Below, one piece after another: positions 1 to 39,530 of a stretch of 39,530 nt of DNA (position 1 is its first letter; each line of letters opens with the position of its first letter). The stretch is from a virus. Where the stretch lies: positions 1 through 39,530 of the IMG/VR virus record IMGVR_UViG_3300048838_000379, one strand, 5' to 3'. A model generated the notes under the pieces. That model searched no databases, was not told where the DNA came from, and saw only the letters and a list, made by a program, of their open reading frames with translations. Position numbers and translations under genes: made by a program.

Positions 1-9
1 GGCAAAAGA

Positions 10-1365
10 ATGCACCGCCAAATTCCTGACAAAACGAATTCTGGCGAACCCGGTTCCGGGCCGCCACCACCGGGCGGCGCCTTCACCTTCGAGCCGATCA
101 CCGCCGTCCAGCCATACCCCGGCAACCCGCGCATCAACGACCAGGCCGCCGGCAAGGTAGCCGCCAGCATTTCGGAATTCGGATGGACGCAACCGATCGT
201 GACCGACGAAGCCGGCGTGATCCTGGCCGGCCACACCCGGCTGAAGGCGGCGCAGCGCCTCGGCCTGCAGGAGGTTCCGGTCCACCGCCTGGTCGGATTG
301 AGCGAGGCACAGAAGCGGGCATATCGGCTGGCCGACAACCGGATCCACGAAGAAGCGACCTGGCACGATGCCATGCTGGCCGCCGAACTACGCGCCTTGT
401 TTGAGGGCGGGTATGACCTGAGCCTGACCGGGTTCAACAAGGCCGAGTGGGACAAGCTGCTCGGCATGGACGCCACCCTCGAGGGCAACACGCCGGAGGA
501 CCAGGTACCGCCGACGCCGAAAAAGCCCGTCACCAGGCCGGGCGACGTTTGGATCCTTGGCCGGCACCGGCTGGTGTGCGGCGACAGCACCGACCCGCGG
601 GTGGTCGCCACCGCCCTGGGCGGCGCGACCGCCGACCTGTACTGGACGGACCCGCCATACAACGTCGCCTACGCCGCCGGCGACCACAAGCCGATCGCCA
701 ACGACAGCATGAGCGACGCCGACTACGAGAAATTTCTGGCCGCCGCATTCATCGCAGCGGCGCAGAACCTGAAGGATGGCGGGTGCTTTTACGTTTGCCA
801 CGCCGACATCATGGCGAGCGAAAACCGGGCGGCCCTTGGCGCCGCCGGCCTGCGCGTGGCGCAGGGATTGGTGTGGGTAAAGGGCAGCGCCACCCTGAGC
901 CGGCAGGATTACAACTGGCGCCACGAGCCGATCCTGTACGGCTGGAAGCCAGGAGCCGCGCACTACTTCGGGCGGGACTTCACCGAAACCACCGTGATCG
1001 ATTACGGCCGGGCGAACCTCGACACCATGAGCAAGGCCGACCTGCTGGCGATAGCCCAGGCGGCCACCGAGCGACCAGATACCATCATCTACGAGGATAA
1101 ACCGAGCCGCAACGATGTCCCCCCGACCATGAAGCCGGTGAACCTCGTTCGGCGCCTGATCCAGAACAGCAGCGCCCGCGGCGAGCGGGTGCTGGACTCA
1201 TTCGGCGGCAGCGGCAGCACGCTGATCGCCTGCGAGCAGATAGGCAGGACCGCCAGCCTGGTCGAGCTGGATCCAGGGTACTGCGACGTTATCGCCAACC
1301 GGTGGCAAGAGTTCACCGGGAACCAGGCCGAGCGCATCCCGGCCGATGCCGAGGGCACACCATGA
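10..1365 (+). CDS. ParB-like / DNA methyltransferase fusion protein
   Basis: The first ~150 of 451 residues look like a ParB/sulfiredoxin-type nuclease fold: NPRIN near residue 42, then the GHTRLKAAQRLG signature near 75. The C-terminal part is an amino-methyltransferase with catalytic motif IV DPPYN at residue 214 and SAM-binding motif I (FGGSGST) near residue 397. Motif IV before motif I is the beta-class order of N6-adenine/N4-cytosine enzymes, and DPPY favours N6-adenine. Such fusions are common phage modification genes next to terminase, where they could protect packaged DNA or mark it for the packaging machinery. The ATG at 10 is only nine bases from the window edge, so its ribosome-binding site cannot be judged. 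The gene ends in an ATGA overlap with terS. Domain calls are firm; the target base and site are unknown. Confidence 0.9.
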   Translation: MHRQIPDKTNSGEPGSGPPPPGGAFTFEPITAVQPYPGNPRINDQAAGKVAASISEFGWTQPIVTDEAGVILAGHTRLKAAQRLGLQEVPVHRLVGLSEAQKRAYRLADNRIHEEATWHDAMLAAELRALFEGGYDLSLTGFNKAEWDKLLGMDATLEGNTPEDQVPPTPKKPVTRPGDVWILGRHRLVCGDSTDPRVVATALGGATADLYWTDPPYNVAYAAGDHKPIANDSMSDADYEKFLAAAFIAAAQNLKDGGCFYVCHADIMASENRAALGAAGLRVAQGLVWVKGSATLSRQDYNWRHEPILYGWKPGAAHYFGRDFTETTVIDYGRANLDTMSKADLLAIAQAATERPDTIIYEDKPSRNDVPPTMKPVNLVRRLIQNSSARGERVLDSFGGSGSTLIACEQIGRTASLVELDPGYCDVIANRWQEFTGNQAERIPADAEGTP

Positions 1366-1811
1366 GCACGCCGGGACCGAAGCCAATACCCCGCAACCTG
1401 CGCGTTTTGATCGGTGGCCGCAGCGCCAGCCCGGATCGGATGCGCCAGGATGAACCGAAGCCCAAGGTCAAAGTACCGCGCCCACCACGCGACCTCGACC
1501 CGCAGGAGCGGCGATACTGGCGGGAATTCACCAGCCGCATGGCCGAACTGAACTGCACCAGCGCGGCCGACGTCGGCGCGATACTGATCTGGGTAAAGGC
1601 CCGGCGGCGGTGGAAGGCCGCATTCGACAACGTCGACCGGTACGGCATGCTGATCCAGGGCGGCACGCTGAAAAACCCGCAGCCCAGGCGCAACCCGCTG
1701 CTGAGTGAAATCCACAAGTGCGAGGCCACCATGCTGCGGATTGAAACCGAGTTTGGCATGACGCCATCGAGCAGGTCGCGTGTCAGTAGCAACAACAACG
1801 ACGACAACTGA
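1362..1811 (+). CDS. terS: Terminase small subunit, P27 family
   Basis: A 149-residue protein opening with STPGPKPIPRNLRVLIGG, close to the G-x-x-P-x-P-x-x-L-x-x-L-x-G opening typical of P27-family phage terminase small subunits. It would bind the packaging site on concatemeric DNA and deliver it to the large subunit. The middle (residues ~45-120) is helical and basic. I chose the ATG at 1362 because it forms an ATGA overlap with the methyltransferase stop and starts exactly at the family N-terminus; an in-frame extension to 1302 is only a shadow of the upstream gene. The 3' end overlaps the GTG of terL by 32 bases, implying coupled translation. Confidence 0.9.
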   Translation: MSTPGPKPIPRNLRVLIGGRSASPDRMRQDEPKPKVKVPRPPRDLDPQERRYWREFTSRMAELNCTSAADVGAILIWVKARRRWKAAFDNVDRYGMLIQGGTLKNPQPRRNPLLSEIHKCEATMLRIETEFGMTPSSRSRVSSNNNDDN

Positions 1812-3519
1812 ATGGGGCGACATCGGTCCCTACGTTTCGCAGGCGCTGGAATACGCAACCGACGTTGTCGAGGGCCGGGTGCCGGCCTGCAAGTGGATGC
1901 GCCTGGCCTGCGAGCGCCAGCTGGCCGACCTCGAGCGTGACGGGCCGGAGTTCCCGTTTTACTTCGACGTCGAGGCCGCCAGCCGACCCTGCCGGCTGAT
2001 CGAAAGCCTGCCGCATATCGAGGGCGAGTGGGCGGCCCGCGGTGAGCTGATCCACCTCGAGCCGTGGCAGCTATTCATGATCACCACCGTGTACGGGTGG
2101 CGGCACAACGACACCAGCCGCCGCCGGTTCAGACAAGCGTATTGGGAAGTGGCGCGAAAAAATGCCAAAAGCACGATAGCCGCCGGCCTGGCCCTGAATG
2201 CCCTCGACAACGACGACGAAGCCGGCGCCCAGGTATACAGCGCGGCGACGAAAAAGGACCAGGCAAAGATCGTCTTTGACCACGCCAAGGAGATGATGAG
2301 CCGGGCGAAAGCCAAGGGCGCCCGGTGGGCCAGGCGCATCCAGTCACACAAAAACGTGCTGTTTGTTCCAAAGACCGCCTCGAAGTTCGCGCCGCTGGAC
2401 CGCGAAGCATCGAGCCAGGATGGCCTCAACGTGCACACCGCCATCAACGACGAATTGCATGCCTGGAAGCGCCGCGACCTTTATGCGGTGATCGAGACCG
2501 CCACCGGCGCCCGCCGCCAGCCGCTGATCATCAACATCACCACCGCCGGGTACAACCTGGGCGGGATTTGCTACGAGCTGCGCGATTACGGCCTGAAGGT
2601 GCTACAGGGATTGCTGATAGACGAAACGTTCATGGTCGCCATTTGGACCATCGACGACGACGACGACCCTTGGGATCCGGCCTGCTGGCCCAAGGCCAAC
2701 CCGAACCTCGGCATCAGCGTATACGCCGACGACATGCGCGCCCTGGCGGCCAAGGCCCAAAGCATGCCGAGCCAGCAAACCGACTTCCTGACCAAGCGCC
2801 TCAACGTCTGGTGCAACGCCGAATCCAGCTGGATGGACATGACCAGGTGGGCGGCCTGCGCCAGGCCCGGCGTGCGCATGGAGGAATTCTCCGGCGCCCA
2901 ATGTATCGGCGCCATCGACGTGGCCGAAAAGCGTGACATCACCGCCCGCTGCTTGCTGTTCCAGCGCGAGGAAAAAGGGAAACGCCACGTGTACGCATTC
3001 CTTCGGTACTATTTGCCGGAGGATGCCGCCCGCAACACCCGGCACGCCGGGTACGACGGATGGATCCGGGCCGGCCTGATTACGGTGACGGATGGCAACA
3101 TCATCGACCTCGATACCGTGCGAGCCGACCTGGTCGACGACAGCCGGAAGTACACGGTGGCAGAGCTGGCCTTTGATCCGCACAACGCGACATCGATGGC
3201 GCTGGAACTGAACAAAACCGGGATGCGTACCGTTGAGTTCCGGCAAACGCCGATGAATTTCGATGAGCCGATGCGGTGGTGGGAAGCGATGGTGGCAGAG
3301 GGAACCTTTCACCACAACGGCGACCCGGTCCTGACCTGGATGGTCAGCAACGTGACAATCAGGAAAACCGGCCGAATGCATGAGTTCCTGCACCCGCGGA
3401 AGGAAAGAGACACCGCGAAAATAGACGGCCCTGTTACCATCTGCATGGCGCTGAAGCGCCTGATGGCCGAGCGGGAAGGATACACGGTGTACGAAAGCCG
3501 AGGGATCGTGGTGGTATGA
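1780..3519 (+). CDS. terL: Terminase large subunit, HK97-like
   Basis: A 579-residue packaging motor. The N-terminal ATPase carries a divergent Walker A, ARKNAKST at residues 125-132, preceded by YWEV as in HK97-type TerL. The Walker B/catalytic carboxylate is AINDELHAW (D224, E225). The C-terminal half has RNase-H-like nuclease signatures: an Asp in GAIDVAEKRD near residue 376, another in AFDPHNA further on, and the usual acidic residues near the end. It cuts concatemeric DNA and pumps it through the portal. The GTG at 1780 gives MSVATTTTTTEW and overlaps terS; the next plausible starts fall inside the conserved region. The stop overlaps the portal ATG (ATGA at 3516). Confidence 0.95.
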   Translation: MSVATTTTTTEWGDIGPYVSQALEYATDVVEGRVPACKWMRLACERQLADLERDGPEFPFYFDVEAASRPCRLIESLPHIEGEWAARGELIHLEPWQLFMITTVYGWRHNDTSRRRFRQAYWEVARKNAKSTIAAGLALNALDNDDEAGAQVYSAATKKDQAKIVFDHAKEMMSRAKAKGARWARRIQSHKNVLFVPKTASKFAPLDREASSQDGLNVHTAINDELHAWKRRDLYAVIETATGARRQPLIINITTAGYNLGGICYELRDYGLKVLQGLLIDETFMVAIWTIDDDDDPWDPACWPKANPNLGISVYADDMRALAAKAQSMPSQQTDFLTKRLNVWCNAESSWMDMTRWAACARPGVRMEEFSGAQCIGAIDVAEKRDITARCLLFQREEKGKRHVYAFLRYYLPEDAARNTRHAGYDGWIRAGLITVTDGNIIDLDTVRADLVDDSRKYTVAELAFDPHNATSMALELNKTGMRTVEFRQTPMNFDEPMRWWEAMVAEGTFHHNGDPVLTWMVSNVTIRKTGRMHEFLHPRKERDTAKIDGPVTICMALKRLMAEREGYTVYESRGIVVV

Positions 3520-4769
3520 ACATCCTGCGCCGCATTTTCGGGCCGAGCACCGAAGCCAAGGACACCACCCTGAGCATCGACCAGGTTCTATCCCGCATGG
3601 ACATCCTGCGGGCCACCGCCGCCGGCGAGCCGGTCACCAGCGAAACCGCCCTCAACGCGCCGACCATTCTGGCAATCGTGCGCGCCCTTGCCAGCGTGCT
3701 CGCCATGCTGCCGGTCGACGTGATCAAGGGCAGCGGTGACGACCGCGAGGAACTGCCGAACCACGAGCTGGCCTGGCTGCTGAACCGGGCGCCGAATACG
3801 TGGCAGTCGCGCTACGATTACTGGTACACCGTCGCCGCGCAGATGATCCTCTACGGCGAATTTATCGCGGTCAAAAACCAGGCGATGAACGGCAAACTGG
3901 TCAACCTGATCCCGATCCCGCCAGGCATGGCGATGGCCCGCCTCGGCGACGATTTCCGCATGACCTACCAGATCACGCAACGGGGCGGCGGCACCCGCAC
4001 CTATCAGCAGCGGGAAGTGCACCACATCCGCACCGGCACCGTCGACGGCGTCACACCGATCCGGGCGATCGACCGGCTGCGCGAGGATATCGCCCTCGAG
4101 ATCGCCTGTACGAAATTCGGCGCCGCCCTGTTCGGCAACGGCGCGATCCCGAACCTGGTGATCGAGCACCCGAGCCATTTCATGACGCAGGAGGCCGCCG
4201 ACCGGTTCAAGGAAGCGTGGACCTCCACCTTCAAGAAAAAGCGCGGTACGGCGGTGCTCGAGGATGGGATGAAGCTGCATGAGATCCAGCTGGCGAACGA
4301 TGAAAGCCAGTTTCTGGAAACGCGGAAACACCAGCGCAACGTGATCGCCGGCGCCTTTGGCGTGCCGCCGCACCGGATCGGCGACCTCGAGCGGGCCACC
4401 TTCTCGAACATCGAGCAGCAGAGCCTGGAATTCGTGACATACGCCCTGATGCCCTACCTGGTCGCCATCGAGGCCGCCGTCAACCGCGACCTTTTGCCGG
4501 AGGCGCAGAAGTGGGACACCGCGGTTAAATTCAACGTCGACGCCCTGCTGCGCGGCGATGCCAAGAGCCGGGCCGAAACGCTGCAGATCGAGCGCCAGAT
4601 GGGCATCATCAACGCGAACGAGTGGCGGGCGCTGACCGACCGGGCGCCGCGCACCGACCCGGCCGGCGACGACTACATGACGCCCATGAACATGAGCGCC
4701 GGCAAGAGCACCGACGCCAGCAAGCCGGATGCAGGCGCCGCCAGTAACGACCAGGAGGCAACCCCGTGA
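3516..4769 (+). CDS. Portal protein, HK97 family
   Basis: 417 residues. It matches the HK97-type portal by overall pattern: an N-terminal segment with LNAPTILAIVRALASVLAMLP, the conserved tryptophan-rich stretch around NTWQSRYDYWYTV, the YGEFIAV strand, and the Q-Q-S-L-E-F-V-T-Y motif near residue 308 before the C-terminal helical wing. A ring of about twelve copies forms the DNA channel at one capsid vertex and docks TerL during packaging and the connectors afterwards. The C-terminal ~25 residues are low-complexity Ala/Ser/Asp, usual for the disordered portal tail. The gene overlaps terL and the protease by four bases at each end. Confidence 0.95.
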   Translation: MNILRRIFGPSTEAKDTTLSIDQVLSRMDILRATAAGEPVTSETALNAPTILAIVRALASVLAMLPVDVIKGSGDDREELPNHELAWLLNRAPNTWQSRYDYWYTVAAQMILYGEFIAVKNQAMNGKLVNLIPIPPGMAMARLGDDFRMTYQITQRGGGTRTYQQREVHHIRTGTVDGVTPIRAIDRLREDIALEIACTKFGAALFGNGAIPNLVIEHPSHFMTQEAADRFKEAWTSTFKKKRGTAVLEDGMKLHEIQLANDESQFLETRKHQRNVIAGAFGVPPHRIGDLERATFSNIEQQSLEFVTYALMPYLVAIEAAVNRDLLPEAQKWDTAVKFNVDALLRGDAKSRAETLQIERQMGIINANEWRALTDRAPRTDPAGDDYMTPMNMSAGKSTDASKPDAGAASNDQEATP

Positions 4770-5425
4770 GCAGACCAGAAATCCAGTACATGCAGGTCAA
4801 GTTTGACCTCAAGGCCAGCGACAAAGCCGGCCGGATCAGCGGCATGGGCGCCGTGTTCGGCAACATCGATGAAGGATTCGACGTGATCCATCCCGGCGCC
4901 TTCACCGACAGCCTGAAGCGCCAGCGCCCGCTGATGCTGTGGCAGCACGGGTTTACCGACGACCCGGTCGGCGTGTGGGACAGCGTCGAAGAAACCGATG
5001 AAGGACTGGCGGTCGACGGCACGATGGTGTTGGTCAGCGACCAGGCGAAGCAACGGCATGCCCTGCTGAAAGCCGGCGCCCTCACCGGCCTGAGCATCGG
5101 CTACACCATCGACGAAGCCCGTTATGACGACAGCAACGTCCGGCACCTTTTCAAGCTGGATTTGTGGGAAGTCAGCGTGGTGAATTTTCCGATGAATCGG
5201 GAAGCAAGAATTTCCGCCGTAAAAGGGATGGCCGGATATAATCGTCTCCCAACGCCACGCCAAACTGAGTCGCTCCTGCGGGATGCAGGGTGGTCACCAG
5301 CACAAGCCAAGGCGCTGATAACCGGCGGGTACGAAGGTCTCAAGGCCGAGTTTCCCGACCGCATGGATAGAACGGCCAGCGAGGAATTGCTGGTCGCCAT
5401 CAACGCAGCAAGAGGAATTTTGTGA
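4766..5425 (+). CDS. Prohead protease, HK97 gp4-like (S78/U35)
   Basis: 219 residues. The N-terminal ~150 match the HK97-like prohead maturation protease. The likely catalytic His is H61 in LMLWQHGFTDDPVG and the catalytic Ser is S110 in ALTGLSIGYT, at nearly the spacing of His65 and Ser115 in HK97 gp4. The segment around DLWEVSVVNFPMN is also characteristic. It cleaves the delta domain from the capsid protein inside the prohead and then digests itself. The C-terminal ~65 residues (after NRLPTPRQTESLLRDAGWS) form the helical extension often seen in this family. Its position between portal and capsid genes is canonical. Confidence 0.94.
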   Translation: MSRPEIQYMQVKFDLKASDKAGRISGMGAVFGNIDEGFDVIHPGAFTDSLKRQRPLMLWQHGFTDDPVGVWDSVEETDEGLAVDGTMVLVSDQAKQRHALLKAGALTGLSIGYTIDEARYDDSNVRHLFKLDLWEVSVVNFPMNREARISAVKGMAGYNRLPTPRQTESLLRDAGWSPAQAKALITGGYEGLKAEFPDRMDRTASEELLVAINAARGIL

Positions 5426-6717
5426 TGGACCAGAAAGCAGTCAAAGAGGCCATCGAGGCGCTGGGCCACGATTGGCAGGAGTTCAAATCGGCGAACGATG
5501 CCCTGCTCAAGGCGAAGGCCGACGGCAAGTCGGTGGCCGAGCTGGAAAGCAAGGTCGACCGCATCAACAGCGCGATCACCGATGCCGAGGCCCGCAAGGC
5601 CGCGGCCGAGGCCGACCGCAAGAGCCTGATCGAGCGCATCGACCAGCTGGAAGCGAGCCTGCAGAACCACAAGCCGGGTTCCGCTGGCGACCAGGCCAAG
5701 GCAAAGCACCGGCAGCTGTTCGACGCGTTCCTGCGCAGCAAATCCAACAGCAGCGTCGCCGCCCGCGAATTGGGCGCCTTCGAAAACACGCCAGAAGGCA
5801 AGGCGATCTCGACGGCAGCCGGCGTCACCGGTGGTTATGCGGTCCCTGAAGAAATCAGCCGCATGATCAACGAGCAGGAAAACCAGCTGTCGCCGATGCG
5901 CAACCTGGTCAAGGTGGTGCAGGCGGGCACGCCGGACTACAAGGAACTGGTCGCGGTGCACAACACGCACGGCGGCGGGTGGGTAGGCGAAACCGATACC
6001 CGCACGGAAACCGGCACCGCCGGCCTGCGCGAACGGGCGCCGACCTTTGGCATGCTTTATGCCTACCCGAAAGCGACCGAGGAATCGCTCGACGATATGT
6101 TCTTTAACGTCGGGCAGTTCCTGGTCGACCACACCAGCCTCACATTTAGCCAGCTGGAGGGCATCGCCATCCTGACCGGCAACGGCACCAAAAAGCCGAC
6201 GGGCATCCTGAACACTGCGCCGGTCACGACCGACGACGACGCGTCGCCGGAGCGGGCCGCCAGTGCGCTGGAATACATCCCGCTGGCACCGGCCACCAGC
6301 CCGAGCAGCGTGATCACGGCCGACGGCCTCACCGATCTGTGCTACGGCCTGCGGGCCGGGTACCGGAACGGTGCATCCTGGGCCATGAATACGCTGACCC
6401 AGGGCCGCGTGCGCAAGCTGAAGGACACGACCAACAACTACCTGTGGCAGCCCGGCCTCGCCGCCGGCCAGCCGTCGACCCTGCTGGGTTACACGGTAAA
6501 CACGATGGAAGATCTCGCCAACGTGGCGCTGAATGCCATCCCGGTGCTGTTCGGCAACTTCCGCCGCGGTTACGTGCTGGTTGACCTGGTCGGGTTCCGC
6601 ATCACCGTCGACGAAGTGACCACGCCCGGCTACGTCAAGTGGTACCTGCGCCGGCGCGTCGGCGGCATCGTGCTCGACAACTACGCGATCAAGGCCGGCA
6701 AGTGCGTCGCCGCGTAA
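5425..6717 (+). CDS. Major capsid protein, HK97 fold
   Basis: 430 residues if translation starts at the ATG at 5425; a GTG directly before it at 5422 could add one residue. The first ~100 residues are charged and predicted coiled-coil, like the scaffolding delta domain of HK97-type precursors. The mature part probably begins near the AISTAAGVTGGYAVP segment, and the following NLVKVVQAGTPDYK, the glycine-rich E-loop area and the C-terminal FGNFRRGYVLVD (P-domain) are typical. The protease immediately upstream would remove the delta domain. A strong intrinsic terminator follows directly, so this gene closes the head operon and is probably the most abundant late transcript. Confidence 0.95.
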   Translation: MDQKAVKEAIEALGHDWQEFKSANDALLKAKADGKSVAELESKVDRINSAITDAEARKAAAEADRKSLIERIDQLEASLQNHKPGSAGDQAKAKHRQLFDAFLRSKSNSSVAARELGAFENTPEGKAISTAAGVTGGYAVPEEISRMINEQENQLSPMRNLVKVVQAGTPDYKELVAVHNTHGGGWVGETDTRTETGTAGLRERAPTFGMLYAYPKATEESLDDMFFNVGQFLVDHTSLTFSQLEGIAILTGNGTKKPTGILNTAPVTTDDDASPERAASALEYIPLAPATSPSSVITADGLTDLCYGLRAGYRNGASWAMNTLTQGRVRKLKDTTNNYLWQPGLAAGQPSTLLGYTVNTMEDLANVALNAIPVLFGNFRRGYVLVDLVGFRITVDEVTTPGYVKWYLRRRVGGIVLDNYAIKAGKCVAA

Positions 6718-6744
6718 GCGACGACAACCGACAAGCCCGCTAGT

Positions 6745-6788
6745 AAAAACCGCCGCCGAGCATTACAGTTCGGCGGCGGTTTTTTTTT
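6745..6788 (+). terminator. Intrinsic terminator after major capsid gene
   Basis: A perfect inverted repeat, with left arm 6745-6759 and right arm 6770-6784 (core CCGCCGCCGA / TCGGCGGCGG), encloses a 10-base loop and is followed by an uninterrupted T run to 6788. This is a textbook Rho-independent terminator. The A-run on the left arm could make it work in both directions, though no minus-strand gene is present. Since genes continue on the same strand, it probably lowers expression of everything downstream relative to the capsid protein. Confidence 0.95.
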
Positions 6789-6800
6789 GAGGTTCACCGC

Positions 6801-7088
6801 ATGCGCATATTCTTTACCCGTCGATTCCACGGCAGCCCGGATGGCGGCAGGAGCGTCAAAACCTACCGACCCGGCCGCACCTACACGGTGCCAGGTGACA
6901 TCCCGGCCGACCTGGCCGCCGCCGCCCTGAAAACCGGTAGCGCGAAGCAAGGGAACCACACCGATCCGCTGCCACCCGTCACCAACATGCTCGACGACAC
7001 CACCACCCGGCGCGGCAAGCGCCCACCCGACAACAAGGCGCACCAGAATGCACCACCGAATAAATCCGCTGGCCGGCTGGAAACCTGA
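6801..7088 (+). CDS. Small conserved-type phage protein after capsid gene
   Basis: 95 residues. Residues ~15-50 read SVKTYRPGRTYTVPGDIPADL followed by an AAAALKTGSA segment, a pattern (YRPG-x-x-Y-x-VP ... A-x-x-AL-x-x-G-x-A) that I associate with small proteins encoded just after the capsid gene in siphoviruses. Their function is not established. The tail is polar and probably disordered. It begins 12 bases after the terminator with GAGG upstream of the ATG, and its 3' end overlaps the next gene by 41 bases. It is the first gene translated after the terminator and may belong to the cassette or to the head module. Confidence 0.65.
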   Translation: MRIFFTRRFHGSPDGGRSVKTYRPGRTYTVPGDIPADLAAAALKTGSAKQGNHTDPLPPVTNMLDDTTTRRGKRPPDNKAHQNAPPNKSAGRLET

Positions 7089-7725
7089 CAGCACGGCGGT
7101 ACTGATCGCCAGCGGGCCGAGCCTGACGCCGGCGCAGATCGAATACATCAGGCCACGCCGCGCCTTCGGCGATTTGTGGGTGGGCGGCGTGAACGACGCC
7201 TACCGCATTTGCCATTTCCTCGACCTGCTGTATGCCGCCGACTACGGATGGTGGCTGCACCACGCCGACGACCTGCAGGTGGCACCGTGGACCGTCAAAG
7301 CGTGCTACGTGCCGGCCGCGGCCGAGGGCCGCGAGGATCCGGGCCAGGCAATCACCGCCCTGCGCGAGCGCCTCGACCTGCGGTGCATTCCCGGCCGGCA
7401 GGCGCCCGGCATCAGCCTCGACCCGGCCGCGGTCCACCTGGGCCAGCATTCCGGGTTTCAGCTGATCAACATCGCCATACAGGCCGGCGCCAAGCGGATC
7501 GCCCTGCTCGGATTCGATTACCGGTTGGCCGATGACGGCGCCCGGCATTGGTTCGGTGACCACCCGGACCACCTGAACCGCGACAGCCCATACCAGCGGT
7601 TTATGTACGAACTGGAACACGCCGCGCCAGGCATCGCCGCCGCCGGCGTCGAGGTGATCAACTGCAGCCCAGGCACCGCCCTGCGGTGCTTTCGCCAGGC
7701 CCGCCTCGAGGATGCCATCGAGTGA
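7048..7725 (+). CDS. MptE/DUF115-like protein, first of a tandem pair
   Basis: 225 residues. After a short leader, the strand-loop TAVLIASGPSLT is a nucleotide-binding-like turn of the MptE/DUF115 and sialyltransferase-like (CST-I-type) fold. A second signature is GQHSGFQLINIAIQAGAKRIALLGFDY (residues ~132-158). It ends with VINCSPGTALRCF, the strand-loop that closes the fold in these proteins. From family knowledge these are putative transferases using phosphorylated or nucleotide-activated substrates; many phage members have no tested function. The neighbour 7722-8372 has the same three signatures. The start overlaps the small upstream gene and the stop forms a GTGA overlap with the next start. 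A glycan or sugar-transfer role is inferred mainly from the neighbours. Confidence 0.75.
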   Translation: MHHRINPLAGWKPDSTAVLIASGPSLTPAQIEYIRPRRAFGDLWVGGVNDAYRICHFLDLLYAADYGWWLHHADDLQVAPWTVKACYVPAAAEGREDPGQAITALRERLDLRCIPGRQAPGISLDPAAVHLGQHSGFQLINIAIQAGAKRIALLGFDYRLADDGARHWFGDHPDHLNRDSPYQRFMYELEHAAPGIAAAGVEVINCSPGTALRCFRQARLEDAIE

Positions 7726-8372
7726 TCCCGCGCAGGTTCCCAGGCGCCACCGGCATCGTGGTCGGCACCGGGCCGAGCATTACGCACGCCGACCTCGAGC
7801 AGATCCGCGCCGCCAGGCATGCTGACCAGGTGCGGGTATTTGCCGCCAACCGCGCCTGGGAATTCGTGCCGGCCGACGTGATCCACGGGTGCAATTTCCA
7901 ATTTTGGGACCATTGGTGGCCGGCGCTGAAAAACCACCCCGCAGACAAGTGGACAACCCGACCGGAACTGCGCGGGAAGTATCCCGGCCTCGAGTACATC
8001 GCCGAACGGTGGGAACCCGGCCTATCCAGCGACCCGACGTGGATCGCCGCGCACCACGGCACCGGGCCGCAGCTGGTCAACATCGCCTACCTGTACGGAT
8101 GCAGCCGGATCCTGCTGGTCGGGTGGGATATGCGATTTCATGGCAAACAGGACAACCGCACCTATGAGCGCCGCCGGTATTTGGGCGAGGATGCCCTGAC
8201 GCTGGACCATTGGCCGCGCACCGGCCCGGCCGGCGAACTGACCGGATTGATTGCCGAAATGGAAACCATCAAGCCGGCCGAGTACGGCATCGAGATCATC
8301 AACTGCACACCCGGCAGCGCCCTGCGGTGCTTCCCGTTTGAGGAATTGGCCCGTGCAATTACGCCACCCTGA
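7722..8372 (+). CDS. MptE/DUF115-like protein, second of a tandem pair
   Basis: 216 residues from the GTG at 7722, which sits in a GTGA overlap with the preceding stop; an in-frame extension upstream only shadows that gene. It repeats the layout of its neighbour: TGIVVGTGPSIT at the N-terminus, HHGTGPQLVNIAYLYGCSRI followed by LLVGWDM in the middle, and IINCTPGSALRCFP near the C-terminus. The two are diverged paralogues rather than a recent duplication, since little besides these motifs matches. Insertions around residues 55-90 are rich in Trp and may form a substrate pocket. The same caution on function applies: a transferase-like fold, substrate unknown. Its last 20 bases overlap the radical SAM gene. 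Confidence 0.75.
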   Translation: MIPRRFPGATGIVVGTGPSITHADLEQIRAARHADQVRVFAANRAWEFVPADVIHGCNFQFWDHWWPALKNHPADKWTTRPELRGKYPGLEYIAERWEPGLSSDPTWIAAHHGTGPQLVNIAYLYGCSRILLVGWDMRFHGKQDNRTYERRRYLGEDALTLDHWPRTGPAGELTGLIAEMETIKPAEYGIEIINCTPGSALRCFPFEELARAITPP

Positions 8373-9318
8373 AGTCAGATACGAAGTCACGGACCATTGC
8401 AACGCCCGCTGCATCATGTGCCCGCGAGAGCAGCACACCCGGCAGCACGGCATCATGGACACCGCTGCGTACAGCCGGAGCATCGACGAAGTAGCGGCGA
8501 TGGGTGCCACGCAAGTGGTCCTAACCGGATTCGGCGAACCGATGCTCGACGTCGACCTGGGCCGCAAAATCCGCTATGCCACCGCCGCCGGCCTGCGCAC
8601 CTACATCATCAGCAATGCATCGGCGCTGACCGAAGCCAAGGCCACCGACCTGCTGCGCGCCGGCCTGGGCGAGCTGAGAGTAAGTTTCTACGGCATGCGC
8701 CCGGAGACTTATGGCGCGGTCATGTGGGGACTCGATTACCAGCGGGCGACCGACAACCTGCATACGTTCCTGCGCGTGCGGGCCGAAATGGGCGCCGCCT
8801 GCAAGCTGCAACTTTCTTACCTGGTCCTGCCGGAAAACGCCGCTGACGTCGATGCCTTCCGCGAATATTGGGAACCGCTGGTCGACGCGATCGAGATCTG
8901 GCGGCCGCACAATTTCGGCGATGGGCGCCACTACCGCAAGCGCACCCTCACCAAGCGCAGCTGCGGCCGACCGGACAACGGGCCGCTGCAGATCCAGTGG
9001 GACGGGACCGTCGTGCCCTGCTGCTACGATTACAACAACGCCATGCCGCTGGGTAACGCATTCCGGCAACCGATCGCAGAGATCCTCGCCGGCCCGGCGT
9101 ACTACGACCTGCGCGACGCCCACCGAACCGGCCAATTTCACCGCGTGCCTTATTGCGACCAATGCGACCAACTGCTCGAGCACCCCGACGCCCTGGTGTA
9201 CAGCAACCGGCACGACCTGCCGGCGGCCGAGGCGGTGAAATTGAGCAACACGGATTTATACAACCTCGACCAGGGGCGACCGATCGACCCGGCCCGAACA
9301 ACAAGGAAAACACCGTGA
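8353..9318 (+). CDS. Radical SAM / SPASM-type enzyme
   Basis: 321 residues from the GTG at 8353. Near the N-terminus VTDHCNARCIMCPRE carries the canonical CxxxCxxC (C16, C20, C23) that binds the 4Fe-4S cluster cleaving SAM. TGFGEPML (residues ~56-63) is the GE motif contacting SAM. The C-terminal region has five further cysteines (C204, C223, C224, C268, C271) arranged as C...PCC...YCDQC, typical of SPASM or twitch domains that hold an auxiliary cluster. Such enzymes modify peptides, sugars or cofactors by radical chemistry. Coding within a phage late operon beside transferases is unusual. The gene overlaps both neighbours. The substrate cannot be read from the sequence; a sugar or a virion protein side chain is the natural guess. 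Confidence 0.9.
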   Translation: MQLRHPEVRYEVTDHCNARCIMCPREQHTRQHGIMDTAAYSRSIDEVAAMGATQVVLTGFGEPMLDVDLGRKIRYATAAGLRTYIISNASALTEAKATDLLRAGLGELRVSFYGMRPETYGAVMWGLDYQRATDNLHTFLRVRAEMGAACKLQLSYLVLPENAADVDAFREYWEPLVDAIEIWRPHNFGDGRHYRKRTLTKRSCGRPDNGPLQIQWDGTVVPCCYDYNNAMPLGNAFRQPIAEILAGPAYYDLRDAHRTGQFHRVPYCDQCDQLLEHPDALVYSNRHDLPAAEAVKLSNTDLYNLDQGRPIDPARTTRKTP

Positions 9319-9854
9319 GCGACATCATCGGCGACCGCGCCAAGTTCAGCGCCGGCTGGCAGGGCGGCCTGCCAGAAACACCGTGCGGATCAGGATCCAC
9401 AATGGCCCGGACCCGTGCGCAGCGCGCCTGGCTGCCAGGCATGCTCGAGCGGCACCGGGTGCGCAGCATCGCCGACATCGGCGCCGGCGACCTGAACTGG
9501 ATCCAGGCCACCGCCATCCCGGCCGGCGTGGCTTACACCGCATACGACCTGGTGCCACGCCACCCGCGGGTGCAGCCATTCGACCTGGTGGTCGACATCC
9601 CGCCGCCCGTCGACCTGATCATGTGCTTGTGGGTGCTGAACCACATGCCATACGCCGCCGCCCGCCAGGCGATCGCCAACCTGCGCGCCAGCCGCGCCAG
9701 ACTGCTGCTGATGACCGACAGGCCGCGATGGCACCACGAGCAACCGCCGGATATCCACATGCCGCACATCGAGGAACTCGACCTCGGCACCGACGCCGGC
9801 GACCGCCTGCTGCTGATCGACCTGGCGGCGCTGCGGGCCGCAGCACCATGCTGA
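9315..9854 (+). CDS. Class I SAM-dependent methyltransferase
   Basis: 179 residues from the GTG at 9315 (GTGA overlap with the radical SAM stop). A CGSGST segment near residue 30 precedes motif I, SIADIGAGDLNWI (residues ~55-67), where the Gly-rich loop binds SAM. The later DLIMCLWVLNHM matches the strand/helix of motif IV-like regions. The G-x-GS-T ... D-x-GAGD-x-NW pattern resembles small methyltransferases found in polysaccharide and glycan clusters, consistent with capping a sugar or peptide. There is no DNA-methylase DPPY/PC motif, so DNA is an unlikely target. It overlaps the following glycosyltransferase gene (ATGCTGA). Confidence 0.82.
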   Translation: MSDIIGDRAKFSAGWQGGLPETPCGSGSTMARTRAQRAWLPGMLERHRVRSIADIGAGDLNWIQATAIPAGVAYTAYDLVPRHPRVQPFDLVVDIPPPVDLIMCLWVLNHMPYAAARQAIANLRASRARLLLMTDRPRWHHEQPPDIHMPHIEELDLGTDAGDRLLLIDLAALRAAAPC

Positions 9855-10486
9855 CCGTTTGGGCGGTGCAGGTCGGCGACAAATACCCGCCGCACTACCT
9901 CGGGCGATTGTTCAGCGGCATCGCCAGGAACCTGCGCCAGCCGTTCACGTTCGAGGTGATCACCGACGACCCGCGCAACATGCCGTGGGGCACGCACGCA
10001 CCGGACGCGGTGCTGTGGGGATGGTGGCAGAAAACCGCCCTGTTCCACCTGACGCGGGGCCAGCCGCCGACCGCGCAGAATTTGTATATCGACCTCGACA
10101 GCGTGATCGTGGGCGGCCTCGACGACATGCTGGCCGCGCACCGCAGCGACCGCCTCGCCATGCCGGCGAATTGGGCGCGGAGCGGGCACGGTGGATGCCA
10201 GAGCAGCGTCATGATTTGGTCCGGCGGCGCGTTTCCTGAGATCCGCGACGACCTGACCGTAACGCAGGCGACGGCGTTATGGGGCGACCAGGAGTGGATC
10301 ACCATGCTGCTCGGGCAGCCGGGCCAGGGCAAGGTGACGCCGATCGCGCACCCGACCGTGGTCAGTTACAAATATCACTGCCGCGGGCGCGACGGCCCGC
10401 CACCAGGCGCCGCTATCGTGACGTTCCACGGCAAGCCGGACCCGCACGAAGTCGACGACGAATGGGTGCGCCGATGCTGGCGGTAA
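9848..10486 (+). CDS. Glycosyltransferase, GT-A type with DxD motif
   Basis: 212 residues starting at the ATG in the ATGCTGA overlap. Residues ~79-95 read NLYIDLDSVIVGGLDDML, a DxD-type metal and nucleotide-sugar motif preceded by a hydrophobic strand as in GT8-like enzymes. The C-terminal IVTFHGKPDPHEV followed by EWV fits the second metal-ligand histidine seen in phage-encoded members of this group (FHG-x-P-x-P). Tryptophans in WGWWQKTALF probably form the donor pocket. It would transfer a sugar from a nucleotide donor to an unknown acceptor; phage DNA, a virion protein or a host surface glycan are possible. The late position beside head genes favours a virion or surface target. It overlaps the next gene by 13 bases. 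Confidence 0.82.
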   Translation: MLTVWAVQVGDKYPPHYLGRLFSGIARNLRQPFTFEVITDDPRNMPWGTHAPDAVLWGWWQKTALFHLTRGQPPTAQNLYIDLDSVIVGGLDDMLAAHRSDRLAMPANWARSGHGGCQSSVMIWSGGAFPEIRDDLTVTQATALWGDQEWITMLLGQPGQGKVTPIAHPTVVSYKYHCRGRDGPPPGAAIVTFHGKPDPHEVDDEWVRRCWR

Positions 10487-11235
10487 TTCACACCAACGCG
10501 AAACAACCGCACCAGGTACGCCAGGCGCTGCAGTTCGCCGACGGATTCGCCCGGCACGGGATCACCTACACCGTCACGCCGCAGGCCGATATGGCCGGCG
10601 ACATTCACGTTTGCCTGGGTCCGAATTACGCCCTGTGCCATTGGCAGCACCACCCGCGCACCATTCTGCTGGATCGGTGCTTTTACGGCGGCGAAAACAC
10701 GCACGTCAGCCTCGGCTGGACCCGCACCGATGGCGGGCGCCGGTTCCCGGCCGGCGACGATAGCCGGTGGCGGGCCAGCGGCCAGGAACTGCTGCCATTA
10801 CGCCAGCCAGGCGGCAGCGCCATATTCCTCGACGACCACGGCGGCGACAGCCACCGCGCCGCGGCGGTGCTCAAACAGCTGCGCGAACACCACCACACCA
10901 CCGGCTACCGCGGCCACCCGCGCCAGGAACCGTGGACGGCCTGCCCGACCTACCGATGGGACGCGCCGGCCGACATCGAGGCCGCCCTGAGCCAACACAA
11001 CACCGCCGCCGGCTACCTGACCAGCGCCCTGGTGATCGCCGGCCTGCGCGGCCTGAATTTGATCGCCATGCACCCCGGCAGCATCGCCGCCCGCTGGCGC
11101 GCCGACGACCGGCAAGGATGGGCGCACGCGGTGGCGTGGGCGAATTGGGCCGAAAGCGACATCGGCACCGGCGCCGCGATCGAGTGGCTGATGGCAACCG
11201 AACAGGAACCCGCCAACCCGCCGGCGGCCTGCTAA
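10474..11235 (+). CDS. GT-B-like glycosyltransferase-related protein
   Basis: 253 residues. The C-terminal part reads SQHNTAAGYLTSALVIAGLR, then LNLIAMHPGSIA, DDRQGWAHAVAWANW and GAAIEWL. I recognise this order from phage and capsule-type GT-B-like proteins: N/S-T-A ... AL-x-x-G, then P-x-S-x-A, DR-x-x-W-x-x-x-x-x-x-x-W and G-x-x-W-x-x-L. The N-terminal part is a Rossmann-like half (MLAVIHTNAK ... DIHVCLGPNYAL). A catalytic assignment is not possible by eye, so it may transfer or bind a sugar. It closes the cassette; 30 bases separate it from the connector operon, which has its own ribosome-binding site. Confidence 0.6.
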   Translation: MLAVIHTNAKQPHQVRQALQFADGFARHGITYTVTPQADMAGDIHVCLGPNYALCHWQHHPRTILLDRCFYGGENTHVSLGWTRTDGGRRFPAGDDSRWRASGQELLPLRQPGGSAIFLDDHGGDSHRAAAVLKQLREHHHTTGYRGHPRQEPWTACPTYRWDAPADIEAALSQHNTAAGYLTSALVIAGLRGLNLIAMHPGSIAARWRADDRQGWAHAVAWANWAESDIGTGAAIEWLMATEQEPANPPAAC

Positions 11236-11265
11236 CATTCGACCACACCGCAAGAGGCGATCCCG

Positions 11266-11874
11266 ATGGCACAATGGCAACAGACCGCACCAGCCGTTAA
11301 CCCGGTGACGCTGACCGAGGCGCTGGCCTTCTTGCGCGTCGAGGCCGAAAGCCCGGCCACCGCGAACCAGGCGCTGATCGAGAACCAGATCGCCGCCGCC
11401 ACCGCCTGGGCCGAAGGGATCACCCGCCGCGCCTTCATCCACCAGACATGGAAGCTGACGCTGGCCGCCTTCCCGGTCGGCAGCGGCCCGATCGAGCTGC
11501 CGCTGGGTAAGGCCGCCAGCATTCAGCGCATCGAGTACATCACGCCGGACGGCGCACCAGCGAGCCTGTACGGGCCGAGCGCCAGCCCGGCCGGCACCGG
11601 GTACCGCGAGTACCTCGGCAGCCACCAAACCGCCCTGCTGCTGCCAGCGCGAGGCGCCACATGGCCGGCGACCATCGACGACGAACCAGCCGCGGTGACG
11701 GTGACCTTTGTGGCCGGGTACGGCGACGGGCCATCCACGGTGCCGGAGCCGATCCGCCAGGCGATCCTGTACCGGCTGGCCGACCTATACGACAACCGCG
11801 GCAGCGGCGACGGCACATGGACCGACGTGGCCGCGGCCACCCTGCGGCCATACGCCCTGCGGGACCAGCGATGA
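11266..11874 (+). CDS. Head-tail connector, HK97 gp6-like
   Basis: 202 residues. The N-terminal NPVTLTEALAFLRVEAE followed by a helical ALIENQIAAATAWAEGITRRAF and the strand QTWKLTLAAFP match the phage gp6-like/phiE125 gp8 connector family (Phage_connect_1-type). About a dozen copies form the adaptor ring under the portal. The middle strand RIEYITPDG and the C-terminal IRQAILYRLADLYDNRG helix are also characteristic. ATG at 11266 follows AAGAGG at a normal distance. It is the first gene after the modification cassette, and the stop overlaps the next start. Confidence 0.88.
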   Translation: MAQWQQTAPAVNPVTLTEALAFLRVEAESPATANQALIENQIAAATAWAEGITRRAFIHQTWKLTLAAFPVGSGPIELPLGKAASIQRIEYITPDGAPASLYGPSASPAGTGYREYLGSHQTALLLPARGATWPATIDDEPAAVTVTFVAGYGDGPSTVPEPIRQAILYRLADLYDNRGSGDGTWTDVAAATLRPYALRDQR

Positions 11875-12200
11875 AAATCGGCCGCAAGCGCCACCGCGTG
11901 ACCATCGAGCGGGCGACCAGCGCCCAAACCGCGACCGGCGCAATGGGAAAAACATGGACCAGCCGCGGCCAGGTTTGGGCCGAGATCACCCCGCAGCGGG
12001 GCGACGAAGCGAGCGAGCAGATGCAACTGAGCGCATCGGTGGTGCACACCATCCGCCTGCGCCGCACCGGCGCCGCCGTCGGCCTGACGCCGGCCGACCG
12101 GATCACCTACCAGGGCCGGACATTTGAGCTGACCAGCGTGGCCGACATCGGCGAGCGAAACCGCGAAATCGAGTGCCAGGCCACGGAGGCCACCGCATGA
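11871..12200 (+). CDS. Head-tail adaptor / stopper (head closure) protein
   Basis: 109 residues. RHRVTIERATSAQTATGAMGKTW and VWAEITPQRGDE, then TIRLRRTGAAVGLTPADRITYQGRTFEL, follow the Phage_H_T_join (SPP1 gp16-like) pattern: short antiparallel beta protein, R-V-T-I-E near the start, a W-A-E-I strand and a final R-I-x-Y-x-G-R-x-F strand. It would close the filled head and join it to the tail. The start is the ATG overlapping the gp6-like stop (GATGAAA at 11870); the in-frame upstream extension is a shadow. The stop overlaps the gp10-like start. Confidence 0.85.
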   Translation: MKIGRKRHRVTIERATSAQTATGAMGKTWTSRGQVWAEITPQRGDEASEQMQLSASVVHTIRLRRTGAAVGLTPADRITYQGRTFELTSVADIGERNREIECQATEATA

Positions 12201-12739
12201 TTCGTAACCGGCCTGCGTTTGATACAAAAAATGCCGGCATCATTCGCGTCGAGGGACTGCAGGAAGTGCAGCGCCTACTGACCGAGCAGCTACCCGCCAG
12301 GGCGCGCAGCCGCGTGTTAACCCGCGCCCTGCGCGCCGCAGCCGTGCCGATGCGAGACGCCGCCCGCCTCAACGCCGCCGGCCTGGGCGGTTCCGGCGCC
12401 CTGGCTACAGCTATGGCTATATGGAGCCTTCGAAAAGGGAGGGCCGCACGGGATACGGTGGCGAGCGTCGAGATCGGGCCGAGGCGCAGCAACAAAGCCG
12501 CCCTGGCTAAATACTTTTCGTTTTACGGGAAAAAGCCGACGCCCAAGCGCCTGGCGGGCGGCCTCAATTATGGCCACCTGGTCGAGTGGGGCACGAAGCG
12601 CACGCCGCCGCGCCGGTTCATGCAACGCGCATTTGATGCGCATGCCGAGCGCGCCGTCGAAATATTCCGCCGCGACATCGGTGGGTTTATCGAGCGCGAG
12701 GCGATCAAGATCGGCGCGCAAAACGGGGTAAAGCGATGA
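12197..12739 (+). CDS. HK97 gp10-like tail/neck protein
   Basis: 180 residues, from the ATG in an ATGA overlap at 12197. The segments GLQEVQRLLTEQLPARARSRVL, RAAAVPMRDAARLNA, the lysine-rich KYFSFYGKKPTPKR and HLVEWGTKRTPPRRFMQRAFDAH match the HK97-gp10_like family (E-x-GT ... P-x-x-F-x-x-x-A). These proteins act in tail completion or head-tail joining. Family members vary in length around 120-180 residues, so this is at the long end, with an internal basic insert near residues 70-120. It lies between the adaptor and the tail terminator as usual. Confidence 0.85.
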   Translation: MIRNRPAFDTKNAGIIRVEGLQEVQRLLTEQLPARARSRVLTRALRAAAVPMRDAARLNAAGLGGSGALATAMAIWSLRKGRAARDTVASVEIGPRRSNKAALAKYFSFYGKKPTPKRLAGGLNYGHLVEWGTKRTPPRRFMQRAFDAHAERAVEIFRRDIGGFIEREAIKIGAQNGVKR

Positions 12740-13152
12740 GCCTGGAAACCGGCCTGTTTAACAAACTGGCGACCACCACCGCCGTCGCCAACCTGGTGCG
12801 CAACGCGACCAGCCCGGCCACCTACCGGATCTTCCCGAGCATCATCCCGCAAGGCCAGGCCATGCCGGCGATCCGCTACGAGAAAATCAGCGTGGTGCGC
12901 CCGCAATCATTGGGCGGCCCGGTGGGATTCCTGCAGGCCCGGTTTCAGATCGACGTATGGGCAGACACCGACGCCACCGTCACGGCGCTGGCCGATGCGG
13001 TGGCCGCCGCAATCGACGGCACCCGCGGCGATTTCGGTGGTGCTACCATTCAGCACGCATACCTCGAGGATTTCGGCCGGCTTCCCGAGTTTGACGCCGA
13101 GGAAACCGGTTACCGAGTCACGATGGACCTCATTATTTTGGCCGACGGATAG
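12736..13152 (+). CDS. Tail terminator / completion protein (DUF3168-like)
   Basis: 138 residues. The pattern LETGLFNKLATTTAVANLV ... YRIFPSIIPQGQAMPAIRYEKIS ... ARFQIDVWADT ... ALADAVAAAIDG is that of DUF3168, the family of gpU/HK97-gp10-neighbour tail terminators. A hexamer would cap the completed tube and dock to the neck. Its ATG overlaps the gp10-like stop, and a 12-base gap containing GGAG separates it from the tail-tube gene. Confidence 0.85.
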   Translation: MSLETGLFNKLATTTAVANLVRNATSPATYRIFPSIIPQGQAMPAIRYEKISVVRPQSLGGPVGFLQARFQIDVWADTDATVTALADAVAAAIDGTRGDFGGATIQHAYLEDFGRLPEFDAEETGYRVTMDLIILADG

Positions 13153-13164
13153 GAGACAGCAACA

Positions 13165-13590
13165 ATGGCAACGAAAGCGCGCGCTGGTGTAGGCGCAACA
13201 CTGAGCATGGGCAACGGCGCCAGCCCGGAAGTATTCACCGCCGTCGCCGGCATCGTGAATCTGAGCGGCCCGGAGCTGAGCGTCGAGGAACTCGAAGCGA
13301 CCAGCCTCGACAGCACCGGTGGCTACAAGGAGTACATCCCCGGCATGAAAGACGGCGGCGCCGTTTCGTTCACGATGCATTTCTCGAACGATGCGCAACA
13401 GCGCAGCCTGCGCGGCAAGCTGGGCGCCGCCACGACCACCAACTTTCGCGTGACGCTGCCGACCAGCCCGGTCTGTACCATCAACTTTGCAGCCAACCTG
13501 ACCAACTGGTCCCAGGCCACCGAGGCGAATGCACCGATGACCGCCGACGTGAACCTCAAGATCAGCGGCGCGCCCGTTTTCACCCCGTAA
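13165..13590 (+). CDS. Major tail tube protein
   Basis: 141 residues, GGAG upstream of ATG at 13165. Its location between the tail terminator and the chaperones, its size and its beta-rich pattern fit the siphovirus tube subunit; hexameric rings stack around the tape measure. Recognisable pieces are VEELEATSLDSTGGYKEYIPG near residues 40-60, the MHFSNDAQQRSL segment, FRVTLPTSP near residue 93 and the final EANAPMTADVNLKISG. The same motifs recur, in the same order, in the N-terminal 140 residues of the 646-residue protein at 23679-25619, so the phage encodes two tube-type proteins. Confidence 0.88.
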   Translation: MATKARAGVGATLSMGNGASPEVFTAVAGIVNLSGPELSVEELEATSLDSTGGYKEYIPGMKDGGAVSFTMHFSNDAQQRSLRGKLGAATTTNFRVTLPTSPVCTINFAANLTNWSQATEANAPMTADVNLKISGAPVFTP

Positions 13591-13602
13591 GAGCACAACA
13601 AC

Positions 13603-13962
13603 ATGACGAACACGCCCGGCCTGACAGCAGACCAGATCCGTGCCGCCCGCGATTACCTGATCGAACCCCTCGATGTTCCGAAGTGGGGCGGCACGGTGTA
13701 CCTGCGCAGCCTGAGCCTGCAGGATGCCCGCGTTTTTCAGAATGTATCGGCCGCCGCCGCAGCGGGTACCTTCACCACCGACGACATGGTAAAGGTGGTG
13801 GCGGTGTGCCTTTGCGATGAAAACGGCACGCGCCTGTTCGACGACAACGCGGTCGCCGATCTGGCCGCCAAGGATCTCGATGTGATCCGCCAACTTTTCG
13901 ATAAGGCCGTCGTCGTTATTGGCCTGTCGAAACAAGGCGTCGAGGACGAAAAAAAAGAATAG
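13603..13962 (+). CDS. Tail assembly chaperone (gpG-like)
   Basis: 119 residues in the normal position between tube and tape measure genes. It is helical and acidic (RAARDYLIEPLDVPKWGGTVYLRSLSLQDARVF ...), resembling the short form of siphovirus tail assembly chaperones, which coat the tape measure while the tube polymerises. The last codons run across an eight-adenine tract (13949-13956) just before the TAG at 13960-13962. That is a -1 slippery site leading to the longer gpGT-like product, described separately. The leader GAGCACAACAACATG is the same style as several early-gene leaders. Confidence 0.85.
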   Translation: MTNTPGLTADQIRAARDYLIEPLDVPKWGGTVYLRSLSLQDARVFQNVSAAAAAGTFTTDDMVKVVAVCLCDENGTRLFDDNAVADLAAKDLDVIRQLFDKAVVVIGLSKQGVEDEKKE

Positions 13963-14303
13963 CCGCCAACGACGTGCTGCGGTTTGAGTTCCGGCTGGCA
14001 TTCCTGCTCGGGATGACCGTCCGGCAATTGCGGGAAAACGTCGAGGATACCCGCGAGCTGGCCGGGTGGATGGCCTACCTGCAGCTGGAACCGCCGCTGC
14101 AGGAATCCTGGCACCAGGCCGCCATGCTGGCCCTGAATGCCCGCCGCATCGCCGGTGACAAGCGCGCCAAGCTGAAGGACTTTCTGCCGCAACCGCCGCG
14201 GCCAAAGGTAGAATCACCGCAGGGCATGCTGGATAAAATGCGCGCCATGTTCGGTGGCAAGCCGCCACCGCCAAGCCTTCAGGATGACGACGACGAGGAA
14301 TAA
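13603..14303 (+). CDS. Tail assembly chaperone long form (gpGT-like, -1 frameshift)
   Basis: If ribosomes slip -1 on A-AAA-AAA (13950-13956), residue 118 of the gpG-like protein is followed by RIAANDVLRFEFRLAFLLGMT and 94 more residues, giving about 233. The downstream part has the classic T-domain sequence of these chaperones: F-R-L-A-F-L-L-GMTVRQLRENVEDTRELAGW then MAYLQLEPP. It ends in an acidic tail. The downstream frame has no convincing start (only a GTG at 13974 inside the conserved sequence, without a good ribosome-binding site). This supports a fusion rather than a separate gene. The long form recruits tail tube subunits onto the tape measure. Frame arithmetic was checked codon by codon. 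Confidence 0.85.
13950..13956 (+). promoter_or_regulatory. Programmed -1 ribosomal frameshift site
   Basis: The heptamer A AAA AAA is in register with the zero frame (codons AAA 13951-53 and AAA 13954-56) and lies one codon before the TAG of the short chaperone. It matches X XXY YYZ, and the eighth A upstream adds slipperiness. Shifting back one base enters the open frame encoding the T domain. I did not find a clear downstream stem-loop by eye. Confidence 0.82.
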
Positions 14304-14306
14304 GCG

Positions 14307-17300
14307 ATGGCAACGGCAGCCACGGTAACCATCCGCCTCGACGGCGACAGCGCCACGCTGATCCGTGAGCTGAACAAGGCGAACCAGGCCACCACCCGCA
14401 CCTTCTCCGGCATGCAGCGCGACGCCGCTGCCGCCGCGAAAGCCCTCGGCCTGGTCGGCCTGGCCGCCGCCGCCGCCTTCGGCGCCCTGACGAAACGCGC
14501 CTTTGACAGCGTCGACGCCCTGGTAAAAGCCAGTGATCAACTCGGCGCCACGACCTCGAGCCTGGCCGGCCTGAAATTGGCCGGCGCGCAGGCCGGCGTC
14601 GGTTTCGAGTCGGTGGTCGGCGGCATGCTAAAAATGCAGCGGTCACTGGTCGACGCCACCACCAAGGGCGGCGAACTGGCGGCGGTTTACGAGCGCCTCG
14701 GCGTTAACACCCGCGAACTGCTGAAGCTGACGCCAGACCAGCAACTATCCAAGCTGGCCGACGCATTCGCGCAAATCCAGAACCCGGCCGAGCGCACCGC
14801 CCTCGCCATGCAGATATTCGGCAAGGGCGGCACCGAAATGCTGCCCATGCTCGCAAAGGGCGGCGGGGAAATGGCGAAATGGGCCGAGCAGGCCGACCGC
14901 CTCGGCATCGCCCTGAGCAACGTCGAGGCCCAGACCATCGACGATGCCGGTGATGCCCTCGGCGTGGTGGCGCTGGCCGCTGAAGGCGTGGCTACGCAGT
15001 TCGCCCTGGCGATCGCGCCCTCGATCACCAAGGGCGCCCAGGGCATTGTGGATTTCATCGCCAAGGCCGACGGGTTCAAAAGCGCCATGACCGCGGCGGC
15101 CGGCGCCGTCGCCACCGTCGGCGAGGCATTCGGCGAAAGCCGAGCAGCGGCGGCGCTATTTTCTGGCGTCGGCGCCGCGATCCTGACCGGCCTGGTCAAC
15201 GCCGCCAACCTGCTGCGCCTGGCCCTGCTCGGCATCGATCTGGCGTTTATGTCGATCGACGCCACCATCCGCCGGATCAAGGGCGAGCAACCGTTTGATG
15301 ACATCGGCAGCCAAGCCAAAAGCCTGACCAGCGACCTGAGCAAGCTGCGGATCCAGGCGCAGCTGCTCGAGGCCACCAACATCGGCGGCATCAACACCGA
15401 TGGCATCGCCAGCCTGAAAAAAGAGATCGCCGACACAGAGGCCAAGCTGAAAGCCCTCGGCGCGCCAGGCAAGCTGGCGCCGCTGGTCAACGAACTGGAC
15501 CGGCTGAAAGCCCGCCGGGTGGATCTTGGCGCCGTGGTCAACGACCGCAGCCTCGAGGGCGCCCAGGCGCAGCTGCGAAAGCTGCAGGGCATGGCGACCG
15601 CAGCCAAGGCCGCCATCGAGACAGGCGGCCAACCCGGCTGGATCGACAACATCCGGGCCGCCGGCATCCGCGGCGTCGACACCCTGGATGAATTGCAGGA
15701 CCGGTACGAAACGCTACAGCGATCGATCGCGCAACAGCAGGGCGCCATCAACATCGGGCAGACCGGCCTCGACATGGCGGTGACCGACGTGCGCGCCCTC
15801 GACAAAGAGATCGCCGCCCTGCAGGGGCGCATCAAGGCCGAGGGCGGCGAGATCCTGCTGACCGTGCCGAAGGATGCGCCGCTGACCGAGTACGGCGAAC
15901 TGCTGCGCGACATCGCCGCGAAAAGCAAGGAAGCGCAAGCCATCCCGCTATGGATCGGCACCGAGCAAATCCTCGCCGACGCGAAAAAGGCCGGCGACGA
16001 AGCCGCCACCGCCTTTGCCGAAAGCGCCGCCGCCGCACCGCCGGCCACCTTCACGGTATCGGCGCCGGTCCCGCAGGCGCTGGATTTCAGCAACCTGCTG
16101 GCCGACGCCACCGCGACCGCCAAGGCCCGCGTCGCCATCGAGCAGGCCACCACCGATGAGATCCGCCGCATCGCCATCGCCGGCGAGCAAGACGTCAGCG
16201 CCGCCCTGCAGGCCAGCCTGGCCGCGATGGCCGCCAACCTGACCGACATCCAGCGCCGCCAGGCCGAAAACCAGGCCAAGGCGACCGGCAAGCCGGTGGA
16301 CTTCGACGAACAAGCCGCCCTGCTGCAAAACCAGGTCCGCGTGACCAACGCCGCCGCCGACCAGCTGATCGCCGCCCGCGAGCGTGTGGCGCAGGGCGGG
16401 CCGCTGGCCCTGCCGGCCCGCGACGCCGCCGGCATCCAGGCCGAAACCGAAATGGCGACGCAGGTCATGCTGGCGGCCTACGCCACCGCCGATGCGCAGC
16501 GCCTCGAGGCGCAAAAGCTGCTGAACGAAACGCTGTACCTGGGCGAACAGGAGGCCGGCCAGGCGCTGATTGAGCTGGCCGCGCAGCAGGCCCGCGAAAA
16601 GGTCATCGCCGAATTTGAGGCCCGCGGCCAGGCGATGGACGAAACCGGCCAATTTGCCGACCCGGAAACCCGCGCAGCCTTTGAGAAGGCGGTGCAGGAT
16701 GAAACGCTGGCGCGGGAAAGCGATTTCCTGAACCAGCGCCTGCAGATGCAGAGTCAATTCGGGCAGCAATACCTCGGCATCCAGAAGCTGATCACCACGC
16801 TGACCGGCAAAACGTGGGCCGACAGCAACAGGAAGCAACTGAGCAACGCGGCGGCGTTTGCCACCGGCGCCATCGGCATCGCTAACGCCCTGTTTGGCGA
16901 AAACAAGGCGATCGCCATCGGCCAGGCCATCGTCAGCACCTACACCGGCGCCGCCAACGCCCTGTCGAGCATGCCTTACCCGGCCAACCTCGCCGCGGCG
17001 GCCACCGTGATCGCCACCGGCCTGGCGCAGGTCCAGAGTATTCGTAGCGCCAACAAGGGCGGCGGCGGCGGGTTCAGCGGCGGCGGCGCGGCGGCATCGG
17101 CGCCGAGCGTCCCGGATTACTCTAGCGGCGCAGCGGGCGGCCAGGCGGCCGGCAGCCAAGCGGCGATTCAGATCGTGGTGCAGGGCGACCTGCTCGGGTG
17201 GGATGATTTCATGCGCGACCGGCTGGTCGGCAGCCTGCGCGACATCGTCGACGGCAGCGACGTGGTGATCTTTGGTCCCGGCAGTCGGCAGGCCGCCGAA

Positions 17301-17318
17301 ATTCGTGGAGGCGGGTAA
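14307..17318 (+). CDS. Tape measure protein
   Basis: 1003 residues, predominantly helical and Ala-rich, which fits a tail length ruler (by the usual ~1.5 angstrom per residue, a tail near 150 nm, an inference). The N-terminus TAATVTIRLDGDSATLIRELNKANQ is the common tape-measure opening. Hydrophobic, potentially membrane-interacting stretches lie near residues 45-60 (GLVGLAAAAAFGALT), 270-320 and 850-910 (FATGAIGIANALFGENKAIAIG). The C-terminus is a Gly-rich linker then a compact IQIVVQGDLLGWDDF domain. No lysozyme or peptidase motif is evident within it. It directly follows the chaperones, with GAGG before the ATG. Confidence 0.93.
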   Translation: MATAATVTIRLDGDSATLIRELNKANQATTRTFSGMQRDAAAAAKALGLVGLAAAAAFGALTKRAFDSVDALVKASDQLGATTSSLAGLKLAGAQAGVGFESVVGGMLKMQRSLVDATTKGGELAAVYERLGVNTRELLKLTPDQQLSKLADAFAQIQNPAERTALAMQIFGKGGTEMLPMLAKGGGEMAKWAEQADRLGIALSNVEAQTIDDAGDALGVVALAAEGVATQFALAIAPSITKGAQGIVDFIAKADGFKSAMTAAAGAVATVGEAFGESRAAAALFSGVGAAILTGLVNAANLLRLALLGIDLAFMSIDATIRRIKGEQPFDDIGSQAKSLTSDLSKLRIQAQLLEATNIGGINTDGIASLKKEIADTEAKLKALGAPGKLAPLVNELDRLKARRVDLGAVVNDRSLEGAQAQLRKLQGMATAAKAAIETGGQPGWIDNIRAAGIRGVDTLDELQDRYETLQRSIAQQQGAINIGQTGLDMAVTDVRALDKEIAALQGRIKAEGGEILLTVPKDAPLTEYGELLRDIAAKSKEAQAIPLWIGTEQILADAKKAGDEAATAFAESAAAAPPATFTVSAPVPQALDFSNLLADATATAKARVAIEQATTDEIRRIAIAGEQDVSAALQASLAAMAANLTDIQRRQAENQAKATGKPVDFDEQAALLQNQVRVTNAAADQLIAARERVAQGGPLALPARDAAGIQAETEMATQVMLAAYATADAQRLEAQKLLNETLYLGEQEAGQALIELAAQQAREKVIAEFEARGQAMDETGQFADPETRAAFEKAVQDETLARESDFLNQRLQMQSQFGQQYLGIQKLITTLTGKTWADSNRKQLSNAAAFATGAIGIANALFGENKAIAIGQAIVSTYTGAANALSSMPYPANLAAAATVIATGLAQVQSIRSANKGGGGGFSGGGAAASAPSVPDYSSGAAGGQAAGSQAAIQIVVQGDLLGWDDFMRDRLVGSLRDIVDGSDVVIFGPGSRQAAEIRGGG

Positions 17319-17738
17319 ATGCAAGCGGTCCAATACGAAGCCAGGCGCAGCCTGATCAGCGGCCACACCGAGGGCACCACCTACACCATCGACCTGCTGC
17401 TGACCGTGTGCGACCGCAAGCGCGACACCGAGCGAAAGCAACAGCGCGCCATGAGCGGCAAAACCTTTACCCTCTACCAGCGCGGCGACGTGGTGTGGAA
17501 TTGCGAAACCATCCCGGTGACCGGCACGGCGGCCGACCAGATACGCGAGTTCCTCGACAGCGTCGAGGATGGGCAGGTGTTTTATTTCGACCCGCTGAAT
17601 TGGGCCGGCACATCGCCGAATGATTTTCGGGCGGTGGTAATCACGACCGACGGGTACACCGAAAACCGCTACACGCAACGCGGGGCACCCGCCAGCGACC
17701 ATTTCAAGTTCCGGTTTTCCTTCCACGAGCAGCCCTGA
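17319..17738 (+). CDS. Probable distal tail / minor tail protein
   Basis: 139 residues, starting one base after the tape measure stop with GGAGG upstream. It contains many aromatic strands (TFTLYQRGDVVWNCETIPVTG, VFYFDPLNWAG, DHFKFRFSFHEQP) and looks like a compact beta protein. Position between tape measure and tail-tip protein suggests a distal tail or tip-adaptor role, like the gpM/gpL or Dit genes of other siphoviruses. I do not recognise a definite family. The stop overlaps the next start (CTGATG). Confidence 0.6.
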   Translation: MQAVQYEARRSLISGHTEGTTYTIDLLLTVCDRKRDTERKQQRAMSGKTFTLYQRGDVVWNCETIPVTGTAADQIREFLDSVEDGQVFYFDPLNWAGTSPNDFRAVVITTDGYTENRYTQRGAPASDHFKFRFSFHEQP

Positions 17739-20700
17739 TGCGCACCGACCCGCCTGACATTGCCACCATGCGCGAGGGCCAGTCGCAGGAATGGCGCTAT
17801 GCCATACAGATCGTTTTTGCCACATCCAGCCCGACCATCACCAGCCGCGACGGCATCGCCAACCTCCCCGGCACACCGATCGAAGGCGTGGTCAAATCGA
17901 TCAGTTCGCGCAGCCAGCAGGTCTGGCCGGATGAGGGCCGCACCACCATCGGCCAGATCACGGTCGAGATTCTGGACATTGCCAACGCCCTGACGGTCGA
18001 GCTGCGCGACCAACTGCACAATGACGACGCCGGGATCCGCGACAAGGAACTGCGCGTGTTCGCCGGCGTCGGCGACGATTTCAATACCTTTACGCGGGTG
18101 GCAACCGCCTTCGTGGATTCCTGCACCTACGATGCCGGCGTTTACACCATCGCCGCCCGCGACCGCACCCGCGAGATGCGCGACAAGATTCTCGATCCGA
18201 AAAAGGCGCGGGTATCCGCCGCAGTCACAGAAACCGCGACCAGTATCAGCGTGCGCAGCACCGCCGGATTCAGCATGGTGGCGCACGGGCCATCATTCGC
18301 CGACGCGCCGAACACGACCGTCGGGTACCTGCGGCACAAGAAAACCGGTGAGATCATGCGCTACACCGGCATGACCTCGACGAGTTTCACCGGGATAACC
18401 CGCGGCGTGTTTCGCACCAGGCCGGCGCCCATCGAGTTCAACGGCGCCGACCCGGTCGAGCGATGGCCCGAGATCGAGGAATACATCTACCTCGAACTGC
18501 CAGGGCCGGCGATGGCGATCGCCCTGATGACCGGCATCGTCAACGTCGGCACCTCGCCCATGCCAATGCTGCCGGCACACTGGCACCTCGGCATGGATTG
18601 GGGCGCCGCGTTCGACCAGGCCAGCTGGCTGAACATTGGCACCGACCTGTGGAGCCAGGCCGATTACAGCATCGGGTTCCCGCTGCGCCTGGCCGGGTTC
18701 ACCAGCGATACCGACGGCAAGAAGCTGATCGAAAGCGACGTGCTGCGCCTGCTCGGCCTGTACGCGCCGACCACGGCAACAGGCCAGATCAGCCTGCGCC
18801 GGGTGGCGCGCATCACCGCCAGCCAGGGATACGTCGCCGAACTGAACACCGACAACGTGGTGAGCCACGGGCCGCTGCGCTACGACCTGACCGCCGTGCG
18901 CAACAAATACCAGGTTCGCTACAACTACGACGGCGAAGAATTCACCCGGTCGATGGCCGTGATCGACGCCGGCAGCATCGCCAGGAACGGCGAATCGGAA
19001 ACCAGCGTGCTGGAATTCCGGTCACTGACCACCGAGCGGCACACCGAGCGCCTGATTAAATCGCGCCTCGAGGCGATGGGCGACCGATATGCCGAGCCGC
19101 CGCTGCGCCTGCAGGTAAAGGCCACACCGAACATGACCTGGCTGGAAATCGGCGACACCGTGCGCGTGCGCCTTGCCAGCATTCAAAACCACGTATCGGT
19201 CGGCAGCGGCACCCTCGATCAAACCTTCGAGATCCAAAGCACCAGCATCAACTGGACCACCGGCGAGGTTACCCTCGACCTTTTCGCATCGGGCCGCCTG
19301 ATCGAGCGGGCCGGCAGCAACGAACTGACCACCGCGCCGCTGGCCGATGCCTGGTACACGACCACCGGCACCAACATCAGCAGCCTGGCCGGCTACGTGG
19401 CCGGAAGCCCGTCGCGCCTGACCGCCAATGTGACGCTGACCGGCGGCACCGACATCAATTCGGCAGGATCCATCTGGTACCACGCGGGCGACCTGCAGAT
19501 CGACGCCGGCGTAACCGTCACCATCCAAAACCAGGCGCAGCTACGGGTTCGCGGGTTCCTGACCTGCGCCGGCACCATCGACGGATCCGCCCGCGGTTAT
19601 GCCGGCGGCACCGATCCCGATACCGTGACCGGCACCAGTACCGGGTGGGCGAAAGCGACCGGCACGGCCGGCTACCTGGGGCCGACCCGACCGGGCGCCG
19701 GTATGCTGGAATTTTTTTCCGATGGCGCCGATGCCGAACATTACCGGCAGGTCGACGGCGCGGTGATCGAGGGCAAAGCGCGAGCCACCGCGGTGCCTTA
19801 CCTGGCGCTGGCAACAGACAACGCCGGCGCCCTGACCTCCACGCTGCCGGCCGACCTGCGCGGCACATCTGGATCGCCAGGCGGGCAGGTAATCCAGAGG
19901 ATGAACGATTTTACATCCGCCCTCGGCACCGGTGGAACGGTGCAGCTGAAAGGCGGCGCCGGCGGCGCATCGGGTGCCGGCCTGGCAATCATCTGCCGCG
20001 GCCTCGGTTTTTCCACCGCCGGCATCATCAACCTTTCCGGCGCCGATGGCCTCGCGGGGCAGCAGGGCGGCACGCCGGACGTATACGACACCAGCAAAAA
20101 GATCCATTGGGACTTCGCGCAACAGGCCGGCGCCGGCGCCGGCGGGTTTCCAGGGGCGCTGCACATCCTGCTCGACGGCGACGGCGTGCCCTACCCGGAC
20201 ATTACCGCCCTGACCGTCGACCTGAGCGTCGGCGATACGCCGATCGCGGGATATTCGGCGATCCTGGCCGACAACAACCGGTTCCGGCAGGCCGGCACCA
20301 CCTACGAGTGGCCGAGCCTGCGGTGGCCAACCGACATGCCGACCGACGGCGACACCGTATCGCCGCGGCCCTCGTTTACCGGCATGAACCCAAGCGCGCC
20401 CATCGCCGGCAACCTCTGGTCGGCCGCCTCGATGATCCAGTACGTTCCGGCCACCGGCGCCGGGACACCGGACGTCGTGCCAGCGCCCACCGACCTCGAC
20501 CTGACGGTGAACACCGGCAGCATCACCGCCAGCTGGCTGAGAAATACCGCCTGGGAGTTCGTCGAGGTATTCGCATCGACCACCAACGACCGCGCCTTTG
20601 CAGAGGAAATCGGCGAGGCCGCCGCGTCGGCATTTACGCACCAGCTGCCGAACGGCGGCACCAGGTACTACTGGATCCGGGCGGTTCGAGGCACCGGCAC

Positions 20701-23152
20701 GGCGCGCCAGGTCAGCGAGTTCTACCCGACCAGCGCGACCGCCGGCGTTAGTGCGACGACGATGGCCGGCGGCGTTTACACCACGCTGACCGCATCCAAC
20801 GGTGTGACGTGGAACGGCGACACCAGTGGCAGCCCGGTTTCATGGACCCCGGCGGGCACCACCACGGACCTGACGTTCACGGCCCTGCAATTCGGCAGCA
20901 CGCTGGCGCAGGAGGTGGTGCGCGTCACGCTGGACCCGGCCACCGGCAGCCTCACCTGGGCATACGTCACCAACGACGCCGGCGTGACGACAACCGCCTC
21001 GAGCACGCCGGCGACAACGGTCACCTTTACCTTTGTGCACACCGCCAGCGGCCTGACCAACATCGTGACGGTGGCCGCGATCCGCGGCGGCGGTGGCGCA
21101 ACGGGTGCCGACGGCGCCGACGGCCTGAACAACGCCAGGGTAATGATCTACAAGCGCAGCGCCAGCGCACCGACGCTGCCAAGCGCCAGCACCACCTACA
21201 CGTTCGCCACCGGCGGCCTGACCGGCCTCAACAACGGGTGGACGATTGACGTGCCGAGCGGCACCGATCCGCTGTACGTCAGCGCCGCCACGGCATCGAG
21301 CACCATCCCGACCGACGCCATCGCGCCGGGCGAATGGGCGACGGCAGTGATCATGGCCCAGGATGGCGCCGACGGCAGCAACGGCGCCGATGGCATCAAC
21401 AGCGCGACCGTGTTTATTTACCAGCGCACGGCGAGCGCCACGGCACCGGCGCTGCCAGGCGTGACGCTGACCTACACCTTCAGCACCGGATTACTGAGCG
21501 GCACCCTGGGCAGCTGGACGCAAACCGTGCCGGCGGCCGGCGGCGCATACCTGCATGTGAGCACCGCCACCGCCCTGAACACCACCCCGACCGACAGCAT
21601 CGCGCCAGGCGAGTGGGCGGTGGTGAGACTGCTGGCCCAGGATGGCGACGACGGCGCCACCGGGCCGCCGGGAAGCCGCGCCCTGACCGTGCGCGCCAGG
21701 CGCAGCGACCTGACCGGCACCGCCGTGAATAATTCGATGTATGTCCACGGATTCGACAGCAACGGCAACCCGGCCGCGGTCGATGGCGAAATAGCCGCGA
21801 ACGGCATCACCGTCAGCGTGCCAGCCACCGTGGTGGTCATTTCGCAGGATACCCAGGAAGGCTGGCTGATCTTTGAAACCAATGCCGCCAGTTCGCCATT
21901 TGGCGGTAAGCGGATCGGCGCGTGCCGAAAGACCCGCAGCAGTTCCTGGGTTTATGACAACGGCAGCGCCTGGGCGACATTCACCGCGACCGCCTCGATG
22001 GTCGCCATCGGCAACTATGCGGCGACCAGCGCGGTGGTATCCGCGGCGACGACTCTCGGCAACGCCATCACCCTGCAAGGCGTGCCATACGAAAATGCGC
22101 ACCTGGTCGAGGCCGGCGACCTGCAGGCCGGCGCCATCGACGACGTCGGCGCCTTCGCCACCACGCTGCGCCCGGTGGTGGTCGTTTCGTCACTGCCGAC
22201 GCTACCCGATGCGAGCTACCCGAACGGCGCGACCATTTACCTGACCGGCACCAAAAAGATATACCGGGCCGATTACGCCCGATCGCCAGTCGCGTGGATC
22301 GTATCGGTCGACGGCGCCGACATCACCGCCGGCACCATTCAAGCCGCCGCCCTCGCCGCCGACATCGTGCTGGCGACACTGATCCGCACCGCCGGAACCG
22401 GCAACCGCGTCGAGCTGCAAGGGAATAGTCACGCATTCCCATTCTGGATTGGCAGCGGCACCAAGGGCAACGTCAGCGGCACGCCGGGTAGCGGGGCAAA
22501 GGTTTACTACGATGCCGCCACGAATACATTCGTGGTCAGAGGCACCGTCGAAGGATCGGTGATTAAAACCTGCGTGATCGAGCCGGCGGTCGGCGGCAGC
22601 GTGCTGATGATTCAAACCAGCGAATCGCCGCGACTGATGGCGCCGATTTTTTGTGCCGAGCTGGATGAATACCAATACGACAGCCCAGGGACCACCGCGA
22701 AATCGACGACATACGAGGCGGTCCCGTCAGCCAGCCCGATCGTCACGCTATACCATCCGACCAGAAGCACGTCGGGCGCCGATGCAAAGCGCCTGCAGGA
22801 ACCAGCACAGCATTTCCTTTTCGATTTCGAGATGGAAATCGAAAACCTGAGCGCGACGAACACCGCAACGATGGACTACCGCGCCATGTACGCAATCGAC
22901 GCCGATGCGAGTTATACCGTCATCGGCGGGACAACGAACACCGCAACGATACGCGCCGGCCGGTCGCGGATTATCCAGATCAGACTGCTGTGCAAGGTCG
23001 ATCGAGTCGGGTGGACAAGTTCGGTAAAACTGAATGTGGAATTCCGCAAAAATTCCGCATCGGCTGCCGACCTGCAGCTGATCCGATGGAAGTCGACCGT
23101 TTACATCCCGAATGCCAACTACTTTACAGCGGGCGCGTCGAACCTTTCCTGA
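17738..23152 (+). CDS. Giant tail-tip / central fibre protein
   Basis: 1804 residues. The first ~520 look like a tail hub: beta-rich with WPDEGRTTIGQITVEILDIAN, RIGVFRTR-like strands and a RLIKSRLEAMGDRYAEPPLRL segment before a conserved VRVRLASIQ strand. A Gly-rich region follows (~550-850) with GTIDGSARGYAGG-type loops. An FN3-like domain lies around 918-1010 (APTDLDLTVNTGSITASW ... RYYWIRAVRG). Two ~90-residue repeats separated by collagen-like G-x-y stretches occur at ~1121-1300. The segment GADITAGTIQAAALAADIVLATL near 1520 resembles the end of J-type host-specificity proteins. The C-terminus is beta-rich and probably receptor-binding. It should sit at the tail tip and contact the host. 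Confidence 0.82.
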   Translation: MRTDPPDIATMREGQSQEWRYAIQIVFATSSPTITSRDGIANLPGTPIEGVVKSISSRSQQVWPDEGRTTIGQITVEILDIANALTVELRDQLHNDDAGIRDKELRVFAGVGDDFNTFTRVATAFVDSCTYDAGVYTIAARDRTREMRDKILDPKKARVSAAVTETATSISVRSTAGFSMVAHGPSFADAPNTTVGYLRHKKTGEIMRYTGMTSTSFTGITRGVFRTRPAPIEFNGADPVERWPEIEEYIYLELPGPAMAIALMTGIVNVGTSPMPMLPAHWHLGMDWGAAFDQASWLNIGTDLWSQADYSIGFPLRLAGFTSDTDGKKLIESDVLRLLGLYAPTTATGQISLRRVARITASQGYVAELNTDNVVSHGPLRYDLTAVRNKYQVRYNYDGEEFTRSMAVIDAGSIARNGESETSVLEFRSLTTERHTERLIKSRLEAMGDRYAEPPLRLQVKATPNMTWLEIGDTVRVRLASIQNHVSVGSGTLDQTFEIQSTSINWTTGEVTLDLFASGRLIERAGSNELTTAPLADAWYTTTGTNISSLAGYVAGSPSRLTANVTLTGGTDINSAGSIWYHAGDLQIDAGVTVTIQNQAQLRVRGFLTCAGTIDGSARGYAGGTDPDTVTGTSTGWAKATGTAGYLGPTRPGAGMLEFFSDGADAEHYRQVDGAVIEGKARATAVPYLALATDNAGALTSTLPADLRGTSGSPGGQVIQRMNDFTSALGTGGTVQLKGGAGGASGAGLAIICRGLGFSTAGIINLSGADGLAGQQGGTPDVYDTSKKIHWDFAQQAGAGAGGFPGALHILLDGDGVPYPDITALTVDLSVGDTPIAGYSAILADNNRFRQAGTTYEWPSLRWPTDMPTDGDTVSPRPSFTGMNPSAPIAGNLWSAASMIQYVPATGAGTPDVVPAPTDLDLTVNTGSITASWLRNTAWEFVEVFASTTNDRAFAEEIGEAAASAFTHQLPNGGTRYYWIRAVRGTGTARQVSEFYPTSATAGVSATTMAGGVYTTLTASNGVTWNGDTSGSPVSWTPAGTTTDLTFTALQFGSTLAQEVVRVTLDPATGSLTWAYVTNDAGVTTTASSTPATTVTFTFVHTASGLTNIVTVAAIRGGGGATGADGADGLNNARVMIYKRSASAPTLPSASTTYTFATGGLTGLNNGWTIDVPSGTDPLYVSAATASSTIPTDAIAPGEWATAVIMAQDGADGSNGADGINSATVFIYQRTASATAPALPGVTLTYTFSTGLLSGTLGSWTQTVPAAGGAYLHVSTATALNTTPTDSIAPGEWAVVRLLAQDGDDGATGPPGSRALTVRARRSDLTGTAVNNSMYVHGFDSNGNPAAVDGEIAANGITVSVPATVVVISQDTQEGWLIFETNAASSPFGGKRIGACRKTRSSSWVYDNGSAWATFTATASMVAIGNYAATSAVVSAATTLGNAITLQGVPYENAHLVEAGDLQAGAIDDVGAFATTLRPVVVVSSLPTLPDASYPNGATIYLTGTKKIYRADYARSPVAWIVSVDGADITAGTIQAAALAADIVLATLIRTAGTGNRVELQGNSHAFPFWIGSGTKGNVSGTPGSGAKVYYDAATNTFVVRGTVEGSVIKTCVIEPAVGGSVLMIQTSESPRLMAPIFCAELDEYQYDSPGTTAKSTTYEAVPSASPIVTLYHPTRSTSGADAKRLQEPAQHFLFDFEMEIENLSATNTATMDYRAMYAIDADASYTVIGGTTNTATIRAGRSRIIQIRLLCKVDRVGWTSSVKLNVEFRKNSASAADLQLIRWKSTVYIPNANYFTAGASNLS

Positions 23153-23164
23153 CAAGGAACCACC

Positions 23165-23677
23165 ATGCTAGATCCCGAACAACTGCGGCGTTTTGTCGTT
23201 CGCCCGACCCTCGAGGAATTGGGACTGTGGACGCAGGCGGCCGAAAACTTGGTCATGGGCACCGCCGCCCAGGAAAGCCACCTGACCTACATCGACCAGA
23301 AGGAACCAGCCGGGCGCCGGCCGCGCATCGGCCCTGGCCTCGGCCTTTGGCAGATGGAAGCGGCCACCCACAACGACATCTGGCAAAACTGGCTGGCCCA
23401 CAAGCCCGGCCTCGGCGTCAGGATTCTGCAGGTCGCCAATGTCTGGACGAAAGCCGCATCGCCATTTTCCGTCGATCCCGGCGTGCTGGTTTACAATTTG
23501 CGCTATGGCGCCGCGATGTGCCGGATCCACTACCGACGCCGCCCGGAACCGCTGCCGGCCGCGAACGACCTCGCCGGCCTGGCTGATTACTGGAAGCGCC
23601 ACTACAACACCCGCGCCGGCGCGGGCCGAGCCGAGCAATTCGTCGCCAATTACCGGCGGCACATAGGAGAGGCATGA
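23165..23677 (+). CDS. Lysozyme-like / lytic transglycosylase-like protein
   Basis: 170 residues. The N-terminal NLVMGTAAQESHLTYIDQ places a Glu (E37) after a small-residue helix, as in the catalytic Glu of lysozyme/SLT-type folds. It is followed by GPGLGLWQMEAATHNDIWQNW, resembling the G-x-x-Q-x-E segment that lines the groove. VYNLRYGAAMCRIHYRR and YWKRHYNTRAGAG are conserved-looking. I have seen this pattern in phage proteins called transglycosylase or virion hydrolase. It has no signal peptide or membrane segment. It may be a virion-associated muralytic enzyme (it follows the tail tip) or the endolysin, since no other lysin candidate exists. The catalytic role is inferred. Confidence 0.6.
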   Translation: MLDPEQLRRFVVRPTLEELGLWTQAAENLVMGTAAQESHLTYIDQKEPAGRRPRIGPGLGLWQMEAATHNDIWQNWLAHKPGLGVRILQVANVWTKAASPFSVDPGVLVYNLRYGAAMCRIHYRRRPEPLPAANDLAGLADYWKRHYNTRAGAGRAEQFVANYRRHIGEA

Positions 23678-23678
23678 C

Positions 23679-25619
23679 ATGGCAACGAAAGCACGCGCCG
23701 GAGTCGGCGCTACGTTTGAGGTGGATACCGGCAGCGGATACAGCTATGTGGCCGACCTGGTCACCATCGGCGGGCCAGAAGCATCTGCCGAACAGGTGGA
23801 AGCGACCAGCCTCGATAGCACCGGCGGGTACAAGGAATACATCCCAGGCGCCCTGGACGGCGGGACCATCAGCCTGACGCTGCGGTTTAACAACGGCCAG
23901 GCGCAGCGCCAAATGCGGGCGCTGGTCGGTAGCATCACCCTGGCGCATTTCCGTATCACCCTGCCGACCAGCCCGATGGCAACCTACATGCTCGACGGCA
24001 ACGTAACAGCATGGACGCAAAGCGCCGAAGCGAATGCGCCGATGGAAGCCGAGATAACCATCAAGGCCAGCGGGCGCATCAACTGGACTGTCGTGGCGTC
24101 ATTCGCGCCGCCGACGACATTATCGCAAACCATCACCAGCCAAAGCGCAAATGGGCACGATTCACCGACAAGCGGATACGTCGTGCCGATTTCGACAATA
24201 AACTCACAGGCCGGTTATTCTCAAACCACACTCGACTCCGGGGCGATTCAGCATTTCTCTTTTGTCGACAGCGGGATCAACATCAGAAAAAACGCGGTTA
24301 TAACTTCCGCCGTATTGCGATTCAAATCGGTTTCCCCAGGCGCGAATGCCATCGCCGCCGGCGGGCGGTTTTATGCAAAAAAGGTCGGGCAAGCCACAAC
24401 GGTGGTGAACACCAACGCGGGAAATGAGTGGTACGCAACAGCGGGAGTGTTGACGACCGCCTATGTTGAGTGGACACCGGCGGCGGGAACCATAAATATT
24501 GACGTGGCGCCGCTGATTAACGAACTGCTGCTGTCGTCCGAGTGGGATGAAACGAACGGAAAAATACAGTTTATCTATCGGCTGAATGGCGCACAAAATG
24601 TGCACGTCGATTCGACATGGTCCGTAAATTTTGACCGCTACGATGGCGGCGCCTATTTATTCAATCTGACGATAATTTATAACGACACCGCCAACCCGGA
24701 AACCGGCGCGATCCGCGATGGATTCGTGATCAACTATCTGCCGGTAAACGCCAACGATTGCACCGTGGTCAATACGCTGCGATTCGTCGTGCAAAACAAT
24801 GCCAACGGCAGAGAGAGCACGACAATTGTGGCGCCAGTGCCGGCGTCGTTCACATCAACAACCCGCGACACGTCACGACAAACCATAAAGATCAACGGAG
24901 GCCTGGCCGAGCTACATGCAACCTGGGCAAATCCAACGCCGCAGGCGCGCATGTTTGGGCGCAAGTTTACCGATCACCCGGATTTCACCTCGGCCGATCC
25001 ATCAGCGTCGTTACTGCGAGACTTGGAACAATCGTATGCGCCAAATGACCGCTATCACGATGGATGGTTATTTGAGCCAACCCGAAACGATTACCTGTGG
25101 GTGTTCGCTACGGAATGGACGAGCGGGGATGTGCTTAACTCATGGTGGGACTTGTGGAATTACCCAACCTATTTCAGTGACTCGTCCACCTGGCAATCGG
25201 CCATGTTTCTGACTACCGCGCCCGCTACGGGCACCATCGAGTTGGACATGCAAACAGGTCAACGCACGGTGGCGAGCATCTCAGGTCTGACAGCAGGCGC
25301 AGGGCGCACACTGCGCGGCGCGGTCATGTGGGACCACGTCGCCGCGGCGTGGCGGTATAAATTTGTAGTGGAAGATTCCAACGGTGCCACGCTGGTCGAG
25401 AGGGCTGGCACCCTGAGCGCACCCCGCGTTTATCCGCGTACCGAAATCGATCAGCGATGGCTGGTCGGGTTTCGTTTGGATGGCGGTGCGCGCCTATTCG
25501 GGCACATCTTTATCGAGTGGCGCGGCACCGCTGCCGCGATATGGGAAAGTACAGCGGATCAGATGGGCACGGCGTGGATCAAGGGCATTAAATCGATCGA
25601 CCCACGGTTAATGGCATGA
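23679..25619 (+). CDS. Second tail-tube-like protein fused to a large C-terminal region
   Basis: 646 residues. Residues 1-140 are clearly homologous to the tail tube protein at 13165: both start MATKARAGVGAT and share EATSLDSTGGYKEYIPG, an R/H-F-x-N-x-x-A/Q-QR segment, ITLPTSP or VTLPTSP, and EANAPM-x-A. After residue ~140 comes an unrelated ~500-residue region. It begins with a jelly-roll-like stretch (~150-345; SGINIRKNAVITSAVLRFKSV, INIDVAPLINELL), then Trp/Tyr-rich beta segments (WLFEPTRNDYLWVFATEW, FLTTAPATGTIELDM, HIFIEWRGTAAAIW) suggestive of carbohydrate binding. The region from ~24100 to ~25300 is visibly AT-richer than its neighbours, suggesting acquisition. A decorated tube subunit or tail side-fibre is the most economical reading. 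Confidence 0.78.
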   Translation: MATKARAGVGATFEVDTGSGYSYVADLVTIGGPEASAEQVEATSLDSTGGYKEYIPGALDGGTISLTLRFNNGQAQRQMRALVGSITLAHFRITLPTSPMATYMLDGNVTAWTQSAEANAPMEAEITIKASGRINWTVVASFAPPTTLSQTITSQSANGHDSPTSGYVVPISTINSQAGYSQTTLDSGAIQHFSFVDSGINIRKNAVITSAVLRFKSVSPGANAIAAGGRFYAKKVGQATTVVNTNAGNEWYATAGVLTTAYVEWTPAAGTINIDVAPLINELLLSSEWDETNGKIQFIYRLNGAQNVHVDSTWSVNFDRYDGGAYLFNLTIIYNDTANPETGAIRDGFVINYLPVNANDCTVVNTLRFVVQNNANGRESTTIVAPVPASFTSTTRDTSRQTIKINGGLAELHATWANPTPQARMFGRKFTDHPDFTSADPSASLLRDLEQSYAPNDRYHDGWLFEPTRNDYLWVFATEWTSGDVLNSWWDLWNYPTYFSDSSTWQSAMFLTTAPATGTIELDMQTGQRTVASISGLTAGAGRTLRGAVMWDHVAAAWRYKFVVEDSNGATLVERAGTLSAPRVYPRTEIDQRWLVGFRLDGGARLFGHIFIEWRGTAAAIWESTADQMGTAWIKGIKSIDPRLMA

Positions 25620-26116
25620 TCAAGGCGACGGTGGCGATGGTATTGATCTGCGGATTTTCGCAGGCGGCCATCGCCGCCAAGCTGCGCCTTGCCGGCGGCG
25701 CCGGCCTCGCCGACCTCGAGCACCTGCACGAAGCCGGGCCGGTGATCGAGGCCGCCATCGAGCACCCGGTCGGCCACGGCGCCTGGCGCACCACGCTGGC
25801 CTGGATCGGCGCGCAGGAGGTTAGAACCAGCGGCACCCGCAGCCAGCGCGGCACCATCGGCGACTATTGGATGGCCGGCGCGCAGGGCATTTACCGGCAA
25901 CCGGTCGGCCGGGCCACCCTCGAGGCCGGCGCCGGGATCGCCTGGCGCACCGAAGCCCGCAACGTCGACTACCTGCTGCCGAACCGGGCCAATTTCGACC
26001 TGACCCTCGGCCTGCGCATCGGCCGCACCACCCTCGAGCTGCGCCACCTGAGCAACGCCTGGACCAGGGACAGCAACCGCGGCCAGAACTGGCTGCAGGT
26101 CGGCCTGGCATTCTGA
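25616..26116 (+). CDS. PagL-like outer-membrane lipid A deacylase homologue
   Basis: 166 residues with a convincing Sec signal (IKATVAMVLICGFSQAAIAA, cleavage after AIA-A near residue 20). The mature ~145 residues alternate polar and hydrophobic positions in strands (LRLAGGAGLADLEHL, WRTTLAWIGAQEV, YWMAGAQGIYRQ, ATLEAGAGIAWRTEA, FDLTLGLRIG) as in an eight-stranded barrel, ending in LQVGLAF with a terminal Phe. Near the end TLELRHLSNAW followed by NRGQNW matches the H-x-S-N-A ... N-x-G signature of PagL-type lipid A 3-O-deacylases, whose His and Ser are catalytic. The third catalytic acid (Glu in Pseudomonas PagL) is not obvious; the position I would align with it appears to be Asn. It could alter host LPS or simply occupy the outer membrane. 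The start overlaps the previous stop. Confidence 0.72.
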   Translation: MIKATVAMVLICGFSQAAIAAKLRLAGGAGLADLEHLHEAGPVIEAAIEHPVGHGAWRTTLAWIGAQEVRTSGTRSQRGTIGDYWMAGAQGIYRQPVGRATLEAGAGIAWRTEARNVDYLLPNRANFDLTLGLRIGRTTLELRHLSNAWTRDSNRGQNWLQVGLAF

Positions 26117-26173
26117 AACACCACGCCGGGCAGCCGGCGCGGTAGACTTTGACGCCCGCCCGGAGGTTATGCC

Positions 26174-26767
26174 ATGCAGACCCGAATCGCCGCCCTGCTG
26201 CTCGCCCTGATCGCCGCCACCGCCGGCGCGCAGACCGCCGGCACCGTGACATTTACCGCCCAGGCCACCACCGGCAACGGATCGGTAACGCCCGTGTTGA
26301 CCTGGTCGACGGCGCCCGCCGCAACATCCTGCACCGCCGGCGGCAACTGGACCGGCACCAAGGCCGCGGCCGGCACCGAAACGCTGCCAGCGATCGCCAC
26401 CAGCGCCACCTACACGATCACCTGCAACTGGCCCGACACCTCGGCGCTGGTTTCGTGGACCCCGCCGACGCAGAACACCGACGGCACGGCCTACGCGACG
26501 CCCAAGCTGACCCGGATCCTTTACGGCAGGACCGCGACCACCCTCACGCTGACGCAGGATGTGCTCGAACCGGCGACCTCTTACCAATTTACCGGCCTGG
26601 CCGCCGGCGCGTGGTATTTCGGCGTCAAGGCGGTAAACCAGGCCGATCGGGAATCCGCCCTGAGCAGCATCGCCACGAAAACACTCGGCACCGGCACCAG
26701 CACGAAATCGGTCGGCATCACCGTCAACGCCCTGCCGCTGCCGCCCACCGGCCTGACCGTGCAATGA
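26174..26767 (+). CDS. Secreted protein with fibronectin III-like domain
   Basis: 197 residues with a clear signal peptide (QTRIAALLLALIAATAGAQ, cleavage near residue 19) and GGAGG before the ATG. Residues ~20-95 form a Thr/Ala-rich beta domain with two cysteines (TSCTAGG, TITCNW) that could make a disulfide. Residues ~100-170 resemble an FN3 domain (LTRILYGRT ... YQFTGLAAGAWYFGVKAVNQADRESALSSI). The C-terminus ends PLPPTGLTVQ, a sequence typical of the start of another FN3 domain, so the protein may be truncated or simply end there. It would be periplasmic or outer-surface. Its job is unknown; it sits with other exported proteins. Confidence 0.65.
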   Translation: MQTRIAALLLALIAATAGAQTAGTVTFTAQATTGNGSVTPVLTWSTAPAATSCTAGGNWTGTKAAAGTETLPAIATSATYTITCNWPDTSALVSWTPPTQNTDGTAYATPKLTRILYGRTATTLTLTQDVLEPATSYQFTGLAAGAWYFGVKAVNQADRESALSSIATKTLGTGTSTKSVGITVNALPLPPTGLTVQ

Positions 26768-26798
26768 TCAACACCAACCACAACCCGGAGGAAAGCCC

Positions 26799-27062
26799 AT
26801 GCTGACCGGATACCGCACCCTGATCGTTGCCGCCATTTGGCTGATCTACCAGATCGCCGCCGTGGTGGTTCCTGATTTCCAGGCGCCAGGCCAGCCGACC
26901 GTCGAGGCATTGGTCGACGCGCTGATCGCCATCGGCGGCCCGTTGATTGTCGCCTTCCTGCGCCTGCGCACGACCGGCCCGGTTGGGCCAGCCGTCCAGC
27001 AGGCGCCCGTGCTCGGCGCCCTGGCGAAAAGCGAGCCCAAGCCACCGGAGGATACGCAATGA
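26799..27062 (+). CDS. Small two-helix membrane protein, holin candidate
   Basis: 87 residues behind CGGAGG. Two hydrophobic segments, YRTLIVAAIWLIYQIAAVVV (residues ~5-24) and LVDALIAIGGPLIVAFLRL (~38-56), are joined by a short polar loop. A charged, proline-rich C-terminal tail follows (~30 residues). Size, two transmembrane helices and a polar tail fit class II-type holins. It is followed by a lipoprotein gene and lies in the stretch where a lysis cassette would be expected. No family signature is recognised, so the holin role is inferred from topology and context. Confidence 0.55.
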   Translation: MLTGYRTLIVAAIWLIYQIAAVVVPDFQAPGQPTVEALVDALIAIGGPLIVAFLRLRTTGPVGPAVQQAPVLGALAKSEPKPPEDTQ

Positions 27063-27400
27063 ACCGCGCCAGCAAGCTGACCGGCGTGCTGGCCGCCGTG
27101 GCGATACTGATCGCCGGCTGCCAGACCTTTACGCCACCGGAACCGGCCACGCCCACCGAAGCGGTGGCGATCGTGTACGCCAGCATCGAGGCCACCGCGA
27201 AAGCAACAACCGCGCGCCTCGAGGCCGGCGGCATCACCGCTGACCAGGCGGCCGACGTCGAGAAAATTCTGGTGCAGGCCGACGCCATCGCCGACACCGC
27301 CGCCGCGGCCCTCGCCGCCGGCAGGCCGGATGACGCGACGACCTACCTGAGCATTGCCACCGGTATCCTGAACGACCTCGAAAGGAGCGCCCGCCGATGA
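27059..27400 (+). CDS. Lipoprotein, possible outer spanin
   Basis: 113 residues. The N-terminus RASKLTGVLAAVAILIAGCQTF has a type II signal peptide with lipobox IAGC (Cys near residue 21). The mature part begins with a proline-rich patch (TFTPPEPATPTEA) followed by Ala-rich helices with regular spacing. A small outer-membrane lipoprotein beside a holin candidate could be the outer spanin subunit. However, it is longer and less proline-rich than lambda Rz1, so this is a guess. The ATG overlaps the previous stop and its own stop overlaps the next ATG. Confidence 0.62.
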   Translation: MNRASKLTGVLAAVAILIAGCQTFTPPEPATPTEAVAIVYASIEATAKATTARLEAGGITADQAADVEKILVQADAIADTAAAALAAGRPDDATTYLSIATGILNDLERSARR

Positions 27401-27615
27401 GCGCCATCGCCCTGATCGCCGCCGTGAATAGCCTGCTGACCTTGGCCGCCGAGGCCGGGATCAGCTGGTCGAGATTGCGCAGCGCCATCGACAAGGCGAA
27501 AGCCGAGGGCCGCCAGTTCGACCTGGCCGACCTCGAGGCCGCCGCAACAGAAGCCGACCAGGCACTAGCGCGCCTGCGCGACGCCATCGCCGCCGCAAAG
27601 AAAACCAATCCGTGA
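27397..27615 (+). CDS. Small helical protein of unknown function
   Basis: 72 residues. A hydrophobic N-terminal segment (SAIALIAAVNSLLTLAAEAG) is followed by an amphipathic, charged helical region (RSAIDKAKAEGRQFDLADLEAA ...). It could be membrane associated, but the hydrophobic stretch is short and interrupted by Asn. It overlaps the lipoprotein stop by four bases and so is translated with the lysis-region genes. I do not recognise the family. Confidence 0.55.
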   Translation: MSAIALIAAVNSLLTLAAEAGISWSRLRSAIDKAKAEGRQFDLADLEAAATEADQALARLRDAIAAAKKTNP

Positions 27616-27634
27616 GCGTCAGGGGAAAAGGATC

Positions 27635-28057
27635 GTGGCAAGACAGCGGGCGAGCTACCGGCAAGCGCCGAACAATCATGACGACCGCATATCCGACCTC
27701 GATCGGCGCGTCGCCACGATTGAGGCCACCCTTGAAGGCGTGGCCGCCGGCGTCGAGGATCTCAGGAACCGCGAAGCGGAACCGACCAACTGGCTGGCCT
27801 TTCTGGTGGCGGCGAGCATCATTGGCGCTGGCGGCGCTGTTTACATGGATACCCGCCTCAACCCGACCGAAGCGACGGTACAGCACCTCGCGGTCAGGTC
27901 GACCGATAGTGCGGAGCACGTCGCGGGCATCGAAACCAACGCGGCATTAACCGCCAAACTGGCAGTGCGCACCGCCAGCACGCAAGCCGAAGTGCGTGAG
28001 CGCATCGCCGCCCTCGAGGCCATCGTGAAAGCCCACGAGGGCGCCCGCCTGCCATAG
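27635..28057 (+). CDS. Coiled-coil protein with one membrane segment, possible inner spanin
   Basis: 140 residues from the GTG at 27635, preceded by AGGGG. An N-terminal coiled coil (RISDLDRRVATIEATLEGVAAGVEDLRNRE) leads into a single membrane helix (WLAFLVAASIIGAGGAVYM, residues ~52-70). A longer C-terminal coiled coil follows (IAALEAIVKAHE at the end). That topology, with the lipoprotein gene nearby, is compatible with an inner spanin or another envelope bridge, although inner spanins usually have the membrane helix at the N-terminus. It is the last gene before the 1.1 kb gene-free stretch. Confidence 0.6.
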   Translation: MARQRASYRQAPNNHDDRISDLDRRVATIEATLEGVAAGVEDLRNREAEPTNWLAFLVAASIIGAGGAVYMDTRLNPTEATVQHLAVRSTDSAEHVAGIETNAALTAKLAVRTASTQAEVRERIAALEAIVKAHEGARLP

Positions 28058-28092
28058 TCGAGCGCCCATCCGCAATAACCAGGGACGAAAAA

Positions 28093-28140
28093 AAACCGGC
28101 GCCCGCCTTCGCAAAAAGCCGGACGCCGGTTTAGACTGCT
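28093..28140. terminator. Terminator-like hairpin after the late region
   Basis: Perfect 9-base arms (28093-28101, AAACCGGCG; 28124-28132, CGCCGGTTT) enclose a 22-base loop. On the plus strand only a short T-rich stretch follows. The A-run at 28088-28095 would give the U-tract for a minus-strand transcript. The long loop makes it weaker than the one at 6745, but it lies exactly after the last late gene. Confidence 0.45.
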
Positions 28141-28141
28141 T

Positions 28142-28600
28142 TTGTCGCATCGAGGTGCCGGGATAAAGGCGCTGCGGTGGGAGCACACCGGTCAGCGCAG
28201 CACGGCGGCGCAAACAAAAACTAACCACCACCAAGCGGTCGAGCCTAGTTTATCCGACCGCGCCGCCAGAAACCACCGGGATGCACCACACCGCACCAGC
28301 CCGCACCACCAGCCCATCGATGCGACCGTCAAGGCGCACGACAGCAGGAGCGGGATAGTCCTCCCGGCATCGCCAGAAAAGGGACCAGGCCCGGCCGGGT
28401 TTAACCCCGCCCGCAGTAGGTGAGCACAGAACCCCACGACCGCGCCCGACGATGGGCGGGGAGGCGCCCTGGCCGGCGGTAAAAGGCACGCTCACCGAAA
28501 GCCGGATCATCAACCGACAGCACCGGCAACAGACCGGAAACCGCCCACCCCGCCCGAACCTCGGGAGGGAGGCGGTCGGGGTTCCTTTGGCCCGGCGACG
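28142..28600. other. Gene-free GC-rich segment
   Basis: No reading frame here has a ribosome-binding site, recognisable protein or codon pattern like the neighbours. It contains short hairpins such as CCCGA-ACC-TCGGG (around 28552) but no tRNA-like cloverleaf that I can see. With the adjacent repeat array it forms a non-coding region between late and early modules, where an origin or regulatory RNA could lie. Confidence 0.6.
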
Positions 28601-28994
28601 ACCGCCCGGCGTAACCGGAACCTCAGCCGGGCCGCCCGGCATAACCAGAACCTCAGCCGAGCCGCCCGGCATCCGTGGAACCTCAGCCAGGCCGCCCGGC
28701 ATCCGTGGAACCTCAGCCAGGCCGCCCGGCATCCGTGGAACCTCAGCCAGGCCGGCCGGCGTAACCAGAACCTCAGCCGAGCCGGCCAGCGTTACCAGAA
28801 CCTCAGCCAGGCCGGCCGGCATCCGTGGAACCTCAGCCAGGCCGGCCAGCGTTACCAGAACCTCAGCCAGGCCGGCCAGCGTTACCAGAACCTCAGCCAG
28901 GCCGGCCAGCGTTACCAGAACCTCAGCCAGGCCGGCCGGCGTAACCAGAACCTCAGCCGAGCCGCCCGGCGTAACCGGAACCTCAGCCGAGCCA
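28601..28994. repeat. Tandem array of twelve 30-bp units
   Basis: Twelve complete units lie end to end from 28621 to 28980, with a partial unit before (28601-28620) and after (28981-28994). The period is exactly 30 with no insertions or deletions. Each unit has a constant core beginning CCTCAGCC, a GC-rich middle (GCCGCCCGGC, GCCGGCCGGC or GCCGGCCAGC) and a variable 8-base block. The block is one of ATCCGTGG, GTTACCAG, GTAACCAG, ATAACCAG or GTAACCGG, then AA. Units 3 and 4 are identical, as are units 8, 9 and 10. Since 30 is divisible by three, several frames stay open through the array, which explains apparent decapeptide-repeat proteins on both strands. I treat it as non-coding DNA, possibly protein-binding repeats. 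Confidence 0.9.
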
Positions 28995-29049
28995 GGCATC
29001 GTCGGCCCGCATCGAGGATCGTCGCGCCAGCCGCCCGGCCGGCCAGGTA

Positions 29050-29164
29050 ACCGCCAGGCGGGCGAAACATTACCATTTCACTGAACGGCAAAAAAAGGCT
29101 TGCAGGTAGGCAAAAGTAGGCGCAATGTCGAAACCGTAGAGCAAGCCACCACCACCAACCGGAG
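29050..29164 (+). repeat. Duplicated leader/promoter module, copy 1
   Basis: About 115 bases that recur at 34417-34527. It starts with the 11-base palindrome CCGCCAGGCGG (29051-29061) and continues with AAACATTACCATTTCA. After a diverged A-rich spacer it includes a 39-base block identical in both copies (29116-29154), ending just before a GGAG ribosome-binding site. Sequence upstream of the palindrome is unrelated between the two copies, so the shared part has sharp edges. Confidence 0.88.
29100..29128 (+). promoter_or_regulatory. Putative early promoter, copy 1
   Basis: Inside the duplicated module, TTGCAG (29100-29105) is followed after 17 bases by CAATGT (29123-29128). The first resembles a -35 box; the second is a poor -10 match. 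Conservation with the other copy, which has TTGACG at the same place, and location after a gene-free region support a promoter or operator. A phage- or host-specific factor may be needed. Confidence 0.45.
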
Positions 29165-29171
29165 AGACAAA

Positions 29172-29444
29172 ATGAACACCAGCACAGAAGCCGCGAAAGC
29201 CGCCACCCGCCAGATCAACGTCCTGGCTGCTCTCGGCCGGACCTTGATCGAATTGGCAGAAATCGAGGCCGCCAGCCTGAACCCGAACGAAAAAAACTGG
29301 GGCATCGCCGGCAGCCTGAACGCCCTCAACAGCAACCTTGCCAATCTGATCGCCGCCCACGACGAACGCCACGCAGCGATGTTTGAACGCGACGAAAGCG
29401 GCGCGGTCGCCGCGATCCTTGCCGCCGCCGCCAAAGCCGCCTGA
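29172..29444 (+). CDS. Small protein, first gene after promoter module copy 1
   Basis: 90 residues from the ATG at 29172, preceded by CCGGAGAGACAAA. The frame is open further upstream through the promoter module, but that part is not protein-like. The protein is helical and Ala/Asn-rich (RQINVLAALGRTLIELAEIEA ... LNALNSNLANLIAAHDERHAA). No motif is recognised. Being first after the module, it is probably among the earliest expressed products. Confidence 0.65.
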   Translation: MNTSTEAAKAATRQINVLAALGRTLIELAEIEAASLNPNEKNWGIAGSLNALNSNLANLIAAHDERHAAMFERDESGAVAAILAAAAKAA

Positions 29445-29469
29445 ACCGCATCACCACCGGAGCACCACC

Positions 29470-29742
29470 ATGAGCAACATGCCTCATTGCCGATTTGAAA
29501 ACACGCTGCACGATTTCAACGAATGCGTCGAGGTAATCGGCGACATCGTCGAAGCCACGATGGGTGGGCCGACCAACGGCAGCGACACCGAACTGAGCGC
29601 CTCCGAATTTACGAAGGCGGTCGAGCTGGTGCTCGCCGCGCAGGAATTGGTGCGCCGGTTCAGGGAAGTCGCCTGCATCGAGGGCGACGACGAACTGACC
29701 GACGACGACATCCGCGACCTGCTGGCAGGCGACGAAGCATGA
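29470..29742 (+). CDS. Small acidic protein of unknown function
   Basis: 90 residues, preceded by the stereotyped leader ACCGGAGCACCACCATG that fixes the start. The sequence is acidic and helical (LHDFNECVEVIGDIVEATMGG ... FTKAVELVLAAQELVRRF ... DDELTDDDIRDLLAGDEA). No family is recognised; an acidic early protein could be a DNA mimic or host-interaction factor, but this is speculation. It ends in an ATGA overlap with the next gene. Confidence 0.65.
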   Translation: MSNMPHCRFENTLHDFNECVEVIGDIVEATMGGPTNGSDTELSASEFTKAVELVLAAQELVRRFREVACIEGDDELTDDDIRDLLAGDEA

Positions 29743-30206
29743 GCGGCCGCCTGCCAGCCCGCATGACGGGAAGCTGCCGCAACGGCGCGGAGAAGGATGG
29801 CGGCCGGGTGGTTCACCTGATCGGCCGCAAGTCATGGGAAACCGCCACGAGCAGCATCAGCATGGTGAGCGCCGCCTGCGGCAGCAAACCGAAACGGAAT
29901 AGCGCCGGATGGGAAGCGATGACAGCGGCCACGCCGGTGACCTGCGAAAAATGCCTGCAGGTCGCGGCATTGGCCGACGCAGAAACACCGTCGGTAACCG
30001 TCGAGGCCGGCATCCTGCCGCCGCCGCGGCCGGAGAAAACACGGTGGCCGTTTTCCAGCATGGCGGTCGGCGAGAGCTTTCTGGTGCCTGACGGCATGCG
30101 AAAAAAGGTGGCCTCCTGCGCGCAGTACAAAAAGCGCGAGCATGGCCTGACATTCAGCGTGCGCACCATGCCGGACGGCGCGGTGCGGTGTTTCAGGATC
30201 AAGTAA
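29739..30206 (+). CDS. Phage protein with C-terminal small beta domain
   Basis: 155 residues, starting in an ATGA overlap. The N-terminal part contains VHLIGRKSWETATSSISMVSAACG and a TCEKCLQVAAL knuckle-like pair of cysteines. Together these resemble phage proteins whose first half mimics a short zinc ribbon. The C-terminal ~55 residues (RWPFSSMAVGESFLVPDGMRKK ... TFSVRTMPDGAVRCFRIK) form a domain seen at the end of many phage early proteins, with the W-P-F-x-x-M-x-V-G-x-S-F opening. Function unknown. Confidence 0.65.
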   Translation: MSGRLPARMTGSCRNGAEKDGGRVVHLIGRKSWETATSSISMVSAACGSKPKRNSAGWEAMTAATPVTCEKCLQVAALADAETPSVTVEAGILPPPRPEKTRWPFSSMAVGESFLVPDGMRKKVASCAQYKKREHGLTFSVRTMPDGAVRCFRIK

Positions 30207-30222
30207 CCAAGGGAGAGAGAGC

Positions 30223-30414
30223 ATGAGAAAAGGAGCGAAAAAAACGACACTGACCGCGCAGGAGCGCCAACTGCGCATCGCCATCCCGCCAGCGGTGTGG
30301 GCCGATTTGATCGACTACCAGGAACGCAACGCCCACGACAGCCTGGTCAACGCCGTGAAGGAACTGATCCGCCAGGCGCTGGTGCGTGAACGGCAGGAGG
30401 CAAAAAATGCGTGA
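30223..30414 (+). CDS. Small basic protein, ribbon-helix-helix-like
   Basis: 63 residues behind GGGAGAGAG. A beta-like segment (RQLRIAIPPAVWADLIDYQER) followed by a helix (SLVNAVKELIRQALVRERQE) resembles ribbon-helix-helix DNA-binding proteins, which have a short strand then two helices. The second half, with EL-x-R-x-A-L-x-x-E, is particularly similar to such helices. It might regulate the early operon. The match is by pattern only. It overlaps the next gene (ATGCGTGA). Confidence 0.5.
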   Translation: MRKGAKKTTLTAQERQLRIAIPPAVWADLIDYQERNAHDSLVNAVKELIRQALVRERQEAKNA

Positions 30415-30706
30415 TCCCGCCAGAAGCTACGCCCGGCGCCCGCGCACCCGCATGGACAACATCGAGGCCGGCCTCGAGGCCCACCGCAACGGCCAGCCGG
30501 ACCAAGCCACGCGCCCGCCGATCAAGTGGGCCGAGATCGCCGACGACGCCGGTGCCTTCATCGGCTGGCTGGTCGCCGGCTGCGCGATCGCATTCGCCCT
30601 GGCCTGGCTGGCCGACCGGGCGCTGGCCCGCAACGATTACCCGATGCCCGCCGACTACATCATCGAGCACCAACCGCCGACCACCACCAGGAGCACAACA
30701 ACATGA
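30407..30706 (+). CDS. Small single-pass membrane protein
   Basis: 99 residues. A basic N-terminus (RDPARSYARRPRTR) is followed by an amphipathic stretch and one membrane helix, GAFIGWLVAGCAIAFALAWL (residues ~49-68), then a polar tail rich in Thr/Pro. The ATG at 30407 overlaps the previous stop; its own end overlaps the next ATG at 30703 by four bases. It probably sits in the inner membrane. A superinfection-exclusion role would be typical for such genes but is unproven here. Confidence 0.6.
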   Translation: MRDPARSYARRPRTRMDNIEAGLEAHRNGQPDQATRPPIKWAEIADDAGAFIGWLVAGCAIAFALAWLADRALARNDYPMPADYIIEHQPPTTTRSTTT

Positions 30707-31527
30707 CCAGCAAAACCGTCACCATCCACGAGGGCGAACTGAAGCCAATCAACGTCGCCACCCTGCAGGCCCGCGTCCAGCTGGTGCACCAGGCGCTGCA
30801 GACCGTCATGCAGGATGGCACGCACTACGGGACCATTCCCGGCACCAACAAGCCGAGCCTTTACAAAGCCGGTTCCGAGATCCTGCTGACCATGTTTCAG
30901 ATTTCGGTCGAACCCGAAGTCGAGGATCTGAGCACGGGCGATAAATGCCACTACCGCGTGCGCGCCGTCGGCCGGCACCAGGGCACCGGCACCACCGTCG
31001 GCATCGGCATCGGCGAGGCGAGCAGCGAAGAAGAAAAATACTGCTGGCGTGAGGCGGTATGCCCTGAAGAATTCGACGCCGCGCCGGCCGACAAGCGCCG
31101 CATCAAGTGGAAAAAAGGTTACCAGGGCGGCGCCGCGACCAGCACGCCGCAAGTTCGCACCAACCCGGCCGACGTCGCCAACACGGTGCTGAAAATGGCA
31201 AAGAAGCGGGCGCAGATCGACCTGAGCCTGACCGCCACCGGCGCCTCGGATATTTTTACGCAGGATATGGCCGATGACGAAGGCGGCGAACCCGGCGAGC
31301 GCCGGCCAGCGGCGCAGACACCACGAGCGAAGGCGACCAGCGAAGGCAAGCCCGGAGCGGCATCGCCAAAACAGATCGGCCTGATCCGCGCACGAGCAGC
31401 GAACAGCGGGATCACAGAAGCCGAGATTTGCAAACACCTCGTGAAAGACAGCCTCGACGACCTCGAGTGGCGCGAGGTTAACCCGCTGCTGGCCTGGATC
31501 GACGGCCAGGCAAAAGGCAACAAGTAG
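30703..31527 (+). CDS. Phage recombination-associated protein (probable single-strand annealing type)
   Basis: 274 residues, starting in the leader ACCACCAGGAGCACAACAACATG. It has two signatures shared by a widespread but poorly characterised phage/ICE family: QDGTHYGTIPGTNKPSLYKAG near residues 37-57, and NTVLKMAKKRAQIDLSLTATG plus SDIFTQDM near 162-190. A low-complexity linker is followed by a C-terminal helical domain (SPKQIGLIRARAANSGITEAE ... SLDDLEWREVNPLLAWIDG) like those on RecT/Erf-class annealing proteins. Nearby nucleases and a RusA homologue suggest a role in DNA recombination or replication. The biochemical activity is inferred from this context. Confidence 0.7.
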   Translation: MTSKTVTIHEGELKPINVATLQARVQLVHQALQTVMQDGTHYGTIPGTNKPSLYKAGSEILLTMFQISVEPEVEDLSTGDKCHYRVRAVGRHQGTGTTVGIGIGEASSEEEKYCWREAVCPEEFDAAPADKRRIKWKKGYQGGAATSTPQVRTNPADVANTVLKMAKKRAQIDLSLTATGASDIFTQDMADDEGGEPGERRPAAQTPRAKATSEGKPGAASPKQIGLIRARAANSGITEAEICKHLVKDSLDDLEWREVNPLLAWIDGQAKGNK

Positions 31528-31583
31528 AGCGACCCGAAGCCGCGGCGGTTCCGCGGCACACCACCACCCGGAGCACCACCACC

Positions 31584-31859
31584 ATGCCAAAACCGTTAAC
31601 CGAAGCGCAGAAGGCGCGGAAAAATGAGCTGCGGCGCCAGCGGCACGCCGCCAACCCGGAGGCGCACCGCGAGGCCGCCCGCCGGCGGTACGCCGCCAGC
31701 CTGGTCGTGCGCAAGGCAAAGCAAATCGAGCAGAGGGCGAAAATGTTAGTGGGATGCGGGAAACAAACCGCCCACGAAATAATGGATTGGCACCAGGCAC
31801 GACAGGCCCGCGACCAGGGTAAGCCGTTTGAACAGTTCAAACCGTGGTGGGTGCCATGA
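31584..31859 (+). CDS. Small very basic helical protein
   Basis: 91 residues, with the stereotyped leader CCCGGAGCACCACCACCATG. The sequence is Arg/Ala/Gln-rich (EAQKARKNELRRQRHAANPEAHREAARRRY) and reads as a single long positively charged helix with a C-terminal W-W. It probably binds nucleic acid. No family is recognised. Its end overlaps the ATG of the nuclease gene. Confidence 0.6.
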   Translation: MPKPLTEAQKARKNELRRQRHAANPEAHREAARRRYAASLVVRKAKQIEQRAKMLVGCGKQTAHEIMDWHQARQARDQGKPFEQFKPWWVP

Positions 31860-32443
31860 TGCTGATCGAATTCGACCGGGCCGCCCACCGCTACAAGGTC
31901 GACGGCAAGCCGGTGATCAACGTCACCGGCGTGCTCGAGCCGCTGGTCGACCTGTCACGCATTCCGCGGGCGGTGCTCGAGAATGCCCGCGCCCGTGGCG
32001 TATTCGTTCACGAATGCTGCGACCTCGACGACCGCGATGCCCTCGACGACGATAGCGTGCCGACCGACCTGATGCCCTACGTGACCGCATGGCGAGAATG
32101 GAAACGGCGCACCGGCGCCACCATCATCGCCAGCGAGCTGCGCGTCGCCAGCAAAACGCACGGCTACGCCGGTACCCTGGATTTCGTGGCTGACATCAAG
32201 GGCAAGCTGGTGCTCGGCGACCGCAAGGTAACCGCCGCCATCCCGGCCGCCGTCGGCCCGCAGACCGCCGCCTATGCGCAGGCATACCTGGAAACATTCG
32301 GGCACCGCATCCGCGACCGGATCGTGGTGCGCATCGACCAGATCGCCGACAAAACACCAAGCCGCCGCCTGACCGACCCCGCCGATTGGCCGACGTTTAT
32401 GGCCTGTCTCAATATCCACCGATGGAAGGAAAACAACCGATGA
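31856..32443 (+). CDS. PD-(D/E)XK nuclease, Cas4/RecB-like
   Basis: 195 residues from the first of two ATGs at 31856/31859. The nuclease core is readable: ARGVFVHECC with H52, an Glu in IIASELRV (E94), D109 in YAGTLDFVADIKG, then LVLGDRKVT with D122 and K124. A QTAAYAQAYLETFG motif (Q136, Y140) follows, the Q-x-x-x-Y signature of Cas4/AddB/RecB-type exonucleases. All active-site residues appear present. It would process DNA ends beside the annealing-type protein just upstream. No Fe-S cysteine set is visible, unlike true Cas4. Confidence 0.8.
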   Translation: MMLIEFDRAAHRYKVDGKPVINVTGVLEPLVDLSRIPRAVLENARARGVFVHECCDLDDRDALDDDSVPTDLMPYVTAWREWKRRTGATIIASELRVASKTHGYAGTLDFVADIKGKLVLGDRKVTAAIPAAVGPQTAAYAQAYLETFGHRIRDRIVVRIDQIADKTPSRRLTDPADWPTFMACLNIHRWKENNR

Positions 32444-33252
32444 CCACCAAGGGAATGAAAAAAGCCGCCGCCGCCACCTACGTGACCACCAACGACGTGC
32501 CGCCGGAAACATCCGCCGCCATCCGCGACGCCGCCACGCTGGCCGGCACCAGCCAGCAACTGGTGGTGGTCGACCAGCCGAGCTACGAAGCCGCCACCGA
32601 GTACCTGCAGAACCTGAAAGGCGCAACAAAGCGCCTGATCGAAAAGCGCAAGGCGATCACCGACCCGCTGGATGCCAGCCGCAAGGCCGCAATGGAACTG
32701 TTCGCGCCCACCCTGCAGCGGATCGAGGCCGCCGAACGCCAAGCCAAACAGGCCATCGGCGGGTATATCGAAGCGCAAGAGGCCGAGCGCCGCCGGCAGC
32801 AGCGGGTCGCCGACGAAGCCGCCCGGAAAGAGCGTGAGCGCATCGAGGCCCAGGCCCGAGAAACTGAGCGCAAGGCCCGCGAAAAGGCCGACGCTGACCG
32901 CCAGGCCGCCGAAGCTGCCGCCGCCGCCGGCCGAGCTGACGAAGCCGCCGCCCTCGAGGCCAGGGCCGCGACCACCGAAGCCAAGGCCGAAGCGAAAACC
33001 GAACAGCTGCAGGAACGGGCCGCCACCGTCGCCTCGACCGTGGTCGCCGCCACCGTCACCACCAAGGGCACCGGCGTCAGCATGCGCACCGTTTGGAAAT
33101 TCGAAATCACCAACCCGGCCGCGGTGCCGCGGGAATACTGCATGCCCGACGAAAGCAAAATCCGCAAAATCGTCAGCGCCCTGCAGGCCGACGCCAGCAT
33201 CGCCGGCGTGCGGATTTACCGCGAAGCCGTTGTCGCCAGCAGAGGGAACTGA
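32440..33252 (+). CDS. Coiled-coil phage protein of the recombination region
   Basis: 270 residues from the ATG overlapping the nuclease stop. The N-terminal part (YEAATEYLQNLKGATKRLIEKRKAI) leads into a long Ala/Glu/Arg coiled coil (~110-210; EAERRRQQRVADEAARKERERI and onward). The C-terminal domain is conserved-looking: MRTVWKFEITNPAAVPREYCM then PDESKIRKIVSALQ and GVRIYRE. The W-x-F-E-I-T-N/D-x-x-x-VPREY motif is common in proteins encoded next to phage exonucleases and annealing proteins. No activity is known to me. It could be a scaffold or host-nuclease modulator. Confidence 0.65.
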   Translation: MTTKGMKKAAAATYVTTNDVPPETSAAIRDAATLAGTSQQLVVVDQPSYEAATEYLQNLKGATKRLIEKRKAITDPLDASRKAAMELFAPTLQRIEAAERQAKQAIGGYIEAQEAERRRQQRVADEAARKERERIEAQARETERKAREKADADRQAAEAAAAAGRADEAAALEARAATTEAKAEAKTEQLQERAATVASTVVAATVTTKGTGVSMRTVWKFEITNPAAVPREYCMPDESKIRKIVSALQADASIAGVRIYREAVVASRGN

Positions 33253-33254
33253 CC

Positions 33255-33515
33255 ATGATCATTGATGAGGAAAGCGCCAGCAACCGCCGCTGCTGCGGCC
33301 CGCCGGGATGCGGGTGGATCGCCAACGAAGGCGAGCGGTACTGCCTGGGCCAGCAATGCATGGGATGGCAAAACCTCGGCCGGTTTTACCTGACGCCGAA
33401 CGGCGACCGGATGGACCGCCCTGACCTCGACGGAAAATGGCAGGAGGTCACGCTCGGGTGCTGCGGCCTGGCACCCGAGCGCGGCACCGACCCAGACCCC
33501 GACCAGGAGGCGTAA
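33255..33515 (+). CDS. Small cysteine-rich protein
   Basis: 86 residues, starting at ATG 33255 two bases after the previous stop. Cysteines occur as RRCCGPPGCGWIANEGERYCLGQQC and later LGCCGLAPE, so one or two zinc sites are likely. Spacing does not match a named finger. The rest is polar with an acidic tail. Function unknown; likely a small nucleic-acid or protein-binding factor in the early operon. Confidence 0.55.
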   Translation: MIIDEESASNRRCCGPPGCGWIANEGERYCLGQQCMGWQNLGRFYLTPNGDRMDRPDLDGKWQEVTLGCCGLAPERGTDPDPDQEA

Positions 33516-33518
33516 GCC

Positions 33519-33776
33519 ATGAGCACGAAACCAGAAGCGCACATCGACGCGGCGGTCGACTACCGCGACCGCTGGCACGGCGTGGTGCAGGTCCAGGCCG
33601 AACAATTGGCAGACAAGCTGCGGGACCAGCTGCAGGAAACCCTGAACCAGCACCGCGCCGCCACCGGGTGGGATCCGGCCGCGATCCGCATCACGATGAT
33701 CGAGGCCACCACCCTCGGATCCCGGCGCCCGGAGTACATCATTGGCCGGGTGGAAATCGACCCGCCAAAACCATGA
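33519..33776 (+). CDS. Small protein of unknown function
   Basis: 85 residues, GGAGG upstream of the ATG. It starts with a helical, Gln-rich part (DRWHGVVQVQAEQLADKLRDQLQETLNQHRAATGW) and ends with a beta-like PEYIIGRVEIDPP. No family is recognised. Its stop overlaps a possible early start of the next gene. Confidence 0.55.
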   Translation: MSTKPEAHIDAAVDYRDRWHGVVQVQAEQLADKLRDQLQETLNQHRAATGWDPAAIRITMIEATTLGSRRPEYIIGRVEIDPPKP

Positions 33777-33802
33777 GCACCAGCCACCACCAGGAGCACC
33801 GC

Positions 33803-34210
33803 ATGGACATCGAACAACCCGACCTATTCACCGGCAGGCACACCATCCGCGAGCGCGAGCGCGAGCGCCACGATTACCCGGATGGATTCTGGCAATGGCT
33901 GGAAATAAACGAGCACATCTATCGCGCCTTTGTGCAGCTGGCCCTGCAGGCCCGCGCCCGCGGATTCCCGCGATGGGGCGCGCATGCCGTGCTTGAGCAC
34001 ATCCGCTGGCAAACCGCCCTGCGTGATGGATTCCAGCACGCAGTCAAGGTCAACAACAACGCCCGCGCCGGCCTGAGCCGCCTGGCAATGGCCGAGCACG
34101 ACGAACTGGCCGGTTTTTTCTCGACCCGCGAACCGCCAGCCCGCCGGGAAGCATTCCGCATCGATGGCCGCCCATACCTAGAAAACCATGCCGGCGGTGA
34201 CGGCGCATGA
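33803..34210 (+). CDS. Conserved-type phage protein with NNN-ARA-LAGFF motif
   Basis: 135 residues from ATG 33803, which carries the leader CCACCAGGAGCACCGCATG; an in-frame ATG at 33773 (ATGA overlap with the upstream stop) would add 10 residues. The core (DGFWQWLEINEHIYRAFVQLALQARARGF, HIRWQTALRD, KVNNNARAGLSRLAMAEHDELAGFFSTRE) is a pattern I recognise in many phage early regions: R-W-x-T/A-x-L ... K-x-NNN-x-x-A-x-x-x-R-L ... H-x-E-LAGFF. Its function is not known to me. Confidence 0.68.
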   Translation: MDIEQPDLFTGRHTIRERERERHDYPDGFWQWLEINEHIYRAFVQLALQARARGFPRWGAHAVLEHIRWQTALRDGFQHAVKVNNNARAGLSRLAMAEHDELAGFFSTREPPARREAFRIDGRPYLENHAGGDGA

Positions 34211-34485
34211 GCACCGGCACCCGGTACATCCGCATCACGCTGACCATCCCGCAGGCCCGCGGCCTGCTGGCCCTGGTCGGGCAGGGCGCCGCCGACGCCA
34301 GGGAATACCGCGCCTGGGCACGCGCCACCCTGGGCGCGCCGGCGAGCGAGGGCGCCGCCTACCGGGCCGCGGGCAAGCTGCAGGCCGCGGTCGAGGCCCG
34401 CAGATCCACCCGAAAAACCGCCAGGCGGGCAAACATTACCATTTCAAATAAAGGCAAGAAACCGCTTGACGGTAGGCAATGGTAG
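34207..34485 (+). CDS. Small basic protein overlapping the promoter module
   Basis: 92 residues. The start overlaps the previous stop (ATGA). Residues ~5-60 look protein-like (YIRITLTIPQARGLLALVGQGAADAREYRAW ... YRAAGKLQAAVEA). The last ~22 codons run through the palindrome and spacer of promoter module copy 2, including sequence that is non-coding in copy 1. Either the protein really extends there or the stop is simply the first one reached. Function unknown. Confidence 0.55.
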   Translation: MSTGTRYIRITLTIPQARGLLALVGQGAADAREYRAWARATLGAPASEGAAYRAAGKLQAAVEARRSTRKTARRANITISNKGKKPLDGRQW

Positions 34486-34527
34486 GCGCAATGTCGAAAC
34501 CGTAGAGCAAGCCACCACCAACCGGAG
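34417..34527 (+). repeat. Duplicated leader/promoter module, copy 2
   Basis: Direct repeat of 29050-29164. Palindrome CCGCCAGGCGG lies at 34418-34428, followed by AAACATTACCATTTCA. The 39-base identical block is at 34482-34520, ending at an ACCGGAG ribosome-binding site. The spacing from palindrome to -35-like box differs by only one base between copies (48 against 49). Confidence 0.88.
34466..34494 (+). promoter_or_regulatory. Putative early promoter, copy 2
   Basis: TTGACG (34466-34471), a good -35 match, is followed by 17 bases and CAATGT (34489-34494), a weak -10. Both elements and spacing are kept in copy 1. The upstream palindrome could be an operator. This would drive the second early unit beginning at 34535. 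Confidence 0.5.
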
Positions 34528-34534
34528 CACCACC

Positions 34535-34792
34535 ATGATCGCCATCGACAACCTCGCCACCACCATCAGCACCAAGGCAATGCGCGCCTTTGTTTTCTGC
34601 AACGAAGAATGGCTGCGGGCCGCAACGGCGGCCGAGCGGGCGCCAGCGATTGCCGCCATGCGCGCCGAAGCGGTCGAGGCGATTCTGGATGCCCTCAACG
34701 AAGCCAGCCAGAATCCCGAGCGGGCCGCCGACATCGCCGACGCGGCGGTGACCCGGATCCTGAACGCCGGCTGCGAGGCGATCGAAGCATGA
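34535..34792 (+). CDS. Small protein, first gene after promoter module copy 2
   Basis: 85 residues, with leader ACCGGAGCACCACCATG. It is helical and Ala-rich (NLATTISTKAMRAFVFCNEEW ... AEAVEAILDALNEASQNPERAADIADAAV). It occupies the same place relative to the promoter module as the gene at 29172, but the two proteins do not look homologous. Function unknown. Confidence 0.65.
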   Translation: MIAIDNLATTISTKAMRAFVFCNEEWLRAATAAERAPAIAAMRAEAVEAILDALNEASQNPERAADIADAAVTRILNAGCEAIEA

Positions 34793-34986
34793 GCGCCAGC
34801 AAAAACAGAACCGCCACCATTACCCGGATCGCCCAAAAGCATCTCGGTTTCGAGACACTGCGCATCCGGTGGAGCGACCGCAAGGATTTCCGCGAGGTTT
34901 ACGTCGACAAGTTGCGCGATGCCCTCGAAGCAGCCTACGAGGCCGGCCGGAACGCAGAAGAAAAAACATGGGTGGTGTGCGAATGA
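34789..34986 (+). CDS. Small phage protein of unknown function
   Basis: 65 residues, in an ATGA overlap. The sequence IAQKHLGFETLRIRWSDRKDF and EVYVDKLRDALEAAYEAGR has the D-F-x-E-x-x-V-x-x-L-R-x-A-L-x-x-AY-x-AG pattern common in tiny phage early proteins. It is predicted helical and could be a structural or regulatory partner. Stop and next start overlap by four bases. Confidence 0.6.
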   Translation: MSASKNRTATITRIAQKHLGFETLRIRWSDRKDFREVYVDKLRDALEAAYEAGRNAEEKTWVVCE

Positions 34987-35681
34987 AAATCCTCACCGTT
35001 CCACGTGGAACACCGGCATGGCACGCTGCCCGGCGCGGCGCCCTGACCGCCGGCAGATACAGCGACATCACCGGCAGTGATGAGGCCCGCGCCAGGTACG
35101 TCGGCCACCTGGCCCTCGACCTGCTCGGCGACGAAAACCATCAGGACCACGAGCCGGCCGCGCCTTGGCATGATGCGGCCGACGCCAACCGGACCCGATG
35201 CCTGGCCGCATTCGCACGCCGGCACCCGACCGCCACGCTGGTCACGCCGGATCTGGTCGCATCAGATCGGCATGCCTGGTTTATGACCAGCGCCGCGACC
35301 ATCGCATCGAGCGCCAGACACCATCCCGGCACCTTCACGATTGCCACATCGGAAACACGCGACCACCACCGATGGGCCAGGATCAACGCCGGCCTCGAGG
35401 CGCCACCGGCCAGCACCGCGATCAGGATCCAGGCGCAGCTATGGATTACCGAGCTGCCGATGGCCCTTTTGCTGCTGGCGACCACCACGCCGGACGGGCA
35501 ATGGCTGATGACCGAGCGCCCGATTTACCCGGACCCGGTCGAGCAACGGGCCATCGAGGAAACGGCGCTGATATTCCGGCTGGAAGTACTCACGCTGGCG
35601 AAACGGTGGCAGCGCGCCACCGCAAACAACCGCGAAACGGTGGCCGAGCGTCACCATAACCAACCGGAGGCCAGCCAATGA
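34983..35681 (+). CDS. YqaJ-like exonuclease homologue lacking an obvious active site
   Basis: 232 residues. The N-terminus TVPRGTPAWHAARRGALTAG is the characteristic YqaJ/lambda-exonuclease opening (GT-x-x-W-x-x-x-R-x-G-x-x-T-A). QAQLWITELPMALLLLATTTP near residue 150-170 matches the Q-x-Q-x-W ... region. In between, where the family has a PD-(G)-V Asp and an E-x-K pair, I see VTPDLVASDRHAW (D90) but no E-x-K: the following strand reads GTFTIATSETRDH. It may be a degenerate or divergent nuclease. A different position of the acid is possible, so loss of activity is a hypothesis. Start is the ATG overlapping the previous stop. Confidence 0.65.
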   Translation: MKILTVPRGTPAWHAARRGALTAGRYSDITGSDEARARYVGHLALDLLGDENHQDHEPAAPWHDAADANRTRCLAAFARRHPTATLVTPDLVASDRHAWFMTSAATIASSARHHPGTFTIATSETRDHHRWARINAGLEAPPASTAIRIQAQLWITELPMALLLLATTTPDGQWLMTERPIYPDPVEQRAIEETALIFRLEVLTLAKRWQRATANNRETVAERHHNQPEASQ

Positions 35682-36010
35682 AAAGCCGCGACCACATCAC
35701 GCATCTGGCGCCCATGGTTGACTACCGCGGCCAGCGCGAGCGCATCGCCGGCAGCGCCCTCAACCTGCAGCGGTGCCTGCGCGCCATCGAGGTCGCGCAG
35801 CACGGATTGACCAGCGTCACCGCCCGCCTCGACAGATTGAGCGCCGATATTCGAGCGATCACCGCCGGCATCGGGAACCCCGATGGCACCACCGGCGATC
35901 CGTGCGAATTTTGCGGGTATCGTTTCGACATTGCTGCCCGCGGGCGGGTCGGGTGTCCGAATTGCCACGGCGAGGGATTGGCCGACGACGGGCAGGAGAA
36001 AAAGCAATGA
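35678..36010 (+). CDS. Small zinc-ribbon protein
   Basis: 110 residues. A helical N-terminus (QRERIAGSALNLQRCLRAIEVAQHGLTSVTARLDRL) is followed by a four-cysteine ribbon, DPCEFCGYRFDIAARGRVGCPNCHG (CxxC-x15-CxxC). These are typical nucleic-acid or protein-binding accessory modules. It overlaps its neighbours by four bases on both sides. Function unknown. Confidence 0.65.
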   Translation: MKSRDHITHLAPMVDYRGQRERIAGSALNLQRCLRAIEVAQHGLTSVTARLDRLSADIRAITAGIGNPDGTTGDPCEFCGYRFDIAARGRVGCPNCHGEGLADDGQEKKQ

Positions 36011-36609
36011 AGGTGCTTGTAGCATGCGAATACAGCGGGCGCGTGCGCGACGCATTCAAGGCGCGAGGCCATGAGGCCATGAGCTGCGACCTGCTGCAGA
36101 CAGAAACGCCCGGCGCGCACTACCAAGGCGATATCCGCGACGTAATCGGTGGCGGGTGGGATCTGATGATTGCGCACCCGCCCTGCACCTACCTTGCGGT
36201 CAGTGGCTTGCATTGGAACAAAAGAGGCGTGCTGGTGGACGGCAGACCGCGATCGGAGTTAACCGAGGATGCCCTCGATTTTATTCGCCTGCTTATGGCC
36301 GCGCCGATAGACCGTATCGCAATAGAAAACCCGGTGTCGTGCATCAGCACCCGCATCCGTAAGCCGGATCAGGTCATACAACCGTGGTGGTTTGGCGAGG
36401 ATGCCAGCAAGAAAACGTGCCTGTGGCTGAAGGCGCTGCCGCTGCTCACGCCGACAAATCGCCTGCCGGGCGATGACCGAACACGCCGCGCAAACCAGAC
36501 GCCGAACGGGCAGAACAAACTGGGACCAAGCCCGGATAGATGGAAGGAGCGCAGCCGGACATACATCGGCATCGCCGATGCGATGGCATCGCAATGGGGC
36601 GCACCATGA
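36007..36609 (+). CDS. Short C5-cytosine DNA methyltransferase homologue
   Basis: 200 residues. MKVLVACEYSGRVRDAFKARG is a motif-I-like opening; IAHPPCTYLAVSG carries the catalytic PC (Cys60), and RIAIENPVS (107-109) supplies the ENP motif. These are the core landmarks of C5-cytosine methyltransferases. It is much shorter than the usual ~300-400 residues, with no target-recognition domain visible. This type is common in phages and may be a minimal enzyme or a diverged relative. It could modify phage DNA against host restriction. The N6/N4-type methyltransferase at 10-1365 is a separate enzyme. Confidence 0.78.
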   Translation: MKVLVACEYSGRVRDAFKARGHEAMSCDLLQTETPGAHYQGDIRDVIGGGWDLMIAHPPCTYLAVSGLHWNKRGVLVDGRPRSELTEDALDFIRLLMAAPIDRIAIENPVSCISTRIRKPDQVIQPWWFGEDASKKTCLWLKALPLLTPTNRLPGDDRTRRANQTPNGQNKLGPSPDRWKERSRTYIGIADAMASQWGAP

Positions 36610-36815
36610 CCGCCCGCCACAAGCTGCCACCGCACAAAATCGACGAACTGCGCGCCAGGCGCCAGGCCGGCGAGCGCCTGAAAGTTTTGTCACGAGAGTA
36701 CGGTCTCGCCGCCGATTACATCCCGAAGCTGGTCGGCCCGATCCACCAGAAACTGAGCCAAGCCATGCAGGCGGTCAACGCCGGCCGAGCAAACCAACAG
36801 GAGCAGAAGCCATGA
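36606..36815 (+). CDS. Small helix-turn-helix-like protein
   Basis: 69 residues, starting in an ATGA overlap. KIDELRARRQAGERLKVLSREYGLAADYIPKLV looks like a homeodomain/Hin-type helix-turn-helix (E-L-x-x-x-x-G-x-x-x-x-x-L-x-x-x-Y-G-L-x-x-x-x-I). A helical tail follows. It may bind DNA as a regulator; no partner is known. Confidence 0.55.
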   Translation: MTARHKLPPHKIDELRARRQAGERLKVLSREYGLAADYIPKLVGPIHQKLSQAMQAVNAGRANQQEQKP

Positions 36816-37033
36816 CCGACGACGACTACGAAACCACCGAAGCCCACGAGATGCGCATCACGCGATGCCGATCGTGCAACACCATGATCATCTGGTTCAG
36901 GACCGCCAGCGGCAAAAACATGCCGGTCGACGCCGACACCGTGCGGCCGGCCGATGACGAACTGGACCTGAGCCGGCACGTTTCCCATTTCAGTACCTGC
37001 CCGCACGCGAACCAGCATAGGAAACCGCGGTGA
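36812..37033 (+). CDS. Small zinc-binding phage protein
   Basis: 73 residues. RITRCRSCNTMIIWFRTASGKNMPVDADTV ends with HFSTCPHANQH, giving CxxC ... H-x-x-x-C-x-H. The pattern C-R-S-C-x-x-x-I-x-W ... G-K-x-MP-V-D-x-x is frequent in actinobacterial and proteobacterial phages. Function unknown. Four-base overlap with the preceding gene. Confidence 0.65.
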   Translation: MTDDDYETTEAHEMRITRCRSCNTMIIWFRTASGKNMPVDADTVRPADDELDLSRHVSHFSTCPHANQHRKPR

Positions 37034-37290
37034 TGGATATAATCGAAGCACCGGTGTCCGCGAAAGCCCTGCGCCTTCTTGCGCGGGAGATTGTCGCGCT
37101 GGCGCAGCAAATCGATTGCGGTCAGGCCGAATACCTGGATGGCAACTTTTCCTTCTCGATCGATCGCGGCAGCGAGGCGGTTCCGATGGGTGCCTTTATC
37201 AATGGCACGAGGCCAAGCGCCGGAATCGCGCATCTGAGGGCTGATATCAGATTCAGGGAAGGTTTGCAGAAAAGAAGGAACCCGCGGTGA
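37033..37290 (+). CDS. Small protein of unknown function
   Basis: 85 residues if the ATG at 37033 is used (a GTG at 37030 would add one). It has a helix (AKALRLLAREIVALAQQI) and a short beta-rich part (EYLDGNFSFSIDRGS). No family is recognised. The stop overlaps the next start (GTGA). Confidence 0.5.
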   Translation: MDIIEAPVSAKALRLLAREIVALAQQIDCGQAEYLDGNFSFSIDRGSEAVPMGAFINGTRPSAGIAHLRADIRFREGLQKRRNPR

Positions 37291-37733
37291 CCGACAGCGC
37301 CACGCCGGCAGAAAAGCCACAAGCCCGTTTGCCAACGCTGCCGCCTTGTGGTCAGATCACGCCAGCCATCGCCGCCGGTTTCTTTCGCCACCTGACCGAC
37401 GCCGGTGTGATCCTGCTCGAGCACCGACCGAACCCGGCCGCATGGGCAGCCTACATGGCCGAATTCACGAAAGGCGATCTATGGCAACTGGCGCAGCAGG
37501 CAAAAAGGGACGGCAACCTGCCGACGCTGAGTGTTTGCCTGGCGCGCATGCAGGCGGCCAGGGCACCAGAACCCGCTACACCATCCGGCTGCCATTCCCG
37601 CCAAGCGTCAACGATTACTGGCACCGCAACCGCGACGGCGGCATCCGCGTCGCCGAACGAGGGCGAAACTTTAAGGCCCACGTCGCCATCGTCGTCGCGC
37701 AAGCCCGAGGCCGAGCCGGCCGATCGACCATGA
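37287..37733 (+). CDS. Early protein overlapping the RusA gene
   Basis: 148 residues from the GTG at 37287. Residues ~18-95 (TLPPCGQITPAIAAGFFRHLTDAGVILLEH ... ALWQLAQQAKRDGNLPTLSVCLARMQ) look like a genuine helical protein. After residue ~92 the sequence becomes Ser/Thr/Ala low complexity, which is exactly what the RusA reading frame gives in this frame. So the true product either ends in a junk-like tail or the frames are joined by a frameshift. Function unknown. Confidence 0.5.
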   Translation: MTDSATPAEKPQARLPTLPPCGQITPAIAAGFFRHLTDAGVILLEHRPNPAAWAAYMAEFTKGDLWQLAQQAKRDGNLPTLSVCLARMQAARAPEPATPSGCHSRQASTITGTATATAASASPNEGETLRPTSPSSSRKPEAEPADRP

Positions 37734-37963
37734 CTGGCCGGTTAACCATGACGGTGATCGCCACGCCACCAGACCACCGCCGCCGCGACCTCGACAACAT
37801 CCTGAAGGCGCTGCAGGATTCCATGCAGGCCGCCGGCGTTTACAACGATGACCACCAGATCGACGACCTGCGCGTTACCCGGTCAGCACCACAAAAGCCG
37901 GGATGGGTAGACGTCGACATCACCGAAACCACCACCACACAACCGGAGAAACCACCATGCTGA
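37481..37963 (+). CDS. rusA: RusA-like Holliday junction resolvase
   Basis: The core starts at RYTIRLPFPPSVNDYWHRNR (about 37570). RRDLDNILKALQDSM and GVYNDDHQIDDLRV carry the catalytic D-x-D-x-x-x-K and the later Asp of RusA, which cuts four-way junctions. The start is uncertain. An ATG at 37481 has GAAAGG six bases upstream and gives 160 residues, while the sequence between 37481 and 37570 looks non-protein-like. A TTG at 37535 or a -1 shift from the overlapping frame are alternatives. The enzyme would resolve branched DNA before packaging and belongs with the annealing/nuclease set upstream. The function call is strong; the boundary is weak. Confidence 0.75.
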   Translation: MATGAAGKKGRQPADAECLPGAHAGGQGTRTRYTIRLPFPPSVNDYWHRNRDGGIRVAERGRNFKAHVAIVVAQARGRAGRSTMTGRLTMTVIATPPDHRRRDLDNILKALQDSMQAAGVYNDDHQIDDLRVTRSAPQKPGWVDVDITETTTTQPEKPPC

Positions 37964-38424
37964 CCATCGACCCGACGCTGGCCTCGATCACCGCCATCCG
38001 CCTGAGCAAGGAAAAAACCGCCGACGCCAGGCGCAAGTACAAAATCACCCTGCTGATCGTGCTGCCGACCACCGTGATCGCCGACCTCAGCCCGGACCCC
38101 GAGCTTACCGGTACGTTTTGGAACGGCAACGGCGAACCGCAACTGAGCAACCTCTACCCGCTGCACATCAACGAACCGATCCGCAACGTGCGGGCCAAGT
38201 TCCACGACCGCCTAAAGCCAGGCGCCGGCCTCGAGCTGGATGGCGCCGACATCACCGCCATCACCGTCGAGCCACGAAACGAGGGCCGCGGCCTGGTTGA
38301 GATCACCATCGAGGGCATCCACGAGAATGGCGCCATCGACGCCGGCGACCGCCTGTGGCGCATGATCGGCGTACCAACCGAAGTCAGCATCGCCGCCCGC
38401 CAGTTCACGATAGATCCAGCATGA
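37957..38424 (+). CDS. Conserved-looking early protein of unknown function
   Basis: 155 residues, leader ACCGGAGAAACCACCATG, with ATGCTGA overlap onto the RusA stop. It has a beta-rich pattern (YKITLLIVLPTTVIADLSPD, GTFWNGNGEPQLSNLYPLHI, GLELDGADITAITVEPRNEG, GLVEITIEGI) suggesting a compact beta domain, with a helical end (RLWRMIGVPTEV). No family is recognised. Between RusA and a DNA-binding protein, it may be part of replication or recombination. Confidence 0.6.
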   Translation: MLTIDPTLASITAIRLSKEKTADARRKYKITLLIVLPTTVIADLSPDPELTGTFWNGNGEPQLSNLYPLHINEPIRNVRAKFHDRLKPGAGLELDGADITAITVEPRNEGRGLVEITIEGIHENGAIDAGDRLWRMIGVPTEVSIAARQFTIDPA

Positions 38425-38747
38425 AAGCGCGGAAACAGAAAGGCCAGTGGGCGGTGCCCGACGGGTTCATCAGCCAGAGCGCGGCGGCCGAGCGCCTCGG
38501 CGTCGCGCCACAAAACGTCGCCGCCTGGGCCGACCGGGACAAGCTGCCCGAACCGACCCTATACGGCAAGGCTTGCAGGATTTATCCGGCAGCCATCATC
38601 GAGGCCATGCGCCAGCGGCGAGAGGCCGGCGAACCGACACCACCAGGATGGTGGCGAACCGTCGACATCACCACCACGAGCACCACGCCAGGCCGCCGGG
38701 AAACGTTCGCCGAACGATGGGCCAGGGTGCGAGGCCAGGCAACATGA
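38421..38747 (+). CDS. Helix-turn-helix DNA-binding protein, MerR/excisionase-like
   Basis: 108 residues, in an ATGA overlap. FISQSAAAERLGVAPQNVAAWADRDKLPEPTLYGKACRIYPAAIIEAMRQRRE is a winged helix-turn-helix of the MerR/excisionase type (S-x-x-x-AAERLGV-x-x-x-x-V-x-x-W). An excisionase would need an integrase, which I do not see, so a regulator or DNA-architectural role is as likely. The C-terminus is polar and probably disordered. Confidence 0.65.
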   Translation: MKARKQKGQWAVPDGFISQSAAAERLGVAPQNVAAWADRDKLPEPTLYGKACRIYPAAIIEAMRQRREAGEPTPPGWWRTVDITTTSTTPGRRETFAERWARVRGQAT

Positions 38748-39004
38748 GCAGATACCCGCCCGATCCAGAGGGCGACAAGATGGCCGCAGCGATCAAGGCC
38801 AAGTGGGCACACCGCATCCAGCGATGCCCTGACTGCAAGGCCAAGGTGATCCCGCTGCGCATCAGCGGCGGGATCCGCGACCTGATTATTTATGTGGACT
38901 ACGGCAGCAGGCCCGAGCAGGCGCAGGCATGGCACACCACCTACAAGCCGGAGAAACACCGCGAGCACGAATGCCCTGCCGGTACGCCAACCGGGCCGAG
39001 GTAA
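38744..39004 (+). CDS. Small zinc-binding protein
   Basis: 86 residues, ATGA overlap. RCPDCKAKVIPLRISGG with a later HECPAG gives CxxC plus a distal His/Cys, a probable zinc site. The middle (GIRDLIIYVDYGSR) is beta-like. Function unknown. It lies just before the HNH gene. Confidence 0.6.
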   Translation: MSRYPPDPEGDKMAAAIKAKWAHRIQRCPDCKAKVIPLRISGGIRDLIIYVDYGSRPEQAQAWHTTYKPEKHREHECPAGTPTGPR

Positions 39005-39008
39005 CACC

Positions 39009-39389
39009 ATGCCAACCGCCAGCCTGCGCCCGTGCACCTATCCCGGCTGCCACAACCTGAGCCACGAGGCCCGCTGCCCGCAGCACCCTTACCCGGCCAA
39101 ACTGGATCGGCGGCAAAGCGCAGCCAGGCGTGGATACGATGCCGCGTGGCTGAACCTTCGGACATGGAAGCTGCGCCATAGCCCGCTGTGTGAGATACGC
39201 CACCATTGCAACGGCACACCAGGTACAGAGGTAGACCACATCACGCCGATCAACATGGACCCGACCAGGCGCCTCGACCCGCACAACCTGCAGACCGCAT
39301 GCGGCCCGTGCCACAAGTGGAAAACAGCAACGATTGACAGGCCAGCATTGGCGCAGGCCGGCATCAGGCCAGGCCAGCGCACCAGGTAG
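39009..39389 (+). CDS. HNH endonuclease
   Basis: 126 residues. The N-terminus carries a zinc knuckle-like pattern (CTYPGCHNLSHEARCPQHP). The core RTWKLRHSPLCEIRHHCNG then TEVDHITPINMD, RLDPHNLQTACGPCHKWKTA is an HNH nuclease: the D-H pair in VDHI, N in HNLQ and the CxxCH end. HNH nucleases beside terminase genes assist cleavage and packaging in HK97-like phages. Here terS lies 1.4 kb beyond the joined ends, consistent with that. ATG at 39009. Confidence 0.85.
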   Translation: MPTASLRPCTYPGCHNLSHEARCPQHPYPAKLDRRQSAARRGYDAAWLNLRTWKLRHSPLCEIRHHCNGTPGTEVDHITPINMDPTRRLDPHNLQTACGPCHKWKTATIDRPALAQAGIRPGQRTR

Positions 39390-39418
39390 CACGCCCACCA
39401 GGCGCAATAGGAAACGAT

Positions 39419-39530
39419 ATGAGCAAGGCAAAAGAGAAGCCTCACAAGGCCAAGGGCATCAAGGGAAGCGCGAAGCCAGCCGGCGCGCAGGGGCGGGGCG
39501 GGTCCAATCTCTACAGCCCTTCACCGGGAC
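39419..39530 (+). CDS. Partial small basic ORF at right window edge
   Basis: ATG at 39419 with AGGAAAC upstream opens MSKAKEKPHKAKGIKGSAKP, Lys/Gly-rich, still open at the window end after 37 codons. If the two ends are joined, the frame continues for nine more codons and stops at about 27-29 inside the start of the methyltransferase gene. The product would be 46 residues. Short basic and low complexity, so coding status is uncertain. Confidence 0.45.
   Translation, partial: MSKAKEKPHKAKGIKGSAKPAGAQGRGGSNLYSPSPG

Follow-up and report, generated by a model that had tools for sequence, protein, structure and literature searches.

A second tail tube-like gene with a long C-terminal extension in a phage genome: a candidate carrier of tube-borne adhesins

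The window analysed here is a complete virus record of 39,530 bases (IMGVR_UViG_3300048838_000379), in which exactly two matches of the tail tube protein (TTP) type were found (Table 1). The ordinary TTP matched PF16461 at 41.4 bits (cut-off 26.1) and phrog_158 in the Pfam and PHROG profile searches. The second protein matched phrog_158 with its N-terminal part (E=1.5e-17), and it scored 27.3 bits against PF16460, marginally below the curated cut-off of 28.4. The head genes are followed by a tail terminator-like gene, the TTP gene, two chaperone-like genes, the tape measure protein gene, and the genes for a 139-aa protein, the 1804-aa tip protein, the lysozyme-like protein, and the second tube-like protein. 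The starts of the two tube genes lie 10.5 kb apart; the second is a separate reading frame with its own start downstream, not a frameshift product of the TTP gene. Thus, a plain TTP and a tube domain with an extra C-terminal region are both encoded in this phage. The sequence-only reading had delimited the two frames identically (23679-25619 and 13165-13590) and had located the second about 10 kb from the tube gene, after the tip and lysozyme-like genes, which agrees with the distance and gene order given here.

Table 1. Coordinates of the two tube-like genes, their parts, and the neighbouring tail genes in the window
Feature	Positions	Strand	Basis or remark
Second tube-like gene, 646 aa, ATG start	23679..25619 (incl. 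stop)	+	ORF; 665-aa orthologue at the equivalent locus
N-terminal tail tube domain (N-domain), residues 1-140 (homology detectable to ~132)	23679..24098	+	Identity to TTP; tube fold
C-part, ~506 residues, proposed exposed host-contact module	24099..25616	+	GC3 shift, Trp content; orthologue is the only relative
Predicted beta2-beta3 (inter-ring) loop, residues 35-62	23781..23864	+	22/28 identical to TTP
Ordinary tail tube protein (TTP), 141 aa	13165..13590	+	PF16461 above cut-off; phrog_158
Tail tip protein, 1804 aa	17738..23152	+	C-terminal region divergent within the phage pair, like the C-part
Lysozyme-like gene, directly upstream of the second tube gene	23165..23677	+	phrog_3108, function unnamed in PHROGs

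The N-terminus of the second protein had been described as a repeat of the TTP, and the alignment of both N-termini bears this out. Residues 1-132 of the second protein and 1-135 of the TTP share 73 of 135 positions (54%) with 3 gap positions (BLASTP, E=1e-47), and the shared stretch stops at about residue 132-135 of the second protein. The large unrelated region said to follow was recovered as well, as about 500 residues with no known relative beyond the orthologue. Consensus matches for a promoter or terminator belonging to the second tube gene were approximately as numerous as in shuffled sequences. Additionally, a comparison of the ribosome-binding regions showed 15 of 40 upstream bases in agreement, with nothing convincing as a duplicated element beyond the common TAGGAG.

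The orthologue, a 665-aa protein, was found in the related contig IMGVR_UViG_3300048588_000101, at the equivalent locus after the equivalent lysozyme-like gene. Between the two phages, the TTP is 97% identical, the N-domain about 71%, and the C-part about 35-39%, with the tip protein at 82% and the 139-aa protein at 74%. The dN/dS estimates (Nei-Gojobori), rough values from a single phage pair, were 0.20 for the N-domain, indicating purifying selection, and 0.06 for the TTP; in the C-part, synonymous sites are saturated between the two phages. Both second tube proteins, the two sequences that make up the known family, end in the conserved motif DPRLMA. A tree of 17 tube domains groups the second copies with each other (97/97), the TTPs with each other (93/84), and all four together (92/95). 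The duplication therefore occurred in this lineage ahead of the separation of the two phages, and both copies have been kept since. The orthologue and the N-domain dN/dS support the view that the second tube gene is a maintained gene. The rapid divergence of the C-part would also suit a decaying duplicate or a functionless chance fusion; however, the frame is open, an orthologue occupies the equivalent locus, and both the N-domain dN/dS and the DPRLMA end speak for constraint, so that we regard decay as highly improbable.

Several other features of the genome were recorded. The frame at 25616-26116, whose start overlaps the stop codon of the second tube gene, encodes a PagL-like lipid A 3-O-deacylase (PF09411, 29.1 bits, cut-off 23) that has an RHLSNAW motif and a signal-like N-terminus and is 69% identical in the relative. 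The occurrence of such a lipid A modifier next to a putative adhesin may indicate that LPS is the receptor and that later phages are excluded. The next frame, 26174-26767, encodes a 197-aa protein that is conserved in the relative, with a signal-like N-terminus and an FN3 match at 22.4 bits, below the cut-off of 25. Two stretches of about 110-120 bases, at ~29049-29169 and ~34414-34525, each match both places in the relative at 86-89%, so that both phages may have a repeated element near 29 kb and 34.5 kb. At the other end of the window, upstream of the terminase gene, the frame at 10-1365 matches a fusion of a ParB-like domain and a DNA methyltransferase (phrog_498, E=9e-142).

We then considered how rare the fused copy is. 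The tube profile matched 14 of 17 viral records; the relative carries two copies, and the other 13 carry one each, of about 140 aa. Many of these records are fragments, so the absence of a second copy from them is weak evidence. All 31 phage records that matched the TTP did so at a single locus. A PF16461-type tube gene occurs in 17 of 398 Pseudomonadota genomes, always in open frames of 137-250 aa. No other long fused copy was found among the 13 further related contigs, the 31 phage records, and the 17 TTP-bearing bacterial genomes. When the full second protein was submitted as a single query against the viral contigs and phage records, it returned N-domain matches to ordinary TTPs or nothing. 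The lysozyme-like gene gave the same picture: no TTP-like frame follows it in the other phages that carry it, and a PF16461 search of 11 records with this gene had the relative as its sole match. The accessible portion of the literature on mycobacteriophage tail-tip clusters describes no such fused protein. With tube genes of about 140 aa or 137-250 aa elsewhere, the long fused paralogue is rare in the searchable data. As a separate observation, one bacterial genome (G414, C19:56740-57495) has two adjacent PF16461-type matches (153 and 140 aa), which may represent a tube gene duplicated in tandem within a prophage.

For the C-part, submitted whole and as two sections, the orthologue was the only match in viral contigs, phage sequences, Pfam, PHROG, NCBIfam, and the PDB, and the label adhesin-like given by the sequence-only reading thus found no backing from any of these sources. 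The structure models of the C-part had pLDDT mostly below 65 and no significant Foldseek match, and residues 334-646 gave nothing under E=0.001. Two candidate folds were discarded. Neither a DNRLRE-type beta-sandwich at residues ~195-335 nor a lectin-like sandwich at ~475-635 had a supporting sequence match, and the second also falls within the range covered by that Foldseek result.

The composition of the gene changes close to the fusion point. Near residue 140, GC3 drops from about 0.8 to about 0.62; the only other dip is smaller and occurs at the end of the tip gene. In the second tube gene of the relative, GC3 shifts in the same direction (0.78 to 0.68). Trp makes up 3.6% of the C-part (3.1% in the relative) versus 0.5-1.8% of the other structural proteins compared. 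The C-part is also the least conserved structural region between the two phages, and the C-terminal part of the tip protein ranks next. In that protein, residues ~1300-1804 are 48% identical between the phages and have a lower GC at the end, parallel to the C-part. Fast divergence, the compositional shift, and Trp richness point to the C-part as a putative host-contact module. These features also bear on the possibility that the protein stays out of the virion and acts inside the infected cell, for example by titrating or regulating tail assembly. A C-part of 500 residues that is Trp-rich and changes fast, encoded within the tail block, suits a surface role better, and we consider an intracellular function quite improbable.

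For the N-domain, an AlphaFold2 model reached pLDDT of about 70-84 across the beta-sandwich, with low values in loop 35-60. Its predicted fold is the tube beta-sandwich with a helix and a long beta2-beta3 loop. The model of residues 1-142 matched the lambda gpV, GTA, and monocin tube proteins in Foldseek (E=4.6e-6), with Z of 11-13 and rmsd of 4-7 Å over about 120-130 residues against tube structures. In most solved tubes, the beta2-beta3 loop provides the main inter-ring contacts, the N-terminus contributes a smaller share of them, and beta2-beta5.2 is a within-ring contact (PMC8718954). In T5, SPP1, and lambda, tubes fail to form or to grow when the loop is deleted or mutated, and in monomeric tube proteins it is a dynamic element (PMC8718954).

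Identity to the TTP is unevenly spread over these segments, which were assigned on the predicted model and not on a solved structure: ten of the first ten residues and 22 of 28 in the predicted beta2-beta3 loop are identical, against 11 of 29 in strands beta2 and beta5 and 30 of 65 at the remaining positions. The inter-ring elements (N-arm and beta2-beta3 loop) thus retain 32 of 38 identities versus 41 of 94 elsewhere (Fisher p=1.7e-5). Part of this pattern is expected, as the loop is the best-conserved part of the whole family. The between-ring excess nevertheless persisted after regression on family conservation (circular-shift p=0.015), whereas the corresponding within-ring deficit was not significant (p=0.13). 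Additionally, the second copy keeps 17 of the 21 positions that are 80%-conserved across the TTPs of other phages, and the TTP itself keeps 15. It is a reasonable reading that the N-domain has preserved the ability to stack on tube rings. The predicted intra-ring strands are no more identical to the TTP than those of the TTPs of other phages, and with only 11 of 29 identical positions there is no guarantee that the second protein could share a ring with the TTP.

The retained elements also weigh on a reading in which the tube domain is an outside attachment point on the tail or tip, so that the protein is a fibre beyond the tube lattice. The tip-like gene position and divergence would fit a fibre, as would the poorly conserved helix and loop region 71-88 (6 of 18 identical to the TTP). 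Keeping the family-conserved and stacking positions would, however, be needless for a fibre, and we find this reading unlikely.

With the fold and ring-stacking elements of a tube subunit retained in the N-domain, the protein most likely enters the tube as a minority subunit. Two arrangements were weighed, and we judge it probable that one or the other applies. In both, the gene is a long-standing and maintained duplicate of the TTP gene, joined to a foreign or fast-evolving module of about 500 residues. In the first, the product would be scattered among TTP subunits, as are SPP1 gp17.1* and 936 MTP-TpeX. The C-part would leave from the C-terminus, on the outer side in known extended tube proteins, and would form an exposed auxiliary host-binding structure. 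We favour this arrangement, a minority subunit mixed into the tube with its C-part outside as an auxiliary adhesin, and give it an even chance; presence in the virion, entry into the tube, and host binding are steps that we infer. The structure title of the Hcp2-Hcp3 heterohexamer of the type VI secretion system indicates a precedent for a mixed ring of two tube-fold proteins. Counting against a mixed tube, the gene position and rate of change align with the tip genes and not with the TTP.

That same alignment argues for the second arrangement and chief rival, one or two homomeric tube rings, most likely beside the tip where assembly starts, with 6 or 12 C-parts as an adhesin collar. The gene directly follows the tip and lysozyme-like genes, the N-domain (71%) diverges like the 139-aa protein (74%) and the tip (82%) and not like the TTP (97%), and the stacking elements were kept while the predicted intra-ring strands diverged. 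The tube-fold initiator rings of AlgoCIS, one with an extra C-terminal domain, are a precedent (PMC8894135). However, the intra-ring deficit did not reach significance, strand contacts can be main-chain contacts, and in siphophages the precedents for extended subunits come from mixed tubes; the special ring is possible and yet, in our view, rather unlikely. Still more doubtful is its most specific form, a dedicated and genetically separate adhesin-bearing ring whose within-ring contacts diverged and whose between-ring contacts were kept, stacked on the ordinary tube. In the literature searched, no description of a tube-borne adhesin collar in siphophages was found. The sequence-only reading had proposed rare tube subunits or a special ring. 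The kept tube fold, inter-ring elements and family-conserved positions, together with the maintained gene, strengthen that proposal for the tube domain, whereas the adhesin role of the extension is still conjectural.

If either tube-borne arrangement applies, the tail tube would be marked as a site where host-contact modules can be captured. In the best-known mixed-tube phages, the extended subunit is made by frameshifting, so that its dose depends on recoding; with a separate duplicate gene, the anchor, the displayed module, and the dose could each evolve on their own. With two similar subunits in one phage, it could also be tested directly how the tube, as it grows from the tip, selects one over the other.

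Known systems contain parts of this arrangement. The SPP1 tube combines plain gp17.1 and extended gp17.1* at 3:1 (PMC8718954), and it resembles the present case in that one phage encodes plain and C-terminally extended tube proteins. In SPP1, however, both come from one gene through a ribosomal frameshift and the extension is a single FN3 domain, whereas here a separate duplicate 10.5 kb away carries a diverged tube domain and about 500 further residues. The lactococcal 936 phages PhiC0139 and Phi2R06A likewise have a minor extended tube subunit with a large extra module, MTP-TpeX. The extended subunits of PhiC0139 decorate the tail in a spiral, as shown by immunogold (PMC4759559), and a 936 TpeX module binds host cells specifically (PMC6669499). 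MTP-TpeX arises by a +1 frameshift from mtp and bears a BppA-like carbohydrate-binding module, in contrast to the gene duplication and the C-part without a known relative described here.

Several actinophage clusters have two major tail protein genes (PMC11080557). In Microbacterium phage Camille (L052 2907-6405), the three annotated major tail proteins gp17, gp19, and gp20 are mutually 42-48% identical over about 210-255 residues, and gp19 (410 aa) has a longer C-terminus. Camille therefore shares with our phage separate paralogous tube genes, one of them extended, but its genes are of a different tube family, not matched by the tube profile, and lie close together, upstream of the tape measure gene; no explanation for keeping the three paralogues was found in the literature. 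In AlgoCIS, Alg5 and Alg7 are further tube-fold proteins that form special rings, and Alg7 has the extra C-terminal domain; that system is contractile, and the domain contacts baseplate wedges, not the host (PMC8894135). Lambda gpV, T5 pb6, and JBD30 gp44 are tube subunits with an exposed extra (Ig-like) domain, which is present on every subunit and encoded by a single gene (PMC8718954, PMC11445458). Because extended tube subunits (SPP1, 936) and paralogous tube genes (actinophages) are both known, the principle is known in pieces and this is no new kind of system; what sets this case apart from SPP1 and 936 is that a separate, diverged duplicate tube gene carries the extension.
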